Below, in pieces: positions 1 through 64,000 of a stretch of 64,000 nt of DNA. The translations under genes and the position numbers were made by a program. Under the pieces are notes generated by a model. The model was not told the origin of the DNA. It searched no databases and was given only the letters and a program-made list of their open reading frames with translations. Source of the DNA: Prevotella sp. (GTDB lineage Bacteria; Bacteroidota; Bacteroidia; Bacteroidales; Bacteroidaceae). Location of the stretch: assembly GCA_017458125.1 (NCBI GenBank), contig JAFTGB010000018.1, positions 1-64,000 on the forward strand, in the 5' to 3' direction. How positions within the stretch are numbered: the first letter of the stretch is position 1; each line of letters opens with the position of its first letter.

Positions 1-227
1 TAAAAGTTCTTAATCATTGGGGCATGAAGATGGCGCGAGTCTGATTCTGTGCATCCAGTTCAGAGGCATCGCCAAACGCCGTTCTCGCAGATACAAGTCT
101 CAGCCCGCGCCTAAACGCGAGCATCAACTCTTTTCTTCTTGCGAGATATTTTGGCGAAATTTCTGAACTAAGAATCAAAAAGTCAACGCTTCTTATGTCG
201 TTCTATGTTATGTTCTATCCACTCATG
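1..227. other. Left-edge non-coding stretch
   Basis: No reading frame in this stretch looks like a recognisable protein and no tRNA or rRNA is visible. It lies downstream of the stop codon of the KilA-N gene, which is transcribed leftwards towards the window edge. It may be part of a gene or element that continues outside the window; nothing in it supports a specific call. Confidence 0.4.
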
Positions 228-1028
228 TCATTTTAACAGGTTTCTATTATCGTCGTTCTCCAATACACGCATCTGATTGATGGCTATCTGATTGAGCCGT
301 ACAAGGCGTTCGCCCTGTGGCACTCTCTCATCAATGAGAACGGCATTGATGTTCTCCATATTTGCCAGGCAAATGAGTTCGTTGATGGAAGCATAATCAC
401 GGATATTCCCTTTCAGTTCAGGATGGGCTTCACGCCATTGCTTGGCCGTCTGTCCGAACATGGCAACATTGAGCACGTCTGCTTCCTCTGCATAGATGAT
501 GCTGGCCTGTGCTGCCGTCACCTCTTCAGGGATTAGGTTCTGCTTGATAGCGTCCGTGTGAATGCGGTAGTTGATTTTGGACAGCTCACGCTTCGCTGTC
601 CATCCAAGTTGCTTTTGCTCCTCGTCTTTCAGCCTTTGGAACTCACGTATCAGATATACCTTGAACTCTGGGCTTATCCACATGGCAAACTCAAAGGCAA
701 TGTCTTTGTGGGCGTATGTGCCACCATAACGCCCTGCCTTTGAGATAATACCGATGGCATTAGTCTTCTCTGTCCACTCTTTGGCACTGAGACGGAAACG
801 GTTCAATCCGGCCTGAGATTTAATTATGTCGAATTCGGCACAATTAAAATTCGGATTCATCAACCGCTCCCATATTCCAAGGAACTCTATGGTGTTGCGA
901 TTGCGTAGCCAGTTAGAGAAGAAGAACTCACCATCTTTAGCCTTCAACATGTCTGTCAGGCTGATGTAGTCATCTTCATTCTGCCTAATGACCGTTATCT
1001 GCGTATTCTGTACTGTTATCTTTGCCAT
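228..1028 (-). CDS. KilA-N domain protein (phage-type, possible DNA-binding)
   Basis: The predicted product is about 266 residues. The first ~110 residues match the KilA-N pattern (an early MAKITV strand, then the DDYISLTDM segment, a NWLRNRNT stretch, a GGTYAHKDIAFEFAMWISPEF block and a YLIREFQRLKDEE helix). KilA-N proteins occur in phages and mobile elements of Bacteroidales; the domain is thought to bind nucleic acid, but the role of this family is not established. The start at 1028 is preferred over the in-frame codon at 1061 because a TAACTTTG promoter box covers 1059-1066, so the longer form would lie outside the transcript. The gene sits alone in AT-rich DNA unlike the GC-rich genes that follow, which fits horizontal acquisition. 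The C-terminal half (from about residue 120) is a helical region I cannot assign. Confidence 0.85.
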   Translation of the reverse strand: MAKITVQNTQITVIRQNEDDYISLTDMLKAKDGEFFFSNWLRNRNTIEFLGIWERLMNPNFNCAEFDIIKSQAGLNRFRLSAKEWTEKTNAIGIISKAGRYGGTYAHKDIAFEFAMWISPEFKVYLIREFQRLKDEEQKQLGWTAKRELSKINYRIHTDAIKQNLIPEEVTAAQASIIYAEEADVLNVAMFGQTAKQWREAHPELKGNIRDYASINELICLANMENINAVLIDERVPQGERLVRLNQIAINQMRVLENDDNRNLLK

Positions 1029-1058
1029 ATTGTCTGCTGTTTTACAAACTTTGCGCCG

Positions 1059-1091
1059 CAAAGTTAATCATTTTCTACCAATTATAGGCAA
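1059..1091 (-). promoter_or_regulatory. Likely Bacteroidetes promoter for the KilA-N gene
   Basis: On the minus strand TAACTTTG lies at 1059-1066 with a TTG at 1089-1091. The spacer is 22 bp, longer than the usual 19-20, so the -33 assignment is weak. The -7 box is good and predicts a short leader of about 24 nt before the start at 1028. Confidence 0.45.
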
Positions 1092-1574
1092 CTTGCCATA
1101 TCAAATAAGGTGAAGACACCAGTTTTTACATCATTTTAGCCTCAAAGTACCACCTCAATCTTTCCTTTCCCTACCTTTTTGATTCACTTTGTACCAAAGA
1201 TTACCTGTCTGGCGACACATAAACATTAGATAATCCGTTCACACTCGGCAAAGCAAAAGTAAACTATTGTTTTGCTCTCGCTTAATCACGGATTTGGCAC
1301 GATTGAAAATCAAAATTGAAGGCTGGTTTTGCTCTGCAATACTCTTAGATTTCCCATTTTTCGCTATTGCACTTTTTTGTACCTTTCAATTTTGGAAGCA
1401 CCTCGTTTTCGCCTGTGTTTCATTACTTGCAAAAGTTTGAAGCATTCCAACATGAAGCCGCAAGGGTAAAAGTACGAATAAATTACCAAACAGGCTGAAA
1501 AACATCACCAAAATTGTAAAGTGTGCCAACGGTCGATTTTGTCCGTTTTTTGGTAAAGTGTGTACGAAAAGTAA
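1092..1574. other. AT-rich non-coding stretch
   Basis: About 480 bp between the KilA-N promoter and the cysK-side terminator. Short open frames here (for example 1386-1601 on the minus strand) have no family resemblance and no promoter or ribosome-site support. I see no recognisable RNA gene or repeat. It probably belongs to the same accessory segment as the KilA-N gene. Confidence 0.4.
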
Positions 1575-1600
1575 TGAGGAGTTGTCCGGACAACTCCTCA
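1575..1600. terminator. Perfect 26-bp palindrome, terminator-like
   Basis: The sequence is a perfect palindrome centred between 1587 and 1588, so each arm is 13 nt (TGAGGAGTTGTCC and its complement). On the plus strand it is followed by TTTTTATTTTTTATTTTTTA. It lies 27 bp beyond the cysK stop codon and could end cysK transcription from the minus strand as well as any plus-strand transcript. With no loop it could also be an operator, but the flanking T-tract favours a terminator. Confidence 0.6.
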
Positions 1601-1627
1601 TTTTTATTTTTTATTTTTTATTTTTCA

Positions 1628-2575
1628 TCACAGCGGGTACTCGTCGAAGGCGTAGAGCACTGTCGAGAGATAGCGCTCGCCGGTGTCAGGCAGCAGCACG
1701 ACCACGCGCTTGCCCTTGTTCTCGGGACGGCCAGCCACCTGGATGGCGGCGTAGAGGGCGGCACCGGCAGAGATGCCTACCAGCAGGCCTTCCTGCTGAG
1801 CCACTTCGCGTCCGGTGCGGATGGCGTCGTCGTTGTCTACGTCGAACACCTCGTCGACATACTGGCTGCTGTAGGTCTTTGGCACGAAGCCGGCACCGAT
1901 GCCCTGTATCTTGTGCGGGCCGCTCTGTCCGCCGTTCAGCACAGGACTCGACTTGGGCTCGACGGCCACCACCTTGACCGAAGGCTTCTGCTCCTTCAGA
2001 TACCGGGCCACGCCCGACACGGTGCCGCCAGTGCCCACGCCTGCCACGAAGATGTCGACTTCGCCGTCGGTCTGAGCCCAGACTTCAGGTCCCGTGGTGG
2101 CATAGTGCTTGGCGGGGTTGGCGGGGTTCTCGAACTGCTGCAGGATGACGGCTCCGGGGATGTTGTCGCGCAGCTGCTCAGCAGCGCGTATGGCTCCCGG
2201 CATGCCGTCCTTGCCCGGCGTCAGCCTGACCTCGGCACCGTAGGCTTTCACCAGGTTGCGGCGCTCAATGCTCATGGTCTCGGGCATGGTGAGGATGAGG
2301 CGGTAGCCCTTGACGGCCGAGACGAGAGCCAGTCCAACGCCGGTGTTTCCCGATGTGGGTTCGATGATGGTGGCGCCGGGTTTGAGTATGCCTTTCTGCT
2401 CGGCGTCCTCAATCATGGCCAGGGCTATGCGGTCTTTGACGCTGCCGCCGGGGTTGAAGAACTCTACTTTGGCAATGACGGGTGTCTGCAGGCCCTTTGC
2501 CTGTGAATACTTGATGAGCTCCAAAAGTGGGGTGTTGCCGACGAGCTCAGTCAGCTGTTTTGCAATCTTTGACAT
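1628..2575 (-). CDS. cysK: Cysteine synthase A (O-acetylserine sulfhydrylase)
   Basis: 315 residues, the normal length for CysK. The enzyme makes L-cysteine from O-acetylserine and sulfide with PLP in the cytosol. The N-terminal GNTPLLEL motif, the PLP lysine in GGSVKDR (K47), the substrate/phosphate loop PTSGNTG (73-79) and a GxGTGGT phosphate-cup motif are all present. It lies immediately downstream of metY on the same strand, separated by a 168-bp microrepeat-rich spacer, so the pair forms a sulfur-assimilation neighbourhood. No dedicated promoter is obvious in the spacer. CysM-type sulfocysteine synthases are the main alternative, but the overall sequence is CysK-like. Confidence 0.96.
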
Positions 2576-2582
2576 GATGATT

Positions 2583-2735
2583 ATTTGACTATTTTACTAT
2601 TTCACTATTTGACTATTGTTATTTTCGATTTACGGATTTTCGATTTACGGATTTTCGATTTACAGTATTTTCGATTTTCGATTTAATACTTTATCCGCTT
2701 CGTCATTTCTTCATTTCTCATTACTCATTTGGAAC
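2583..2735. repeat. Microrepeat-rich spacer, copy 1 (inverted relative to 5561-5735)
   Basis: The stretch is built of drifting short repeats. There are runs of 'tttgactatt' variants, three successive copies of a 15-nt word 'ttttcgatttacgga' from about 2623, then 'ttcatttctcattactcattt', and it ends with a small hairpin GGAACGAAGTTCC next to the metY stop. Read on the opposite strand it matches 5561-5735 almost word for word. It contains no plausible gene. Confidence 0.75.
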
Positions 2736-2743
2736 GAAGTTCC

Positions 2744-4036
2744 TTAAATCTTCTCCAGCGCCTGACGGATGTCGTCCAGGATGTCGTCGATGTGCTCCGT
2801 GCCTATGCTCAGGCGCACTGTCGACGGCGTGATGTGCTGCTCCTTCAGCTCCTCGGGCGACAGCTGCGAGTGCGTTGTCGTGTAGGGGTGTATGACGAGA
2901 CTCTTCACGTCAGCTACGTTGGCCAGCAGAGAGAATATCTCCAGTGAGTCGATGAAGCGCCAGGCCTCCTGTTCGCCGCCCTTGATCTCGAAGGTGAAGA
3001 TGCTGCCGGCACCCTTCGGGAAATACTTCTTGTATAGCTCGTGGTCAGGGTGCGAGGGCAGGCTGGGATGGTTCACGCGGGCCACCTTGGGATGGCTGGC
3101 CAGAAACTCAACCACCTTGAGGGCGTTCTCCACATGACGCTCCACGCGCAGCGACAGCGTTTCGAGTCCCTGCAATAGTATAAACGCGTTAAATGGTGAA
3201 ATTGTTGCGCCGGTGTCCCTTAAAATGACGGCACGGATGCGGGTGACGAAGGCTGCGGCACCTGCCACGTCGGCAAAGACGGCTCCGTGGTACGACGGGT
3301 CGGGCTTGGCCAGGGTGGGGAAGAGGTCGGCATTTGCTTTCCAGTCGAAAGAGCCTCCGTCGACGATGACGCCTCCGAGGCTGGAGCCGTGTCCGCCGAT
3401 GAACTTCGTGGCCGAGTGGACCACGATGTCGGCACCGTGCTCCAAAGGTCGGATGAGGTAGGGTGTGCCGAAGGTGTTGTCGACGATGAGCGGCAGGTGG
3501 TGGCGGTGTGCCACCTCGGCCACGCCCTCGATGTTGAGGATGTCGCTGTTGGGATTGCCGAAGGTCTCTGCGTATATGGCTCGCGTGTTAGGTTGTATGG
3601 CTGCTTCGAGTGCCTTCAGGTCGTTGACGTTGACGATGGTGTTCGACACGCCCTGATTGGCCAGCGTATGGGTTATCAGGTTGTAGGAGCCGCCATAGAG
3701 GTTGTCGGCAGCCACGATGTGCTGTCCGTTGAGCACGATGTTCTGCAGGGCGTATGTGACGGCGGCAGCACCCGAGGCCACAGCCAGTCCGGCCACGCCG
3801 CCTTCCAGTGCGGCCACACGGTCTTCAAACACGCCTTGTGTCGAGTTGGTCAGGCGACCGTAGATGTTGCCGGCATCGCGCAGTCCGAAGCGGTCGGCGG
3901 CGTGCTGCGAGTTACGGAAAACGTAGCTGGTAGTCTGGTAGATGGGCACGGCGCGGGCGTCGGTGGCAGGGTCGGCCTGTTCCTGTCCTACATGCAGTTG
4001 AAGAGTCTCGAAACGGTAGTTCTTTTTTGTACTCAT
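2744..4036 (-). CDS. metY: O-acetylhomoserine sulfhydrylase (PLP-dependent)
   Basis: 430 residues, the usual MetY length and longer than cystathionine gamma-synthases (about 380). It converts O-acetylhomoserine plus sulfide to homocysteine. Visible features are the N-terminal ETLQLHVGQ with the PIYQTTSYVF strand typical of the Cys/Met-metabolism PLP family, the cofactor tyrosine/arginine segment IYGRLTNST (59-67), and the PLP lysine K211 in HSATKFIGGHG. The homocysteine it makes is the substrate of the methionine synthase at 8.7-11.4 kb. It has its own Bacteroidetes promoter at 4097-4128. O-acetylhomoserine rather than O-succinylhomoserine is inferred from the family. Confidence 0.95.
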   Translation of the reverse strand: MSTKKNYRFETLQLHVGQEQADPATDARAVPIYQTTSYVFRNSQHAADRFGLRDAGNIYGRLTNSTQGVFEDRVAALEGGVAGLAVASGAAAVTYALQNIVLNGQHIVAADNLYGGSYNLITHTLANQGVSNTIVNVNDLKALEAAIQPNTRAIYAETFGNPNSDILNIEGVAEVAHRHHLPLIVDNTFGTPYLIRPLEHGADIVVHSATKFIGGHGSSLGGVIVDGGSFDWKANADLFPTLAKPDPSYHGAVFADVAGAAAFVTRIRAVILRDTGATISPFNAFILLQGLETLSLRVERHVENALKVVEFLASHPKVARVNHPSLPSHPDHELYKKYFPKGAGSIFTFEIKGGEQEAWRFIDSLEIFSLLANVADVKSLVIHPYTTTHSQLSPEELKEQHITPSTVRLSIGTEHIDDILDDIRQALEKI

Positions 4037-4096
4037 AGCTTTGTTCCTTTCTTTTAATTATTTATTTTGTTGTTTTATTGTGTTGATTTCTGGGTG

Positions 4097-4128
4097 CAAA
4101 GTTACGGTGTTTGGTGATATTAACCAAA
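4097..4128 (-). promoter_or_regulatory. Bacteroidetes promoter for metY
   Basis: On the minus strand TTTG (4125-4128) and TAACTTTG (4097-4104) are separated by 20 bp, matching the TTTG-N19-20-TAnnTTTG consensus of the Bacteroidetes primary sigma factor. The expected transcription start lies about 50 nt upstream of the metY ATG. Confidence 0.75.
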
Positions 4129-4239
4129 TTTTTTCATGTATTTGGAAAAAACACCTTTGCTGTCCGATTTTCTCGGGCGCTTTTGCTTTTCGGGTGTCTT
4201 TTACGTTGACGTTTTGGAATGATATTCTTTTCGCGCTTT

Positions 4240-4270
4240 TTTGCCGTCTCATAAAAAAAGTGTAACTTTG
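4240..4270 (+). promoter_or_regulatory. Bacteroidetes promoter for queA
   Basis: TTTG (4240-4243), a 19-bp spacer and TAACTTTG (4263-4270) match the consensus exactly. The -7 box ends only 15 nt before the ATG at 4286, so the leader is expected to be under 12 nt. Confidence 0.78.
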
Positions 4271-4285
4271 CCCGCTGAAAGTGTT

Positions 4286-5548
4286 ATGAATACGAAAGAA
4301 ATACATATCAGCGATTATAGCTATGAGCTGCCTGACGACCGCATAGCCAAGTATCCCATGGCTGAGCGCGACCACTCCAAGTTGCTTATATATAATAAAG
4401 GTGTAGTGACGGAAGACGTGTTCTACCGTCTGCCCGAGCATCTGCCCCAGGGAGCACTGATGGTGTTCAACAACACGCGGGTCATCCAGGCCCGCCTGCA
4501 CTTCCGCAAGGACCATGAGTCGGCTTCGCAGCAGGGTGCGCTCATCGAGGTGTTCCTGCTGGAGCCCTCGTCGCCTGCCGACTACGAGCAGATGTTCCAG
4601 CAGACCTCGTGCTGCACATGGCTCTGCCTGATAGGCAACCAGAAGAAGTGGAAGACGGGTACGCTATGCCGCACGGTAGAGACAGCCCACGGACTGCTCA
4701 CCCTGAAAGCCACCCGGCAGGGCGAGCAAGGCACCAGCCAGGTGGTAGCCTTTGAGTGGTCGGTTGCCAGTGCGGAGGACTCGTCGGCACGACAGCCCCT
4801 GTCGTTTGCCGAGGTGCTCGACGCCGTGGGCGAGTTGCCCATTCCTCCCTATCTGAACCGCGAGAGTCAGGAGAGCGACAAGACGACATACCAGACGGTG
4901 TACTCCAAGATAAAAGGCAGCGTGGCGGCTCCCACGGCAGGCCTGCACTTCACCAGCCGCGTGCTGGCCGACATAGACCGTCGCGGCATAGCGCGCGAGG
5001 AGCTGACGCTGCACGTCGGTGCCGGCACCTTCCGTCCCGTGAAGAGCGAGACCATTGGCGAGCACCCCATGCACACGGAGTACGTTGCCGTGCGTCGCCA
5101 GACCCTTGACAAGCTCATTGCCCACGGGGGCCATGCCATTGCCGTAGGCACCACCAGCGTGCGTACGTTGGAGAGCCTGTACTACATGGGGCTGAAGGTG
5201 ATGGCCCATGCCGACGTGACGGAAGAGGCGTTGCATGTGGCCCAGTGGGAGCCCTATGATGTTACGGGTGAGTTGCCCACGTCAGAGGAGGCGCTATGTG
5301 CCCTTCGCGACTGGATGGTGCGCCACGGGCTGACGACGCTGCACAGCAGTACGCAGATTATCATAGCCCCGGGCTACGACTACAAGGTTGTGCAGATGCT
5401 CGTCACCAATTTCCATCAACCCCAGTCCACACTGCTGTTGCTGGTCAGTGCCTTTGTCAAAGGCGACTGGCGCAAGATCTACGACTACGCCCTTGCCCAC
5501 GACTTCCGTTTCCTGAGCTACGGCGACTCGTCGCTGATTATTCCATAG
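4286..5548 (+). CDS. queA: tRNA preQ1(34) S-adenosylmethionine ribosyltransferase-isomerase
   Basis: 420 residues. QueA transfers and isomerises the ribosyl group of SAM onto preQ1 at tRNA position 34, giving epoxyqueuosine. Family hallmarks are DYSYELPDDRIAKYP near the N-terminus, VFNNTRVIQARL, the conserved AAPTAGLHFT block, HVGAGTFRPV and the C-terminal NFHQPQSTLLLLVSAF. The ATG at 4286 is chosen because the promoter -7 box ends at 4270 and the protein family begins with this segment. The gene includes a moderately variable segment around residues 115-165 before the conserved core. It is monocistronic in appearance and is followed by the second microrepeat spacer. Confidence 0.96.
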   Translation: MNTKEIHISDYSYELPDDRIAKYPMAERDHSKLLIYNKGVVTEDVFYRLPEHLPQGALMVFNNTRVIQARLHFRKDHESASQQGALIEVFLLEPSSPADYEQMFQQTSCCTWLCLIGNQKKWKTGTLCRTVETAHGLLTLKATRQGEQGTSQVVAFEWSVASAEDSSARQPLSFAEVLDAVGELPIPPYLNRESQESDKTTYQTVYSKIKGSVAAPTAGLHFTSRVLADIDRRGIAREELTLHVGAGTFRPVKSETIGEHPMHTEYVAVRRQTLDKLIAHGGHAIAVGTTSVRTLESLYYMGLKVMAHADVTEEALHVAQWEPYDVTGELPTSEEALCALRDWMVRHGLTTLHSSTQIIIAPGYDYKVVQMLVTNFHQPQSTLLLLVSAFVKGDWRKIYDYALAHDFRFLSYGDSSLIIP

Positions 5549-5560
5549 GGAGCTGACGCT

Positions 5561-5735
5561 CCAAATGAGTAATGAGAAATGAGTAATGAGAAATGTAAAT
5601 GAGAAATGAAGTAATGACGAAGCGGATAAAGTATTAAATCGAAAATCGAAAATACCGTAAATCGAAAATACTGTAAAAATACCGTAAATCGAAAATAACA
5701 ATAGTAAAATTGTCAAATCGTCCAATAGTCAAATA
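5561..5735. repeat. Microrepeat-rich spacer, copy 2 (inverted relative to 2583-2735)
   Basis: Immediately after the queA stop there is a small hairpin GGAGCTGACGCTCC, followed by repeated 'aatgagtaatgagaaatga' words, 'aagcggataaagtattaaatcg', repeated 'aaaataccgtaaatcg' words and 'atagtcaaataac'. Reverse-complemented it matches 2583-2735 through most of its length, so the two copies face each other across metY and queA. No gene is visible in it. The downstream nadE start at 5741 follows directly. Confidence 0.75.
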
Positions 5736-5740
5736 ACAAG

Positions 5741-7666
5741 ATGCGTTACGGATTCATTAAGGTTGCTGCCGCTGTTCCAGCCGTCAAGGTGGCGGATGTG
5801 GAATATAACGTGCAGGAGATAGAGAAACTGATTGCTCTGGCTGATAGTGAGCATGTGGAAGTGGTATGCTTCCCCGAGTTGAGCCTGACGGGATATACCT
5901 GTCAGGACCTGTTCAAGGAGCGTCTGCTGCTCAGAGAGACCGAGGTGGGGCTGCTCATGCTGCTCGACTTCACCCGCAAGCTCGATATCATCACCGTCGT
6001 GGGACTGCCCGTGCAGGCAGGAGGCCTGCTGCTCAACTGTGCTGCCGTCATCCAGCACGGCAGCATACTGGGGCTGGTGCCCAAGACCTACCTGCCCAAC
6101 TACAACGAGTTCTATGAGAAGCGCTGGTTTGCCTCGTCGCAGGACCTGGAGTCCTGCGACATCTACCTGGCAGGCTCGCCCGTCACCCTGTCGTCGGAAC
6201 CCAAGCTGTTCACGACGGCTGACGGCATGAAGTTCGGCGTGGAGATATGTGAAGACGTATGGGCTCCCGTTCCGCCCAGCAACAACCTGACCATGGCCGG
6301 TGCCGACATCATCTTCAACTGTTCGGCCAGCAACGAGCTGATAGGCAAGCATGCCTACCTGAGGTCGCTGTTAGCCCAGCAGAGTGCGCGCACCATGAGC
6401 GGCTACGTGTATGCGTCGTGCGGCTTCGGCGAGTCCACGCAGGATGTCGTCTACGGAGGCAACGCCATGATTTTCGAGAATGGCCAGCTGCTGGCCGAAG
6501 GCTCCCGCTTCTCGCTGCAGCCGCAGCTGCAGGTGGCACAGATTGACGTGGAGCGGCTGCGCACCGAGCGGCACACCAACTCCACCTTCATCAATGCCCA
6601 GCGCGGTGCCCATGCTGTCACCGTCGAGGCACGTCCGGCAGCCGGTGAGCATCCGTTCACTCTGACACGCCCGGTTGACGCCCATCCCTTCATCCCCGCC
6701 GACAGCATGATGGCCGAAAGCTGCGAGGAGATACTCAACATTCAGACCATGGGCCTGGCCAAGCGACTCGTCCACACCCACTGTCAGCATGTCGTCATCG
6801 GCATCAGCGGAGGGCTGGACTCCACGCTGGCCCTGTTGGTGTGCGTGCGCACCTTCGACAAGTTAGGCTTCGGCCGTAAGGGCATTGTAGGCATCACCAT
6901 GCCGGGCTTCGGCACCACTGACCGCACTCACGACAATGCCACCTCGCTCATGCAGACGTTAGGCATTTCGCAGATGGAGATTTCGATAGCCAAAGCCGTC
7001 ACCCAGCATTTCGAGGACATCGGCCACGACGCCTCCCACCACGATGCCACATACGAGAATGCCCAGGCCCGTGAGCGCACGCAGATACTGATGGATATGG
7101 CCAACAAGCTCAACGCACTGGTTGTAGGCACTGGCGACCTGTCGGAGCTGGCATTGGGATGGGCCACCTATAATGGCGACCACATGTCGATGTACGGCGT
7201 CAATGGCGGAGTGCCCAAGACACTCATCAAGTCCCTGGTCAACTACATTGCCATGCTGCCCGCCTTCAGTGCCCAGCGCGACACGCTCATCGACATCATT
7301 CATACCCCCATCTCGCCGGAGCTGACACCTGCCGACACCGACGGACACATACAGCAGAAGACCGAAGACCTGGTTGGCCCCTACGAGTTGCATGACTTCT
7401 TCCTCTATTACTTCATGCGCTACGGTTTCACACCGTCCAAAATCTTCATCATGGCGCAGAAAGCCTTTGAAGGCACTTACGACGACGCCACCATCAAGAA
7501 GTGGCTCACCACGTTCTGCCGCCGTTTCTTCTCACAACAGTTCAAGCGCTCCTGTCTGCCCGACGGACCCAAGGTGGGCAGCGTCTCGCTGTCGCCGCGC
7601 GGCGACTGGCGCATGGCCAGCGACGCCTCTAATGCCTTGTGGCTGAAGGAGTGTGAGAAACTTTGA
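5741..7666 (+). CDS. nadE: Glutamine-dependent NAD+ synthetase
   Basis: 641 residues, the two-domain glutamine-dependent form. It amidates deamido-NAD to NAD+ using ATP and ammonia released from glutamine. The N-terminal nitrilase-fold glutaminase carries the expected triad: E46 ([10 protein letters not shown]), K115 (VPKTYLPN) and C170 (GVEICEDVW). The C-terminal synthetase has the PP-loop SGGLDST (356-362). It heads a compact plus-strand run: 15 bp separate it from the DMP19-family gene, which overlaps smpB, which overlaps metH. Co-transcription is likely; no internal promoter was seen. Confidence 0.97.
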
Positions 7667-7681
7667 AAACAAGTACAGACT

Positions 7682-8203
7682 ATGACTAAGGTAACGATAA
7701 CAGACGAGGAGCTGCGCAGTGCTGCTGCCGAGGGCATGGACGCTTTTCTTGGCACCATCGTGTCAGCCATCCGCAAGGCTATAGGGGGCGAGCTGACGAC
7801 GGAGACGCTGGGCATGCTCAACAGCGACCAGATAACGCTCCTGGCTTGGGACACCCTGCATGAGGAGGTCATGGACGGAGGCTTCGTACAGCTCATTCAC
7901 AATGGCTACGGGCTTTTCATCTTCAAGAACCCGCTGGCCAAAGCCCTGAAGCTATGGGGACTGCGCGACCTGTCGAAGCTCATCTATAATGCCCACACCC
8001 TCTACGAGAAGTACCACGAGGTCTTGGAGCGCGACTATTCTGACGACGAGTTCATGGCGCTCTTTGAGCAGTACCCTGAGTTCGACGACTTAGACGACGA
8101 GTTCGTTGAGCAGGAAGAGGCGTGGACAGCCCAGATAGCCCATTACGTTGACGATCACCTCGACCGCTTTGTCACCGTTGCCCCCCAGAGTAACTATGAA
8201 TAA
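7682..8203 (+). CDS. DMP19 / DUF4375 family protein
   Basis: 173 residues, acidic and mostly helical. The pattern '[24 protein letters not shown]' and the following '[21 protein letters not shown]' match the DMP19 (DUF4375) family, named after a Neisseria DNA-mimic protein. DMP19-type proteins are proposed to imitate DNA charge, but many members are of unknown role and I infer none here. The C-terminal third is rich in D/E. It lies between nadE and smpB, overlapping the smpB start by 8 nt. Confidence 0.82.
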
Positions 8204-8681
8204 GGAACAAGAACAAATCAGGAAGAACAGTCCTGTCAACATCAAGAACAAGAAAGCCTCCTTCGAGTATTTCTTCATCGAGACCTTCACCGCCGGCATC
8301 GTGCTGACGGGAACGGAAATCAAGAGCATCCGTCAGGGCAAGGCCTCGCTGGTGGACACCTACTGCTACATCACCGGCGGCGAGATGTGGGTCAAGGGCA
8401 TGAGCGTGTCGCCCTACTTCTACGGCTCCTACAACAACCACGAGATGAAGCGCGACCGCAAGCTGCTGCTTACGCGCCGCGAGATACAGAAGCTGGCCTC
8501 GGCCACCAAGCAGACGGGCTACACCATAGTGCCCCTGCTGGTGTTCATCGACGAGCACGGGCGTGCCAAGATGGACATTGCCCTGTGTAAGGGTAAGAAA
8601 GAGTTTGACAAGCGTCAGACGCTGAAGGAGAAAGAAGACCGCCGCGAGATGGATCGCGCTATGAAAGTATGGAAAAGGTAA
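8196..8681 (+). CDS. smpB: SsrA-binding protein (trans-translation)
   Basis: 161 residues, normal for SmpB. It binds tmRNA and is required to rescue stalled ribosomes. The motifs [45 protein letters not shown] and the C-terminal basic tail region [19 protein letters not shown] are diagnostic. ATG 8196 is chosen over an upstream in-frame codon at 8148 because the shorter protein begins like the family and overlaps the preceding stop by 8 nt (ATGAATAA). It overlaps the metH start by 13 nt. The tmRNA gene itself is not in the window. Confidence 0.96.
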
Positions 8682-11359
8682 TCCGCGAACGCATCCTCAT
8701 CCTCGATGGTGCCATGGGCACGATGATTGGGCAAGTGTTGGGCAAGACAGGCAACTCCGACGAGCTGAACCTGACGCGCCCCGACGTCATTGCCGACATT
8801 CATCGCCAGTATTTGGCTGCGGGTGCCGACATCATCACCACCAACACGTTCAATGCCCAGCGCATTTCGCAGGCCGACTACCACATGGAAGCCCAAGCCC
8901 GCCAGATGGCACTGGCCGGAGCGCGCATAGCCCGCAGCTGTGCCGACGACTTCAGCACCCCGGACCGTCCCCGCTTTGTGGCGGGCTCCATCGGTCCCAC
9001 CAACAAGACATGCTCCATGTCGCCCGACGTTTCCAACCCCGCCCTTCGCGAGTTGGACTACGACACCCTCTACACCGCTTATTCAGAAGAGGCCGACGCC
9101 CTGCTTGAGGGTGGGGTGGACGCCCTGCTCATCGAGACCATCTTCGACACGCTGAATGCCAAGGTGGCCATTGATGCCTCCCTGCATGCCATGCAGCAGC
9201 GCGGGCGCCGTGTCCCCATCATGCTCAGCGTGACAGTGAGCGACCTGGCCGGGCGCACCCTGTCCGGTCAGACGCTCGACGCTTTTCTGGCCTCGGTGAG
9301 CAGCTATCCAGTCTTTTCCATTGGCCTGAACTGCTCGTTCGGTGCCCGTCAGATGCTGCCCTACCTGCGCCAGTTAGCCCGCAAGGCACCTTATTATATT
9401 AGTGCATACCCCAATGCCGGACTGCCCAATGCCTTAGGACTTTACGACGAGACTGCCGAGAGCATGGCGCCGCAGATGGGCGAGATGGTGGACGAAGGAC
9501 TGGTCAACATCATCGGGGGATGCTGCGGCACTACGCCCGACTTCATACGCCGCTATCAGCCCCTTGTGGCAGGACGCAAGCCCCACCAGCCTGCACCGCC
9601 CCCCGCCACCATACAGCTGAGTGGACTGGAGGCTTTCCAAGTGCAGCCCGCCACGTTCAATGTCATCGGCGAGCGCTGCAATGTCGCCGGTTCGCGCAAG
9701 TTCCTGCGGCTCATCAAGGAGCGTCAGTACGACGAGGCCGTGAGCATAGCCCGCAAGCAGGTGGCCGACGGAGCCCTCGTCCTCGACATCAACATGGACG
9801 ACGGTCTGTTGGATGCCCGTCGCGAGATGGTTAATTTCCTGAACACCATTGCCGCTGAGCCGGACATAGCCTCAGTGCCTGTCATGATAGACAGCAGCGA
9901 CTGGGCGGTCATCACTGCCGGCCTGAAGTGCGTGCAGGGCAAGTGCATTGTCAACTCCATATCGCTCAAGGAGGGCGAGGAGGTCTTCATCCGTCATGCG
10001 CGCGACGTGCTGCGCTATGGTGCTGCCGTCGTGGTGATGTGCTTTGACGAGCAGGGACAGGCCACCACCTACGAGCGTAAGGTGGAGATAGCGGCGCGCT
10101 CCTACCGCATACTGACCGAACAGGTGGGCATGAACCCCCTCGACATCATTTTCGACCCCAACGTGTTAGCCGTAGCCACGGGCATGGAGGAACATGACGC
10201 ATACGCCGCCGACTTCATACGGGCTACGGACTGGATACACCGCAACCTGCCAGGAGCGCACGTCAGCGGGGGTGTCTCCAACCTCTCTTTCGCCTTCCGT
10301 GGCAACAACTATCTGCGTGAGGCCATGCATGCCGTCTTCCTCTATCACGCCATACAGGCAGGCATGGACTTTGCCATTGTCAACCCGTCGGCCAAGGTCC
10401 TCTATACCGACATTCCTCAGCAGCAGTTAGATATCATCGAGGATGTCATTCTCCACCGCAAAGCAGGAGCCAGCGAACGGCTGACAGAGCTGGCGGCCAC
10501 CCTTGCCGCTCAGGACGACGGCGAGCGCAGCCGTGCGGGTGCCGCAGCGTCTGCCAGCGTTGCCGAGCAGCGTCCGGCCAGCGTTGAGGAGCGTCTGCAG
10601 CAGGCCCTTGTCAAAGGCATCGGCGACTACCTGCAGGCAGACTTGGAGGAGGCTTTGCGGCTCTATCCGCGTGCCGTCGACATCATCGAGGGGCCGCTCA
10701 TGGCAGGCATGAACCGCGTTGGCGAACTGTTTGGGGCAGGCAAGATGTTCCTGCCGCAGGTTGTCAAGACGGCGCGTACCATGAAGCAGGCAGTGAAAAT
10801 ACTGTCAGAAATCTCCGACCTCTCCGACAGTTCCGGCAGCACGGGCAAGGCGGGCAAGGTGCTGTTAGCTACGGTGAAGGGCGACGTGCACGACATTGGT
10901 AAGAATATCGTGAGCGTAGTTATGGCCTGCAACAACTACGAGGTCATCGACATGGGCGTCATGGTACCTGCAGAGCAGATTGTGCGCAAGGCCATTGAGG
11001 AGAAGGTGGACATGATAGGCCTTTCAGGACTTATCACGCCGTCGTTGGAGGAGATGGTCAACGTGGCGCACGAGATGGAGCGCGCCGGTCTCGACATCCC
11101 CATCATGATAGGCGGAGCCACCACCAGCGAGCTGCATGTAGCCCTGAAGATTGCTCCCGTCTATGGCGGTCCTGTGGTGTGGCTGAAGGACGCTTCACAG
11201 AATGCTTTGGTCGCCGCCCGCCTGATGAATCATGACGAAGAACAGAAGATAGAGCACGAGTTGGAAACTAAATACGAACAGCTGCGTGAGAGCTACCACC
11301 AGGAACAGCACCTGCTGTCCATAGAGGAAGCGCGGAAGAAAAAGCGAAACTTTTTTTAA
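8669..11359 (+). CDS. metH: Cobalamin-dependent methionine synthase lacking the reactivation domain
   Basis: 896 residues against about 1,200 for the full-length E. coli type. It methylates homocysteine from 5-methyl-tetrahydrofolate through cob(I)alamin. In order: a homocysteine-binding barrel with the zinc cysteines C222 (GLNCSFG) and C285/C286 (GGCCGTTP); a pterin-binding domain ([16 protein letters not shown], about 325-580); and a B12-binding cap plus Rossmann domain with the axial histidine H741 in GDVHDIG. The protein stops right after the B12 domain (…[13 protein letters not shown]), so the C-terminal SAM-binding reactivation module is absent. The following sequence is a non-coding hairpin, so this is not a recent frameshift. 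A low-complexity Ala/Ser/Glu linker (about 610-645) precedes the B12 cap. Its substrate is made by MetY upstream. Confidence 0.95.
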
Positions 11360-11373
11360 TGTTGAATGTTGAG

Positions 11374-11462
11374 TGTTGAATGTTGAATTATCGGCTTCGC
11401 CGATTATCAATTATAAATTATAAAATTCTTCATCGCCGCAGGCGATAATTCAACATTCAACA
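11374..11462. repeat. Inverted repeat with tandem 7-nt words in each arm
   Basis: The left arm (11374-11393) and right arm (11443-11462) are perfect 20-nt reverse complements (TGTTGAATGTTGAATTATCG). Each arm contains tandem copies of 'gttgaat', and a further degenerate copy array lies upstream from 11361. The 49-nt loop is AT-rich and holds two small hairpins (CGGCTTCGCCG and CGCCGCAGGCG). It fills the metH-MBL hydrolase gap. A transcription terminator or processing hairpin is possible but there is no terminal T-tract on the plus side. Confidence 0.75.
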
Positions 11463-11486
11463 TTCGTATTTTAAAATTCAAAAACA

Positions 11487-12131
11487 ATGTTTGAAACCAA
11501 GCGTTTGATGTGTAATCCGCTGCAGGAGAACTGTTATGTGGTGAGCGACGACAGCGGCGAGTGTGTCATCATCGACTGCGGCACCTTCTACCAGAGTGAG
11601 CGCGACGCCCTCTCGGCCTATATCCGTGACAACAGGTTGAAACCCGTCCACCTGTTAGCTACTCACGGCCACCTTGACCATAACTTCGGCAATGCCGACC
11701 TGTGGCGCGACTACGGGCTGAAGGTGGAAATCTGTGCCGAAGACCAGGAACTGGTGGAAAACCTGTCCCAGCAGGCGCAGAACGTGTTTGGCATCACCAT
11801 GGACATCGGCCAGGCCCCTACGGGACGCCTGCTCAGCGACGGCGACACCATCACCTTCGGCTCCCATACCTTGCGCGTGCTGCATACCCCCGGCCACTCC
11901 CACGGCTCGGCGCTGTTCTACTGTCAGCAGGAGAATGTGGTGTTCACCGGCGACACCCTGTTCCGCATGAGCATCGGCCGCACCGACTTCGCCGAGGGCA
12001 GCTGGGCTGAGATGGAGCACAGTCTGCGCCATGTCGTGGCCCGTCTGCCAAAAGAAACCATCGTGCTCAGCGGGCATGGTCCGCAAAGCACGATGGCCGA
12101 TGAACTGCTGTATAATCCTTATTTGCGTTAG
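11487..12131 (+). CDS. MBL-fold metallo-hydrolase (glyoxalase II-like)
   Basis: 214 residues with the complete metallo-beta-lactamase-fold metal set: THGHLDH (about 59-65), the TPGHSHG histidine, GDTLF aspartate and a C-terminal SGHGP histidine. The size and motif spacing resemble the small YcbL/GloB-like hydrolases, which cleave thioesters such as lactoylglutathione, although substrate cannot be told from sequence. It is convergent with the GHL10 gene; their stop codons overlap (end 12131 versus 12128). Confidence 0.9.
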   Translation: MFETKRLMCNPLQENCYVVSDDSGECVIIDCGTFYQSERDALSAYIRDNRLKPVHLLATHGHLDHNFGNADLWRDYGLKVEICAEDQELVENLSQQAQNVFGITMDIGQAPTGRLLSDGDTITFGSHTLRVLHTPGHSHGSALFYCQQENVVFTGDTLFRMSIGRTDFAEGSWAEMEHSLRHVVARLPKETIVLSGHGPQSTMADELLYNPYLR

Positions 12132-13573
12132 TATTTCACCTTCACCTTTGCCTTCTTCGACTCCCCTTGCAGCCTGTTCAGGGCCGTCACCACGTAGGTG
12201 CCCGGTCCGGGAGCCTCGTAGAAGGTCTGGTTGGTGACGGCCACTATCTTCGAGGCGTCGTCGGTGTCTACCCGTTCGCCGGGCATGAAGCGGTAGACCA
12301 CATATTTCGTAGCCTCCGTCTGCCAGCTTTTGGCCTTGGGAGCCGTCCAGAACACCACACGCTGTCCGTCCACCTCCATGCTCTTCACCTTACGCGGCTT
12401 CTTGGGTGTCTTCTTGCCCAGCATCTTCGACACGGGCTGTAGGGCAATGTTGCGCCAGTAGTTCTGACGCAGTTGTGTGCCGTAGCCGCCCACGTTGTCG
12501 ACGGCAGCCTTGGCATACCATAGCACCATGCCCTTGACGTTGCTCATCTGCCGGTGCAGGGCCATCTTGCGCGGCTGCTGGCTGTGCTTGACCGTGCGCT
12601 CCACGTCCTCGCCGATGTAGAGGTCGCTCTTTTTGATGTTGCGGTCCCACCATCTGATAAGCTCGTCGTAGTCGGCGGCCTTGTGGCCTATCTCCCAGTA
12701 GAGCTGCGGCACGCAGTAGTCCATCCACCCCATCTCGTCCCACAGCAGCACGTCGGCATACAGGTCGTCGTAGTTCTGCAGTCCGTTGGTGCGGCTGCCC
12801 TTGGGGTCGCTGCGCTGGTTGCGGTAGATGCCGAACGGCGATATGCCCACCTTGACCCACGGCTTGGCGTCGTGCACGGTGTGGTACAGTTGTTCTATGA
12901 ACATGTTGACGTTCTGTCTGCGCCAGTCCTCGCGGTTGCTGATGCCATAGTTGTTGGAATGGAAGTTAGCGGCGTCGGGAATCTGCACGCCCGCCACGGG
13001 GTAGGGGTAGAAGTAGTCGTCGATGTGCAGTCCGTCCACGTCGTAGCGTGTCACGATGTCGCGCACCACGTCGCAGATGTAGTCGCGGCACTGCTTGAGT
13101 GCAGGGTTGAGCAGCGTCAGGCCGTCATACTCGAAACACCACTCGGGGTGCCTCACCACCACATGGTTGCGCGCGTTCAGGTGTGCCACCTTGGTTTTGG
13201 CGCGGTAGGGGTTTATCCATGCGTGCAGCTCCATGCCGCGCTTGTGGCACTCCCTGATCATCCATGCTAACGGGTCCCAGTAGGGGTAGGGCCTGTCGCC
13301 CTGCTCGCCCGTCAGGTAGTAGCTCCAGGGCTCAATGCTGCTCTCGTAGAGGGCGTCGCACTCCGGTCTCACCTGAAAGATGATGGCGTTGCATCCGTCC
13401 TTCTGCAGTTCGTTCAGCTGGTAGGTCAGCGTGCGCTGCATGTTGGCGGTGCTCATTCCTTTGAACTGTCCGTTGACGCACTGTATCCATGCGCCTCTGA
13501 ATGCTCTTTTCTGTTGCGCCTGCATGGTCAGGGCCAGCAGGAGCAGCAGGAGGGTTGTCTTGACTATTTTCAT
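12128..13573 (-). CDS. Secreted GHL10-family (DUF187) glycoside hydrolase-like protein
   Basis: 481 residues with an N-terminal signal peptide (MKIVKTTLLLLLLALTMQAQ), so exported. The GHL10 barrel follows: FRGAWIQCVNG, IIFQVRPECDALY, LHAWINPYRAKT, DGLHIDDYFYPYP and KVGISPFGIYRN. The IDDYFYP and WINPYR blocks are the conserved core of this glycosyl-hydrolase-like family, whose substrates are mostly unknown but are often assumed to be cell-wall or glycan related. Residues from about 390 form a fibronectin-III-like tail. Upstream on the same strand is rsmG, 39 bp away. Confidence 0.88.
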   Translation of the reverse strand: MKIVKTTLLLLLLALTMQAQQKRAFRGAWIQCVNGQFKGMSTANMQRTLTYQLNELQKDGCNAIIFQVRPECDALYESSIEPWSYYLTGEQGDRPYPYWDPLAWMIRECHKRGMELHAWINPYRAKTKVAHLNARNHVVVRHPEWCFEYDGLTLLNPALKQCRDYICDVVRDIVTRYDVDGLHIDDYFYPYPVAGVQIPDAANFHSNNYGISNREDWRRQNVNMFIEQLYHTVHDAKPWVKVGISPFGIYRNQRSDPKGSRTNGLQNYDDLYADVLLWDEMGWMDYCVPQLYWEIGHKAADYDELIRWWDRNIKKSDLYIGEDVERTVKHSQQPRKMALHRQMSNVKGMVLWYAKAAVDNVGGYGTQLRQNYWRNIALQPVSKMLGKKTPKKPRKVKSMEVDGQRVVFWTAPKAKSWQTEATKYVVYRFMPGERVDTDDASKIVAVTNQTFYEAPGPGTYVVTALNRLQGESKKAKVKVKY

Positions 13574-13612
13574 GTTTTGCTTGTTTTCGGGAATTACAGG
13601 GTTATTCGGGGC

Positions 13613-14233
13613 TTACATCGGCAGGAAAATGATGTTCTTCTCCTTAAACCACGGCTCGCTGAACCACTGGCTCAGCTCCACAGTTTCTACGATGTGGCGG
13701 AAGGGTTGCAGTTCGGCTTGCAAGTCGCCGCCCTTCAGACACAGAATGCCGTTGGGCAGGGCGTTGTGCTGTTGCTTCGCTATGTTTTTGCGCACGATGC
13801 GCTCCAGGTCGGGCAGTGGCATGACGGCGCGGCTCACCACGAAGTCGTAGTGTCCCCGTTCGTCCTCGCCGCGCAGGTGTTGCGGCTGGCAGTTCTTCAG
13901 TCCTATGGCTGTAACGACCTCCTGTGCCACGCGTATCTTCTTCCCTGTTCCGTCGATGAGCTTGAACTGACATTCAGGGAAGAGTATGGCTAACGGTATG
14001 CCGGGGAACCCGCCCCCCGTGCCGAAGTCCAGTATGCGCGTGCCGTCGCGGAAGTTCACCATCTTGGCTATGGCCATGGAGTGCAGCACGTGGTGCTCAT
14101 ACAGGTTGTCGATGTCTTTTCGCGAGATGACGTTGATTTTCTGGTTCCAGTCGTGGTACAGGGCATCAAGCTGCTGCAGCTGTTGCCGCTGCTTTTCCGT
14201 CAGCTGCGGGAAGTATTTCAGTATCTGTTCCAT
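13613..14233 (-). CDS. rsmG: 16S rRNA (guanine527-N7)-methyltransferase
   Basis: 206 residues, normal for RsmG (GidB). It methylates G527 in the decoding-site region of 16S rRNA with SAM. The Rossmann SAM motif RILDFGTGGGFPGIPLAIL lies at about residues 65-83, followed by the family segment 'QFKLIDGTGKKIRVAQEV' and 'FVVSRAVMPL'. A TACCTTTG promoter box lies at 14244-14251 on the minus strand, just upstream of the ATG, so the leader would be very short. A clear -33 partner was not found. Confidence 0.95.
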   Translation of the reverse strand: MEQILKYFPQLTEKQRQQLQQLDALYHDWNQKINVISRKDIDNLYEHHVLHSMAIAKMVNFRDGTRILDFGTGGGFPGIPLAILFPECQFKLIDGTGKKIRVAQEVVTAIGLKNCQPQHLRGEDERGHYDFVVSRAVMPLPDLERIVRKNIAKQQHNALPNGILCLKGGDLQAELQPFRHIVETVELSQWFSEPWFKEKNIIFLPM

Positions 14234-14272
14234 ATTTCAGCCACAAAGGTACGAAATTATTGAGAATTGGCA

Positions 14273-14301
14273 TTGATAATTCAGAATTATTTGTACCTTT
14301 G
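14273..14301 (+). promoter_or_regulatory. Bacteroidetes promoter for the HAD gene
   Basis: TTG (14273-14275), an 18-bp spacer and TACCTTTG (14294-14301). The -7 box ends 8 nt before the ATG at 14310, so transcription would begin about at the start codon and the mRNA should be leaderless or nearly so. Confidence 0.6.
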
Positions 14302-14309
14302 CACCCGAA

Positions 14310-14939
14310 ATGGAAAAGAAGGCAGCATTATTCGACTTGGACGGCGTGGTGTTCGACACCGAACCGCAATACACCGTCTTCTGGCGCCAGCAGTGCCGAG
14401 AGTTCCATCCCGAGCATCCCGGACTGGAGCAGGAGATTAAAGGCCAGACGCTTGTGCAGATTTACGACACCTGGTTCTCTGGCCCGTTGACAGCCAGCCG
14501 CGAGCTGATTACGCAGCGGCTCAACGACTACGAACGTCAGATGGCTTACGACTACGTGGCCGGTTTCCCCGACTTTATTGCCCGCCTGCGTGCCGACGGT
14601 GTGCTCACCGCCGTGGTCACCAGCTCCAACATGGTCAAGATGCAGGCCGTCTATGCCAGCCACCCCGAGTTCCAGTCCCTGTTCGATGCCATCCTGACCT
14701 CCGAAGACTTTGTCGCCTCCAAGCCCGACCCCGACTGCTATCTCAGGGCAGCTGGCCGCTTAGGCGTGGCTCCGGGGCACTGTGTGGTCTTTGAGGACTC
14801 GTTCAACGGTCTGCGCTCCGGCCGTGCTGCGGGCATGCGCGTGGTAGGTCTGGCCACCACCAACACTGCCGACGCTATCCTTTCCTATAGTGACGAAGTA
14901 ATACCTAATTATATAAACTATGGCTTATTTGGTAAGTGA
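14310..14939 (+). CDS. HAD-superfamily phosphatase/phosphomutase (beta-phosphoglucomutase-like)
   Basis: 209 residues. HAD motif I is [11 protein letters not shown] (about 9-19, nucleophile D in DLDG), motif II is VVTSSN (about 104-109), motif III is the SKPDPD lysine (about 150-155) and motif IV is [11 protein letters not shown] (about 172-182). The helical cap between motifs I and II places it in the beta-phosphoglucomutase/sugar-phosphatase group. Substrate is not predictable from the sequence. The 3' end overlaps the panB start by 20 nt, which suggests translational coupling, although a role in pantothenate synthesis is not implied. Confidence 0.9.
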
Positions 14940-15738
14940 CAACCGTAAAGTGACTACCCATCGCTTTATGGAAATGAAGCAAAAGGGTGAGAAGATATCC
15001 ATACTCACCTGTTATGACTACACGATGGCAGGACTCCTCGACAAAGCCGGTGTCGACGCCATCCTGGTGGGAGACTCTGCCTCCAACGTGATGGCTGGCA
15101 ACCAGACGACGCTGCCCATGACCGTCGACCACATGATATATCACGCCCGCTCCGTGGTGCGTGCCGTCAGTCGTGCACTGGTGATTTGCGACATGCCCTT
15201 CGGCTCCTATCAGGTGAACGCCACCGAGGGTGTGACCAACGCCATCCGCATCATGAAAGAAAGTGGTTGCGACGCCTTGAAGATGGAAGGTGGCGAGGAG
15301 ATTCTCGACACCGTCAAGCGCATCCTCGATGCAGGCATTCCCGTCATGGGCCACCTGGGCCTGACTCCGCAGAGCATCAACAAGTTTGGCACCTACGCCG
15401 TGCGTGCCAAGGAACAGGCTGAGGCCGACAAGCTGCTGCACGACGCTCAGTTGCTGGACCAGGCCGGTTGCTTCGGCATCACGCTGGAGAAGGTGCCCGC
15501 CCAGCTGGCCGCCGAGGTCAGCAAGGTTGTCAAGTGTCCCACCATCGGCATCGGAGCCGGCAACGGCACTGACGGTCAGGTGCTCGTCATTGCCGACATG
15601 TTGGGCATGACACAGGGTTTCAAGCCGCGTTTCCTGCGCCGCTATGCCGACTTGGGCACCATCATCAACGACGCCGTGGGCCACTACGTCGAGGATGTCA
15701 AGAACGGCAGCTTCCCTAACGAGGCCGAGTCGTACTAA
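14920..15738 (+). CDS. panB: 3-methyl-2-oxobutanoate hydroxymethyltransferase (ketopantoate hydroxymethylase)
   Basis: 272 residues, standard for PanB. It makes ketopantoate from 2-oxoisovalerate and methylene-tetrahydrofolate, the first committed step to pantothenate and coenzyme A. Diagnostic segments are [58 protein letters not shown] and [17 protein letters not shown]. It is translationally coupled to the HAD gene and followed 12 bp later by an MFS gene. No panC or panD is present here. Confidence 0.97.
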
Positions 15739-15750
15739 ACCCCTTCAGTC

Positions 15751-16920
15751 TTGAACACACAGAGCACTCCCGTACATATCAGCCTGTGGCACCGCGACTT
15801 CTGGTTGCTGGTGCTCACTGACCTGCTGCTTACCGTGGCGGTCTACTTGCTCATACCTGTACTCCCCTTATGGCTGATGGATAGTCAGCACCTCAGCCCC
15901 GAGCAGACGGGGTGGGCCATGGGAGCCTTCGGCCTCGGACTCTACCTGTTGGGAGCCCAGTGCTCGTGGCTCGTCCAGCACTACCGCCGCAACGTGGTGT
16001 GCCTGTGGGCCATGACGGCCATGGCGGCAACACTGGCCCTGCTGTGGTATTTCGACACCCACGGCACGCCGTTTGTGCCCTTCTGGTTCCTTCTGCTGCA
16101 GCGCTTCCTCCTTGGAGCCTCCTTCGGACTGGCGCAGATGATACTCTCGTCGACACTCATCATCGACACCTGCGAGTCGTTCCACCGCACCGAGGCCAAC
16201 CACCACGCGGCCTGGTTTGCACGCTTTGCCCTCTCGTTGGGGCCGCTGGCCGGACTACTCGTCTACAGCCTCTTCGCCTTTCAGGGTGTCGTCTGGACGG
16301 CCGTAGGCTGCGTGGCCGTCAGCTTCCTGCTGGTGCGCGCCATCAACTTCCCCTTCCGTGCCCCGGAGGAGAACATCCACGTCGTCTCGCTCGACCGCTT
16401 CTTCCTGCCTCACGGCTTCCCCCTGTTTGCCAACCTGCTCATGGTCAGCACCACCGTGGGCCTGCTGCTCACGTTGCCCCTGCAGCCCGTCTTCTTTGCT
16501 TACATGATGGGCGGCTTCCTGCTGGCCCTGTTGGCTCAGCGCTTCGTCTTCCGCAATGCCGAGCTCAAGAGCGAGGTGGTCAGCGGACTGCTGCTGCTCA
16601 TTGCCGCCGAAGGCGTGCTCCTCGTCGCCCCTGAGTCGTCCGTGGCCCCCGTCCTCGTCGGTCTGTCCACCGGCATCGTCGGCACGCGCTTCCTGCTGTT
16701 CTTCATCAAGCTCAGCCGGCACTGCCAGCGCGGCACGTCGCAGAGCACCAGCTTCTTAGGGTGGGAGAGTGGTCTGGCCCTCGGCCTGGCCCTCGGCTAC
16801 CTCTTGTTCTACCTTCAGCCGGAAGCTCTGATCTACACTGCTCTGCTGCTTACCGTTGCCGCCCTGTTGCTCTACCACTGCTTCACGCATGCCTGGTTTA
16901 TGCGCAACAAGAACCGGTAA
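15751..16920 (+). CDS. Major facilitator superfamily transporter
   Basis: 389 residues, about 12 predicted membrane segments and very hydrophobic throughout. The N-terminal half has the layout of an MFS efflux-type carrier (LIPVLPLWLM, then a GWAMGAFGLGLYLLGAQCSWL segment followed by a basic YRRN cytoplasmic loop), but substrate is unknown. The start is a TTG at 15751, 12 bp after the panB stop; no ATG lies in frame before the first membrane segment. Co-transcription with panB is likely. The C-terminal half is unusually Leu/Val rich. A drug or metabolite exporter is the reasonable generic call. Confidence 0.8.
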   Translation: MNTQSTPVHISLWHRDFWLLVLTDLLLTVAVYLLIPVLPLWLMDSQHLSPEQTGWAMGAFGLGLYLLGAQCSWLVQHYRRNVVCLWAMTAMAATLALLWYFDTHGTPFVPFWFLLLQRFLLGASFGLAQMILSSTLIIDTCESFHRTEANHHAAWFARFALSLGPLAGLLVYSLFAFQGVVWTAVGCVAVSFLLVRAINFPFRAPEENIHVVSLDRFFLPHGFPLFANLLMVSTTVGLLLTLPLQPVFFAYMMGGFLLALLAQRFVFRNAELKSEVVSGLLLLIAAEGVLLVAPESSVAPVLVGLSTGIVGTRFLLFFIKLSRHCQRGTSQSTSFLGWESGLALGLALGYLLFYLQPEALIYTALLLTVAALLLYHCFTHAWFMRNKNR

Positions 16921-16931
16921 GGGCACCTTCG

Positions 16932-17582
16932 TTAACGGGAAAAATAAATCTGTCGGTCAAGTTTTTTGCAGTATCTCGCAAGGATAAAGCTTGTCGTGAT
17001 ATTGGCACTTTCGTTGCATACTCCGTTGAACATCGACGCTATGGGGTCAACGCACAGGATTATAGAGATGGCCTCTGGTGGCACACCCACGACCGCAAAC
17101 AGATATGATATACAGATGATGCCGCCTGAGGGTACGGGCGGCTTTGCTATGGCCATGATAGATACGGAGATGAGCAGGGTAAGGAACAGGTTGGGTGTCA
17201 GTTCTATACCATACACGCGCATCATCATCATGATCATGAGGGAGAAGAAGAGACAGCTTCCTGCCTTGTTAAGTTGCACGCCTACGGGAATGGAGAATAC
17301 CGACAGTTTCGGGTCTATTCCCAACTTCTCTGTGCAGAACTTTAGCACGAATATCAGTCGTGCATGAGAGGTCGACACAGAAAACACCAGCGGACTCAAA
17401 ACGATGAGTTTCCTAATCAGATGAACAGGTGTTATTCTGCCGAAGAGCAGTACCGTCGTCAAGCCTATCCCCCACACTATACCCACGCCGATGGCCAGTC
17501 CTGCAAATAGCCGGCTGAAGGTCGCGAGCGAACTGATGCCTGTTTTGGCAAGCAGTGAGGTCATTGAAAGGAATACAATCAA
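16932..17582 (-). pseudogene. C-terminal half of a dicarboxylate/amino-acid:cation symporter (SDF family), truncated
   Basis: About 216 residues remain of a family that is normally 400 or more. The surviving part aligns with the second half of GltP/DctA-type proteins: the serine-rich loop is degraded to PLVFSVSTSHARLIF, then KLGIDPKLSVFSIPVGVQLNKAGSC, then VYGIELTPNLFLTLLISVSIMAIAKPPVPSGG and ILCVDPIASMFNGVCNESAN. In active members the TM7 motif is NMDGT and the TM8 motif NxxGD; here they read NKAGS and NESAN, so cation- and substrate-binding residues are lost. The frame continues upstream for about 17 codons before a stop, with no proper N-terminus and a TTG as the first start. This is very probably a decayed pseudogene. 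Confidence 0.75.
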
Positions 17583-17694
17583 GGGGCTACCGTTGAAGAC
17601 TGGGAGAAAACCAATGTCGACACTGACAATAATCCTTCAACACCCGACGCTCCTCAGCAGGTTGACCTGCCCATCAACGTTTCAGGTGAGTAAT
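17571..17694 (+). pseudogene. Possible C-terminal remnant of a fimbrillin-like protein
   Basis: On the plus strand an open frame of about 40 codons between two stops reads EYNQGATVEDWEKTN… and ends QVDLPINVSGE-stop. The 'ATVEDWE' pattern followed by a short hydrophilic tail resembles the C-terminus of Bacteroidales fimbrillin-type surface lipoproteins. It has no start codon of its own and abuts the 5' end of the symporter remnant on the other strand, so it looks like gene debris. The identification rests on one short motif and is tentative. Confidence 0.28.
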
Positions 17695-17738
17695 TCTTCC
17701 CTGCAAGCAGGTAACTAAAAGTTACTACGCTGAACAGC

Positions 17739-17782
17739 AAAATTCTGACCATTAGAATTTTATTTCTGATGGTCAGAATTTT
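17739..17782. terminator. 14-bp perfect hairpin with T-rich flank
   Basis: The arms 17739-17752 and 17769-17782 are perfect reverse complements (AAAATTCTGACCAT) with a 16-nt loop, followed by ATTTTTC. This can end transcription from either side. It lies in the debris zone between the symporter remnant and the AddB-like gene. Confidence 0.55.
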
Positions 17783-17871
17783 ATTTTTCAGCATCAGTGG
17801 AGTTTGAAGTTTATGATTACTCCATTTCTCATCTCTCATTTTAGGTCTGTATAGGTGAATGATTTTTTCTG

Positions 17872-17930
17872 CCTGCACCCACGACACCCACGACACTGAA
17901 CTCCAGTGTCGTGGGTGTCGTGGGTGCAGG
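17872..17930. repeat. 27-bp perfect hairpin with tandem 9-nt words in each arm
   Basis: The arms 17872-17898 and 17904-17930 are perfect reverse complements with a 5-nt loop (AACTC). Each arm contains two tandem copies of the 9-mer 'cacccacga'. It is followed by ATTTTTGTT on the plus strand and lies about 80 bp beyond the stop codon of the AddB-like gene, so it could act as a terminator. The tandem-word architecture is shared with other intergenic hairpins in this window. Confidence 0.8.
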
Positions 17931-18011
17931 GCATTTTTGTTATTAACCAATCTCCTTCGGTTTACGCCACTTCCCCGTTTGGCGGGGACGCTCAAATCCG
18001 TATGTCTCATG

Positions 18012-20699
18012 TCACCGCTGACACAGCAGGGCGTAGGGACAGGTGCGGCAGATGTCGAGGTCGGTGGTGGGAGCGAAAGGAATGTCGGGGTTGAAGATTT
18101 CGTTGACTTTCGCTTCCAACAGTTCGTTGAAACGCGGGGCGTGGTCGGTAATGTCGGTGATGGGCTCGCGGCCGAAGCACAGGGTGGGGTCGTAGTCGTC
18201 AGCTCCGGCATGCTGGATGAACAGCAGGGCAGGGGACACGCGCAGCGGTGACGGCGGCAGCTGCACGCTGTTGGGACGGCGGCTCACAATGTCGGCATAG
18301 AGGAAGGTCTGCAGGTAGTAGTCGCTGTGGTCGTGTACCTTCTCCTGTGAAAAAATGTCGTCGACGTCGTTCAGCGACTTCATGCGCCGTCCTCCCGTCT
18401 TGTAGTCTACCACGCGGATGGTACCGTCGGCCATCATGTCGAGGCGGTCAATGCGGCCGCCTATTTTGATGGTCTTCTGGTTGACCGTCAGGTCGCGGAA
18501 CACGTCGCACTCCAGTCCGAGGATGGTGAACGGTGCTAAGCGGCGGTCGATGTCGAGCAGCTGGTGCAGGTAACGGATGATGACCTCGCGGTTGATGAGG
18601 TGTAGTCCGCCGACGTGGCTGTTGGGCAGGTGACGGTGGAAGGCCTCGTCGACAGCCCGTTCTATCTCGACCTTCGAGTGCAGCAGATGGTCTAAGTGTG
18701 CCTTGTCGATGACGTTGGGCAGCTGGTGATAAATGATGTCGGCGGCTTCGTGGAAGATGTTGCCGAAGATGCGGTTGTCCAACTCCTGCTCGTCGTCAGG
18801 CACGTCAGGCTCTCTGAGGTCGGCTACGTAGCAGTAGTAGAACTGCAACGGACAGCGTATGTAGCGGTTGACGGCGGTGGGCGACAGCTGCGTCATCGAC
18901 TGCATGATGGCGGTGACGTGGGGTGTCTTGGCGATGGGCACGGGCTGCCAGCGTGGTGCCGACTGGCCCGATTGCAAGGTGTACTGTCCGATGGAATGGC
19001 TGCTTTCTACCATCATCTGCAGCATGAAGCGACTCATCTCGCCACGCTGGCCGTCCTCGGTGGAGTTGTTGTAGAGGATGGTGACGTCGTCGGCTCTTTG
19101 CAGCAGGCGGTGGAAGTAGTAGGCGTAGATGCCCACCTTGTTCTCGACCGTCGTCAGTTCGTAGGCGCGCCGAATGCTGTGAGGAATGAATGAGCTGTCG
19201 TCAACGCCACGCGGCATGTTGCCTTCGTTGCACGAGAGGAGCAGCACATGGTCGAAGTCCAGGTTGCGCGTCTCTAATACCCCCATCACTTGTATGCCTT
19301 CGGCGGGTTCGCCGTGGAAGGGGATGGTGGTCTGCTGGATGAGCTGGCCGACGAGGCGTTGCAGGGTGGTGTCGCTGACGGTCAGGTCACCCGTGGCTAT
19401 GAGGTCTGCCAGTCGGTTGACCAGCGTGTAGGCACGGAACAGCGACTCCTGAAACAGCGGGTCGGCATCGGCGGTGGCACCGTTGCGGGCTATCTGGCGC
19501 AGCATGGTCAGCAGATGGGCGGTGAGCGGCGACTGCTGGGTGGTCAGCTCTGCCTCGACGTACTTGGCGTACGGGTGGTGGCGGAGCAGGCGTACCAACC
19601 GTGCGCTGCGCCCGCCAAGGTGCATGTTGAAATAGAGCTGTATGAACGAGGCCACGGGAGTCTGCGACAGCGGGTAGCCCGTGGTGACGTTGACCTTGTC
19701 GACTTCGGCGGGCAGACAGTGGATGACGGTCTGCAGAAGGGCTTCGTTGCACAGCACGACGGCTGTGCGGCGACCGTCGCGGTAGCGGTGGTTCTCGCGC
19801 AGCCAGTCGCTGACGTAGCGTGCTTGTATGTTCTCGGTGGGTGCCGCCATGTAGCTGATGGTCTTCTGCCGGCTGAAATTCCGGTAGATGTCATCGGCAC
19901 TGGTGGGCAGCTCGTTGGGAAACAGGCCCAAGTATTTGGCAATGTAAGCCCCGGCCTCATGACGGTTCATGTAGTAGTGGTCGAAGTCCCAGTAGAAGCG
20001 CGCCTTGCCCTCGTGCTGCATGCGGCTGAAGAGGCGCTGCTCGACCTTCTGCAGCAGGTTGAACCCCACGAAGAGGTAGCGGTCGTAGGGGAAGGAGGCG
20101 GCAGCGTCGGTGACCACCTGACGGTAGAGGGCCCCCTCGTAGGCCAGTCCCTGAGCCGTCAGACGTGCGTTGAAATCGTGGTAAATGGCAGCGAAGCGGC
20201 TCCACAGGCGCAGGAAGCGCTCCTTCAGTTCGCTGTTGTGGTCGTCGGAGAAGTTGCTGAAGAAGCGTTGCAGCATGGCGCGCTGGCTGTCGGTGAGGTA
20301 GGTGATGTCGTCCAGTTCGTGGATGTCGCGCACGTTGGCGAAGACGCGGTCGGCATCGGCCATGTTCTTGTCGATGTCGTCGAAGTCGGTGATAAGCAGT
20401 TGGCCCCAGCCGTAGAACTTGTCGAGCGTCTCGTCAGAGCCCGTGCACAGGCAAAACGACTTGTGAAGGTCGCACACCAGCTTGATGGGGTCGGCGACGG
20501 TGAACGGCGACTGCTGGCGGAACAGTTCGCTGATGGTGATGTAGGCGGGACTCCACAGCGGGCGGCCAGCACGCCGTGCCAGGTGCTCGTTGAGGAACAG
20601 CGAGGCGCGCTTGTTGGGAAAGACGACGGCAATGCGTGACAGGTCAGTACCGTACTTGCTGAGCATATCGTCAGCGACATATTCTAAGAAACTTTTCAT
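18012..20699 (-). CDS. AddB-like helicase-fold/PD-(D/E)XK nuclease subunit
   Basis: 895 residues. The N-terminal part has a superfamily-I helicase-like fold without a convincing Walker A (RIAVVFPNKRASLFL). The C-terminal nuclease has IGGRIDRLD followed by VDYKTGG, the D-xK signature of RecB-type nucleases. A cysteine in IRCPLQFYY together with CRTCPYALLC at the C-terminus matches the iron-sulfur cysteine arrangement of AddB-type nucleases. It lies directly downstream (2 bp) of an AddA/RecB-like helicase, so the two probably form one end-resecting DNA-repair complex. Direct repeats of GC-rich codons give long open frames on the opposite strand; these are shadows. Confidence 0.88.
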   Translation of the reverse strand: MKSFLEYVADDMLSKYGTDLSRIAVVFPNKRASLFLNEHLARRAGRPLWSPAYITISELFRQQSPFTVADPIKLVCDLHKSFCLCTGSDETLDKFYGWGQLLITDFDDIDKNMADADRVFANVRDIHELDDITYLTDSQRAMLQRFFSNFSDDHNSELKERFLRLWSRFAAIYHDFNARLTAQGLAYEGALYRQVVTDAAASFPYDRYLFVGFNLLQKVEQRLFSRMQHEGKARFYWDFDHYYMNRHEAGAYIAKYLGLFPNELPTSADDIYRNFSRQKTISYMAAPTENIQARYVSDWLRENHRYRDGRRTAVVLCNEALLQTVIHCLPAEVDKVNVTTGYPLSQTPVASFIQLYFNMHLGGRSARLVRLLRHHPYAKYVEAELTTQQSPLTAHLLTMLRQIARNGATADADPLFQESLFRAYTLVNRLADLIATGDLTVSDTTLQRLVGQLIQQTTIPFHGEPAEGIQVMGVLETRNLDFDHVLLLSCNEGNMPRGVDDSSFIPHSIRRAYELTTVENKVGIYAYYFHRLLQRADDVTILYNNSTEDGQRGEMSRFMLQMMVESSHSIGQYTLQSGQSAPRWQPVPIAKTPHVTAIMQSMTQLSPTAVNRYIRCPLQFYYCYVADLREPDVPDDEQELDNRIFGNIFHEAADIIYHQLPNVIDKAHLDHLLHSKVEIERAVDEAFHRHLPNSHVGGLHLINREVIIRYLHQLLDIDRRLAPFTILGLECDVFRDLTVNQKTIKIGGRIDRLDMMADGTIRVVDYKTGGRRMKSLNDVDDIFSQEKVHDHSDYYLQTFLYADIVSRRPNSVQLPPSPLRVSPALLFIQHAGADDYDPTLCFGREPITDITDHAPRFNELLEAKVNEIFNPDIPFAPTTDLDICRTCPYALLCQR

Positions 20700-20701
20700 A
20701 A

Positions 20702-23700
20702 TTATTCTACTCTCACAATCTTATTACTATAGACATACCACAGCCAACCGCTGACGCGCTGGTGACCCATGGAGAGCAGCAGTTGCATGTACTCGCGCAC
20801 CTGGTCGTGGTACTCGGGGCGCGGACGACCGAACTTGAAGTCGACTACATGGGTCTCGTGGCCGTCAGTCATCACGCGGTCAGGTCGGCGCGTCTCCACA
20901 CTGCCGTCAGCAGTGGTGGTGAGGATGCTACACTCGTTGTAGAGCGCCCAACGACCTGAGAACCAGTCGCTGACGCGCGGGTCTTCAAATCTTTTGTGAA
21001 GCATGGCGGTCACCTTGTCACGTGTCACCTCGTCGTCGTAGAGCACGCCGTCATGCTGCAGGCGTTGCAGGGCGCGGTCGATGTCGGTGCGGGTACGTAT
21101 GGTCGAGAACACTTCGTGTAGCACGCTGCCTAACTTGATGTAGCTGAGCGGCTGCTGCCCGTCGTCGCCGTCTTCGCTCTCGATGAATTCGCGACTTTTG
21201 TTGCTTTGGCGGAACTCCGTCTTGACGTCGAAGGTCTGGGTGGTGACCTGACGGGGAGTGACAGGGAGCAGGAATACGTTGTCGGTGTGCCTTTTGTCGG
21301 CAACGGTGTCGGCAGCGTCGGTCGGTGTGCCGTAGGTGAACGTCAGCGGAGCGTCGTCTTGCTCCATGCCGTTGAGGGTGGCACCGTCGAGGTCGAGCTG
21401 TGGCAGCACGGTCTCGATGAGTGCTGACCGCGTGGCCTTGCTGTTGCGGCGGCCAATGACGAAAAGGCTGCGGCAGGCGCGTGTGAAGGCCACGTAGAGC
21501 AGGTTGAGGTTGTCGACAGTGTTCTGCAGGTGCTCGTCTAAGTAGTCGTGCTCGTAGATGGTGCCTTTCATCTGCTTGCCGCTATAGTCGACGGGGACGA
21601 TGGGCAGGCTGTTGAAGGGCTCGGTCTGCGGACGGCACCACAGCACGTCGGCGTGTTCCAGGCGCCAGTCGCAGAAGGGTATGATGACGTGGTCGAACTC
21701 CAAGCCCTTGCTTTTGTGGATGGACAGGATGCGGATGCCGTCGATGACGGCGCTCTGGATAGTCTTGCGGCAGAGCGTCTCGTCCCACTCGCGGATGAAG
21801 GCGTCGATGTCGGTGCTATTGTCTTGTGCAAACTGGTTCAGCTGGTCGTAGAAGGCGCTGACGTATGCACTCTGCTCGTTGAGCCGGTCGAGCTGGAAAA
21901 TGGCATAGAGGCGCTCCGTCAGCTCGTAGAGCGGCAGGCGCAGCAGTTCGTCGTTATGCAGTGTAAACGCTTCGGGCAGCAAGGTGTCTAACGGGCGGTC
22001 CTTGATGAGCAGCTCGTCCTCGGGACTGGTGTTGTTCAGGACGGCACGCTGGTAGATTTTGGCTACAGTAGCCCGTGCTAACTGGTCGTCGGGGTGGGCG
22101 AGCAGATGCAGGGCCTGGACAAGGAGGGTGACGGACAACGACGAGTCGAGACGGAAAGCCTCGTCGCTGACGATGCGCACGTCAGGCAGGTGGGTGGTGA
22201 AGTAGTCGGCCACCATGGGGATGTAGTTGTTGGTGCGCACGAGTATGGCCATGCTTCCGGGCTTCATGCCCTGAGCCAGCAGGGTGCGCACGGTGTTGAC
22301 GACCAGGCTCAAGACGTGCTCCTGATAGTCGTCCTGAGGCAGCAGGCTTATGCTGACGTAACCGCTGACGGGACGGCCGTCGGGGACGAGTTGCTGCACG
22401 TCGGCGTAGGCACTGCGCAACTGTTCGGCGCCCTGCGGGTAGTCCTCGCGCTGTGCTTCGTACTCCTGCTTTGCCGCCTCGGTGAAGAAGGCGTTGTTGA
22501 AGGTGACGATGCGGCGGTCGGAGCGGTAGTTGGTGTCCAGCGGGCGGATATCCATCAGCTCGTTGGAATGGGGAAATTCGCGGTCGATGGCGTTCAGCAG
22601 TCGCCAGTCGCCGGAGCGCCAGCGATAGATGCTCTGCTTGACGTCGCCCACGATGAGGTTCTCGGTGTCGACATGGCTCATGCACTCCTGAAGCAGCACC
22701 TTGAAGTTCTGCCACTGCACGGTGCTGGTGTCTTGGAACTCGTCTATCATGACGTGCTCCAGCTGTGTACCTATCTTTTCAAAGATGAACGGCGAGTCGC
22801 TGTCCTTGATGAGTGCGTGCAGCAACTGCTGGGTGTCGCTGAGCAGGAAGCGGTTGGCCTCCTCGTTCATGGTACGCACTTTCTGTTCGATGCTGCCTAA
22901 GAGGCGCAGCTGGTTCAGGTGGCGCAGCGTGAGGTCGGCCGACTTGTAGAGCTTCCACTGGCGCGGGCGCTCGTCGACGGCGTAGCGCAGGATGGGGATA
23001 AGCGACGACTCTGCCACCATGTGGATGTGTTCGGCACGTGGGTTCTTCTTGGAATACCACTTGGAGGCTTCGTCCATGCAGTCGGTAACACGTTTGCCCA
23101 CAATGCTTTCGTCCATTTGGCCGTTGCGAAGCTTCAGAAAAAATCCGGCCACGCCGCTCTTGCCGTAGTTGAGTTCTTCGTACTGCAGTCCCTCGCCGTC
23201 CAAGGTGTCGAAGAAACTTTCGGCCACCTCCTTCATGCGCTCTTCGGCATCGGTGCGTATCTGCTGCATCTGCTTCATGTAGCCGTCCAGAAAGTGATCA
23301 TCATTGAGCAGGTGGTTTAGCTCGTCGCTGTTCTCCTTATAGTAGTCGCGGAAGATGGTGCGTCCGAACTGCTTGACTTGTCCGATGATGTTCCACGAAC
23401 GGTCTTCGCTGATGGTTTCCATGATGTACTTCAGCAGCCATTGTAACATGACGTCGGTGTGGGTGAGCGAGTCGATGAGCTGGTCGACGGCCTGTTCCTC
23501 GACCTGTACGTCGTTGAGTCCTATGCGCAGGTTGGCGGTGAGGTCCAGTTCGCGCGCCAGGTTGCGTAGCACGCTCTGAAAGAAGGAGTCGATGGTTTCG
23601 ACGCGGAAGTAGTTATAGTTGTGCAGCAGCAGGTGCAGGGCCTCGCCGGCACGGCGGCTCAGCAACTCGTCAGAAAAGCCGGTTTCATCGGTAATCTTGC

Positions 23701-23920
23701 GGGCATAGCCGACGGAGTCAGGCAGCTGTTTCCAGATGCCGTAGAGCTGGCTGAGTATGCGCATCTTCATCTCCTCCGTCGCCTTGTTGGTGAAGGTGAC
23801 GGCCAGGATGGTGCGGTAGCTCTGCGGGTTGAGGACTAAAAGTTTGATGTATTCGACGGCCAATGTAAATGTCTTGCCGGAGCCGGCGCTGGCCTTGTAG
23901 ACAGTGAGGGGTTTTACCAT
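20702..23920 (-). CDS. AddA/RecB-like UvrD-family helicase-nuclease
   Basis: 1,072 residues. UvrD-type helicase with Walker A ASAGSGKT (10-17), TFTNKATEEMK motif Ia, the MIDEFQDTS Walker B segment, GDVKQSIYRWR motif III, a LSIHKSKGLEFDHVI motif V and LLYVAFTRA motif VI. A C-terminal nuclease core is suggested by HVVDFKFGRP. Family knowledge: paired with AddB, it processes double-strand ends for RecA loading. Its ATG overlaps the end of the DUF5686 gene by 7 nt and its stop is 2 bp from the AddB-like gene, so the three are likely co-transcribed from the promoter at 25938-25969. Confidence 0.93.
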   Translation of the reverse strand: MVKPLTVYKASAGSGKTFTLAVEYIKLLVLNPQSYRTILAVTFTNKATEEMKMRILSQLYGIWKQLPDSVGYARKITDETGFSDELLSRRAGEALHLLLHNYNYFRVETIDSFFQSVLRNLARELDLTANLRIGLNDVQVEEQAVDQLIDSLTHTDVMLQWLLKYIMETISEDRSWNIIGQVKQFGRTIFRDYYKENSDELNHLLNDDHFLDGYMKQMQQIRTDAEERMKEVAESFFDTLDGEGLQYEELNYGKSGVAGFFLKLRNGQMDESIVGKRVTDCMDEASKWYSKKNPRAEHIHMVAESSLIPILRYAVDERPRQWKLYKSADLTLRHLNQLRLLGSIEQKVRTMNEEANRFLLSDTQQLLHALIKDSDSPFIFEKIGTQLEHVMIDEFQDTSTVQWQNFKVLLQECMSHVDTENLIVGDVKQSIYRWRSGDWRLLNAIDREFPHSNELMDIRPLDTNYRSDRRIVTFNNAFFTEAAKQEYEAQREDYPQGAEQLRSAYADVQQLVPDGRPVSGYVSISLLPQDDYQEHVLSLVVNTVRTLLAQGMKPGSMAILVRTNNYIPMVADYFTTHLPDVRIVSDEAFRLDSSLSVTLLVQALHLLAHPDDQLARATVAKIYQRAVLNNTSPEDELLIKDRPLDTLLPEAFTLHNDELLRLPLYELTERLYAIFQLDRLNEQSAYVSAFYDQLNQFAQDNSTDIDAFIREWDETLCRKTIQSAVIDGIRILSIHKSKGLEFDHVIIPFCDWRLEHADVLWCRPQTEPFNSLPIVPVDYSGKQMKGTIYEHDYLDEHLQNTVDNLNLLYVAFTRACRSLFVIGRRNSKATRSALIETVLPQLDLDGATLNGMEQDDAPLTFTYGTPTDAADTVADKRHTDNVFLLPVTPRQVTTQTFDVKTEFRQSNKSREFIESEDGDDGQQPLSYIKLGSVLHEVFSTIRTRTDIDRALQRLQHDGVLYDDEVTRDKVTAMLHKRFEDPRVSDWFSGRWALYNECSILTTTADGSVETRRPDRVMTDGHETHVVDFKFGRPRPEYHDQVREYMQLLLSMGHQRVSGWLWYVYSNKIVRVE

Positions 23921-25932
23921 CGTCTGAATATTTCTAATGTGATTTTTACGCCTAATTTCTGATAGTGCGTACCGAGGAAGCTGGCAAAGATGCCAGTGGA
24001 GAAGAAACGGTTGGCGAAGCCATAGCCCACTTCGAAGTAGGGGCGCGTGTGGGCGATGGACAGGGCACTGACGTAGAGGCGTTCGGCCTCGATGTAGCGT
24101 CCGATGAGCGGCATGTAAGAGAGTGCCAGCATGGGTTTGTCGTAGGAGACGTGACCGCGCAGGTAGTAGTTGGAGGCGTTATACCATCGCGTGTTGAGCA
24201 ACTGGAACTGTCCGCTCCAGTCGTCCTCCCATCCCATGGGCAGGTTCTCGTCGCGGAAGTTGCTGTAGTCGACGAAATAGTTGGAGTTGCGCTCGGTGTA
24301 GAATCCGGCACCGACCCGGGCATTGAAGATGTGCTGGTTCTTGGTCTTGTGCTGATAGACGGCATCGAACTCCCACCGCTGGTAGGACAGGTTGGAACTC
24401 ATGATGTCGCGGAAGCTCTTCTCGAAGTTGGCGGTCAGCACGGGACCTTTATTCCACGGCTTCAGCCGCACCGTCAGCATGGGGGCAAAGCTGTAGAAGG
24501 TCTCCTCCATGCCGGCTTCGCGCATCAGCTGCGGGTTGGTGGACTCGCGGCTGTGGTAGATGAGACCTGACTTGATCTCCAGCCAGTCGAAGGCTACGAC
24601 ATTGTTGTAGATTTCGAGGCTGCGGTCCTTGAAGTCGGGCATGCTGCGGTCCTTGCCCATCTTGTGCTTGAAGTCATCTTCTAAGAGTCCGTTGCTGATG
24701 TGGTTGCCGTTGCTCAGCTTGATTTCGGCATAGCCCCGGCGCTTGGGATTGTAAGTCATACGCAGCGGTGCAGTATAAAAAATCTGTCTGAGCTTGAAGC
24801 TGTAGCCTAACTGCGGGTTGAAGGTCAGGTAGCGGTGGTCGTTCCAGTTGTACTGTAGGCCGAACTTCATTTTGTAGCTGAAACCTCGGCTATTGCTGTA
24901 GCTGATGTACTGGGGTTCGATGAGGGGAGACGTGCGCATGGTCAGTCCGCCGATGTTGGCCTTGTGGCTCTTGGTCAGGTTGTAGGCAACGATGCTCCAC
25001 CCGACGTCTTTAATCCAGTTGGTGTGTTTCACCGTGTCGCGCTTGGCTTCCTCGCGGTTCCTGATCTGCTTCAACTTGTGGCGGCGGTAGACGTCCTCCT
25101 CGGAACTGTTCAGCGGCACCGGGCGCAGCGACTCCATCATGACGGGGTCCTCCACCTCGTCGAGTGAGTCGGGGAGGGTCTCGGGGCAGTTGTAGACGAC
25201 GGTGAGGGCTGCCGAAACGTGGTTGCCTAAGAACTTGAACTTGGTTTCTGTATGGCAGCGTTCGGGCAGGGGACTATGGATGTCCTTGGAATTCATTAGT
25301 GCCGACACCTTGAACGTCACCATGTCGTACTCGCCGGAAAGCATGACCGACTGCAAGCGGCCGCTACGGGTGTCTACGACGGCATGGCCTTCGACGAGCA
25401 TAGTGTTTCTGACCTTCGGACGGAAGTGCAGCAGCGTCAGACCGCCCGAGTCTTCGCCGATACTGTATTTGTAGTAGCGGTTGTTGGCCTGATGGAAGGG
25501 GGATAGCACATGGTCGGGATAGAGGGTGGCGTCGTAAAAGTCGGGCGTCGACAGCTCCAACAGCGGGGGCATGGCCGTGCGCTGGCGGGGAATGTTGCCA
25601 CACACCACCTGACGGTGGACGTCGTAGTCGTCGACATCGCGGTAGCGTATCTTGCAGTATGATTCACCGACAAACTTATGTTCGCCCTCGGCAATGACGT
25701 ACATGCTGGGCACAAGGAAGAGCAGAAAGTTGCGACGGTCCAAATTGAAACCGTAGCGAAGGTACACGTTCTGCTCCTGTCCTTTAATGGGGTAAGAGTA
25801 GTTGCGTCTGTAATTCCAAATGCGTTGCAGCAGCGTGGAATCGGCAGCACTATATGCAAAACTGATGCTGGGCATGAGAATCGTCATACCCAGCATCAGT
25901 ATCAGTATGGTTATGCGTAGCTTCTGATTCAC
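23914..25932 (-). CDS. DUF5686-type outer-membrane beta-barrel protein
   Basis: About 672 residues from a GTG start. A signal peptide (NQKLRITILILMLGMTILMPSISFA) precedes a soluble region and then a long series of amphipathic strands (RGFSYKMKFGLQYNWND…, YAEIKLSNGNHIS, PVLTANFEKSFRD, LRGHVSYDKPMLALSY), ending in an aromatic KITLEIFRRW typical of outer-membrane proteins. This matches DUF5686, a Bacteroidetes barrel family of unknown function. The start is set at GTG 25932 because a consensus promoter occupies 25938-25969, covering an alternative TTG at 25968. The leader would be essentially absent. It is transcribed with the AddAB-like pair downstream. Confidence 0.87.
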   Translation of the reverse strand: MNQKLRITILILMLGMTILMPSISFAYSAADSTLLQRIWNYRRNYSYPIKGQEQNVYLRYGFNLDRRNFLLFLVPSMYVIAEGEHKFVGESYCKIRYRDVDDYDVHRQVVCGNIPRQRTAMPPLLELSTPDFYDATLYPDHVLSPFHQANNRYYKYSIGEDSGGLTLLHFRPKVRNTMLVEGHAVVDTRSGRLQSVMLSGEYDMVTFKVSALMNSKDIHSPLPERCHTETKFKFLGNHVSAALTVVYNCPETLPDSLDEVEDPVMMESLRPVPLNSSEEDVYRRHKLKQIRNREEAKRDTVKHTNWIKDVGWSIVAYNLTKSHKANIGGLTMRTSPLIEPQYISYSNSRGFSYKMKFGLQYNWNDHRYLTFNPQLGYSFKLRQIFYTAPLRMTYNPKRRGYAEIKLSNGNHISNGLLEDDFKHKMGKDRSMPDFKDRSLEIYNNVVAFDWLEIKSGLIYHSRESTNPQLMREAGMEETFYSFAPMLTVRLKPWNKGPVLTANFEKSFRDIMSSNLSYQRWEFDAVYQHKTKNQHIFNARVGAGFYTERNSNYFVDYSNFRDENLPMGWEDDWSGQFQLLNTRWYNASNYYLRGHVSYDKPMLALSYMPLIGRYIEAERLYVSALSIAHTRPYFEVGYGFANRFFSTGIFASFLGTHYQKLGVKITLEIFRRW

Positions 25933-25937
25933 GACCC

Positions 25938-25969
25938 CAAAAGTAGTAAAAAATATTGGAGTCGCCAAA
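25938..25969 (-). promoter_or_regulatory. Bacteroidetes promoter deciding the DUF5686 start
   Basis: On the minus strand TTTG (25966-25969), a 20-bp spacer and TACTTTTG (25938-25945). The -7 box ends 5 nt before the GTG at 25932, which predicts a leaderless or near-leaderless mRNA. The box also lies within 4 bp of the rpoD stop. Confidence 0.68.
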
Positions 25970-25972
25970 CTT

Positions 25973-26845
25973 TTAACCTAAATATTTCATCAGTATGCGT
26001 GCATTGCCGCTGTCGCGTAACTTAGCTATGCTCTTCTCGCGAATCTGACGGACACGCTCGCGGGTCAGCCCTAACTGGTCGCCAATCTCCTCTAAGCCTT
26101 TCTCGTGGCAGCCAATGCCGAAGCACTCGCGGATGATAGTAATCTCGCGCTCTTTCAGCACTTTCTGCAATACGTTGTTCAACTCAAGGGCCATCGACTC
26201 GTGGTCAACCTGACGGTCGGTACGTGAGTCTTCGCCACTGGCCATCACGTCAAGCATGCAGTTGTCCTCGCCGTCCTGGAAAGGTGCGTCGATGGAGACG
26301 TGATGACCGTCGGCCATCATGGACTGGGAAATCTTCTCCTCGTCCAGGCTGGTAGCGTCGCTCAGCTCGGCGATGGACGGGTGACGCTGGTTCTCCTGCT
26401 CGAATTTATTGATTTCGTGGTTAATCTTGCTCAGTGAACCAACCTGGTTCAGCGGAAGACGTACGATGCGGCTCTGCTCGGCAATAGCCTGCAGGATACT
26501 CTGGCGTATCCACCATACGGCATAAGAAATGAACTTGAAACCACGGGTCTCGTCAAACTTTTGCGCGGCCTTGATGAGGCCGATGTTACCCTCGTCAATC
26601 AGGTCAGTCAGCGTCAGTCCCTGATGCTGATACTGCTTGGCTACAGAGACTACGAATCGCAGGTTGGCCGTCACCAGCTTGTCCTTGGCGCGCTCGCCTT
26701 CAGGACCGCCTTTGCGAATCTTCTGAGCCAGCTCGATTTCCTCGTCGATGCTGATCAGAGGGGCACGGCCGATTTCCACCAGATATTTATCCAGTGCTTC
26801 ACTCGAACGATTCGTAATACTCTTCTGAATCTTTAGTTGTCTCAT
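25973..26845 (-). CDS. rpoD: Primary RNA polymerase sigma factor (Bacteroidetes type)
   Basis: 290 residues, short because region 1.1 and the large non-conserved insert of E. coli sigma-70 are missing, as is usual for the Bacteroidetes primary sigma factor. Region 1.2 (LDKYLVEIGRAPLIS), region 2 with the core-binding DLIDEGNIGLIKAA and -10 recognition FISYAVWWIRQSI, region 3 (RLPLNQVGSLSKI) and the region 4.2 helix-turn-helix (LEEIGDQLGLTRERVRQIREKSI) are all intact. It would read the TTTG/TAnnTTTG promoters seen throughout this window. A TAACTTTG box at 26923-26930 lies upstream; no good -33 partner was found. Confidence 0.96.
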   Translation of the reverse strand: MRQLKIQKSITNRSSEALDKYLVEIGRAPLISIDEEIELAQKIRKGGPEGERAKDKLVTANLRFVVSVAKQYQHQGLTLTDLIDEGNIGLIKAAQKFDETRGFKFISYAVWWIRQSILQAIAEQSRIVRLPLNQVGSLSKINHEINKFEQENQRHPSIAELSDATSLDEEKISQSMMADGHHVSIDAPFQDGEDNCMLDVMASGEDSRTDRQVDHESMALELNNVLQKVLKEREITIIRECFGIGCHEKGLEEIGDQLGLTRERVRQIREKSIAKLRDSGNARILMKYLG

Positions 26846-26933
26846 CTTGAAAAACTTCTCTTAAAACCTTTAACTTGCTGATAATCAGTGTTGTGTGCTA
26901 AACATTGCCTTTAAAAGCGGTGCAAAGTTACAA

Positions 26934-26971
26934 AAAAAAACGGTACGTTGTTCTCCAACGACCGTTTTTTT
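26934..26971. terminator. Bidirectional terminator after serA
   Basis: AAAAAAACGGT, ACGTTG, a short loop, CAACG and ACCGTTTTTTT form a stem of about 16 bp flanked by A- and T-tracts on both sides. It lies 39-76 bp beyond the serA stop and upstream of rpoD. Confidence 0.8.
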
Positions 26972-27009
26972 ATGTTTAAAAAATATTAATTGTAACTTTA
27001 CTCTTACCT

Positions 27010-27933
27010 CTACTTGTTCACCTGGAACTTGGTGTCACCGTCCTTGAAGAAGGCGTTAATCTGACGGGCTGCGGCGATGCCGGCATTGGTGTTGGCCTCT
27101 GCGGTCTGGGCACCCATCTTCTTCGGGGTTGAGAAATAGCGGCCTTCAAACTTCTTGAAGTCGGCGTCGGCATCGGGCATGATGTCGGTGACGAACTTGA
27201 GGTCCTGGCGCTCCTCCATGAGCTTCAGCAGCTCAGGCTCGTTGATGACCTCCTTGCGGGCGGTGTTGACGAGGATGCCACCTTTCTTCATCTTGCCGAC
27301 CAGCGCATAGTTGATGCTCTGCTTGGTTTCGGCAGTGGCGGGAATGTGCAGGCTGACCACATCGCACTGTTCGAACAGGGCGTCCTGGTTGGTGACGGCG
27401 TGAACTCCGGCTGCCTCGATGACATCAGCGGGGCAGAAAGCATCGTAGGCATAAACATCCATGCCGAAGCCTTTGGCAATGCGAGCGACGTTGCGGCCAA
27501 CGTTTCCGAAAGCCAGAATGCCTAACTTCTTACCCATCAGCTCTGTACCAGCCTTGCCGTTGTAGAAGTTACGGACGGTGAAGACCAGCAGACCGAAGAC
27601 GAGCTCGGCCACTGCATTGGCGTTCTGTCCGGGAGTATTCTCGGCTACTACGCCATGAGCGGTGGCTGCAGCGAGGTCGATGTTGTCGTAACCGGCACCG
27701 GCACGCACTACGATTTTCAACTGCTTAGCAGCGTCCAATACTTCGGCATCCACCTTGTCCGAGCGGATGATCAAAGCGTCAGCATCCTTGACGGCATCCA
27801 GCAGTTGCGTCTTCTCGGTGTACTTCTCTAATAGAGCCAGCTCATTACCTGCAGCCTCTACTTCTTTTTTTATGCCCTCTACAGCAGCTGCTGCAAATGG
27901 CTTTTCTGTTGCGACTAAAACTTTCATAATCAT
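27010..27933 (-). CDS. serA: D-3-phosphoglycerate dehydrogenase
   Basis: 307 residues, the short form without the C-terminal ACT regulatory domain. It oxidises 3-phosphoglycerate to 3-phosphohydroxypyruvate with NAD. The dinucleotide motif is GKKLGILAFGNVGRNVARIAKGFGMDVYAYD; the catalytic arginine region is VVRAGAGYDNIDL and IINTARKEVINEPEL is the family's active-site segment. The final catalytic His region is altered to YFSTPKKMGAQTAEANTNAG, typical of this Bacteroidetes group. It lies 12 bp downstream of serC, forming a serine-synthesis pair. Two ATGs are possible (27933 or 27927); the difference is two residues. Confidence 0.93.
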   Translation of the reverse strand: MIMKVLVATEKPFAAAAVEGIKKEVEAAGNELALLEKYTEKTQLLDAVKDADALIIRSDKVDAEVLDAAKQLKIVVRAGAGYDNIDLAAATAHGVVAENTPGQNANAVAELVFGLLVFTVRNFYNGKAGTELMGKKLGILAFGNVGRNVARIAKGFGMDVYAYDAFCPADVIEAAGVHAVTNQDALFEQCDVVSLHIPATAETKQSINYALVGKMKKGGILVNTARKEVINEPELLKLMEERQDLKFVTDIMPDADADFKKFEGRYFSTPKKMGAQTAEANTNAGIAAARQINAFFKDGDTKFQVNK

Positions 27934-27945
27934 GTTTCTTCTACT

Positions 27946-29013
27946 TTAGTGCTTTGCCTCAAACTCCTTCATGCAGGCAACGAGAGCCTGACAACCCTCG
28001 ATGGTCTGGGCGTTGTAGCATGAAGCGCGGAAACCACCGACGGAGCGGTGACCCTTGACGCCGACCATGCCTTTGCTGACGGCGAAGTCCAGGAAGTCCT
28101 TCTCCAGCTCCTTGTATTCGTCGGCCATGACGAAACAGATGTTCATCAGTGAACGGTCCTCCTCGACGGCGGTGCCACGGAACATCTTGTTGCGGTCAAT
28201 CTCGCCATAGACAATCTCGGCACGCTGCTGGGCCAAATTGTCCATAGCCTCTACGCCGCCGTTCTTCTTAATCCAGCGCAGCGTCTCCAAGGCGCTGTAG
28301 ATGGGCACCACGGGCGGGGTGTTGAACATTGAGCCCTTGTCGACATGTGTGCGGTAGTCGAGCATAGTGGGAATCTCGCGCGGAGCACGGCCCAGCTTGT
28401 CGTCCTTGACGATGATGATGGTGACACCAGCCATGGCCAGATTCTTCTGGGCACCAGCATAGATGGCATCGTACTTCTTGACGTCAACAGGGCGCGAGAA
28501 GATATCGCTGGACATATCGGCAATCAGGGGAACATTGACATCGAGGTCTTTGCGAATCTCAGTACCGTAGATGGTATTGTTTGTCGTGATGTGCAGGTAG
28601 TCGGCATCTGCGGGAACACTCCAGTCCTTGGGGATGAACGTGTAGTTGGCATCGGCAGAAGAAGCCACCTCAACGACCTCGCCGAACAGCTTGGCCTCCT
28701 TCATGGCCTTCTTGGCCCACACACCCGTGTTCAGGTAGGCAGCCTTCTTAATCAGGAAGTTGTAGGGAATCATGCAGAACTCCAGCGATGCACCGCCACC
28801 GAGGAAGATGACCGAGTAGCCCTCGGGAATCTGGAGCAGCTCCTTGACGAGAGCTACAGCCTCGTCGACAACGGGCTGGAAATCCTTGGCACGATGGCTG
28901 ATCTCCATCAGGGAGAGACCAGAGCCATTGAAGTCTAAACACTGTTGGGCGGTCTTCTCGATGACCTCGCGGGGAAGCATCGAAGGACCTGCGTTAAAGT
29001 TGTACTTCTTCAT
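27946..29013 (-). CDS. serC: Phosphoserine aminotransferase
   Basis: 355 residues, standard length. It transaminates 3-phosphohydroxypyruvate to phosphoserine with [35 protein letters not shown] and the PLP lysine in [14 protein letters not shown] are visible, as is the C-terminal [14 protein letters not shown]. The expected start at 29013 is supported by a consensus-like promoter 65-96 bp upstream. Together with serA it forms an operon for the first two steps of serine synthesis; serB is not in the window. Confidence 0.97.
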
Positions 29014-29077
29014 TGTTTGAATGTTTTATTTAATGATATGTTTTCTGTTTCTTACCTTAGTTTGTCAAAATACGGCG

Positions 29078-29109
29078 CGAAGTTACACTTTTTTCGTGAC
29101 ATACCCAAA
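29078..29109 (-). promoter_or_regulatory. Bacteroidetes promoter for serC-serA
   Basis: On the minus strand TTTG (29106-29109), a 20-bp spacer and TAACTTCG (29078-29085). The -7 box differs from consensus at one position. Confidence 0.65.
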
Positions 29110-29202
29110 TATTTAAGCAATAATTAAGCAAAAAGCCGCTGTCGTTTTGCGTTTTGTCAACTCTGCGTGGCATTTTCCTCCTTTTCAGATAGTGTAACCG
29201 GT

Positions 29203-30546
29203 TCAACGCACGGGTTCGAGCACGGTCTTGAGACCTTTGATTTTCTGGCCACGGGTCAGTTGCAGTATTTGTTGCAGCTTTTCGCGTCGCACGGCAGCGT
29301 ATGCGTAACGGTCTTTGACGTCAATATGTCCGATTTCATCGGGCTGCAACCCGCCTATCTTGCAGAGGAAACCAACGATATCGCCTTTCGAGAGTTTGTC
29401 TTTCTTGCCCTTTCCGATGTAGATGGTGGCCATGCGTGGCGAGGGAGGTTGGGCGCTTTCTCCTCCTTGCCGTGATATAGCAACATACGGGATGGGGTCG
29501 CCATCGATGTAATCGGGTAGGGCTTCGCCTGGTGCGAGGATAAAGAAGGTGCGGCCGGTGGCATCCCAGCGGGCTGTGCGTCCCACACGGTGTATGTAGC
29601 CGTCCTCGCTTTCGGGCAGGTGGTAGTGTATGATGTTCTGGATGTTGGGGATGTCAAGGCCACGTGATGCCAAGTCGGTGGCTACGAGCACGTTGGCCGA
29701 ACCGTTGCTGAATTTGTAGAGCATGTCCTCGCGCTGGCGCTGTTCGAGTCCGCCGTGGAAGTAGCTGGTTGTAAATCCCAACTGTTGCAGATAGCTGTTG
29801 ACACGGTTGACCGAGTCACGGTAGTTGAGGAAAACGATGCTGCTTGCATCGCCGAGGTTGAGTAGCAGCTGTCGCAGCGTGTCGAGCTTGTCTTTTTGTG
29901 GGCTGGCCACGGTGTATAGGGTGACACGCTCGGGAACCTGCTCTGCCTCTGGCAGAAAGTCGATGAGTGTCCCCTTCTTGGACATGTTGACAAACAGTGG
30001 AATCTGCTCGGCATTTGTGGCCGAAAGCAGGATGCGGCGTTGCAGGCCTGGCAGGTTCTTCAAGAGTTTCTGCATCTCCTGATGAAATCCCATCTCAAGG
30101 CATTTGTCGAACTCGTCTATGACAAGATACCGTATGCCGTAGCGGCTGATGTTGTCTTTGTCCAAGTGGTCGTTCAGGCGTCCTGGCGTGCCGAAGACAA
30201 TGTGCGGCTGTACCTGTTTGAGCACTTTGTGCTCGTCCATGGTTGGACGTCCGCCATAGCATGCCGTGGACCGCAGTCCACACCCCATGTTTTTCAGCAC
30301 GCTGTCAGACTGTAGTGCCAGTTCGCGTCCAGGAGTGACGACAAGGGCAGTAGTCGTTGGAGAACTGTTGTCATCGGCTGCGATGAGTTGTACCAAAGGC
30401 AACAAGTAAGCCAGTGTCTTGCCTGTACCCGTGGGTGACAGCAATACAACATCACCGTCGGAGCCTAAGATGGCTTCGGCGGTGTGCTGCTGCATTTCGT
30501 TGAGGGCATCGATGCCCAACTTATGTAATATCCTCTGAATATCCAA
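29203..30546 (-). CDS. DbpA-like DEAD-box RNA helicase with a DEFD motif II
   Basis: 447 residues. Helicase motif I is SPTGTGKT (37-44), motif Ia TPGRELAL, motif II DEFD (144-147, in place of DEAD), motif III SAT and motif VI HRVGRTAR. The last ~75 residues (IYIGKGKKDKLSKGDIVGFL… to the end) match the DbpA-type RNA-binding domain, which recognises 23S rRNA in characterised members, so a role in large-subunit assembly is a reasonable inference. The first codon is TTG at 30546; a later start is possible. It is 12 bp downstream of the OmpH-like gene, so probably co-transcribed. Confidence 0.9.
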   Translation of the reverse strand: MDIQRILHKLGIDALNEMQQHTAEAILGSDGDVVLLSPTGTGKTLAYLLPLVQLIAADDNSSPTTTALVVTPGRELALQSDSVLKNMGCGLRSTACYGGRPTMDEHKVLKQVQPHIVFGTPGRLNDHLDKDNISRYGIRYLVIDEFDKCLEMGFHQEMQKLLKNLPGLQRRILLSATNAEQIPLFVNMSKKGTLIDFLPEAEQVPERVTLYTVASPQKDKLDTLRQLLLNLGDASSIVFLNYRDSVNRVNSYLQQLGFTTSYFHGGLEQRQREDMLYKFSNGSANVLVATDLASRGLDIPNIQNIIHYHLPESEDGYIHRVGRTARWDATGRTFFILAPGEALPDYIDGDPIPYVAISRQGGESAQPPSPRMATIYIGKGKKDKLSKGDIVGFLCKIGGLQPDEIGHIDVKDRYAYAAVRREKLQQILQLTRGQKIKGLKTVLEPVR

Positions 30547-30558
30547 AGGTCAGTGAAC

Positions 30559-31173
30559 TTACTTCTTTTCCTGTTTGGCCTCCTCTTTCTTGGCAGGCAT
30601 CTTCTTGTAGTGGTTGTTCAGGCCGTTGATGACATCCTTGGTGATGTCGAAACGGGGAGCGGCATATAGGATGTTGTCGCCCTGCTTGGTCAGAATGATG
30701 TCGTACTTCTTGTCCTTGTTGTAGGCGTTGAGGAAGTGCATCAGCGAATCGCGCAGCGCGTCGTTGTATTTAGCGGTCTCGTTGGCCAGTTCGTTCTCTA
30801 AACGGGCTTGCAGTTCCTGCAGACTTTGCTGCTGACGCTGTATGGCGGCCTGCTGGCTCTCTGCCTGTTCACGGCTGGTAAACCCGTTGTTCTGCAGCTT
30901 CTGCTGGAAGTTGGCTGCTGCGCTCTGCAGCTGCTGGCCCTTCTGTGTCAGCGTGTTGCGGGCGTTGTTGCTCTTTTTCTGGAGAATGAGTGTAAACTCT
31001 TTGCAGAACTCGTACTGTGTCATCAGCGAGTCCACCTCCACATAGGCAATTTTCAGTCCGCTCGCGGATGTGTTGTCGGCTGCTGCGGGTTGTTCGTCCA
31101 TTTTGGGACTTGCATTGTTGCAAGAGGCCAGAGCTACAACGGCAGCGGCGGCCATCATCATGTACTTTTTCAT
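30559..31173 (-). CDS. OmpH/Skp-like periplasmic chaperone-type lipoprotein
   Basis: 204 residues with a lipoprotein signal (MKKYMMMAAAAVVALASC, lipobox LASC). The mature part is a Gln/Ala/Asn-rich coiled coil (about 65-150: LTQKGQQLQSAAANFQQKLQNN…QAAIQRQQQSLQELQARLENEL) followed by a compact C-terminal strand region (YDIILTKQGDNILYAAPRFDIT), the layout of OmpH/Skp. Soluble Skp is a periplasmic outer-membrane-protein chaperone; a lipid-anchored version suggests a membrane-tethered variant. The C-terminal tail is Lys/Glu rich (KKMPAKKEEAKQEKK). Same strand as the DbpA-like helicase. Confidence 0.85.
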   Translation of the reverse strand: MKKYMMMAAAAVVALASCNNASPKMDEQPAAADNTSASGLKIAYVEVDSLMTQYEFCKEFTLILQKKSNNARNTLTQKGQQLQSAAANFQQKLQNNGFTSREQAESQQAAIQRQQQSLQELQARLENELANETAKYNDALRDSLMHFLNAYNKDKKYDIILTKQGDNILYAAPRFDITKDVINGLNNHYKKMPAKKEEAKQEKK

Positions 31174-31206
31174 TTTGTCTTTTATTTATTTTGTTTTGTT
31201 GTTTTT

Positions 31207-31437
31207 TTATTCAGGTATTCCGTTCCTGTTATTTCGTTCTTTCACGGCGAAGCGGCTGGGGTGCCGCATCTGCCGGTCTTGGTCCATGACGCAGTGTATG
31301 CCCCGTTGTCGCATGGCTTTAGAGTCGTGTATGTGCTGCGAAGAGAAACGTCCGTTCTTTGTGGAGAGCACTTTCACAAGTAAAAATGCCATGGAAATAG
31401 CAATTATTAACGTAGTGATGAGCAGTATTTTCATCAT
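31207..31437 (-). CDS. Small single-pass membrane protein, conserved in Bacteroidales
   Basis: 76 residues. An N-terminal membrane segment (MKILLITTLIIAISMAFLLVKVL) is followed by a basic cytoplasmic tail containing NGRFSSQHIHDSKAMRQRGIHCVMDQDRQMR. The combination of a membrane anchor, 'GRF..HI..K..R.RGI.C..-QDR' and this size is something I recognise as a recurring Bacteroidales hypothetical protein, but no function is known to me. It lies 33 bp upstream of the OmpH-like gene on the same strand and a TACCTTTG box is found at 31469-31476. Confidence 0.7.
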   Translation of the reverse strand: MMKILLITTLIIAISMAFLLVKVLSTKNGRFSSQHIHDSKAMRQRGIHCVMDQDRQMRHPSRFAVKERNNRNGIPE

Positions 31438-31526
31438 AAATGATTAACTTTGCGCTGAAATTCGGCTGCAAAGGTACGAATTTTAAATTAAACATGTTAT
31501 ATTAAACATTAAAATAAATATTAATT

Positions 31527-32993
31527 ATGAATAAAAGTGAGTTAAAACCAGCTGCTGTTTTTGAGCAGTTTGCGAAGATTAACCAGATTCCCCGTCCATC
31601 GAAGCGCGAGGAGAAGATGATTGATTATTTGAAGACGTTTGGTGAGAGCCGTGGCTTGGACACCCGTGTGGATGAGGTGGGCAACGTCATCATCCGCAAG
31701 GGAGCCACCAAGGGCTATGAAGACTGCAAGACGGTTATTCTGCAGAGCCACATGGACATGGTGTGCGACAGCTTGTCCGACGTACAGATAGATTTTGACC
31801 GTGACCCCATCACAGCCTATGTGGATGGTGAGTGGATGCGTGCCAAGGGCACGACATTAGGTGCTGACGACGGTATCGGCGTAGCCATGGAGCTGGCCAT
31901 CCTTGACAGTGATGATATAGAGCATGGACCGATAGAGTGCGTTTTCACCCGTGACGAGGAGACAGGACTAACGGGAGCCATGGGCATGAAGTCCGGATTC
32001 ATGACAGGCGACTTCCTGATTAACCTCGACTCGGAGGACGAAGGTGAAATCTTTGTCAGCTGTGCGGGTGGCCGTACTACCACTGCAACGCTCGACATCA
32101 AGCGCGAGCCGGCTCCAGAAGGCTACTTCTTCATTAAAGGCTCGGTGAAAGGACTTGTAGGCGGTCACTCTGGCGATGACATCAACAAGAAGCGTGCCAA
32201 CGGTCTGAAAATCATAGCCCGTTTCGTCTATCAGGAGATGGAGCGTTACGACGGCATTCATCTGGTGCGTCTGCATGGCGGCAGTCTGCACAACGCCATT
32301 CCCCGTGGCGGCTACTTTGTGCTGGCCGTACCCAACGCCATCAAAGAGAATATTCGTGTCGACTGGAATGTATTTTCGGCTCAGGTTGACGAGGAGTTCC
32401 ATGTTACTGACACGCAGATGGTGTGGCGCATGCGCAGCTATGACCCTGAACCCATCATCGCCGACGACGTGGCTCGCCGCTTCGTCTATGCTTTGCAGGC
32501 TGTTGACAATGGGGTTTATTCCGTTTGCCAGGACGAGGCTTTAGGCGGGATGACTGAGACGTCCAGCAATCTGGCCCGTATTGAGACCAATGCCGACAAT
32601 ATTGAGATTATGTCATCGCAACGTTCCAATGTCATGTCCAATCTGGATAATATGTGCAACACTGTTGCTGCCGTCTTTAAACTGGCTGGTTTCAAAGTGA
32701 AACACTCTGAGGGTTATCCTGCTTGGAACATGCGTGTGAACAGTGAGCTGCAGCGCATAGTGAAGTACACCTACCACAAACTTTTCCAAAAGGATCCTGT
32801 GGTGCGAGGCATCCATGCCGGATTGGAGTGCGGCCTCTTTGCCGAGCGCTATCCCAACCTTGATATGGTGTCCTTCGGTCCTACGCTGCGTGACGTGCAT
32901 ACTCCTGACGAGCGTCTGCTTATTCCCACTGTCCAAATGGTTTGGGACCACCTGCTGCTGACGCTGAAAAGTATGCCGCATCAGAGTTTATAG
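31527..32993 (+). CDS. pepD: Aminoacyl-histidine dipeptidase (M20 family)
   Basis: 488 residues, normal for PepD (beta-Ala-His/Xaa-His dipeptidase). Two-zinc M20 motifs: H in LQSHMDMVCD (about 71-80), the bridging Asp in LGADDGIGVAME (about 111-122), then the catalytic glutamate in FTRDEETGLTGAMG, and INLDSEDEG. A lid/dimer domain lies between about 180 and 390. Transcription is divergent from the small membrane gene and a possible plus-strand TAACTTTG lies at 31445-31452. It is convergent with proS across a strong hairpin. Confidence 0.95.
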   Translation: MNKSELKPAAVFEQFAKINQIPRPSKREEKMIDYLKTFGESRGLDTRVDEVGNVIIRKGATKGYEDCKTVILQSHMDMVCDSLSDVQIDFDRDPITAYVDGEWMRAKGTTLGADDGIGVAMELAILDSDDIEHGPIECVFTRDEETGLTGAMGMKSGFMTGDFLINLDSEDEGEIFVSCAGGRTTTATLDIKREPAPEGYFFIKGSVKGLVGGHSGDDINKKRANGLKIIARFVYQEMERYDGIHLVRLHGGSLHNAIPRGGYFVLAVPNAIKENIRVDWNVFSAQVDEEFHVTDTQMVWRMRSYDPEPIIADDVARRFVYALQAVDNGVYSVCQDEALGGMTETSSNLARIETNADNIEIMSSQRSNVMSNLDNMCNTVAAVFKLAGFKVKHSEGYPAWNMRVNSELQRIVKYTYHKLFQKDPVVRGIHAGLECGLFAERYPNLDMVSFGPTLRDVHTPDERLLIPTVQMVWDHLLLTLKSMPHQSL

Positions 32994-33000
32994 TTTAAAA

Positions 33001-33062
33001 TGAGAGTTGAGAGAAGGATTGTGGCATACAAATGCTGTCTGCAATCCTTCTCTCAACTTTCA
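33001..33062. terminator. 21-bp hairpin between convergent pepD and proS, tandem 7-nt words in the arms
   Basis: Left arm 33001-33021 and right arm 33042-33062 pair over 21 positions with one G-U pair. Each arm contains two near-identical 7-nt words (tgagagt tgagaga). The loop is 20 nt. Placed between two convergent stop codons (32993 and 33087) it is a natural bidirectional terminator, though it lacks a long T-tract (CTTTTGT follows). Confidence 0.75.
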
Positions 33063-33086
33063 CTTTTGTACTTTCCCAACCGCGAA

Positions 33087-34568
33087 TTAATAGCTTCGTG
33101 CAATGATGACACGGTGCTTGGCGGGCTTACCACTCACCATGTCGGTGCCGGGTGTCTGCTCGTAAGCAAAAGGTACGCAGCGGATGGTTGCCTGCGTCTC
33201 TTCTTTTATCTGGGCTTCTGTTTCAGCAGTGCCGTCCCAGTGGCAGAGGAAGAAACCGCCATCTTTCACTTTCTCCTTGAACTCCTCATAGTTCTCGCAC
33301 TCGTAGACGTGTTCGTCCCTGTATTTGCGAGCTTTCTCGAAAATGTTCGTCTGGATGTCCTCCAGCAACTGCTCTACATACTGGGCAATACCCTCAATAG
33401 GACGAGTCTCCTTCTCTAATGTGTCACGGCGCATCACTTCGATGGTACCGTTCTCCAAGTCGCGGGCACCTAAGACAAGGCGTACGGGCACACCTTTGAG
33501 TTCGTAGTCAGCGAACTTAAAGCCTGGACGTTTGTTGTCGGCATCGTCGAACTTGACGCTGATGCCCTTTGAACGCAACTCTTCAATGATGGGTGTCACC
33601 TCCTTGTTGACCAGCTCCATCTGTTCGGGCTTGGTGGCAATGGGGATGATGACCACCTGGATGGGAGCCAGTCGCGGCGGCAGCACCAGTCCGTTGTCGT
33701 CGGAGTGGGTCATGATGAGTGCACCGATGAGACGGGTAGACACGCCCCACGAGGTGGCCCATACGTATTCGGGCTTGTTCTCTTTATTAAGATAGGTGAC
33801 TTCAAAAGCCTTGGCGAAGTTCTGGCCTAAGAAGTGACTGGTGCCGCTCTGCAGAGCCTTTCCGTCTTGCATCATGGCCTCGATGGTATAGGTGTCCAAT
33901 GCACCGGCAAAGCGCTCCGTCTCAGACTTGACGCCCTGCAATACCGGAACGGCCATCCATTCTTCGGCGAATTTGGCATAGACGTGCAGCATCTTCTTGG
34001 CTTCCTCCTCAGCTTCCTCCTTGGTGGCGTGAGCGGTGTGTCCCTCCTGCCACAGGAACTCCGATGTGCGCAGGAAAGGGCGGGTGCGCATCTCCCAGCG
34101 CATGACGTTGCACCACTGGTTGCACATCAGGGGCAGGTCGCGCCACGAGTGAATCCAGTTCTTGTAGGTGTTCCAGATGATGGTCTCCGAGGTGGGACGT
34201 ACGATGAGCTCTTCCTCCAGTTTAGCTGCCGGGTCAACCACCACGCCACTCTTGTCTTCGGTAGCCTTCAGACGGTAGTGGGTGACGACGGCACACTCTT
34301 TGGCGAAACCTTCAACGTGCTCGGCCTCGCGGCTGAGGAATGACTTGGGGATGAGCAGGGGGAAATAAGCATTCTGTGCTCCCGTTTCCTTAAACATCTT
34401 GTCAAGCTGATGTTGCATCTTCTCCCAGATGGCGTAGCCATAAGGCTTGATGACCATGCATCCGCGTACTGCCGACTGTTCTGCCAAGTCGGCCTTGACC
34501 ACGAGGTCATTATACCACTGGCTGTAATTGTCAGCACGCTTTGTTAAATCTTTTAATTCTTTTGCCAT
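33087..34568 (-). CDS. proS: Prolyl-tRNA synthetase (archaeal/eukaryotic type)
   Basis: 493 residues from the ATG at 34568. It is the short ProS form without the bacterial editing insert. Class II features visible are motif 2 ([33 protein letters not shown]) and motif 3 ([16 protein letters not shown] just after [21 protein letters not shown]), followed by an anticodon-binding domain and a C-terminal tail ending in a conserved tyrosine (…IIARSY). An in-frame codon at 34598 is rejected as the start because the TAATTTTG promoter box covers 34598-34605. Confidence 0.96.
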
Positions 34569-34627
34569 GTTTTTATCAATAATTTTAAATTTGGGCACAA
34601 AATTACTAAATAATTATCAATTATCAG

Positions 34628-34657
34628 TTGTCATTTCTCCATTTTTTTGTAACTTTG
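34628..34657 (+). promoter_or_regulatory. Bacteroidetes promoter for the OmpA-like lipoprotein
   Basis: TTG (34628-34630), a 19-bp spacer and TAACTTTG (34650-34657). Expected leader is about 35 nt to the ATG at 34699. It overlaps the upstream region of the divergent proS promoter (TAATTTTG box 34598-34605 on the minus strand). Confidence 0.75.
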
Positions 34658-34698
34658 CGCTCGGAATGACTAATGTTTCACTTAAAAATACAAGACAA

Positions 34699-35364
34699 AT
34701 GAAAACAAAGATTCTTTCTTTACTCCTCTGCGTAGGAATGATTTGTGCATGTAACAACACCCAGAAAGGCGCTGGCATAGGTGCTGGCGGCGGTGCATTG
34801 TTGGGTGGTATCATCGGTGCCATTGCCGGTAATACGGCTATCGGTGCTGCCATAGGTGGTGCTGTGGGTGCCGGTGCTGGTGCTATCATCGGCAAGAAGA
34901 TGGACAAAGCCAAGGCCGAGGCTGAAGCTGTGAAGAACGCTCAGGTAGAGACCGTCAAGGATAACAATGGTCTGGAGGCTGTCAAGGTCACCTTCGATTC
35001 AGGCATTTTGTTTGCCACCAACAAGGCCGACCTTTCTGCCACTGCCAAGAACTCGCTGGCTCAGTTTGCACAGGTGCTGAACAACAACAAGGACTGCGAC
35101 ATTGCCATCATCGGTCATACTGACAACACGGGTTCCGATGCCATCAACCAGCCCCTGAGTGTCAGTCGTGCCAACAGTGTCAACAACTACCTGAAGTCCT
35201 GCGGTGTCAGCGCTACGCAGATTAAGAGCGTTGAGGGTCAGGGTTCTTCCAACCCCGTTGCCGACAACTCTACCGCTGCTGGCCGTCAGCAGAACCGTCG
35301 TGTGGAGGTTTACATGTATGCCTCGCAGAAGATGATTCAGGAAGCTCAGGCTCAGGCCAATTAG
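34699..35364 (+). CDS. OmpA-family lipoprotein with glycine zipper
   Basis: 221 residues. MKTKILSLLLCVGMICAC is a lipoprotein signal (lipobox ICAC). Residues about 25-65 form a glycine-zipper segment (GAGIGAGGGALLGGIIGAIAGNTAIG…), which can insert in or associate with membrane. From about 95 an OmpA C-terminal peptidoglycan-binding domain follows (VTFDSGILFATNKADLS, IIGHTDNTGSDAINQPLSVSRANSV, RQQNRRVEVYM). The start at 34699 is preferred over upstream in-frame codons because it gives the signal peptide and follows the promoter. It likely anchors the outer membrane to peptidoglycan. Confidence 0.92.
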   Translation: MKTKILSLLLCVGMICACNNTQKGAGIGAGGGALLGGIIGAIAGNTAIGAAIGGAVGAGAGAIIGKKMDKAKAEAEAVKNAQVETVKDNNGLEAVKVTFDSGILFATNKADLSATAKNSLAQFAQVLNNNKDCDIAIIGHTDNTGSDAINQPLSVSRANSVNNYLKSCGVSATQIKSVEGQGSSNPVADNSTAAGRQQNRRVEVYMYASQKMIQEAQAQAN

Positions 35365-35383
35365 AATTTTGAATTAAGAAGTT

Positions 35384-36079
35384 TTGGAATTGAAACAGAT
35401 TGTTTCGTTCATCAAGAAAACCCTGATATGGATAGTGGTGGCATTCTTTGCCTCCACTATTCTTTCTGTCACCATACTGCGCTGGGTGCCCGTATGGTTT
35501 ACGCCGCTGATGTTCATTCGCATGAGCCAGCAGGCGGCAGCTGGTCAGCAGCTGAAGATGCACCACCACTGGGTGCCGTTGGAAAACATTGCCCCAGAGC
35601 TACCCAAGGCCGTGATGGCCTCAGAGGATGCCCGTTTCCTGGAACATAACGGTTTTGACTACAAAGCCATCGAACAGGCTGCCATGCGCAACATCAAGCA
35701 CCCCGAAAAGCGCAAGTTAGGAGCGTCGACCATCTCACAGCAGACGGCCAAGAACGTGTTCTTATGGCCTGGACGTTCTTGGTTGCGCAAAGGTTTTGAA
35801 GTTTATTTTACGACTCTGATAGAGTTGATGTGGTCAAAGCAGCGCATCATGGAGGTTTATCTGAACAGCATTGAGATGGGCGATGGTATCTACGGTGCCG
35901 ATGCCGTGGCCGAATGGCATTTCCATACCACTGCTGCGCGGTTGACCAGAGCGCAATGTGCACTCATTGCCGTTTCATTGCCCAACCCGCGCGTGATGAA
36001 CTCAGCGCAGCCTTCAGCGTACATGCTCAAGCGTCAGCGTCGCATCCTGCATGAGATGAAATTCGTGAAATCCCTTTAG
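35384..36079 (+). CDS. mtgA: Monofunctional biosynthetic peptidoglycan transglycosylase
   Basis: 231 residues. It polymerises lipid II into glycan strands at the inner membrane. One N-terminal membrane helix ([22 protein letters not shown]) precedes the GT51 domain with its catalytic glutamate in [57 protein letters not shown] and [17 protein letters not shown]. No ATG precedes the membrane helix; the first codon is TTG at 35384 (or TTG at 35390). It follows the OmpA lipoprotein gene by 19 bp, so both envelope genes are probably co-transcribed. Confidence 0.93.
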
Positions 36080-36136
36080 CTCTCATTATTTTTAGGTATT
36101 TATGTTGTGGGGTGTGGCTGTGTCGGAATTATTTGC

Positions 36137-36144
36137 TATCTTTG
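36137..36144 (+). promoter_or_regulatory. Probable -7 element for feoAB
   Basis: TATCTTTG lies 22 bp upstream of the feoAB ATG at 36167. A -33 TTG at the correct distance is not obvious, so only the -7 box is called. No clear Fur-type operator could be read by eye. Confidence 0.5.
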
Positions 36145-36166
36145 TAGCCTCAAAACGTAAATTACT

Positions 36167-38491
36167 ATGAGACTCTCGGAATTGAAAACAGGCAGCCGTG
36201 GCGTCATAGTCAAGGTGCAAGGCCATGGTGGCTTCCGCAAACGCATCATTGAGATGGGCTTCATCAAGGGCAAGACAATAGAGGTACTGCTGAATGCGCC
36301 ATTGCATGATCCGGTAAAATATAAGCTGATGGGCTATGAGGTGTCGTTGCGCAGGCAAGAAGCCGAGATGATAGAGGTCATCACCGAAGAAGAAGCCAAG
36401 AAAGCCTCTCCTGCCATTGCCACGCGGCCGAAGACGGTGAAGATTACCCCGGAGACACACCCTGACGACTACTTGCAGCATATAGCTTTGCGGGAGCACC
36501 GCACTCTGAATGTCGTACTGGTGGGCAACCCCAACTGCGGCAAGACAACGCTGTTCAACTATGCTTCGGGAGCACACGAGCATGTGGGCAACTACTCTGG
36601 TGTCACCGTTGACTCCTCGGAGGCCCGTGCTTACTTTTTCGGCTACGAATTTAATCTGACCGACCTGCCTGGCACTTACTCATTGTCGTGCTATTCGCCG
36701 GAGGAGCTTTATGTGCGTAAGCAGCTTTCAGAGCAGCTGCCTGATGTGGTAGTCAATGTTCTTGACGTGTCGAACTTGGAGCGTAATCTCTATCTGACTA
36801 CACAGCTGATGGACATGGATTTGCCTATGGTGTGTGCACTGAATATGTATGACGAGTTTGAGCGAAGAGGGGATAAGGTAGACTTGAGCGTACTGTCCAC
36901 GCTGTTTGGCATACCTATGATTCCTACGTCGTTCAAGAGTGGCACGGGAGTTGATGCGTTGTTCCGCACCATCATTCAGGTGTATGAAGGTACCAATGCC
37001 ACTGCCCGTCACATTCATATCAATTACGGCCATGAGATAGAAGACGGCATCAGTCACATCCAACAGTTTCTGAAGCCTAACATGGCTATTCATCCCCGCT
37101 ATTCCACCCGTTATGTGGCCCTGAAGTTGCTGGAGCATGATACGGAAGTGGAGAGGATACTGCGACAGAAGATGGAGGCGTTCACCTCTGTTCTGGTGGA
37201 GCGTGACAAGGCCGCGTCACGTGTGTTCGAGGAAACCAATACTGACTCTGAAACTGCTATCATGGATGCCAAATACGGTTTTATCAACGGCGCGCTGACT
37301 GAGGCTGGTTTCACTACTGGTTCAGCACATGACACATATAAGACCACGCACATGATAGACCGTGTGCTTTCGAACAAGTATTTGGGACTTCCTATCTTCT
37401 TTGCCATCCTTTTCCTGATGTTCCATACCACCTTTGTGCTGGGGCAATATCCGATGGATTGGATAGAGATGGGCGTGGAGTGGCTGGGCGGAAAGGTAAG
37501 TGGCGAGATGGCTGACGGTCCTTTACGCTCAATGTTAGCAGACGGCATCATTGGCGGTGTCGGGGCGGTCATCGTCTTTCTGCCGCAGATTCTGATACTC
37601 TATTTCTTTATTTCGATAATGGAAGACTCGGGCTACATGGCACGTGCGGCCTTCATCATGGACAAACTGATGCACGGCATGGGATTGCATGGAAAATCGT
37701 TCATCCCCCTGATAATGGGCTTTGGGTGTAACGTGCCTGCCGTTATGGCCACGCGCACCATTGAGAGCCGGCGCTCGCGGCTCATCACCATGCTCGTCCT
37801 GCCTTTTATGTCTTGTTCCGCGCGCCTACCTATTTATATTATGATTATAGGTACGTTCTTTGCCACCAGATATCAGTCGTGGATTATGCTGTCGCTCTAT
37901 GTCTTCGGCATACTGACGGCTGTTATCGTCAGCAAGCTGATGTCAACGTTTATTATCAAGGCTGAGGACACACCGTTTGTGATGGAACTGCCTCCATACC
38001 GTTGGCCTACAGCTAAGGCCATTGGTCGCCATACGTGGGAGAAAGGTAAGGAGTATCTGAAGAAGATGGGTGGCATCATCCTTGTAGCCAGCATCATCGT
38101 GTGGGCATTAGGCTATTTCTGTCCGCAGGGCATTGCCCCGTCGATGGAGCAGTCGTACATCGGCCTGTTAGGACAGGCCATCGCCCCGCTTTTCTCGATA
38201 CAGGGTTTCACCTGGCAGCTGGATGTGTCGCTGATAGCCGGTGTGGGTGCCAAGGAGATAGTGGCTTCCACCGTTGGTGTGTTGGGCGGTTTGGAGGGTA
38301 TCACCCCGCTGGTGGCCTATTGCTATCTGCTGTTCGTTTTGCTTTACTTCCCCTGCATAGCCACCATTGCCGCCATCAAACATGAGACGGGTTCGTGGCG
38401 TTGGGCACTCATCACTGCTTGTTACACTACTGCACTGGCGTGGGTGGTATCGGCAGTATTCTATCAGTTGGGAAGTCTGTTCTACTCATGA
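36167..38491 (+). CDS. feoB: FeoA-FeoB fusion ferrous iron transporter
   Basis: 774 residues. It imports Fe(II) across the inner membrane. Residues 1-75 form a FeoA-type SH3-like domain (MRLSELKTGSRGVIVKV…RRQEAEMIEVI), fused to FeoB. The G domain has G1 GNPNCGKTTLFN (about 119-130), G3 DLPGTYS and G4 NMYDE. The membrane part carries the two FeoB gate cores (YFFISIMEDSGYMARAAFIMDKLM and GFGCNVPAVMATRTIESRR; then VGAKEIVASTVGVL). FeoA-FeoB fusions are common in Bacteroidetes. The 3' end overlaps the convergent rlmH by 10 nt. Confidence 0.97.
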   Translation: MRLSELKTGSRGVIVKVQGHGGFRKRIIEMGFIKGKTIEVLLNAPLHDPVKYKLMGYEVSLRRQEAEMIEVITEEEAKKASPAIATRPKTVKITPETHPDDYLQHIALREHRTLNVVLVGNPNCGKTTLFNYASGAHEHVGNYSGVTVDSSEARAYFFGYEFNLTDLPGTYSLSCYSPEELYVRKQLSEQLPDVVVNVLDVSNLERNLYLTTQLMDMDLPMVCALNMYDEFERRGDKVDLSVLSTLFGIPMIPTSFKSGTGVDALFRTIIQVYEGTNATARHIHINYGHEIEDGISHIQQFLKPNMAIHPRYSTRYVALKLLEHDTEVERILRQKMEAFTSVLVERDKAASRVFEETNTDSETAIMDAKYGFINGALTEAGFTTGSAHDTYKTTHMIDRVLSNKYLGLPIFFAILFLMFHTTFVLGQYPMDWIEMGVEWLGGKVSGEMADGPLRSMLADGIIGGVGAVIVFLPQILILYFFISIMEDSGYMARAAFIMDKLMHGMGLHGKSFIPLIMGFGCNVPAVMATRTIESRRSRLITMLVLPFMSCSARLPIYIMIIGTFFATRYQSWIMLSLYVFGILTAVIVSKLMSTFIIKAEDTPFVMELPPYRWPTAKAIGRHTWEKGKEYLKKMGGIILVASIIVWALGYFCPQGIAPSMEQSYIGLLGQAIAPLFSIQGFTWQLDVSLIAGVGAKEIVASTVGVLGGLEGITPLVAYCYLLFVLLYFPCIATIAAIKHETGSWRWALITACYTTALAWVVSAVFYQLGSLFYS

Positions 38492-38952
38492 TGATAAGGC
38501 TCACCTTTTATTATAGTGCATGCACGATACACTTGTTCGGTGAAGGTGAGCCGTATCATCTGGTGCGAGAAGGTCATCTTGGAGAGGCTGAGCTGTTCGT
38601 TGGCTCTTGCGTAGACATCGTTTGAGAAACCGTAAGGGCCTCCGATGATAAAAATCAGTCGGCGTGATGTCTGCTGTTTCTGTTCCAACCAGCGGGCAAA
38701 CTCAATGCTGCGGTATTCGCGTCCGTGTTCGTCGAGCAGTACAACGGTGTCCGAAGCCTGCAGTTGACGCAGTATCAGTTCACCCTCTTGCTGCTTCTGC
38801 TGTTGTTCGGTAAGGTTCTTTGTGTTCTTCAGTTCGGCAATGGTGACGACTTCAAAAGGCATGTAGTGACCTATGCGCTCCACATAGTCGTTGATGCCGG
38901 CTTGGAAGTGCTTGTTGACAGTCTTACCGACTTGTAACAGTATCGTTTTCAT
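38482..38952 (-). CDS. rlmH: 23S rRNA (pseudouridine1915-N3)-methyltransferase
   Basis: 156 residues, typical RlmH, a SPOUT-fold enzyme acting on helix 69 of assembled ribosomes. The knot motif is present (LIFIIGGPYGFSNDVYARANEQLSLSKMTFSHQMIRLTFTEQVYRACTIIKGEPYH), as is the LDEHGREYRSIEFARWLEQ segment. It overlaps the upstream DUF4491 gene by 29 nt and the 3' end of feoAB by 10 nt. Confidence 0.97.
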   Translation of the reverse strand: MKTILLQVGKTVNKHFQAGINDYVERIGHYMPFEVVTIAELKNTKNLTEQQQKQQEGELILRQLQASDTVVLLDEHGREYRSIEFARWLEQKQQTSRRLIFIIGGPYGFSNDVYARANEQLSLSKMTFSHQMIRLTFTEQVYRACTIIKGEPYHHE

Positions 38953-39241
38953 AGTCGCTGAGACGTTTGGGATTCTTGGGAAACCACCCTTTCAGCACCC
39001 TTCTACGCTGTGCGAAGAGTTCACCGATGCCCCATAAAGCTGAGGCTCCAAAGACACCGACAATAGCCGACAATATGGTGTTCTCGATGAAGAGGGCTCC
39101 AATGATGCAAGTCAGTCCTATGAACAGGTAAACCACCCATGGTTTCGTACCATAGTGGTATTCGGTCTTGATGACGATGGGGTGCCAGATGCCGATGGTC
39201 AGAAACGTACAGACGGCGATGATGATTCCTGTAAAATACAT
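38924..39241 (-). CDS. DUF4491 family small membrane protein
   Basis: 105 residues with three predicted membrane segments (about 3-23, 36-53, 57-75) and a basic C-terminal tail (AQRRRVLKGWFPKNPKR). The pattern GIWHPIVIKTEYHYGTKPWVVYLFIG matches DUF4491, a Bacteroidales family of unknown function commonly found beside rlmH. Its last 29 nt overlap rlmH. Confidence 0.85.
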   Translation of the reverse strand: MYFTGIIIAVCTFLTIGIWHPIVIKTEYHYGTKPWVVYLFIGLTCIIGALFIENTILSAIVGVFGASALWGIGELFAQRRRVLKGWFPKNPKRLSDYENDTVTSR

Positions 39242-39279
39242 CGATGTTATTTATGATTTACTATTTACGATTTACTATT

Positions 39280-40785
39280 TTAGCGGGTAGTGTGAAATCC
39301 TTCCAGGTTTTCATAGCGGCGTCGCATCATGCGCCGATAGATGTTGCGCATCCAGTACGGTTCGCTGAGAGTGACGGCCAATCCTGTAGCCAGCAGTATC
39401 CCGTAGGCCGTTTCGGTGTCGAATATGGCCTGAAGGAAAAATACTTCGGCAACAGGTAAAAGCATGGCCGTAAATGAAGCTATGCCCTGCCACTTGTTTT
39501 CCATTTGGTTCTTGCCCATCAGTTTCTCGTTGAGGGGTAGCGTCGCCTTGTTGTAGACAGCCATCTGGAACAGCAGCAAGTAGACGGGACCTGTAACGGT
39601 GAACAGATAGGCCAGCACCATCATCAGCGAGAATTTACCCGTAAAGACGGGGATGAGGGTGAAGAGCAGTGGCAGCACCAGAACGGCACAATAGAAATAG
39701 TATTTGGCGCGCAGCAGCGTCAGTATGTTCTCCTCGTGAACCATCAGCAAGTCAATGTAGTTGCCTTCGGGACACATCACTTTAGTCAGGTTGACAGCTC
39801 CAAAGAATACGAAGGCGTAGAGGCACCAGAAGTTGCGCTCGAAACTGCTGTTGTAAACCTCGGTGAAGGCTATTATCAGTGAGAAGAAAGTAATGAAGCA
39901 GATCCCCTGGATGAAGCGCGAGCGGATGGCCTTGTTGCGCATGGTGCTCTTAATCTCCAGCTTCAGGTATTCGCCTATCTGCCCGAAACGGTTCAAGGCC
40001 TTGAATTCGGACACCGTCTTCAGCTTTGTCTTTTCAGTTTTGCCGATTTCATCGTAAATGAGGTTCATCTGCAGGTGGCGGTTGACGGCGAAAAGCACCA
40101 CGAAGAGCACTACGAACAGTAAGAACAAATACCAGGGTGAGCCGTAGCGTTCAATGAAGCCTTCCCCAATCTCGATAATCTTCTCTAACTGCTTGTCGGG
40201 TAGCACGAAGAGCGGTAAGAGCACCGAACCGTAGACGACTGCTGGCAGTGCCCACCACCACATGCTCTGATTGACGAGGGTGCGCACTAACAGATACCAC
40301 TGGCTATTGACCATCACCATGAGGTGCAGCATCAGCAACAGTGTTAAAGCTGCCCATGTGGACACCCCCCCGCACCATACGATGAACACGTAGGGCAGGA
40401 AGAAAGTCATCCATACCAGATTGCCCGAATCGAGCAGCATGCGAATGAGGAAACAGTCAATGGCTGCGTACTTGCTGATGGGGGTCAGCAGGTAGGGCTT
40501 GACAAGCATGAGCGGTGTTTGCTGGGTCATGAACCGAAGGCCGAAGTCGAAGATGAGCAGGAAGGGCATGATGTAGAATATCATGTAGGGGCTGTCGTCT
40601 TCTGTTGCGGCTATCCATCCGAAGAAAGTACCCAAGGCGATGAACTCAATGGCAAGGAAGGCTACAACCAAGTATCCGAAGAACTTTCCGAACTGGTTGG
40701 CCTCGAACATCGGGTGCCGTTTCTCGCTGAGCCTCGTGTTCTTCCGTAGCAGAAAGAATAGTTGTATCTTATTCATGACTCTCAT
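39280..40785 (-). CDS. DUF5687 multi-pass membrane protein (ABC-permease-like)
   Basis: 501 residues (or 498 from the second ATG at 40776). At least ten hydrophobic segments and a layout resembling ABC-type permeases that partner separate ATPases; the sequence RKNTRLSEKRHPMFEANQFGKFFGYL near the N-terminus matches DUF5687. Function is not known. No ATPase gene is adjacent: the upstream neighbour on the same strand is the LolA-like gene 12 bp away, and the downstream one is DUF4491. The spacer with DUF4491 carries two copies of 'gatttactattt'. Confidence 0.8.
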   Translation of the reverse strand: MRVMNKIQLFFLLRKNTRLSEKRHPMFEANQFGKFFGYLVVAFLAIEFIALGTFFGWIAATEDDSPYMIFYIMPFLLIFDFGLRFMTQQTPLMLVKPYLLTPISKYAAIDCFLIRMLLDSGNLVWMTFFLPYVFIVWCGGVSTWAALTLLLMLHLMVMVNSQWYLLVRTLVNQSMWWWALPAVVYGSVLLPLFVLPDKQLEKIIEIGEGFIERYGSPWYLFLLFVVLFVVLFAVNRHLQMNLIYDEIGKTEKTKLKTVSEFKALNRFGQIGEYLKLEIKSTMRNKAIRSRFIQGICFITFFSLIIAFTEVYNSSFERNFWCLYAFVFFGAVNLTKVMCPEGNYIDLLMVHEENILTLLRAKYYFYCAVLVLPLLFTLIPVFTGKFSLMMVLAYLFTVTGPVYLLLFQMAVYNKATLPLNEKLMGKNQMENKWQGIASFTAMLLPVAEVFFLQAIFDTETAYGILLATGLAVTLSEPYWMRNIYRRMMRRRYENLEGFHTTR

Positions 40786-40797
40786 CTATCTCAACGT

Positions 40798-41430
40798 TCA
40801 CCTCAGGTCAATGACTTCTGCTGAGGGGAAATCCTTGGCGTTGAAACGGAACTGGCCGTCGGATAGCGTTGCCTTCTTGAAGTTACGTATGTCTATGGTG
40901 TTCCATCCTTTCTTATGGCGGATGCGAATCTGCGAGGGGATATAGGTCTTTTGGTTTACGGTGACATACATCTCGCGGAGTCCTTTCTGGGCAGTGCTCG
41001 TCAGATGTATCTCGTAGCTCCCGCCCTTCTTGGTCATCGTGTACTTGTAGCCCTTCTTATACATATAGATGAAGTTGTAGGGGTTGATGGCCTGAATTTC
41101 GCTCTCTGACGGTGTGGCCACGTTGACCTCGTCATTTTTCTTCATATACGTCCATTGCGTCTTGCCGTCGAACCAGATGATGACATCGGGCGTAGTGACC
41201 TGAAACTTGCGGTCTTTGATGCTGATGCTTCCGTTGTCGTTCATCTGTCCGCCCTTCAGGGTGAAGTCGCAGGTGATGCCTGCCTTGTTTTGTATGGCGG
41301 CGGCAGTCTTGTCCAGCACTTGCTTGGCACTTTGACCGAAGCAAAGGAGTAAGGAGTAATGAGAAACGAGTAATGCCGTTAGCACTATCATTCTCTTGAT
41401 TTCGTGATTATTCATTACTGTCATTTTCAT
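40798..41430 (-). CDS. LolA-like lipoprotein carrier
   Basis: 210 residues. Following a signal peptide, the LolA/LppX fold is recognisable: VLDKTAAAIQNKAGITCDFTL, KFQVTTPDVIIWFDGKTQWTYMKKNDEVNVATPSESE, then YVTVNQKTYIPSQIRIRHKKGW. Such proteins carry lipoproteins through the periplasm. The signal-peptide region (TALLVSHYSLLLCFGQS) is encoded by DNA that looks like the intergenic microrepeat 'actcgtttctcattactccttactc', an odd feature. It lies just downstream of ftsK on the same strand (24 bp gap). Confidence 0.86.
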   Translation of the reverse strand: MKMTVMNNHEIKRMIVLTALLVSHYSLLLCFGQSAKQVLDKTAAAIQNKAGITCDFTLKGGQMNDNGSISIKDRKFQVTTPDVIIWFDGKTQWTYMKKNDEVNVATPSESEIQAINPYNFIYMYKKGYKYTMTKKGGSYEIHLTSTAQKGLREMYVTVNQKTYIPSQIRIRHKKGWNTIDIRNFKKATLSDGQFRFNAKDFPSAEVIDLR

Positions 41431-41454
41431 TTTTATTTCTTATTTGCGGAAGTA

Positions 41455-43926
41455 TCAGCTTCTCCATTGCGACAAAAGATTTTCAAGACTCATCTCGTCC
41501 ATGATGAGCACCTCGCGGGGTTTTGAACCGTGGGCAGCACCCACTATTCCTGCCTTCTCCAGCTGATCCATCAGGCGTCCGGCACGGTTGTATCCGATGG
41601 CGAACTTACGCTGGATAAGACTCGTCGAACCACTCTGTTCACGAACTATCAGACGGGCGGCATCCTCAAACATCGGGTCAAGATGCTGCATGTCCACATC
41701 GCGGGTCTCGCCACCCTCGCCATCGTCCGTGTCGGGTTCAGGCAACTCGAAGGCAGCGGCGTAACCCTGCTGCTGTGCAATGAACTGGTTGATACGCTCC
41801 ACTTCAGGAGTGTCAACGAAGGCGCATTGCACTCGTACGGGTTCACTGCCGTTCAGGTAGAGCATGTCGCCGCGTCCCACCAGCTGTTGTGCTCCCGTAC
41901 GGTCGAGGATGGTCTTCGAGTCGATACCTGCCGACACTTTGAAGGCTATGCGGCTGGGGAAGTTGGCCTTGATGGTACCAGTGATGATGTTTGTGGTAGG
42001 ACGCTGCGTGGCAATAATCATGTGTATGCCAACGGCACGTGCCAGCTGGGCAATGCGTGCGATAGGCAGTTCCACCTCCTTGCCTGCTGTCATAATCAGG
42101 TCACCGAACTCGTCTATGACCACCACGATGTAAGGCATGAACTTATGGCCGTGGTCAGGATTGAGTTGGCGGCTGATGAATTTCTTGTTGTACTCCTTGA
42201 TGTTACGTGCCTGGGCCATTTTCAGCAGGTCGTAGCGGGTGTCCATCTCCTTGCACAGCGAGTTCAGCGTGTGTATCACCTTGGTCACATCGGTGATGAT
42301 GGGTTCGGCGTCGTCGTCGGGTATCTTGGCCAGGAAGTGCTTCTCTATGCTGGCGTAGATGCTAAACTCCACCTTCTTCGGGTCAACGAGCACTATTTTC
42401 AGTTCTGCCGGGTGCTTCTTATATAATAAGGAGGTGATAATGGCATTCAATCCCACCGATTTTCCCTGACCCGTCGCACCGGCAACAAGCAGGTGGGGAG
42501 CCTTGGCCAGGTCGAACATGAAGACCTCGTTGGTGATGGTTTTGCCTATCGCACAAGGCAGTTCCATGGTGGTTTCCTGGAACTTCTTCGAGTTCAGAAT
42601 GCTCTCCATTGAAACGGTGGCTGGTTTGGCGTTAGGAACCTCGATACCGATGGTGCCCTTGCCGGGAATGGGTGCTATGATGCGGATGCCTAAGGCAGCC
42701 AGCGAGAGTGCAATGTCATCCTCCAGGTTGCGAATCTTTGCGATGCGCACTCCCGGTGCCGGCGTAATCTCATAGAGGGTGATGGTAGGACCCACCGTAG
42801 CCTTGATGCTTGCAATCTCCACGCCGAAGTTACGCAGCACGTCCACGATGCGGTTCTTGTTGTTGGTCTGTTCCTGCATGTCGATGTAGGGCTTGCCGTC
42901 ACTTTCGTACTTCTGCAGCAGGTCGAGCGTAGGGTAGTGGTAGTTCTCTAAATCGCGCTTGGGGTCGTAGGGAGTTGACAGGTCGCCGTAGTTGTCGGCC
43001 ACCTGCTTGCCTTTGGCTGCCTCCTCGTCCTTGGTTTCCTCTATCTCTATCTCGATGTCGTCAGCCGGGTTGATATCGGTGTCTGCGGCGTCAGTCCTCG
43101 GTTTGTTGACCTTGGGGATGGTTGTAGCCGTTTCCGGGCCTTCATCCATGGTGAACTCAATTTCCTCGGCCTGCGGGTTGTCAAACGTGGTGGGGTCTTC
43201 CAGTGTCCGGATAGTGTCGTCACGTTCTTCGTCGGCTGTGCTGTCGCCGCGTCCGATGTTAATCTCCATAGGGATTTTCTTCAGGTAGTGCAGCGGATTG
43301 AAAATCTTGCGCAGCACGATGATGGTCTCCATGCTCAGGTAGGTCAGGAAGGCTATGGCTGTCAGCACCAGTATGGCTGTCAGACCGGGGGCACCTATCA
43401 ACCCCTCAATGCGCTGGCTGACGGCACAGCCGTGGTCGCCACCGGGGTTGAAGCAGGATTCTTGGAAGAAGGGTGACAGGAACTTGGCCATCATCACCGA
43501 CGACCATACCATGACGATGGTCAGGCACATGAACCATTTCAGCAGGTTCACCTTGTAGGCTCGCATCAGCCTGACTGCCACCAACAGCAGAAACACGGGA
43601 ATGAGAAAGGCACTCAGGCCGAAACAGCGCTTGATGAAGAACCACGAGGCATAGGCACCAATGGAGCCGCAGGCGTTCTGAAACTCATGGTGCTCGTTCA
43701 GTATCTCGCCGTCCCTGGGCAGTTCTATCAGACTTTGGTCAGCTGCACCTGTCGTGAAATACGATGCGAAGGCCCATGCTAAATAGCCTGCCACAAAGAG
43801 CAGGCAGAAACCCAGCACGAAATTGACGCGCTCGTTATGGAATATCTTGTCAAACCCCAGGGCGTCAGTCAGTGATGACGACACGCTGTCCTTGGGCATC
43901 TTGGTTGTTTTCTTTTTCTTTGGCAT
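41455..43926 (-). CDS. ftsK: DNA translocase FtsK/SpoIIIE
   Basis: 823 residues. It coordinates chromosome segregation with division at the inner membrane. Four to five N-terminal membrane helices (about 30-200) are followed by an acidic linker rich in Asp/Glu (about 225-310). The motor has Walker A GATGQGKSVGLNAII and Walker B YIVVVIDEFGDLIMTAG, with VQLARAVGIHMIIATQRPTTNIITGTIKANFPSRIAF downstream. The C-terminal winged-helix gamma domain is present (RKFAIGYNRAGRLMDQLEKAGIVG). A TAATTTTG box on the minus strand lies at 43950-43957. Confidence 0.96.
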   Translation of the reverse strand: MPKKKKTTKMPKDSVSSSLTDALGFDKIFHNERVNFVLGFCLLFVAGYLAWAFASYFTTGAADQSLIELPRDGEILNEHHEFQNACGSIGAYASWFFIKRCFGLSAFLIPVFLLLVAVRLMRAYKVNLLKWFMCLTIVMVWSSVMMAKFLSPFFQESCFNPGGDHGCAVSQRIEGLIGAPGLTAILVLTAIAFLTYLSMETIIVLRKIFNPLHYLKKIPMEINIGRGDSTADEERDDTIRTLEDPTTFDNPQAEEIEFTMDEGPETATTIPKVNKPRTDAADTDINPADDIEIEIEETKDEEAAKGKQVADNYGDLSTPYDPKRDLENYHYPTLDLLQKYESDGKPYIDMQEQTNNKNRIVDVLRNFGVEIASIKATVGPTITLYEITPAPGVRIAKIRNLEDDIALSLAALGIRIIAPIPGKGTIGIEVPNAKPATVSMESILNSKKFQETTMELPCAIGKTITNEVFMFDLAKAPHLLVAGATGQGKSVGLNAIITSLLYKKHPAELKIVLVDPKKVEFSIYASIEKHFLAKIPDDDAEPIITDVTKVIHTLNSLCKEMDTRYDLLKMAQARNIKEYNKKFISRQLNPDHGHKFMPYIVVVIDEFGDLIMTAGKEVELPIARIAQLARAVGIHMIIATQRPTTNIITGTIKANFPSRIAFKVSAGIDSKTILDRTGAQQLVGRGDMLYLNGSEPVRVQCAFVDTPEVERINQFIAQQQGYAAAFELPEPDTDDGEGGETRDVDMQHLDPMFEDAARLIVREQSGSTSLIQRKFAIGYNRAGRLMDQLEKAGIVGAAHGSKPREVLIMDEMSLENLLSQWRS

Positions 43927-44011
43927 ACATTTATATAAATAACGAGATGCAAAATTACGAAGAAAATCTTAGATTTCATCAACATTTTGTCGTTTTTTGC
44001 TTTTTTTGCAT

Positions 44012-44019
44012 TAACTTTG
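44012..44019 (+). promoter_or_regulatory. -7 element for the exonuclease gene
   Basis: TAACTTTG ends 8 nt before the ATG at 44028, the same spacing seen at the HAD gene. A -33 TTG lies at 43987-43989 with a longer 22-bp spacer. The transcript is predicted to be almost leaderless. Confidence 0.55.
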
Positions 44020-44027
44020 TAGCCCAA

Positions 44028-44648
44028 ATGAAAAAAGTCATCCATAACAAATTTGACAAAACGCTAATTCCATCCCTGCCGAGGATAACTTTTGACGGGC
44101 GCGTTGTGGTGGTGCTCAGCGAGATGGAAGCCGAACGTGCCGTCAACTATCTGCTGTCACAACCCATTCTGGGTGTCGACACGGAGACCCGCCCTTCGTT
44201 CACTCGCGGACGCCTTTATAAGGTGGCCCTGTTGCAGGTTTCTACCCATGAGGTCTGCTTCCTGTTCCGCCTGAACCTTCTGGGGCTGTCGCCATCGGTG
44301 AAACGGCTTCTGGAAGATGTGACGGTGCCCAAGATAGGGCTTTCGTGGCATGACGACACAATGGCCTTGCGCAAATTAGGAGATTTTGAATCGGGACGTT
44401 TCATCGACCTGCAGAACCAGGTCAAGGAGATAGGCGTTGAGGATATGAGTCTTCAGAAACTGTATGCCAACTTCTTTGGCCAGCGCATTTCCAAGCGCGA
44501 ACGGCTCACCAACTGGGAGGCTGACATACTGAACGACAAGCAGAAGACGTATGCGGCCACCGATGCCTGGGCGTGCATCATGCTTTATGAGGAGCTGATG
44601 CGGCTGGAGCAGACGGGCGACTACGAGCTGCTGAAGTGTGAAGAGTGA
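44028..44648 (+). CDS. DEDD-type 3'-5' exonuclease domain protein
   Basis: 206 residues. RNase D/WRN-like exonuclease fold: Exo I LGVDTETRPSF (D-x-E), Exo II with the 'KIGLSWHDDTMALRK' segment in place of NxxxD, then FIDLQNQVKEIG, and Exo III TYAATDAWACIMLYEEL (YxxxD). The catalytic acidic set appears complete. Small proteins of this type in Bacteroidetes have no agreed function. The ATG at 44028 is preferred to an upstream frame extension because of the promoter. It is followed 18 bp later by rlmI. Confidence 0.9.
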   Translation: MKKVIHNKFDKTLIPSLPRITFDGRVVVVLSEMEAERAVNYLLSQPILGVDTETRPSFTRGRLYKVALLQVSTHEVCFLFRLNLLGLSPSVKRLLEDVTVPKIGLSWHDDTMALRKLGDFESGRFIDLQNQVKEIGVEDMSLQKLYANFFGQRISKRERLTNWEADILNDKQKTYAATDAWACIMLYEELMRLEQTGDYELLKCEE

Positions 44649-44666
44649 AAACACATTGCTACCACT

Positions 44667-45902
44667 ATGATACAATACAAGCAGATACAGCTACGCAAGG
44701 GTAAGGAAGAGAGCTTACGCCGCTTCCATCCGTGGGTGTTCTCCGGAGCCATTCAGCGCATGGAGGAAGGCATTGAGGAAGGTGACGTAGTGCGCGTAGT
44801 GACCAATTCGGGCGATTTCATCGCTGTCGGCCACTACCAGCAGGGGTCCATCGCCGTGCGAGTGCTCTCGTTCCGCGATGTTGAGATTGATGCCGCCTTC
44901 TGGCATTCCCGTCTCTTGTCGGCTCTCCAAATGCGGCAAGCCATCGGTTTGGTGCCCCTGGCTCAGCCTTCAGCCTTTGACGTTCAGCCCTCCGAAAGCA
45001 CTACTTATCGTCTCGTGCACGGGGAAGGCGATAACCTGCCAGGCCTCATCATTGATGTCTACGGACAGACGGCAGTCATGCAAGCACACTCTATTGGTAT
45101 GCATCTCTGTCGCAAGCAGATAGCCAGTTCAGTTGTAGAAGTGATGAAGGGATATGTTGAGCATGTCTATTATAAGAGTGAGACAACGCTGCCCTTCATG
45201 ACTGCTGACGACATGGCTGGTTTCCTTGTTGGCGGCAGTGAGGATAATGTTGCCGTCGAGAATGGCCTGAAGTTCAGAGTCGACTGGCTTAGAGGTCAGA
45301 AGACGGGCTTTTTTATTGACCAGCGTGAGAACCGCTCCTTGCTGGAGAAATACGCTCAGGGCAAGCGGGTGCTCAACATGTTCTGCTACACGGGAGGTTT
45401 CTCGGTGTATGCCATGAGGGGCGGTGCGGAGCTTGTGCATAGTGTTGACAGTTCGGAGAAAGCCATTGCGCTGACCCGACAGAACATAGCCCTCAACTTC
45501 CCTGACGACCCACGCCATGAAGCCTTCTGCGAGGATGCCTTCAAGTTTTTGGATAGCTCTCAGCTCTCAACTTCCAGCAACCAAAGGTCTTACGACCTCA
45601 TTATCCTTGATCCTCCAGCCTTTGCCAAGCATCGTGGTGCCCTGCATAATGCGCTGAAGGGCTACACCCGTCTGAACCAGAAGGCTTTCGAGAAGATAGC
45701 CCCGGGTGGCATCCTCTTTACCTTCTCGTGTTCGCAGGTTGTTACCAAAGACCATTTCCGCAATGCGGTCTTTACGGCTGCCGCTTTGGCTCGTCGCAAG
45801 GTGCGCATCCTGCATCAGCTGCACCAGCCGCAGGACCATCCGGTCAACATCTATCATCCCGAAGGCGAATACCTGAAAGGTTTAGTGCTCTATGTGGAGT
45901 AA
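44667..45902 (+). CDS. rlmI: 23S rRNA (cytosine1962-C5)-methyltransferase
   Basis: 411 residues. N-terminal PUA domain (about 1-80: HPWVFSGAIQRMEEGIEEGDVVRV), a linker, then a SAM-dependent Rossmann domain: GQKTGFFIDQRENRSLL, motif I VLNMFCYTGGFSVYAM, DLIILDPPAFAKHRG and the catalytic-cysteine TFSCSQ. Two short stretches look inserted: LAQPSAFDVQPSESTT after the PUA domain, and SSQLSTSSNQRS before DLIILDPP, the latter encoded by 'agctctcagctctcaacttc' microrepeat-like DNA. Overlaps tilS by 11 nt. Confidence 0.93.
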   Translation: MIQYKQIQLRKGKEESLRRFHPWVFSGAIQRMEEGIEEGDVVRVVTNSGDFIAVGHYQQGSIAVRVLSFRDVEIDAAFWHSRLLSALQMRQAIGLVPLAQPSAFDVQPSESTTYRLVHGEGDNLPGLIIDVYGQTAVMQAHSIGMHLCRKQIASSVVEVMKGYVEHVYYKSETTLPFMTADDMAGFLVGGSEDNVAVENGLKFRVDWLRGQKTGFFIDQRENRSLLEKYAQGKRVLNMFCYTGGFSVYAMRGGAELVHSVDSSEKAIALTRQNIALNFPDDPRHEAFCEDAFKFLDSSQLSTSSNQRSYDLIILDPPAFAKHRGALHNALKGYTRLNQKAFEKIAPGGILFTFSCSQVVTKDHFRNAVFTAAALARRKVRILHQLHQPQDHPVNIYHPEGEYLKGLVLYVE

Positions 45903-47205
45903 AGTCGGGCAGTATATAAAGAAGAATAATCTGCTTGAAAACAATAGCTTATATGTTGTAGCTTTGAGCGGAGGTGCTGATAGCGTGGCACTACTTTTGC
46001 TCTTGAAAGAGCACGGCTACAACATTCACGCTGCCCATTGCAATTTCCATCTGAGAGGCGAGGAGTCGGACAGGGACGAACAGTTTTGCATAGAGTTGTG
46101 CGAAAAGGCAGGCGTAGCGTTGCATCGGGTGCATTTCGATACCAAGACATACGCTGAGCTGCACAAGGTAAGCATTGAGATGGCTGCCCGTGCACTGCGT
46201 TATCGGTGGTTTGAGCAGCTGCGGCAGGACATTGGAGCCGCTGGCATCTGCGTGGCTCACCACCGTGACGACTCGGTGGAAACTGTTCTTCTGAACCTTG
46301 TGCGGGGTACAGGGCTGCGAGGCTTGACGGGCATACAGCCGCGAAATGGTTATGTTCTGCGTCCCTTTTTGTGTGTTTCGAGGACTGAAATCGAGCAGTA
46401 TTTGGCAGAAAGGGGGCAGAATTACGTCACTGACAGCACCAATCTGGAGGCCGACGTCATGCGCAACAAGGTGCGCCTGCAGGTGTTGCCGTTGCTCCGC
46501 GAGCTCAATCCGGCTGTCGATGATAACATCCAGCGCACGGCGGAAAACCTGTCTTCGGCACAAGCGGCATCAGATGCCATGCTTTCCAGATACTTAGGAA
46601 ATAACCAGTTGGATATAAGTGATTTCAAAGACAGTGCTTCAAGGGAATATACAGTCTTTGAATGGATGAAAAACTACGGTTTCAACGGCAGTCAGGTCCG
46701 GCAAATCTTAGCGGCCGAAACGGGTCGGATGGTCTCTTCTTCACAGGGGTTCGATGTGTTGAAAGACCGCGGACGGTTGTTGGCAGAGCCCTCTTTGAAG
46801 GCGATGAAAGCTGTGAAAATTCCCGAGGAAGGTACGTATGTCTTGCCCGAAAACGCTCTCCCGTGGGCGGAAAGTGCCAAGATAAAGGTCTGCAGATGTG
46901 CTCCCTATGTCTCCAAGTCGGCTGATGTGGCTACGCTTGATGCCCGCAGGGTAGAGTTTCCGCTCACCGTCAGAAGAGTGGAGGAGGGTGACTGGATGCA
47001 GCCTTACGGTATGGCTGGCCGAAAGCTGTTGAGCGATATGATGACCGACTGCAAGATGACACTTTTCGATAAGCGCCGCCAGCTGGTGGTCGCTGATGCC
47101 CGTGGTTTTGTGGTATGGATGGTAGGGCTGCGCACCTCTCAACAAGCTGCGGTGACGGCTGATACCACGCAGGTGCTGGAGCTGCGGCTCGTAACGGACA
47201 AGTAA
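45892..47205 (+). CDS. tilS: tRNA(Ile)-lysidine synthetase
   Basis: 437 residues. It converts C34 of the AUA-reading tRNA-Ile to lysidine with ATP. The PP-loop VALSGGADSVALLLL lies at about 22-37, followed by HAAHCNFHLRGEESDRDE, CVAHHRDDSVETVLLNLVRGTGLRGLTGI and the C-terminal substrate-binding segments (EEGDWMQPYGMAGRKLLSDMMTDCKM). The start overlaps rlmI. A long hairpin element and non-coding DNA follow. Confidence 0.96.
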   Translation: MWSKVGQYIKKNNLLENNSLYVVALSGGADSVALLLLLKEHGYNIHAAHCNFHLRGEESDRDEQFCIELCEKAGVALHRVHFDTKTYAELHKVSIEMAARALRYRWFEQLRQDIGAAGICVAHHRDDSVETVLLNLVRGTGLRGLTGIQPRNGYVLRPFLCVSRTEIEQYLAERGQNYVTDSTNLEADVMRNKVRLQVLPLLRELNPAVDDNIQRTAENLSSAQAASDAMLSRYLGNNQLDISDFKDSASREYTVFEWMKNYGFNGSQVRQILAAETGRMVSSSQGFDVLKDRGRLLAEPSLKAMKAVKIPEEGTYVLPENALPWAESAKIKVCRCAPYVSKSADVATLDARRVEFPLTVRRVEEGDWMQPYGMAGRKLLSDMMTDCKMTLFDKRRQLVVADARGFVVWMVGLRTSQQAAVTADTTQVLELRLVTDK

Positions 47206-47476
47206 CATCGTGGCACCGATGCCGTAATCTTTGAGGCAGCGTGATTACGTTTCGTCGGTGCCGGTCAAGGTGGCCGAACGAACAGTTTGAACAGTTTTTG
47301 TGAGCGAACAGCCATAGGAGGATAATTATATAAATATAATTATAGGGTAAAATTTACGCTCACGCAGAAACTGTTCGAACTGTTCGTTCGCCCCAAAGTG
47401 ATACCTTGTCTGCTGTGAAGTGGCAAGTGATGCTTTCCTGCGTTTGCTGAATTTAACACCCTTTCGCTTGCAAATA
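47206..47476. other. Non-coding gap between tilS and ileS
   Basis: About 270 bp without a gene. It holds the nested inverted-repeat element at 47275-47390. The remaining sequence (47206-47274 and 47391-47476) shows no recognisable RNA or protein. Confidence 0.55.
47275..47390. repeat. Nested inverted repeat with tandem 9-nt words in each arm
   Basis: The left arm (47275-47306) and right arm (47357-47390) are imperfect reverse complements of about 32-34 nt. Each contains two tandem copies of a 'gaacagttt'-like 9-mer (the right arm as its complement with two substitutions) and a 'tgagcg' end. The 50-nt centre is AT-rich and itself contains a palindrome built on ATAATTATA. There is no T-tract, so a simple terminator role is not supported. 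Confidence 0.78.
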
Positions 47477-47508
47477 TTTGGAGAGTTCAGAAAAAATGCT
47501 TACCTTTG
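47477..47508 (+). promoter_or_regulatory. Bacteroidetes promoter for the ileS operon
   Basis: TTTG (47477-47480), a 20-bp spacer and TACCTTTG (47501-47508). The leader to the ATG at 47542 is about 25-28 nt and A-rich. It probably drives the eight-gene run to 55645. Confidence 0.78.
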
Positions 47509-47541
47509 CACGTCAATTGTAAAAAAAGAAAAAACATACGT

Positions 47542-50500
47542 ATGGAGAAGAGATTTGCCGAACATAACGGCTTGAACCTGACGCAGACGAACAATGACGT
47601 GCTGCAGATGTGGAAAGAGAAAAACGTGTTCTGGCGTTCCGTGACGGAGCGCGAAGGATGCCCCCAGTTTGTATTCTTCGAGGGACCTCCCTCAGCTAAC
47701 GGTCATCCCGGTATTCACCATGTGCTGGCACGTTCGATAAAGGATACCTTCAACCGCTACAAGACCATGCAGGGCTACCAGGTGAAGCGCAAGGCCGGCT
47801 GGGACACCCACGGATTGCCCGTGGAGCTGGGCGTGGAGAAAGAACTGGGCATCACCAAGGCCGACATTGACAACAAGGAGTCGGAACGCTATATCTCGAC
47901 CGAGGACTACAACCGCAAGTGCCGCGAGAACGTGATGATGTATACTGCCGAATGGCGTGAGCTGACCGAGAAGATGGGTTACTTCGTAGACTTGGACAAC
48001 CCCTATATCACCTACGACAACAAATACATTGAGACGCTGTGGTGGCTGCTGAAGCAGTTCTATGAGAAAGGTCTGCTCTATAAAGGCTACACCATCCAGC
48101 CCTATTCGCCTGCGGCAGGTACCGGTTTGTCGAGCCATGAGCTGAACCAGCCGGGCTGCTATCGTGACGTGAAGGACACCACCTGTACGGCGATGTTCAG
48201 GATGAAGAACCCGAAGAAGGAGATGACAGGGTGGGGCACACCGTACTTCCTGGCTTGGACCACCACGCCGTGGACACTGGCCGCCAACTCGGCACTCTGC
48301 GTAGGTCCGAAGATTGACTATGTGGCCGTGGAGACCTACAACCCCTATACCGCCGACAAGGTGACACTGGTGCTGGCCGAGGCCCGCCTGAATGCCTATC
48401 TGCCCGCCGAGGGCTGCATCACCGACGGTGGCGAGATGCCGGAATACAAGAAGGGCGACAAGCTGATACCTTATCGCATTGTAGCCCGCTATAAGGGTGT
48501 CGACCTCGTCGGCATGGAGTACGAGCAGCTGATGCCTGCCATCAAGCCCATGGGCGATGCTTTCCGTGTAATTCCCGGCGACTATGTGACTACAGAGGAC
48601 GGTGCCGGTATCGTGCATATTGCTCCCAACTTCGGTGCCGACGATGCTTTTGTGGCCAAGAAAGCCGGCATCTGCCCCATCGTGCTGATTGACAAGAAAG
48701 GACAGGAGCGTCCCGTGGTGGACTTGCAGGGTAAGTATTTCGTCATTGACGACCTTGACCCGGAGTTCGTGAAGAACTACGTCAACGTCGACGAATGGAA
48801 CAAGTTTGCAGGTCGTTATGTGAAGAATGCCTACGATGACACGCTGACCGACAAGGACGAGACCTTGGACATCTCCATCTGCATGGACCTGAAGGCTCAG
48901 AACAAGGTGTTCAAGATAGAGAAGCACACGCACAACTATCCCCACTGCTGGCGTACGGACAAGCCTGTGCTGTACTATCCGTTGGACTCGTGGTTTATCA
49001 AGAGCACGGCCAAGAAGGAGCGTATGTCGGAGCTGAACAAGACCATCAACTGGCAACCCGAGTCGACGGGTACGGGCCGCTTCGGCAACTGGCTCGACAA
49101 CCTGAACGACTGGAACCTCTCACGTTCACGCTTCTGGGGCACCCCGCTGCCTATCTGGCGCTCGGAGGACGGTGAGGAGATTTGCATCGGCTCAGTGGAG
49201 GAACTGTATAACGAGATAGAGAAGTCGGTCAAAGCAGGCTTTATGGAGAGCAATCCGTTGAAGGAGAAAGGCTTTGTGCCAGGCGATATGAGTCAGGAGA
49301 ACTACGACAAGATAGACCTTCACCGCCCGTATGTGGATTATATCTTCCTCTGCTCGCCAAGCGGTAAGAAGATGAAGCGTGAGGCCGACCTCATTGACGT
49401 ATGGTTCGACAGCGGTTCGATGCCATACGCGCAGATACACTATCCGTTTGAAAACCGTGATTTAATCGACAAGAACGAAGCCTTCCCTGCCGATTTCATC
49501 AACGAAGGTGTCGACCAAACCCGTGGCTGGTTCTTTACCCTGCATGCCATTGCTACGATGATTTTCGATAGCGTTGCCTTTAAAAACGTGATTTCATCGG
49601 GACTTGTGCTCGATGCCAAGGGCAACAAGATGTCGAAGCACGTGGGTAATGTGGTCAATCCGTTTGACATGATTGAGAAGTACGGAAGCGATGCCGTGCG
49701 CCTCTATATGATGACTAACTCCGAGCCGTGGGACAACTTGAAGTTCGACCCCGAGGGAGTGGACGAGGTGCGCCGCAAGTTCTTCGGTACCTTATATAAT
49801 ACATACTCCTTCTTTGCTCTCTATGCTAACGTGGACGGCTGGGAGCCGAAGTGTGCTGTGGCTTCTTCACAGCAGAACAAGCCCGAGATAGACCGCTGGA
49901 TACTGTCCTCGCTGAACACGCTGGTGAAGAAGGTGACTCAGGAACTGGACAACTACGACCCCACAAGGGCTGGCCGACTGATTGACGCCTTTGTCAATGA
50001 CGACCTCTCGAACTGGTATGTCCGCCTGAACCGCAAACGTTTCTGGGGCAAGGAGATGAGCGACGACAAGCGCTCGGCATACGAGACGCTCTACACCTGT
50101 CTGATAACCGTAGCGAAGCTGCTGGCTCCGTTTGCTCCGTTCTATGCCGACCAGCTGTATAAGGACCTGGGAGGCGAGAAGGACAGCGTGCACTTGGATA
50201 CATTCCCTAAGGTCGATGAGGCTCTGATAGACGCGGACCTTGAAGCCCGTATGGAGATGGCTCAGAAGATTACCTCGATGGTGCTGGCTCTGCGCCGTAA
50301 GGTGAACATCAAGGTGCGTCAGCCCCTACAGGCCATCATGGTGCCTGCCACTGACGAACAGCGCAAGCACATTGAGGCCGTAAAAGGCCTGATTATGAAC
50401 GAGGTGAACGTCAAGGAGCTGCGCTTCGTGGAGGGTGCCGGCATTCTGGTGAAGAAGGTGAAGTGCAACTTCCGGGTTATGGGTAAGAAGTTCGGCAAGC

Positions 50501-50964
50501 AGATGAAAGCCGTCGCCGCTGCTGTTGACGCGCTGAGTCAGGAGCAGATTGCAGAACTGGAAAACAACGGTTTCATCGGCATTGTCCTTGATGGGCAGAG
50601 TGTGAACATTGAGGCTGCCGACGTGGACATCATCAGCGAGGATATTCCCGGCTGGCTGGTCTCCAACGAAGGAGCGCTGACCGTGGCCCTCGAAGTAGAG
50701 CTTACCGACGAGCTGCGTCAGGAGGGTATGGCCCGCGAAATCATCAACCGTGTGCAGAACCTCCGCAAGGAAGCTGGCTTGGAAATCACCGACCGCATCA
50801 ACATTACGCTGGCTCCGAACGGTGCTACTGACGCTGCTGTCAGTGCCTATGGCGACTACATCAAGACGCAGGTGCTGGCCGATGCCATCCTCATTGCTCC
50901 CAACGAGGGCACGGAGGTTGACTTTGACGATTTTAAGATCAACATTAAAATAACTAAAAGCTAA
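47542..50964 (+). CDS. ileS: Isoleucyl-tRNA synthetase
   Basis: 1,140 residues, a long type. The class I HIGH-type motif is in EGPPSANGHPGIHHVLARSIKD (about 48-60) and the KMSKS motif in DAKGNKMSKHVGNV. The zinc/editing insert lies in the middle with TTTPWTLAANSALCVG and GAGIVHIAPNFGADDAF. The anticodon-binding domain begins around residue 790 (RWILSSLNTLVKKV). Start set at ATG 47542 behind the promoter; an upstream in-frame codon at 47506 lies inside the promoter. Heads a compact operon. Confidence 0.97.
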   Translation: MEKRFAEHNGLNLTQTNNDVLQMWKEKNVFWRSVTEREGCPQFVFFEGPPSANGHPGIHHVLARSIKDTFNRYKTMQGYQVKRKAGWDTHGLPVELGVEKELGITKADIDNKESERYISTEDYNRKCRENVMMYTAEWRELTEKMGYFVDLDNPYITYDNKYIETLWWLLKQFYEKGLLYKGYTIQPYSPAAGTGLSSHELNQPGCYRDVKDTTCTAMFRMKNPKKEMTGWGTPYFLAWTTTPWTLAANSALCVGPKIDYVAVETYNPYTADKVTLVLAEARLNAYLPAEGCITDGGEMPEYKKGDKLIPYRIVARYKGVDLVGMEYEQLMPAIKPMGDAFRVIPGDYVTTEDGAGIVHIAPNFGADDAFVAKKAGICPIVLIDKKGQERPVVDLQGKYFVIDDLDPEFVKNYVNVDEWNKFAGRYVKNAYDDTLTDKDETLDISICMDLKAQNKVFKIEKHTHNYPHCWRTDKPVLYYPLDSWFIKSTAKKERMSELNKTINWQPESTGTGRFGNWLDNLNDWNLSRSRFWGTPLPIWRSEDGEEICIGSVEELYNEIEKSVKAGFMESNPLKEKGFVPGDMSQENYDKIDLHRPYVDYIFLCSPSGKKMKREADLIDVWFDSGSMPYAQIHYPFENRDLIDKNEAFPADFINEGVDQTRGWFFTLHAIATMIFDSVAFKNVISSGLVLDAKGNKMSKHVGNVVNPFDMIEKYGSDAVRLYMMTNSEPWDNLKFDPEGVDEVRRKFFGTLYNTYSFFALYANVDGWEPKCAVASSQQNKPEIDRWILSSLNTLVKKVTQELDNYDPTRAGRLIDAFVNDDLSNWYVRLNRKRFWGKEMSDDKRSAYETLYTCLITVAKLLAPFAPFYADQLYKDLGGEKDSVHLDTFPKVDEALIDADLEARMEMAQKITSMVLALRRKVNIKVRQPLQAIMVPATDEQRKHIEAVKGLIMNEVNVKELRFVEGAGILVKKVKCNFRVMGKKFGKQMKAVAAAVDALSQEQIAELENNGFIGIVLDGQSVNIEAADVDIISEDIPGWLVSNEGALTVALEVELTDELRQEGMAREIINRVQNLRKEAGLEITDRINITLAPNGATDAAVSAYGDYIKTQVLADAILIAPNEGTEVDFDDFKINIKITKS

Positions 50965-50970
50965 CTATTT

Positions 50971-51351
50971 ATGGCAGAAAAAACACGTTACACGGACGAA
51001 GAACTCCAAGAGTTCCGTGAGATTATCAACGAAAAACTGGCACTGGCCAAGCGTGACTATGACCAGATGATGAGTGCCCTGATGAACAAGGACTCCAACG
51101 ATGTTGACGACACGTCACCCACGTATAAGGCATTGGAGGAGGGCAGTGTCACACAGTCAAAGGAAGAGCTGATACAGATGGCCTCGCGCCAGCAGAAGTT
51201 CATTCAGGGCCTGAAAGGTGCCTTGGTGCGTATTGAGAACAAGACCTACGGCATAGACCGTATAACCGGCAAGCTCATTCCCAAGGAGCGTCTGAAGGCT
51301 GTACCTCATGCTACGCTGAGCGTGGAGTCGAAGATGGCAGGCAAGAAGTAG
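50971..51351 (+). CDS. DksA/TraR-like protein without zinc-finger cysteines
   Basis: 126 residues with a helical coiled-coil N-terminal half (residues ~8-75) and a C-terminal block ENKTYGIDRITGKLIPKERLKAVPHATLSVES. This aligns with the DksA C4 zinc-finger block, but every cysteine is replaced (positions of CxxC read YGID and SVES). There are no cysteines anywhere in the protein. DksA-type proteins modulate RNA polymerase together with (p)ppGpp; whether this version does is unknown. It sits 6 bp after ileS and 1 bp before lspA. Confidence 0.88.
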   Translation: MAEKTRYTDEELQEFREIINEKLALAKRDYDQMMSALMNKDSNDVDDTSPTYKALEEGSVTQSKEELIQMASRQQKFIQGLKGALVRIENKTYGIDRITGKLIPKERLKAVPHATLSVESKMAGKK

Positions 51352-51352
51352 G

Positions 51353-52003
51353 ATGGGCAACGGAGGTATCACGAAGCGGACGTGGCTGGCTGTGGCCATC
51401 GTGGTGGCTGTGCTTGTTGTTGACCAGGCCATCAAGATTTGGGTGAAGACGAATATGACGCTCCACGAGCAGATAGAAATACTGTCGTGGTTCAGAATCG
51501 TGTTCATCGAGAACGTCGGTATGGCTTATGGCATGCAAATAGGCTCCAAGCTGGTGCTGTCGTTGTTTCGCATCGTTGCCATCGGGTTCCTGACCTATTA
51601 TCTGGTGCTGATGATTAGGAAACAGGCGCGCTGGGGTTATATAGCCTGTCTGGCCATGGTGCTGGCAGGAGCGGCAGGGAACATCGTCGACTCGATGTTC
51701 TACGGACTCATATTCAACGCCAGTTCAGAGTATTACACGTCTTACTTCGTGCCTTTCGGCAGCGGCTATGCGCCCTTTCTGATGGGAAAGGTGGTCGACA
51801 TGTTCTACTTCCCGCTCATCGTCACCACCTATCCTGACTGGGTGCCCATGCTTGGCGGAGAACCCTTTGTGTTTTTCAGCCCTGTGTTCAATTTTGCCGA
51901 TGCCGCCATTTCGGTGGGTGTCGTGCTGCTCTTGCTTTTCTACCGCAAGGAGATAGGCGAGATATCGTTCAAGAAAGACCAAGCACCGGCTGATGAAGCA
52001 TAG
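51353..52003 (+). CDS. lspA: Prolipoprotein signal peptidase (signal peptidase II)
   Basis: 216 residues with four membrane helices. It cleaves the signal peptide of diacylglyceryl-modified prolipoproteins. The two catalytic aspartates lie in AGAAGNIVDSM and VFNFADAAISVG. The protein carries a periplasmic insert (FNASSEYYTSYFVPFGSGYAPFL) longer than in E. coli LspA, common in Bacteroidetes. It overlaps the next gene by 11 nt; the neighbour is itself a lipoprotein. Confidence 0.97.
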   Translation: MGNGGITKRTWLAVAIVVAVLVVDQAIKIWVKTNMTLHEQIEILSWFRIVFIENVGMAYGMQIGSKLVLSLFRIVAIGFLTYYLVLMIRKQARWGYIACLAMVLAGAAGNIVDSMFYGLIFNASSEYYTSYFVPFGSGYAPFLMGKVVDMFYFPLIVTTYPDWVPMLGGEPFVFFSPVFNFADAAISVGVVLLLLFYRKEIGEISFKKDQAPADEA

Positions 52004-52955
52004 TGTCTACATACTGATGGCCCTCGTATTGCTGTTGGTGGCCTGTAAGCCGAAGGTTCCCAAGGAGTACATCCAGCCGGGCGACATGGAGGACATCCTC
52101 TATGACTACCATATCGCTCAGGCCATGGCTAAGGCCGACCAGGACGAGAAGACCAGTTTTGACCGTAACAAATACTATCTGGCGGTGCTGAAGAAGCATG
52201 GTGTGACACGGGCAGAGTTTGACTCCTCGTTAGTGTACTATTACTCACACCTGGAGCGGCTGAAGGCAATCTATTCGGAAGTCAGTGAACGCCTGTCGGA
52301 CGACGCGAAGATGCTGGGCACTTCTGTCGGTGAAATCGGGCGTTATTCGCAATACAGTTCCACTGGCGACACCGCCAATATCTGGACGGGACGCACGGAA
52401 TTGTTGCTGTTGCCCAAGCCGGCATTGAACCGTTATGACTTCAGCGTCAAGGTGGATACCGCCTTCAGGAAGGGCGACTCGTTCATGTTCCAGTTCATGG
52501 CCGAATATATCTGGCAGAGCGGTTCTAAGGATGCTGTGGTGTGCATCGTCACCAAGGACGTGCGTGACAGCGTCATACAGACGGTCAACCACGTAAGTGT
52601 TTCAGGACTCACCCAGATGCGCGTACCGGCCAACCGCGACCAGAAGCTCAAGGAGGTGTCAGGCTTCATCTATCTGACTAACGGAGGCAACGACGACGCC
52701 ACGGCCAGACAGATGATGTTCATTGACCAGATACACTTCATAAGGTTTCATGAAAAAGACGCAGACAATGAAAGGAAAGCAGCAAACAGTCAGGCGGATA
52801 GCCTGCAACGAGCTGGTAACCCCGGACGGCCGCCGTTTGTCACTCCACGTGGTGGAAATCTGGGAGGGATGCGTGTCCGACCTGTACCCCCTCCTCCAGG
52901 AAACAGCCGGAACCGAGTGGGTTCAGGGCAGCATCGTCCTGGAGGAAGGCCCTGA
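51993..52955 (+). CDS. DUF4296 lipoprotein with an out-of-family C-terminal extension
   Basis: 320 residues. The signal MKHSVYILMALVLLLVAC has the lipobox LVAC. The N-terminal half (YIQPGDMEDILYDYHIAQAMA … HLERLKAIYSEVSERLSD) is DUF4296, a Bacteroidales family of unknown function, usually near lspA. Conserved-looking sequence ends near QIHFIRFH (about residue 252). The remaining ~68 residues are Pro/Gly/Arg rich (…PGNSRNRVGSGQHRPGGRP) and coincide with the out-of-frame reading of the next gene (52750-52998), so the extension is probably readthrough caused by loss of the ancestral stop. Confidence 0.87.
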   Translation: MKHSVYILMALVLLLVACKPKVPKEYIQPGDMEDILYDYHIAQAMAKADQDEKTSFDRNKYYLAVLKKHGVTRAEFDSSLVYYYSHLERLKAIYSEVSERLSDDAKMLGTSVGEIGRYSQYSSTGDTANIWTGRTELLLLPKPALNRYDFSVKVDTAFRKGDSFMFQFMAEYIWQSGSKDAVVCIVTKDVRDSVIQTVNHVSVSGLTQMRVPANRDQKLKEVSGFIYLTNGGNDDATARQMMFIDQIHFIRFHEKDADNERKAANSQADSLQRAGNPGRPPFVTPRGGNLGGMRVRPVPPPPGNSRNRVGSGQHRPGGRP

Positions 52956-52998
52956 CGGTAGCGTGCGGGCTTATTATAAAGGTAAGGAACTAACTTAA
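52750..52998 (+). CDS. Small conserved protein, overlapping DUF4296 gene by 206 nt
   Basis: 82 residues (or 76 from the ATG at 52768). The sequence RRIACNELVTPDGRRLSLHVVEI…LYPLLQETAGTEWVQGSIVL…GSVRAYYKGKELT resembles a small Bacteroidales hypothetical protein with the pattern 'V-TPDGR…VVE…YPL..E…TEW..G'. I know no function. It is in a different frame from DUF4296 and its first 206 nt lie inside that gene. Twelve bp separate it from the nucleoside transporter gene. Confidence 0.72.
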   Translation: MKKTQTMKGKQQTVRRIACNELVTPDGRRLSLHVVEIWEGCVSDLYPLLQETAGTEWVQGSIVLEEGPDGSVRAYYKGKELT

Positions 52999-53010
52999 AA
53001 ACATAATACT

Positions 53011-54339
53011 ATGAATACGAAAGTACGTTTGGCGGTGATGAACTTCATGGAGTTCGCAGTGTGGGGTGCCTATCTCACGTGTATGGGCAACTATCTTGGA
53101 GTAGCCGGTTTGGGTGATAAAATCTCATGGTTTTATGCCATTCAGGGCATCGTGAGTATTTTTATGCCGACGCTGATGGGTATTGTGGCAGACAAGTACA
53201 TACAGCCCCAGCGGCTGTTAGGGCTATGCCATCTGGTGGCAGGAGCATTTATGTTAGGTTGCTGGTGGATGGGTATGCAGGCAGGCTTCGGCAACGAGTT
53301 GGCCGACAAGTCTTTGTTCATAACGCTCTACACGCTGAGTGTGGCCTTCTTCATGCCTACCATTGCGTTGGCCAATACTACAGCTTTTACCATACTGAAA
53401 AACAACGGATTGGACACCGTCAGAGATTTTCCGCCTATCCGTGTGTTGGGCACGGTAGGCTTCATAGCCACCATGTGGTTTGTCAACTGTGCTGTCTGGG
53501 AGGACGGAAACTTTACGATGACGCTGGCCGACAACAGCCATAAGTTCCAGTACACCTACATGCAGTTCTTTGTGTCAGGGGTGCTGAGCTTCGTACTTTG
53601 CGCTTATTGCTACTCGCTGCCTGAGTGCAAGCTGGAGAAGAAAGAGGGTAGTGTGTCGTTGTCAGAGAGTCTGGGGCTCAACGCCTTCAGGCTGTTCAAG
53701 CGCAAGCAGATGGCGCTTTTCTTCATCTTCTCTGCTCTCTTGGGCATGTGCCTGCAGGTGACCAACGGTTTTGCAGGCCCTTTCATCACCAGCTTCAAGG
53801 GAGTGCCTGAGTATGCTGACACCTTTGCTGCCAACAACGCCACGTTGCTGACGTCGATAAGTCAGATCAGCGAGGCACTGTGCATACTGATGATACCTTT
53901 CTTCCTGAAGCGCTTCGGCATCAAGGTGGTCATGCTCATGTCCATGTTTGCATGGGTGTTCCGCTTCGGCTTCTTTGGCATCGGCAATCCGGCCATGCCG
54001 GGTGTCATCTTCTTCATCCTCTCGTGCATCGTCTACGGCGTGGCCTTCGACTTCTTCAACGTTTCCGGGGGCATTTTTGTCGACCAGGAGTGTGAACCCA
54101 GCATCAAGGCGTCGGCTCAGGGTTTGTTTATGATGATGACCAACGGCATAGGTGCCACCATTGGCACGCTGGCAGCCGGCGAAGTGGTCAACAGCTTCTG
54201 CCATTGGGAGAACGGTTTCCTCGTTGGCGACTGGCAGACGTGTTGGTTTGCCTTTGCTGCCTTCTCACTGATAGTCGGCGTGGCTTTTGCGCTGGTGTTC
54301 AAGCCGGAGAAGAAACCGATAGACCAGATAGTGCACTAA
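53011..54339 (+). CDS. Nucleoside:H+ symporter-type MFS transporter
   Basis: 442 residues with 12 predicted membrane segments. The N-terminus MNTKVRLAVMNFMEFAVWGAYLTCMGNYL and FYAIQGIVSIFMPTLMGIVADKYIQPQRLLGLCH match the NupG/XapB-type nucleoside symporter group. Import of nucleosides is the family function; the exact substrate is not evident. It ends directly at the rsmE start (no gap). Confidence 0.9.
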   Translation: MNTKVRLAVMNFMEFAVWGAYLTCMGNYLGVAGLGDKISWFYAIQGIVSIFMPTLMGIVADKYIQPQRLLGLCHLVAGAFMLGCWWMGMQAGFGNELADKSLFITLYTLSVAFFMPTIALANTTAFTILKNNGLDTVRDFPPIRVLGTVGFIATMWFVNCAVWEDGNFTMTLADNSHKFQYTYMQFFVSGVLSFVLCAYCYSLPECKLEKKEGSVSLSESLGLNAFRLFKRKQMALFFIFSALLGMCLQVTNGFAGPFITSFKGVPEYADTFAANNATLLTSISQISEALCILMIPFFLKRFGIKVVMLMSMFAWVFRFGFFGIGNPAMPGVIFFILSCIVYGVAFDFFNVSGGIFVDQECEPSIKASAQGLFMMMTNGIGATIGTLAAGEVVNSFCHWENGFLVGDWQTCWFAFAAFSLIVGVAFALVFKPEKKPIDQIVH

Positions 54340-55059
54340 ATGAAAGAGACGCGTTTCTTTTATGTCCCCGATGCCGCTACGGCTACGGAGTTGCCAGCCG
54401 ACGAGGCCACGCACGCTCTGCGTGTGCTGCGCTTGCAGGCTGGCGACGAGATGATGCTCATGGACGGCCGTGGCAACTTCTATAGTGCCGTGGTGACCTT
54501 GGCGCATACGAAGCACTGCTTCTACGACATCCGTGCCACCTTGCCCCAGCAGCCTCAGTGGAAAGGCCATCTGCACTTGGCCATTGCACCTACGAAGATG
54601 ATGGAGCGCATGGAGTGGATGATAGAGAAAGCGGTAGAGGTGGGCGTCGACGAAATCACGTTTCTCAACTGCCAGTTCTCTGAGCGCCGTGTGGTCAAGA
54701 TACCCCGTGTGGACAAGATAGCCGTATCGGCCATGAAGCAGAGCCGTAAGGCTTGGAAAACCCAGCTGAACGACATGGTGAACTTTCGCGAGTGGCTCAG
54801 CCAGCCTCACGAGCGCCGCAAATACATTGCCCATTGTTATGAGGAGGTGCCCCGTACCTCCCTGTTTGACGAACTCAGGAAACCAGCAGACACTGACGAC
54901 GCTTTGGTGCTTGTGGGGCCTGAGGGTGACTTCAGCATTGACGAGGTTCGCGAGGCTGTCCGTCACGGCTTCGTGTCGGTACATCTGGGCGAAAGCCGCT
55001 TGCGTACTGAAACGGCCGGACTTGCTGCTGTCATGATGATGCAACTAAGCAAAACCTGA
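54340..55059 (+). CDS. rsmE: 16S rRNA (uracil1498-N3)-methyltransferase
   Basis: 239 residues, typical for RsmE (SPOUT family). N-terminal PUA-like domain (ADEATHALRVLRLQAGDEMMLMDGRGNFY), then LAIAPTKMMERMEWMIEKAVEVGVDEITFLNCQFSER, the SAM-knot segment VGPEGDFSIDEVREAVRHGFVSVHLGESRLRTETAGLAAVMMM. Immediately follows the transporter gene and lies 10 bp before the DUF3256 gene. Confidence 0.97.
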   Translation: MKETRFFYVPDAATATELPADEATHALRVLRLQAGDEMMLMDGRGNFYSAVVTLAHTKHCFYDIRATLPQQPQWKGHLHLAIAPTKMMERMEWMIEKAVEVGVDEITFLNCQFSERRVVKIPRVDKIAVSAMKQSRKAWKTQLNDMVNFREWLSQPHERRKYIAHCYEEVPRTSLFDELRKPADTDDALVLVGPEGDFSIDEVREAVRHGFVSVHLGESRLRTETAGLAAVMMMQLSKT

Positions 55060-55069
55060 ACGACATAGA

Positions 55070-55645
55070 ATGATGACAATACGTAACTTCTTTTTGTTTC
55101 TCTCGCTGCTGCTGGCCATGAGTCTCTCTGCTCAGGTCACGGTGCGCGACGTGTTTAAGACGATGCCTCACGCCATGATACCCTATCTGGAAGAGAACAG
55201 CAAGCTGGACTTCATAGACTTTATAGATTCCGGCATGAAGGCTGAGGTGACCAACGCCCTGAGCGGGAAGAGCATCATGCAGCGCTGTACTGACAAGTAC
55301 CTGGCTCTCACGCTCAATGAGGCCTCGCAGCTTACCATGCGTCTGCTTCCCGTAAGCGAACCGGTTGACAGTGCCAGTCAGGTGATATGCCTGGTGCGCA
55401 CCTATGGTACGGACATTCGCGAGAGTGTCGTCAGCTTCTATTCCGTCAACTGGCGCCAGCTGCCAGCCAGTCGTTATGTCAGCATGCCTGACGGCGTATG
55501 GGTGGCCTCGTTGGGAGACAGCGATGACGAACTGACATTAACATCTGACAACCGCTTAAACCCACCTGCAAACAAAGAGCAAAAGGTGATAGAAGGAAAG
55601 CAAATAATCCTTAAATGGAATGACGGATTTGTTAATAAACAATAA
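55070..55645 (+). CDS. DUF3256 family secreted protein
   Basis: 191 residues with a signal peptide (MTIRNFFLFLSLLLAMSLSAQ). The following block VRDVFKTMPHAMIPYLEENSKLDFIDFIDSGMKAEVTNALSGKSIM matches DUF3256, a Bacteroidales family of unknown function. A C-terminal strand-rich segment (SRYVSMPDGVWVASLGDSDDELTL) follows. Last gene of the ileS run. Confidence 0.87.
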   Translation: MMTIRNFFLFLSLLLAMSLSAQVTVRDVFKTMPHAMIPYLEENSKLDFIDFIDSGMKAEVTNALSGKSIMQRCTDKYLALTLNEASQLTMRLLPVSEPVDSASQVICLVRTYGTDIRESVVSFYSVNWRQLPASRYVSMPDGVWVASLGDSDDELTLTSDNRLNPPANKEQKVIEGKQIILKWNDGFVNKQ

Positions 55646-55671
55646 ATTAGAGACCTTTTCCTGCCTTTTTC

Positions 55672-55702
55672 TTTGGATTGCTCAAATAAATCCATATCTT
55701 TG
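55672..55702 (+). promoter_or_regulatory. Strong Bacteroidetes promoter for a candidate small RNA
   Basis: TTTG (55672-55675), a 19-bp spacer and TATCTTTG (55695-55702) match the consensus. No coding region follows on the plus strand before two terminators. Confidence 0.72.
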
Positions 55703-55708
55703 CAAGTG

Positions 55709-55779
55709 TGTTTTTCATGGTATTAGATTATTAAGGTTAATTTAAAGGATTGGTTGTCGTGAGACAATCAATTTTTTTA
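55709..55779 (+). ncRNA. Candidate ~70-nt small RNA
   Basis: A transcript starting about 7 nt after the promoter would run through 'tttttcatggtattagatt' and 'aaggttaa' to a 10-bp hairpin ATTGGTTGTC/GTGA/GACAATCAAT (55749-55772) followed by seven T residues. No start codon with a plausible frame is present. The 'catggtattagatt…aaggtt' core followed by a 'TTGTCGTGAGACAA' hairpin is something I have an impression of seeing repeatedly in Bacteroidales genomes, but I cannot assign an Rfam family. Its function is unknown. Confidence 0.5.
55749..55778 (+). terminator. Intrinsic terminator of the candidate small RNA
   Basis: Ten base pairs (one G-U) with a GTGA loop, then TTTTTTT at 55772-55778. Confidence 0.7.
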
Positions 55780-55830
55780 CCCTCTCAGTTTCCGTTATAA
55801 TATGTTTGACGGTAGACAAGTGAGGGGATG

Positions 55831-55861
55831 AAAAAAGGGAGCCTGCGAAGGTTCCCTTTTT
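55831..55861. terminator. Bidirectional terminator downstream of rpmA
   Basis: AAAAAA, GGGAGCC, a six-base loop, GGTTCCC and TTTTTA (stem 55837-55856, one G-U). It lies 42 bp beyond the rpmA stop on the minus strand and also follows the candidate small RNA on the plus strand. A second long-range pairing (CCCTCTCA near 55779 with TGAGGGG near 55821) is possible between the two terminators. Confidence 0.72.
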
Positions 55862-55903
55862 ATTGTTTGTTTGGAATAAATTGTTGTTTGTACTCTTCGG
55901 CGT

Positions 55904-56161
55904 TTATGCTTCAGGGATTACAGAAACCACGCTCTTGTCGTGTCTGCCCTTATGGAACTGAACAGTACCATCAACCAGAGCATACAGCGTGTCGTCCTTA
56001 CCCATAGCCACATTGTCGCCGGCGTTGTGCTTAGAGCCACGCTGACGAACGATGATGTTGCCTGCTACGCACTTCTGACCACCGAAAATCTTAACGCCAA
56101 GTCGCTGAGCTGCTGACTCGCGACCGTTCTTAGAACTACCTACACCTTTCTTATGTGCCAT
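55904..56161 (-). CDS. rpmA: 50S ribosomal protein L27
   Basis: 85 residues. [48 protein letters not shown] is characteristic of bL27, whose N-terminus approaches the peptidyl-transferase centre. No cleaved N-terminal extension is present. Downstream of rplU with a 20-bp gap, the usual rplU-rpmA pair. Confidence 0.98.
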
Positions 56162-56181
56162 AATGATGTTCCTCCTTGAAT

Positions 56182-56499
56182 TTAAGCGATTACTGATTTT
56201 ACTTCAACCTGGGTGTACTGCTGGCGGTGACCGTTACGCTTGCGAGAGTCCTTGCGGCGCTTCATCTTGAAGACGATGACCTTCTCACCCTTGACAAGCG
56301 GGTTTACCACTTCACATACTACCTTAGCACCACTTACGGTAGGTGCACCAACCTGTACTGAGCCTTCGTTGTCGACAAGCAGTACCTTGTCGAACTCAAC
56401 AGTTTTGCCGGCCTCCACATCCTTCATGCGGTTCACAAAGAGCTTCTTGCCCTCTTCTGCCTTGAACTGCTGACCGTTGATTTCTACAATTGCGTACAT
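56182..56499 (-). CDS. rplU: 50S ribosomal protein L21
   Basis: 105 residues. [25 protein letters not shown] and the basic [24 protein letters not shown] segment identify bL21. A TACCTTTG box on the minus strand lies at 56588-56595 upstream, giving a leader of about 80 nt that could hold a regulatory structure; none could be resolved by eye. Confidence 0.98.
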
Positions 56500-56595
56500 T
56501 GTTTTTATTAATTGTTAACGGGTTTTTCCGCGTGGCGTGTTGCCCTCTGCAACAGCTTGTTTGAGCCACCACGGACTAAATCGGCCGCAAAGGTA

Positions 56596-56996
56596 CTATT
56601 TTTCTTTGAGGTTTAGTGCCTTTGCATGGATATTTGTGGCTTTTGTTAATGTTATTTAACGGTTACGGCTGCTTTTAAAGACTCAATCTCTCAAGTTCTT
56701 AGCTCGTAAACATCATGTTTTCAGTGTCTTAGTATCATATTTATAGGGTCTAAACATCATATTTTGCCTGCTTGTCCGACTCGTTTATGAAGGTATGAAG
56801 GTAGAATATTAAACTTTATATATAGGAAAACATTTAGGTCGGGGGTAAATAATTTCTATAGTAAAAGTTGAAAAACCTACCTTCATACCTTCATATTGTG
56901 TCATTCAGGTGTCTCTCCACTGCAAAATTACAAAATCCCCCGCACACATCCAAACATTTCCTCAACTTTTTGCGTGACGTAAAAAGGCAATCAAAA
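56596..56996. other. Non-coding gap between rplU and the helicase gene
   Basis: About 400 bp, AT-rich, without a credible gene. It contains two spaced copies of 'taaacatcat(g/a)ttt' (about 56707 and 56749) and the inverted-repeat element at 56786-56895. Nothing else is recognised. Confidence 0.55.
56786..56895. repeat. Inverted repeat with tandem 8-nt words in each arm
   Basis: The left arm 56786-56804 and right arm 56877-56895 are perfect 19-nt reverse complements. Each contains two tandem copies of 'atgaaggt'. The 72-nt AT-rich centre contains an imperfect inner inverted repeat (AACTTTATATATAG versus CTATAGTAAAAGTT). The plan is the same as the element at 47275-47390, with an unrelated word. 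Confidence 0.78.
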
Positions 56997-57028
56997 TTTG
57001 GCTTTTACGACACTTCTTCGTACCTTTG
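56997..57028 (+). promoter_or_regulatory. Bacteroidetes promoter for the Pif1-like helicase
   Basis: TTTG (56997-57000), a 20-bp spacer and TACCTTTG (57021-57028). The -7 box ends 9 nt before the ATG at 57038, so the mRNA should be nearly leaderless. Confidence 0.75.
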
Positions 57029-57037
57029 CACGGTAAA

Positions 57038-58816
57038 ATGGCAGAAGAAAGCATCGAACAGCAGTTGGACCTGGACAACAAGGAGTGGCAACAGGCGCTC
57101 CAGATCATTCAGTACACCCGCCACTCGCTTTTCCTCACAGGAAAGGCGGGGACGGGAAAGTCGACGTTCCTGCGCTACGTGGTTCAGCATACAAAGAAGA
57201 AGTATGTCATACTGGCACCTACGGGCATTGCCGCCATCAATGCCGGTGGTCAGACGCTGCACTCGTTCTTCAAGCTGCCCTTCCACCCCCTGTTGCCCAA
57301 CGACTCACGCTATAATGCAAAGAACATCCGCAAGACGTTGAAGTATAGCGGCATAACCATTAAGCTGCTGCGCGAGTTGGAACTCATCATTATCGACGAG
57401 ATATCGATGGTGCGTGCCGATATCATCGATTTCATCGACAAGGTGTTGCGCATCTACTGCCGCAACATGCGCGAGCCCTTCGGGGGCAAGCAGCTGTTGC
57501 TCGTCGGCGACATCTTCCAGCTGGAACCCGTCGTCAAGGAGGACGAGTGGCGGCTCATGCAGCCCTTCTACGCCTCGGCTTACTTCTTCGACGCCAAGGT
57601 GTGGCAGCAGATGCAGCTGGTGAGCGTTGAGTTGCGCAAGGTCTACCGGCAGAGCGATGCCACCTTTATCGGCATACTGGACCGCATACGCCAGAATCAG
57701 GTAACTGATACCGACCTGCAATCTGTAAACGCGCGCGTACATTCCTTATTACCTGTTTCTCATTCCTCGCTCCAGATAACGTTGGCCACACGCCGTGACA
57801 CTGTTGACTGGATAAACCAGCAGAACCTGGACCGCCTGGACGGCGACAGCACGACGTTTAAAGGTTCCATCAAGGGTGAGTTCCCGCTGACGTCGCTCCC
57901 TGCGCCTATGGAGTTGGAGGTAAAGCCTGGCGCGCAGGTCATCTTCACTCGTAACGACAAGGAGAAGCGGTGGGTCAACGGCACCATAGGCATCGTCACC
58001 GGCATCGACTACGACGAGGGCGTCATCGGTGTTTGCGACGAGGACGGCAATGAGTATGACGTGGGTGTCGAACAGTGGGAGAACATGCGCTACACCTTCA
58101 ACGAGCAGGAACAAAAGATAGAGGAGGAACTGCTTGGCACCTTTGTGCAGTTTCCGCTGCGCCTGGCTTGGGCCATCACCGTACACAAGAGTCAGGGGCT
58201 GACGTTCCGCCAGGTCAAGATAGACTTCTCGGGCGGCGGAGCCTTTGCCGGCGGACAGACCTACGTGGCACTGAGCCGGTGTACGTCGTTGGAGGGACTC
58301 ACTTTGGAACAGCCCATCAGTCGCACCGACATCTTTGTGCGTCCGGAGGTCGTCAGCTTCGCCCGGCGCTACAACGACGGTCAGTTGATGCGGCAGGCTT
58401 TGAGCGAGAGCAAGGCCGACCGCGAGTACCATGATGCCGTGGCCGCTTTCGATCGTCACGACTTCGACGCCTTCTTGCGCAACTTCTTCTTGGCCATCCA
58501 CTCGCGCTACGACATCGAACGGCCCGTTGTCAAACGCTTCATCCGCCGCAAGCTCAACATCATCAACCGTCAGCAGCAGTACATCAGCCAGTTGGAGGAC
58601 GACATTCACCGCCGTGAGGAGACACTCAAGCGTCTGGCCGCCGAATATGTCCTGTTGGGAAAGGAGTGCGAGGCCGAGCACATGAACGACGCTGCCATCC
58701 GCAACTATCGTAAAGCCCTTGACCTTTATCCCGACGCTTACGAAGCACGTCGCCGACTGAGGAAGTTAGGCGAGAAATCCCAAGGTAGACCCAGCGACAA
58801 ACCGTTACTCCGTTAA
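57038..58816 (+). CDS. Pif1/RecD-like superfamily I helicase with a TPR-like tail
   Basis: 592 residues. Walker A is LTGKAGTGKSTFL (about 33-45), Walker B ELIIIDEISMV, followed by QLLLVGDIFQLEPV and, near residue 370, LAWAITVHKSQGLTF and YVALSRCTSLEGL. These are the hallmarks of Pif1/RecD2-type 5'-3' DNA helicases. The last ~130 residues are helical with a TPR-like unit (AIRNYRKALDLYPDAYEARRRL). The final residues GRPSDKPLLR are encoded by DNA that in another frame reads as the N-terminal part of the MobA-like protein, so the native C-terminus was probably replaced at a recombination junction near 58770. Confidence 0.9.
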   Translation: MAEESIEQQLDLDNKEWQQALQIIQYTRHSLFLTGKAGTGKSTFLRYVVQHTKKKYVILAPTGIAAINAGGQTLHSFFKLPFHPLLPNDSRYNAKNIRKTLKYSGITIKLLRELELIIIDEISMVRADIIDFIDKVLRIYCRNMREPFGGKQLLLVGDIFQLEPVVKEDEWRLMQPFYASAYFFDAKVWQQMQLVSVELRKVYRQSDATFIGILDRIRQNQVTDTDLQSVNARVHSLLPVSHSSLQITLATRRDTVDWINQQNLDRLDGDSTTFKGSIKGEFPLTSLPAPMELEVKPGAQVIFTRNDKEKRWVNGTIGIVTGIDYDEGVIGVCDEDGNEYDVGVEQWENMRYTFNEQEQKIEEELLGTFVQFPLRLAWAITVHKSQGLTFRQVKIDFSGGGAFAGGQTYVALSRCTSLEGLTLEQPISRTDIFVRPEVVSFARRYNDGQLMRQALSESKADREYHDAVAAFDRHDFDAFLRNFFLAIHSRYDIERPVVKRFIRRKLNIINRQQQYISQLEDDIHRREETLKRLAAEYVLLGKECEAEHMNDAAIRNYRKALDLYPDAYEARRRLRKLGEKSQGRPSDKPLLR

Positions 58817-59180
58817 TTTTAGCAGTGAGGAAGATATGCGTTTTCTAAAGATGTTTGACCGTTCTGGCATGACAAGCAAGTCCGCATTCATCAAAGCGCG
58901 AATCTTTGGTGAGCCGTTTCATGTGGTAACTTTCGACAAGAGTCTGCATGAGTATTATACCAAGTTGAGCGACTTCCATGCTCAGTTCCGTATGGTTGGC
59001 AACAATTACAACCAAACTTTAAAAGAGTTGAAAAGCCATTTCTCTGAACGTAGGGCAATGGCTCTTGTATGTAAGTTGGCGAAATATATGATGCAGTTAG
59101 TGCAGATAATGCATAAAGTGACGGAATTGACAGATAAATATCAGAAATGGATACAGAAAAGTGAGAATAAGGAAATATAA
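58770..59180 (+). pseudogene. Bacteroidales mobilization protein (MobA-like), N-terminally truncated
   Basis: From the ATG at 58836 the product is 114 residues: MRFLKMFDRSGMTSKSAFIKARIFGEPFHVV…YYTKLSDFHAQFRMVGNNYNQTLKEL…RRAMALVCKLAKYMMQLV. This resembles the relaxosome accessory proteins (MobA/MobC-type) of Bacteroidales conjugative and mobilizable elements. The same frame continues upstream without a start codon to 58770 and reads ARNPKVDPATNRYSVNFSSEED, which fits the family's N-terminal region. Immediately before is an in-frame TAG at 58767 belonging to helicase sequence. So the true N-terminus has been lost and the fragment is fused to chromosomal DNA. No relaxase gene follows. Confidence 0.75.
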
Positions 59181-59210
59181 GTGAATATATTTGTTAAATA
59201 TTGGAGAGAT

Positions 59211-59243
59211 TTGCGTGTTTGTGCTAAAAAGTTTGTATCTTTG
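59211..59243 (+). promoter_or_regulatory. Possible promoter for the regulator-methyltransferase operon
   Basis: TATCTTTG lies at 59236-59243 with a TTG at 59211-59213 (22-bp spacer, longer than ideal). The -7 box lies 24 nt before the regulator ATG at 59268. Confidence 0.45.
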
Positions 59244-59267
59244 TCCCAAATAATAGATTCATCCGAT

Positions 59268-59477
59268 ATGGACAAAGACATCAATCGGCTAAAAGTGGTT
59301 TTGGCAGAAAAGAAGAGAACGAACAAATGGTTGGCAGAACAGTTAGGAGTTGCACCCTCTACTGTTTCAAAGTGGTGTACTAATGTATGCCAGCCAAGTC
59401 TTGAAACCCTTCTACAAATTTCAGAGTGCTTGGGGGTGAAAGCCCAAAAGTTACTTAGGGAAGAATCCGATAATTAG
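59268..59477 (+). CDS. Xre-family helix-turn-helix regulator
   Basis: 69 residues from the ATG at 59268. The helix-turn-helix is NKWLAEQLGVAPSTVSKWCTNVCQPSLETLLQISECLGV (about 18-56), a compact Cro/C1-type fold. The small size and position, 5 bp upstream of a DNA methyltransferase, are those of a controller (C) protein that times expression of a restriction-modification locus, which is an inference. An in-frame GTG at 59181 exists upstream but lies before the promoter. Confidence 0.85.
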   Translation: MDKDINRLKVVLAEKKRTNKWLAEQLGVAPSTVSKWCTNVCQPSLETLLQISECLGVKAQKLLREESDN

Positions 59478-59482
59478 TAAAT

Positions 59483-60745
59483 ATGCAGTACACTGATTTC
59501 GGCAATATAGAGGTTAGCCATGAATGGGCATTTGAAAATGTCCGTTCCATTGAGCAGTGGACACATGGTTACCATCGTTATCCTGCCAAGTTTTTACCTA
59601 ATGTCGTAAAAAAGATTATAGAGGACTTTGCACCAGGCAGTAATGTCATTGCCGATTTGTTTGCTGGCTGTGGTACGACCCTCGTTGAAGCGAAAGCACA
59701 TGGGAAGAAGTCTATTGGAACTGACATCAACCCCGTTGCTCAGTTAATCACGAAAGTAAAGACCACTCCTATAGAGCCTGTAGCCCTTCAGCAATCATAC
59801 GATGCTTTGATTGGATTGTTTGATGGCTATGTAGAGAATGACTATATCAATATTCAGAAGCACGACAGAATTGACTACTGGTTCTTTCCGTCAGAAAAAG
59901 CGAAAGTAGCATTTCTATTTGAAACGGTCAACAATGCTCTCTTTGATAATGCAACAAAAGAGTTTTTCTATGTCTGCATATCTCACATATTAAAGAATTG
60001 CTCTCGCTGGCTGCAATCAAGCACAAAGCCACAAATTGATCCAGACAAGAAGATACCAGACCCTTTTGATGAATTCAAGCGCCATTGTCAGAAGATGATA
60101 AAAAGCAATCGTGCCTTTTACGAGGACTTGGAGACAAAAGGAAATCTAAATGTGGAATGCGACATTCTTTTGGAGGATGCTCGACACACTTCTATACAAA
60201 GCGGGAGTGTAGATGTCATCATCACTTCGCCGCCATATGTCACCTCATACGAGTATGCAGATATTCACCAACTGACAGGGTATTGGATGGACTATATTCC
60301 CAATATGCAGGATTTCAGAAAGCAGTTTATTGGTACATCCTATTCTGGTAATACCTCTATGGATGTTCCTGGAAGCGCGTTGGGGCAGGAAATCGTCAAT
60401 GAGTTAGGAAAGAAAAGTAAGCATATAGCCTGTGATGTCGCTCAGTATTTCAATGACATGCAAGAAGTATCAAAGGAAATGGTGCGCATCTTAGCAAAAG
60501 ACGGTCAAGCATGTATCGTGATTGGCAATACGAAGATAAAGGATGTTCACATCAAGTCAGCAGAAGTCTTTTATGATTTTCTGCAAAGTGCAGGCCTACA
60601 AGAGGTGGCTGTTATCAAGCGGAGCATCCCCCACAAACTGATGCCAACATTGCGCGACAGCGTTACAGGCAAATTCTCGAAATTGGACAATCCTAATTGC
60701 AAAAAGGTTTATCCGAATGAGTATGTTATAATCATGCAAAAGTAA
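59483..60745 (+). CDS. DNA methyltransferase (N4-cytosine or N6-adenine type)
   Basis: 420 residues. SAM-binding motif I is ADLFAGCGTT (57-66) with a following GTDINP (79-84), and the catalytic motif IV is TSPPY (248-252). Before motif I, HRYPAKFLPNVV may be motif X. The order X-I-IV with TSPPY points to an amino-methyltransferase acting on an exocyclic N4 of cytosine or N6 of adenine; the target base and sequence cannot be told. Motif IV is followed by YADIHQLTGYWMDY, and the C-terminal VCKK-like tail KKVYPNEYVIIMQK is typical. No adjacent classical restriction endonuclease is recognisable. Confidence 0.9.
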   Translation: MQYTDFGNIEVSHEWAFENVRSIEQWTHGYHRYPAKFLPNVVKKIIEDFAPGSNVIADLFAGCGTTLVEAKAHGKKSIGTDINPVAQLITKVKTTPIEPVALQQSYDALIGLFDGYVENDYINIQKHDRIDYWFFPSEKAKVAFLFETVNNALFDNATKEFFYVCISHILKNCSRWLQSSTKPQIDPDKKIPDPFDEFKRHCQKMIKSNRAFYEDLETKGNLNVECDILLEDARHTSIQSGSVDVIITSPPYVTSYEYADIHQLTGYWMDYIPNMQDFRKQFIGTSYSGNTSMDVPGSALGQEIVNELGKKSKHIACDVAQYFNDMQEVSKEMVRILAKDGQACIVIGNTKIKDVHIKSAEVFYDFLQSAGLQEVAVIKRSIPHKLMPTLRDSVTGKFSKLDNPNCKKVYPNEYVIIMQK

Positions 60746-60751
60746 GTCTTT

Positions 60752-63028
60752 ATGGAAACCAAGTTAAAGATACGCCCATACGCAAGGCTCCTAACAATGT
60801 TAGGCGAGCAACTTATCACAAACGAGCAAATTGCCCTTGCTGAACTCATTAAAAACGCATACGATGCTGACGCAGATTGGGTCAAAGTTTGTTTTGAAGG
60901 CTTTGAATATGATTTAGAGAAGAATATCATAAAAGCATTACCTCAATCCAAGATTATTATTGAAGATAATGGATGTGGTATGACATTGGATGTTATCAAA
61001 AATAGTTGGATGAATCCTGCCACTCCTAATAAGAAATCTAAAAGCACAAAAGACATACAGCGAACTCCAAAGAAGAAGCGCATCATTCAGGGGGAAAAGG
61101 GTATTGGACGTTTCGCCATTCTGAAATTAGGTAGAGATATAAAAATCTATACTCGTCCAGAGAATGCCAATTGCGAGTATTGTATCAACTATAACTTCTC
61201 TCTGTATGATGACGACTTTCTGACAGAAGAAGGAGAAAAGAAAGATCTGTATATTGATGATATTGACATCTTGGTTACAGATGGGCAACCACATTATTTT
61301 ATTCCAAGAGCTGTTGTTGTCAACAATGCAACTTATGATAAGGACAATCATCATGGAACAAGGATTGAAATATCTAACTTGAAAGGACAATGGAGCTATG
61401 AGAAAGTAGATTCCGTAAGCAAGGCTTCTCTCAAATTAGAATCCATTTTCGAGAGAATCACGCACAAAAGCAGTCTTCAACATATTGAAATCGGATTTGA
61501 ATGCAATTCGAGAAGGATGCTGCTTGGTGATAAAGCGATAGAAGAATTATCAGCGTTATTACAGAACTCTTCTGTGTTGAAAATAACAGAGGGACAATAT
61601 ATTCAGGGTGATAGTCCTAGTAAATCAGCCTTTAAATATAAGATGAATGGTGTTCCATACATCCTTCCTATATCTGACTCACAAATCTCAGGTCTTAAAT
61701 TTTTCAGAAACAGGTTTGTGGAAGGTGAGGACTTGTTTGGAAACACTCAGTTAAGAAAAAGTTCTTGTGGCAATTTCAATTTCAATTTCTTTGTTTTTGA
61801 CTTTGTCGCTGACAAAGAGAGTCCTTATTACTTAAGCAAGCAAGAGAAAGAAACAATTAAAGAACATAGAATTTACTTGTATAGAGACAATATCAGAGTT
61901 GCCCCATATGGTGACCCTGATAATGACTGGCTTGAAGTTGACAAGTGGAGAGGTGTTGGTCGTGCAGGAGATTATTTGAGTAATGACCAAGTTGTAGGAT
62001 TTGTAGATATAAGTAAAAACGGGAACCCGTCCTTAAAAGATAAGACCAACCGAGAAGGGCTTATCGAGGAAGGTTATGCCACCCGTGACTTTATTGTATT
62101 GCTCCATTCTTTCTTGTTGTTCATCCGTCAGCATCCTTATAAACAATATCAGGAGCGGGTAAATCAGCAGAAAGAACAAAAAATGAAGGCAATGCAAATC
62201 GTTGCATCAAAGTTTGACGAGTTGAAAGGCTATGTCTCAGGCAATACAAAGGCAATGGCTGTCTATAATGATTTAGTAAAGTCATATAAAGTAGAGCAGA
62301 AATACTATACTGAGGGACTTAATAAGACTGAAGATTTGGCTGCAGTAGGCTTGTCCGTGGAGACTGCTTCTCACGACATGTCCATGATGTTGAATAAGGG
62401 CGTTGATGCTGTTGACAATTTGATAAAGGACATAGAAGGTGGAGTGCTGACTGACGAGCAGATAGAAAACGAATTACACACTATCCGTGGAATGTTTTCT
62501 TTCGTAAAAGATAGGATGCGTGATATACAACTTCTTTTCAAATCTTCAAAGCAAAGGAGAAGGCCGATAAGGGTTAATGACTTGTTGGAGAAAGTTGAGA
62601 AGATATATAAGCGGACATTATTGCGGGAACATATTGATTATAGCATAAATAGAATAGGTTCACCAATCATTGCTTCTTGTACAGATGCCGTTGTTTTGCA
62701 ACTACTTATCAATTTATTTGACAATGCAGTATATTGGTTGGCAACCCCCAATATAACAGATAGAAAGATTCTTATAACGCTGGATGGAGATAACAAGCAG
62801 CTAATATTCTCTGATAACGGTCCAGGAATAAGGGATGATGATAAGCCTTTCATATTCGAGGCTTTCTATTCTGGCAAAGAAGATGGAAGAGGATTAGGAC
62901 TCTATATTGCCAGACAACTACTTCAAAGAATGGGGTATTCTATTTCTTTGGCAGAAGTGCCTTCCGAGAAAGTACTGAGTGGCGCAAACTTTGTTATTAA
63001 CTTTGTAAAATCTGACGACAATGACTAA
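60752..63028 (+). CDS. Dual-GHKL protein: N-terminal Hsp90/MORC-like ATPase plus C-terminal histidine kinase
   Basis: 758 residues, no membrane segment or signal peptide, so cytoplasmic. The first ATPase module has an N-box ELIKNAYDAD (31-40), EDNGCGM (71-77) and GEKGIGRFA (114-122), followed by several strand-rich domains to about 465, as in Hsp90/MutL/MORC-type proteins. A coiled-coil stretch (about 465-525) leads to a DHp-like helix ASHDM with H541 as the probable phosphoacceptor, then a histidine-kinase ATPase with N-box QLLINLFDNAVYW (650-662), SDNGPGI (687-693) and EDGRGLGLYIARQLL (710-724). It starts 6 bp after the methyltransferase and overlaps the next gene by 8 nt. Combining both modules suggests a phosphorelay sensor with a DNA- or structure-responsive ATPase; this is inference. 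Confidence 0.86.
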   Translation: METKLKIRPYARLLTMLGEQLITNEQIALAELIKNAYDADADWVKVCFEGFEYDLEKNIIKALPQSKIIIEDNGCGMTLDVIKNSWMNPATPNKKSKSTKDIQRTPKKKRIIQGEKGIGRFAILKLGRDIKIYTRPENANCEYCINYNFSLYDDDFLTEEGEKKDLYIDDIDILVTDGQPHYFIPRAVVVNNATYDKDNHHGTRIEISNLKGQWSYEKVDSVSKASLKLESIFERITHKSSLQHIEIGFECNSRRMLLGDKAIEELSALLQNSSVLKITEGQYIQGDSPSKSAFKYKMNGVPYILPISDSQISGLKFFRNRFVEGEDLFGNTQLRKSSCGNFNFNFFVFDFVADKESPYYLSKQEKETIKEHRIYLYRDNIRVAPYGDPDNDWLEVDKWRGVGRAGDYLSNDQVVGFVDISKNGNPSLKDKTNREGLIEEGYATRDFIVLLHSFLLFIRQHPYKQYQERVNQQKEQKMKAMQIVASKFDELKGYVSGNTKAMAVYNDLVKSYKVEQKYYTEGLNKTEDLAAVGLSVETASHDMSMMLNKGVDAVDNLIKDIEGGVLTDEQIENELHTIRGMFSFVKDRMRDIQLLFKSSKQRRRPIRVNDLLEKVEKIYKRTLLREHIDYSINRIGSPIIASCTDAVVLQLLINLFDNAVYWLATPNITDRKILITLDGDNKQLIFSDNGPGIRDDDKPFIFEAFYSGKEDGRGLGLYIARQLLQRMGYSISLAEVPSEKVLSGANFVINFVKSDDND

Positions 63029-64000
63029 TATAATTGAATTGTTCTCTGGCATTGGTGTAATTATTGACGATGAAATAAATAAGCCAGAAAGTTCTATAAA
63101 AAAAGTGATGTGCTCTTTTGAAGAAAAGAACATACCTTTTCTTGCATACGAAGATTTGCCTTCTACAGAATTGGTACATAACTTCCATTCTGTTAGTTTT
63201 GTTTTGTTGGATTGGAAATGGAATGCAGATACATCTGACGAACTACTCTTAAGAGACAACACAGCATTTATTACAGTTTTACATGAAATATGCTTTGTTC
63301 CTGTCTTTATTTTTACAGACGAGGATCCTACTAGTATTATTTCGCAATTAGAAGGAGCAGGGATGTATAGCGATACAAAAAACAATTTGATTTTTGTAAA
63401 GCATAAATCGGAAGTCGATACAACTGCAAAATTGTTTGAAGCCATTAATGGTTGGGTTAAGAGTACATTGCCTGCATATATAATTAAGGAGTGGGAATCT
63501 AAAAAGCGTAGAGCCTCTAACAGCCTTTTCCAGAGCCTTTATAATATTAATCCCAATTGGGTCAAAGTGTTTCTGGAAACATCGAAAAAAGACGATATAG
63601 ATGCTGCTTTTGAACTAGACGAGTTATTGTATGAAAATTTGCATTCTCGAATGTCATTAATGAATTTGATAGACATGCCGATAAATCGAGAAGAGCCAAT
63701 ATCATATGAAGCAAGTGAAATTAGAAATTTAATGCAAGGTCAAAGGTTCTTGCCGGCAGAAAAGTTGCTGTCAGAAATGATTTTCACTGGCGATATCTAT
63801 TTAAATGTGCAAGGTGAGGAAAGAGAATATTTTGTTAATGTTCGTCCTCAATGTGATTGTATTCCAAGGAACGGAGTAAGATTGGAAGACATTAACCTGT
63901 ATTTGATAAAAGGGATGGAGAAATCTATTGACAAATGCCATTTCAATAAAAAGGATGGTAATTTTGCCGATATAGAAACACGGGTAACTGTTTTCCCAAT
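63021..64000 (+). CDS. Response-regulator-like protein with an unknown C-terminal region (partial, runs off the window)
   Basis: At least 326 codons; the 3' end is outside the window. The N-terminal ~140 residues fit a receiver domain: an acidic pair D16/D17 in GVIIDDE, a candidate phosphoacceptor D64 in FVLLDWKW, a threonine T99 in FVPVFIFTDED, and a lysine K127 in LIFVKHK. All four expected positions are present. Beyond about residue 150 the sequence (AYIIKEWESKKRRASNSLFQSLYN…) is unfamiliar and could be an effector domain. The start overlaps the kinase gene by 8 nt (ATGACTAA), so the two are translationally coupled. It most likely receives phosphate from the C-terminal kinase module of the preceding protein. 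Confidence 0.78.
   Translation, partial: MTNIIELFSGIGVIIDDEINKPESSIKKVMCSFEEKNIPFLAYEDLPSTELVHNFHSVSFVLLDWKWNADTSDELLLRDNTAFITVLHEICFVPVFIFTDEDPTSIISQLEGAGMYSDTKNNLIFVKHKSEVDTTAKLFEAINGWVKSTLPAYIIKEWESKKRRASNSLFQSLYNINPNWVKVFLETSKKDDIDAAFELDELLYENLHSRMSLMNLIDMPINREEPISYEASEIRNLMQGQRFLPAEKLLSEMIFTGDIYLNVQGEEREYFVNVRPQCDCIPRNGVRLEDINLYLIKGMEKSIDKCHFNKKDGNFADIETRVTVFP

Follow-up and report, generated by a model that had tools for sequence, protein, structure and literature searches.

Detocs is an anti-phage two-component system for which phosphorelay has been proposed as the means of immune signalling and whose effector is a nucleoside phosphorylase. Kinase and receiver genes are also known from restriction-modification (R-M) loci: Bellieny-Rabelo et al. 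2021 (PMC8011034) described restriction-linked paraMORC kinase/receiver pairs, represented in Pfam by PF19191 (HEF_HK) and PF19192 (Response_reg_2), and excerpts of PMC11090510 place two-component genes within McrBC-methyltransferase operons. The paraMORC GHKL ATPases, as treated in excerpts of Iyer et al. 2008 (PMC2292703), comprise five families with nuclease, TIR or unknown C-terminal parts, and these excerpts mention neither a histidine-kinase half nor a receiver.

In a 64,000-nucleotide stretch of DNA, referred to as the window, the original prediction had proposed an undescribed system composed of an Xre regulator, a DNA amino-methyltransferase, a dual-GHKL kinase and a receiver, the last three of which we call the trio. 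With the paraMORC ATPases of PMC2292703, as far as the excerpts go, the trio shares a mobile setting and the pairing of DNA methylases with an N-terminal GHKL ATPase. With the HEF_HK/Response_reg_2 pairs it shares a soluble kinase carrying an N-terminal HATPase_c_3, a phospho-accepting histidine and a C-terminal HATPase_c, as well as an adjacent receiver with intact REC residues and nearby R-M genes. Nevertheless, the window's kinase and receiver did not match PF19191 or PF19192 at E values up to 10, neither model found a match across the window's genome, and PF19192 was weakly matched by 7 of 67 receivers (best 5.1e-4). Membership of these families by direct matching was rejected and distant homology retained: profile comparison against a reference of 8 receivers and 9 kinases gave 99.9% for the kinase half (E 1.7e-33), 93.5% over 60 columns for REC and 95.3% for the output domain. 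Judged by sequence, the trio appears to be a distant sister branch of these pairs. It differs from them in its partner, an amino-methyltransferase directly upstream of the kinase in 81 of 86 loci, whereas PMC8011034 stresses C5 methylases, and in its receivers, which measure about 380-480 aa against 517-575 aa in eight fetched HEF_HK-pair receivers. The claim of novelty is thus narrowed: kinase/receiver pairs with R-M genes were already known, the window's proteins miss the corresponding Pfam models, and what seems new is the near-obligatory methyltransferase and the swapping of receivers.

A conserved methyltransferase, kinase and receiver

The four genes lie on one strand and are packed as tightly as predicted (Table 1), with gaps of 5 bases between Xre and methyltransferase and 6 between methyltransferase and kinase and an 8-nt kinase-receiver overlap, although the proposed locus start at 59211 coincides with no gene boundary. 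Following the contig rightward completed the receiver gene 178 bases beyond the window. The predicted motifs DLFAGCGTT and TSPPY, residues H541 and D64 and both GHKL ATPase domains were all found.

Table 1 Features in and around the trio, in window coordinates.
Feature	Position	Strand	Details
Helicase gene, left of MobC_2	57026-58816		
MobC_2 mobilization gene, 5'-truncated	58836..59177	+	PF19514 2.2e-39
Candidate Bacteroidetes-type -7 promoter box TATCTTTG	59236..59243	+	upstream of Xre
Xre regulator	59268..59477	+	ATG start, 69 aa; HTH_3 3.7e-9
DNA amino-methyltransferase (gene 1 of trio)	59483..60745	+	420 aa; N6_N4_Mtase 9e-21
Dual-GHKL histidine kinase (gene 2 of trio)	60752..63028	+	758 aa; HATPase_c_3 + HATPase_c
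Receiver (gene 3 of trio)	63021..64178, past window end at 64000	+	385 aa

The soluble kinase combines an N-terminal paraMORC-like ATPase (Pfam HATPase_c_3, 3.8e-18, residues 26-151), a phospho-acceptor region at H541 and a C-terminal kinase ATPase (Pfam HATPase_c, 1.9e-19, residues 649-749). H541-D542 was kept in 61 of 61 kinases, as were the GHKL residues E31, N35, D72, G76, K116 and G119; R373, R378, K431 (60/61) and R434 are conserved where an S5-fold transducer would be expected. The N-terminal half comes closest to the BbrUII/HgiDII restriction enzymes: residues 14-213 align with the GHKL region of that family (NCBIfam NF050001; 3e-16, 59 bits against a 550-bit cut-off), and unlike those enzymes the trio kinase continues into a kinase module. 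The methyltransferase, which matches MTase_II (2.9e-54) besides N6_N4_Mtase, is predicted to be an N6-adenine or N4-cytosine amino-methyltransferase, and its SAM motif and SPPY are kept across 61 relatives.

In the receiver, D16, the acceptor Asp (D64), the T/S and the Lys of REC are kept in all 67 aligned sequences, while the window's own copy had no match among receiver models. Its output domain carries a GD...NxRxxCD block; a solved-structure profile search with the receivers returned 0 matches at E up to 10, and a viral-contig scan with the window receiver returned no relative. Neither a DNA-binding domain nor, as in Detocs, a phosphorylase domain was recognised in receivers among the first 25 of 36 families listed, and the methyltransferase is a further difference from Detocs. 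Profiles from Pfam, PADLOC and NCBIfam recognised no nuclease or known toxin in the trio proteins, although the output domain may still hold a diverged nuclease. A type II R-M system would be expected to have a cognate endonuclease, whereas the trio shows neither a recognised nuclease family nor a constant neighbour.

To define the conserved unit, we entered 80 of 92 genome relatives of the kinase as loci, and 33 of 39 viral loci (L098-L130; best-segment identity 21-41%), judged to be other GHKL families, were omitted from the final 86. Although these loci were retrieved by the kinase alone, 76 of the 86 have all three genes directly adjacent with their order unchanged, which is more than chance and shows that the MORC-like ATPase-kinase, receiver and methyltransferase form a recurrent neighbourhood. 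The receiver adjoins the kinase in 79/86, and junctions fall between -20 and +9 bases in 72 of 81 and 68 of 79 cases. Exceptions include L085, where no receiver was found, L090, where no methyltransferase was found, and L096, which has no receiver beside the kinase; an apparent C5-methylase replacement of the first gene in L072 proved to be a paralogue, the trio lying at 131-4052 of that locus. The 80 genome loci span 17 phyla, copies sit on a conjugative plasmid and on a 6.2 kb virome scaffold with no other large ORFs, and within the genus 4 of 398 genomes carry the trio, the window's own included. Together these observations suggest a compact module that moves horizontally and is found in many bacterial phyla. 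Over 64 trios, protein distances correlated between kinase and receiver (r = 0.85) and between kinase and methyltransferase (r = 0.64), values reached by 0 of 1000 permutations.

Exchange of the receiver

The window and locus L012 encode kinases that are 99% identical and receivers that are 39% identical, their DNA identity starting at 58772 and ending 56 bp inside the receiver gene, at position 63077. More broadly, the division into two receiver types (A and B) does not follow that into two kinase lineages, and tree tests on clades picked after this pattern was seen reject kinase-receiver congruence. Among 11 close pairs compared at the DNA level, the receiver breaks about 50 bp in for two (L016/L079 and L031/L032) and further inside for two (L020/L092 and L025/L027); the remaining 7 are alignable through the receiver, with faster receiver divergence in L021/L022, L034/L036, L034/L037 and L036/L037 and without it in L014/L016, L057/L095 and L028/L029.

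Short of read-level proof, we judge an assembly chimera unlikely because L012 and L013, which are separate assemblies, have a receiver in common, L079 combines the window's receiver type with a different kinase, and like breaks occur in L016/L079 and L031/L032. The L013 trio is 95% DNA-identical to that of the window. Receivers vary alongside a constant methyltransferase, so that methylation specificity offers no explanation for the variety. At larger distance the methyltransferase is itself replaced (L018/L020: kinases 77% identical, methyltransferases 34%), and strict methyltransferase-kinase co-inheritance does not appear to hold; the kinase could therefore not depend on a single methylated sequence, unless its specificity came from the enzyme. 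Near-identical loci with different receiver genes make the receiver's contribution directly measurable.

Possible function and genomic surroundings

The trio appears to be a little-known branch of restriction-linked signalling that is probably directed against foreign DNA. We give about even chances to its being a self-contained, R-M-like anti-invader module that signals by phosphorelay rather than through a recognisable nuclease. In such a module the methyltransferase would mark host DNA and probably join as the sequence-recognition part, while the paraMORC-like N-terminal GHKL half of the kinase would sense the input by clamping DNA under the control of ATP. Unmarked or invading DNA would close the clamp, H541 would autophosphorylate and pass its phosphoryl group to D64, and the receiver's C-terminal domain would execute or recruit the response; the receiver, which is exchanged as a cassette, would be under diversifying pressure. 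If so, epigenetic self-marking and two-component signalling would be joined in one portable unit, bacterial MORC-type ATPases would gain a testable role as a kinase input domain, and the case of one kinase accepting REC domains that have diverged strongly would shed light on the evolution of two-component specificity. More tentatively, and with less confidence, we suggest that the trio is a counterpart of R-M that dispenses with a nuclease, that the MORC-type clamp itself reads methylation, that phosphotransfer activates a new receiver-linked effector, and that alleles A and B are kept across lineages by balancing selection, much like immune-gene polymorphism.

The original prediction placed an effector at or beyond the right edge. 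The genes there are Dcm, McrB-like and McrC-like genes, a side-by-side KwaA/KwaB pair (PADLOC 3.3e-59 and 2.2e-94; Pfam KwaB 1.2e-19; both below NCBIfam equivalog cut-offs) and a Schlafen gene. Three of them (C5 methyltransferase, McrB-like, and DUF2357 plus PD-(D/E)xK) match the PcaI/LlaJI McrBC-like R-M systems (PMC8989522, PMC1459862), and we regard this set as separate from the trio. Neighbour clustering found no fourth conserved gene: outside the trio, no family exceeded 9 of the 86 loci, and the largest cluster, of nine, reduces to a second methyltransferase in 6 distinct loci once L087 and L091, which contain fragments of the first one, and L097, which repeats L065, are discounted. We accordingly rejected a conserved effector beyond the right edge, where the genes resemble separate known systems.

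These surroundings bear on the idea, raised speculatively in the Discussion of PMC8011034, that kinase and receiver form a two-component regulator of neighbouring R-M genes, the receiver acting on transcription or the methyltransferase while the neighbours defend. Descriptively, among the 25 commonest families listed, restriction-type families were commoner around the trio than around a housekeeping gene (controls from 19 of 20 genomes; of 137 control proteins, 9 were excluded by a size limit, among them every one of the 7 from one region and 2 from a second). A complete Dcm/McrBC-like set follows the window trio, and the operons in the PMC11090510 excerpts offer a parallel. We nonetheless consider such a regulator unlikely, given the receivers' lack of a recognised DNA-binding domain within the families listed, the variable restriction neighbours and the solitary trio copies. 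Still more doubtful is an epigenetic switch, or a plasmid- or phage-borne maintenance module, in which kinase and receiver tune the methyltransferase with no defence role; the trio's lack of a recognised nuclease, its plasmid and virome copies and the MobC gene at the island's edge fit this, whereas receiver exchange beside a constant methyltransferase and the R-M-rich surroundings are left unexplained by it. Least probable, in our view, is a single larger restriction system that unites the trio with the downstream Dcm/McrB/McrC genes and whose kinase and receiver license the McrBC-like nuclease. In its favour, strand and order agree in the window, the trios of L012 and L016 likewise have McrB- and McrC-like genes behind them, two C5-methylase genes and an AAA protein come next in L024 and L079, and the PMC11090510 excerpts again provide a precedent. 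Against it, window-type McrB/McrC relatives were located beside no more than 2 of the 80 genome loci (by a single-sequence search that diverged ones may escape); L013, whose trio shares 95% DNA identity with that of the window, carries at this place a fragment of a D12 methylase, a further N6/N4 methyltransferase and a Fic protein; and the differences between window and L012 in the C5 methylase and the front half of McrB are independent of those in the receiver.

Left edge of the island and the Xre gene

As predicted, the locus is AT-rich: trio and Xre gene stand at the left end of an island, here a defence island, with a GC content of 0.34-0.42, against 0.51-0.58 across most of the 9 kb to its left (0.44-0.46 at 55-57 kb). 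A search for direct repeats at the island ends yielded nothing beyond a 10-base match, which we attribute to chance. The expected mobilization fragment is a MobC_2 gene that covers PF19514 profile positions 35-137, and a frame check showed the upstream part of its reading frame overlapping the end of the helicase gene.

The prediction had counted the Xre regulator as part of a four-gene system, which we rejected: a small HTH gene was found to precede the trio in 8 of 66 testable loci. Our longest-ORF filter for neighbour genes passes over short genes such as the Xre of L012 and L013. Relatives of the regulator head two other restriction loci in the window's genome, and it is probably a shared restriction-locus controller outside the conserved trio. 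Its open frame runs from a GTG at 59181 through the ATG at 59268 to 59477. Upstream of it, TATCTTTG may be a -7 box of the Bacteroidetes consensus TAnnTTTG, and on contigs C38 and C42 TAnCTTTG is kept 5' of the two Xre relatives.

Composition, recurrence and conservation of the unit

The original prediction described four genes headed by an Xre regulator, and these genes, their gaps of 5 and 6 bases, the following 8-nt overlap and the stated motifs are all present in the sequence. Reading the contig further right completed the fourth gene, the receiver, which extends past the window edge to 64178 and encodes 385 aa. Pfam assigned HTH_3 to the Xre protein, N6_N4_Mtase to the methyltransferase and HATPase_c_3 plus HATPase_c to the kinase, and gave no significant family for the receiver. 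With NCBIfam, the kinase's N-terminal part came closest to the BbrUII/HgiDII restriction enzymes over residues 14-213 (3e-16), a score far under the family cut-off, and its C-terminal part grouped with sensor kinases.

Two aligned kinases (the window's and one from an Allorhizobium conjugative plasmid) served as query against a genome collection, from which 80 of 92 relatives were retrieved, and against viral contigs, where the six closest of 39 matches were kept; L097 duplicates L065 among these 86 loci. The recurring unit is three genes rather than four: the methyltransferase lay directly 5' and the receiver directly 3' of the kinase in 76 of the 86 loci. Among the exceptions, four loci (L026, L075, L088, L091) end after the kinase, L015 starts inside it, and L096 starts at it with no adjoining receiver. 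In L072 a paralogue had been picked and the trio is present on the same contig, while L087 has both partners around a kinase split over two frames. L085, with a short kinase frame, yielded no receiver, and L090 no methyltransferase. Junctions measured between −20 and +9 bases in 72/81 and 68/79 cases.

By their record titles, 77 of the 80 loci from genomes fell into 17 phyla, archaea included, although single labels may be wrong because many are metagenome bins. Presence is patchy: the kinase occurs at 1e-60 in 4 of 398 genomes of the genus, own included, and across the order the receiver turned up in 2 of 295 genomes (the own genome and one weak match). No other family was constant nearby, as none of the clusters of 705 neighbouring ORFs reached more than nine loci. 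The largest consists of methyltransferases: six distinct loci have a second methyltransferase, two contribute fragments of the first, and one locus is a repeat. The next-largest clusters reach five. One virome scaffold of 6.2 kb contains the trio without a further ORF of at least 80 aa after overlap filtering.

Across 61 kinases, E31, N35, D72, K116, H541-D542, N654, N658, D688 and the tested glycines were invariant, with K431 kept in 60. Methyltransferase D58, G62, G64, S249 and P251 were invariant in 61 sequences (P250 and Y252 in 60/61), as were D16, the acceptor Asp and Lys in 67 receivers, all of which have the T/S. The aligned receivers share an output-domain block, G-D ... N-x-R-x-x-C-D; this domain had no convincing Pfam match among the 25 of 36 families listed and zero matches among solved structures. 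The trio is real, recurrent and well conserved.

In proteobacterial loci (L043, L048, L065, L070, L075, L076), the second methyltransferase, of ~400 aa, lies next to the trio, upstream and in the opposite orientation; if the recognition site is asymmetric, this enzyme could modify its second strand. The contig that has the L072 trio also encodes a second, different GHKL protein next to a C5 methylase. Campylobacter supplied 25 of 41 plasmid matches; a distant kinase of trio type on the C. coli pTet plasmid (44% over 159 residues) represents a kind that conjugative plasmids carry together with a dcm gene and a response regulator.

Relation to published kinase/receiver pairs

Passages of Bellieny-Rabelo et al. 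2021 (PMC8011034) describe HEF_HK kinases, of which 83.4% have HATPase_c_3 at the N-terminus. In 91.6% of 644 regions these kinases are linked to Response_reg_2 receivers, and R-M genes lie nearby, C5 methylases foremost. Neither window protein matched the Pfam models of these families, and PF19192 had no match anywhere in the window's genome. When profiles were compared with those of 9 such kinases and 8 such receivers, homology was nevertheless indicated for the kinase half (99.9%, E 1.7e-33), the REC (93.5% over 60 columns) and the output domain (95.3%). Judged from profiles, the trio is a sister branch of those pairs; it is unusual in evolutionary behaviour and not a wholly new category.

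Sections of PMC2292703 define paraMORC families, and in PMC13092281 HATPase and REC appear among the abbreviations given for predicted, unvalidated systems. Full-text searches returned no publication on the trio among the matches listed, most subscription papers lying outside coverage.

Receiver exchange and predicted mechanism

Receivers are the most diverged member (median identity over 64 trios: kinase 47%, methyltransferase 46%, receiver 33%). Window and L012 DNA are 95.1% identical over 58772-63076; the alignment is lost 56 bp into the receiver gene, is regained at its last 24 bases and continues at 87% over 84 columns. Their kinases are 99% identical, methyltransferases 97%, receivers 39% and REC parts 43%. 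DNA also breaks about 50 bp into the gene in L016/L079 (kinase 96%, receiver 40%) and L031/L032 (84%, 49%), and deeper in L020/L092 and L025/L027; in 7 of 11 compared pairs the alignment passes through.

Two kinase clades, {window, L012, L013} with support of 100/100 and {L014, L016, L079} with 99/99, are each split between receiver types A (window, L079) and B (L012, L013, L014, L016, L017). Identities were 68% for A-A, 61-66% for B-B between clades and with L017, and 38-41% for A-B. Forcing either kinase clade together on the receiver tree was rejected (p-AU 2.8e-48 and 4.6e-6), as was {window, L079} on the kinase tree (1.5e-39), in tests whose groups were picked once the pattern had been noticed. 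Across clades, receivers within a type have diverged about as far as the kinases (73-75%), which means that the two types were long maintained or that exchange was old and repeated. Exchange with an unchanged methyltransferase suggests that receiver diversity responds to something besides methylation specificity, such as phage inhibitors or alternative outputs.

The most economical model predicts that methylation would mark self DNA, the DNA-clamp ATPase fused to the kinase would sense, the kinase would pass phosphoryl to the receiver, and the output domain would act or recruit. By analogy with other multi-subunit systems, the methyltransferase may also provide recognition.

Genomic island and defence surroundings

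The window's contig measures 122 kb, in a draft genome of 3.37 Mb. GC (500-base windows) is 0.32-0.48, against 0.52-0.63 directly outside, along an AT-rich stretch that begins at a MobC_2 gene, whose frame reaches back into the final part of a helicase gene, and extends to about 73-75 kb.

Features around the trio and in compared loci (L006, contig right of the window)
Feature	Location	Match or remark
MobC_2 gene, 5'-truncated	left start of AT-rich stretch	2.2e-39
C5 methyltransferase, McrB-like AAA protein, DUF2357/PD-(D/E)xK protein, KwaA, KwaB, Schlafen AlbA_2 protein	right of receiver, same strand	
C5-methylase/McrB-like/McrC-like (DUF2357 plus PD-(D/E)xK) set	L006:5260-10331 = contig 64260-69331	complete, PcaI/LlaJI type
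KwaA/KwaB, Kiwa-like pair	L006:10342-11966 = contig 69342-70966	PADLOC 3.3e-59 and 2.2e-94; under NCBIfam cut-offs
Locus headed by Xre relative	L146:4854-8388 (contig C42)	upstream DNA similar to window's Xre
Locus headed by Xre relative	L147:1-5614 (contig C38)	upstream DNA similar to window's Xre
Second GHKL protein	L072:9475-12856	
Distant kinase, pTet	L152:5001-9431	
Second MobC fragment	L148:6300-6494 (end of contig C70)	

The first three genes right of the receiver match PcaI and LlaJI in composition (PMC8989522, PMC1459862). Between window and L012, the C5 methylase and McrB front half differ, while DNA identity is 89% over the McrB back half and McrC. Many NxD McrB GTPases share operons with methyltransferases and two-component genes, according to passages of PMC11090510; the corresponding motifs, NMDD here and NVDE in L016, both fit NxD, and NMDD also fits NxxD. 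The Schlafen gene lies directly 3' of the Kiwa-like pair.

As controls for 135 proteins flanking 20 trio loci we took 128 neighbours of alanyl-tRNA synthetase, drawn from 19 of those 20 genomes after 9 of 137 had been dropped for size. PADLOC matches at 1e-10 numbered 315 for the trio's flanks and 111 for the controls. N6_N4_Mtase (6), C5 DNA_methylase (4), ResIII (3), YhcG_C, SWI2_SNF2 and SLFN_AlbA_2 (2 each) appear in the list of the 25 commonest Pfam families for the trio's flanks but not in that for the controls, some of the methylases being the proteobacterial second methyltransferase. Controls also contained defence-type matches (type I REase, DarT/DarG). The enrichment is moderate and descriptive.

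The Xre protein resembles a shared controller, because two further loci in its own genome begin with relatives of it (65% over 49 residues, 62% over 64). One encodes a MutH-family protein and C5 methylase, the other HsdR/HsdM-sized genes (named from our reading of the sequences), which suggests one regulator type reused across this genome's restriction systems. Close to a groEL-like gene on another contig lies a further MobC fragment, 74% over 42 residues and 89% over 83 bases of DNA, which perhaps marks another island of the same kind.
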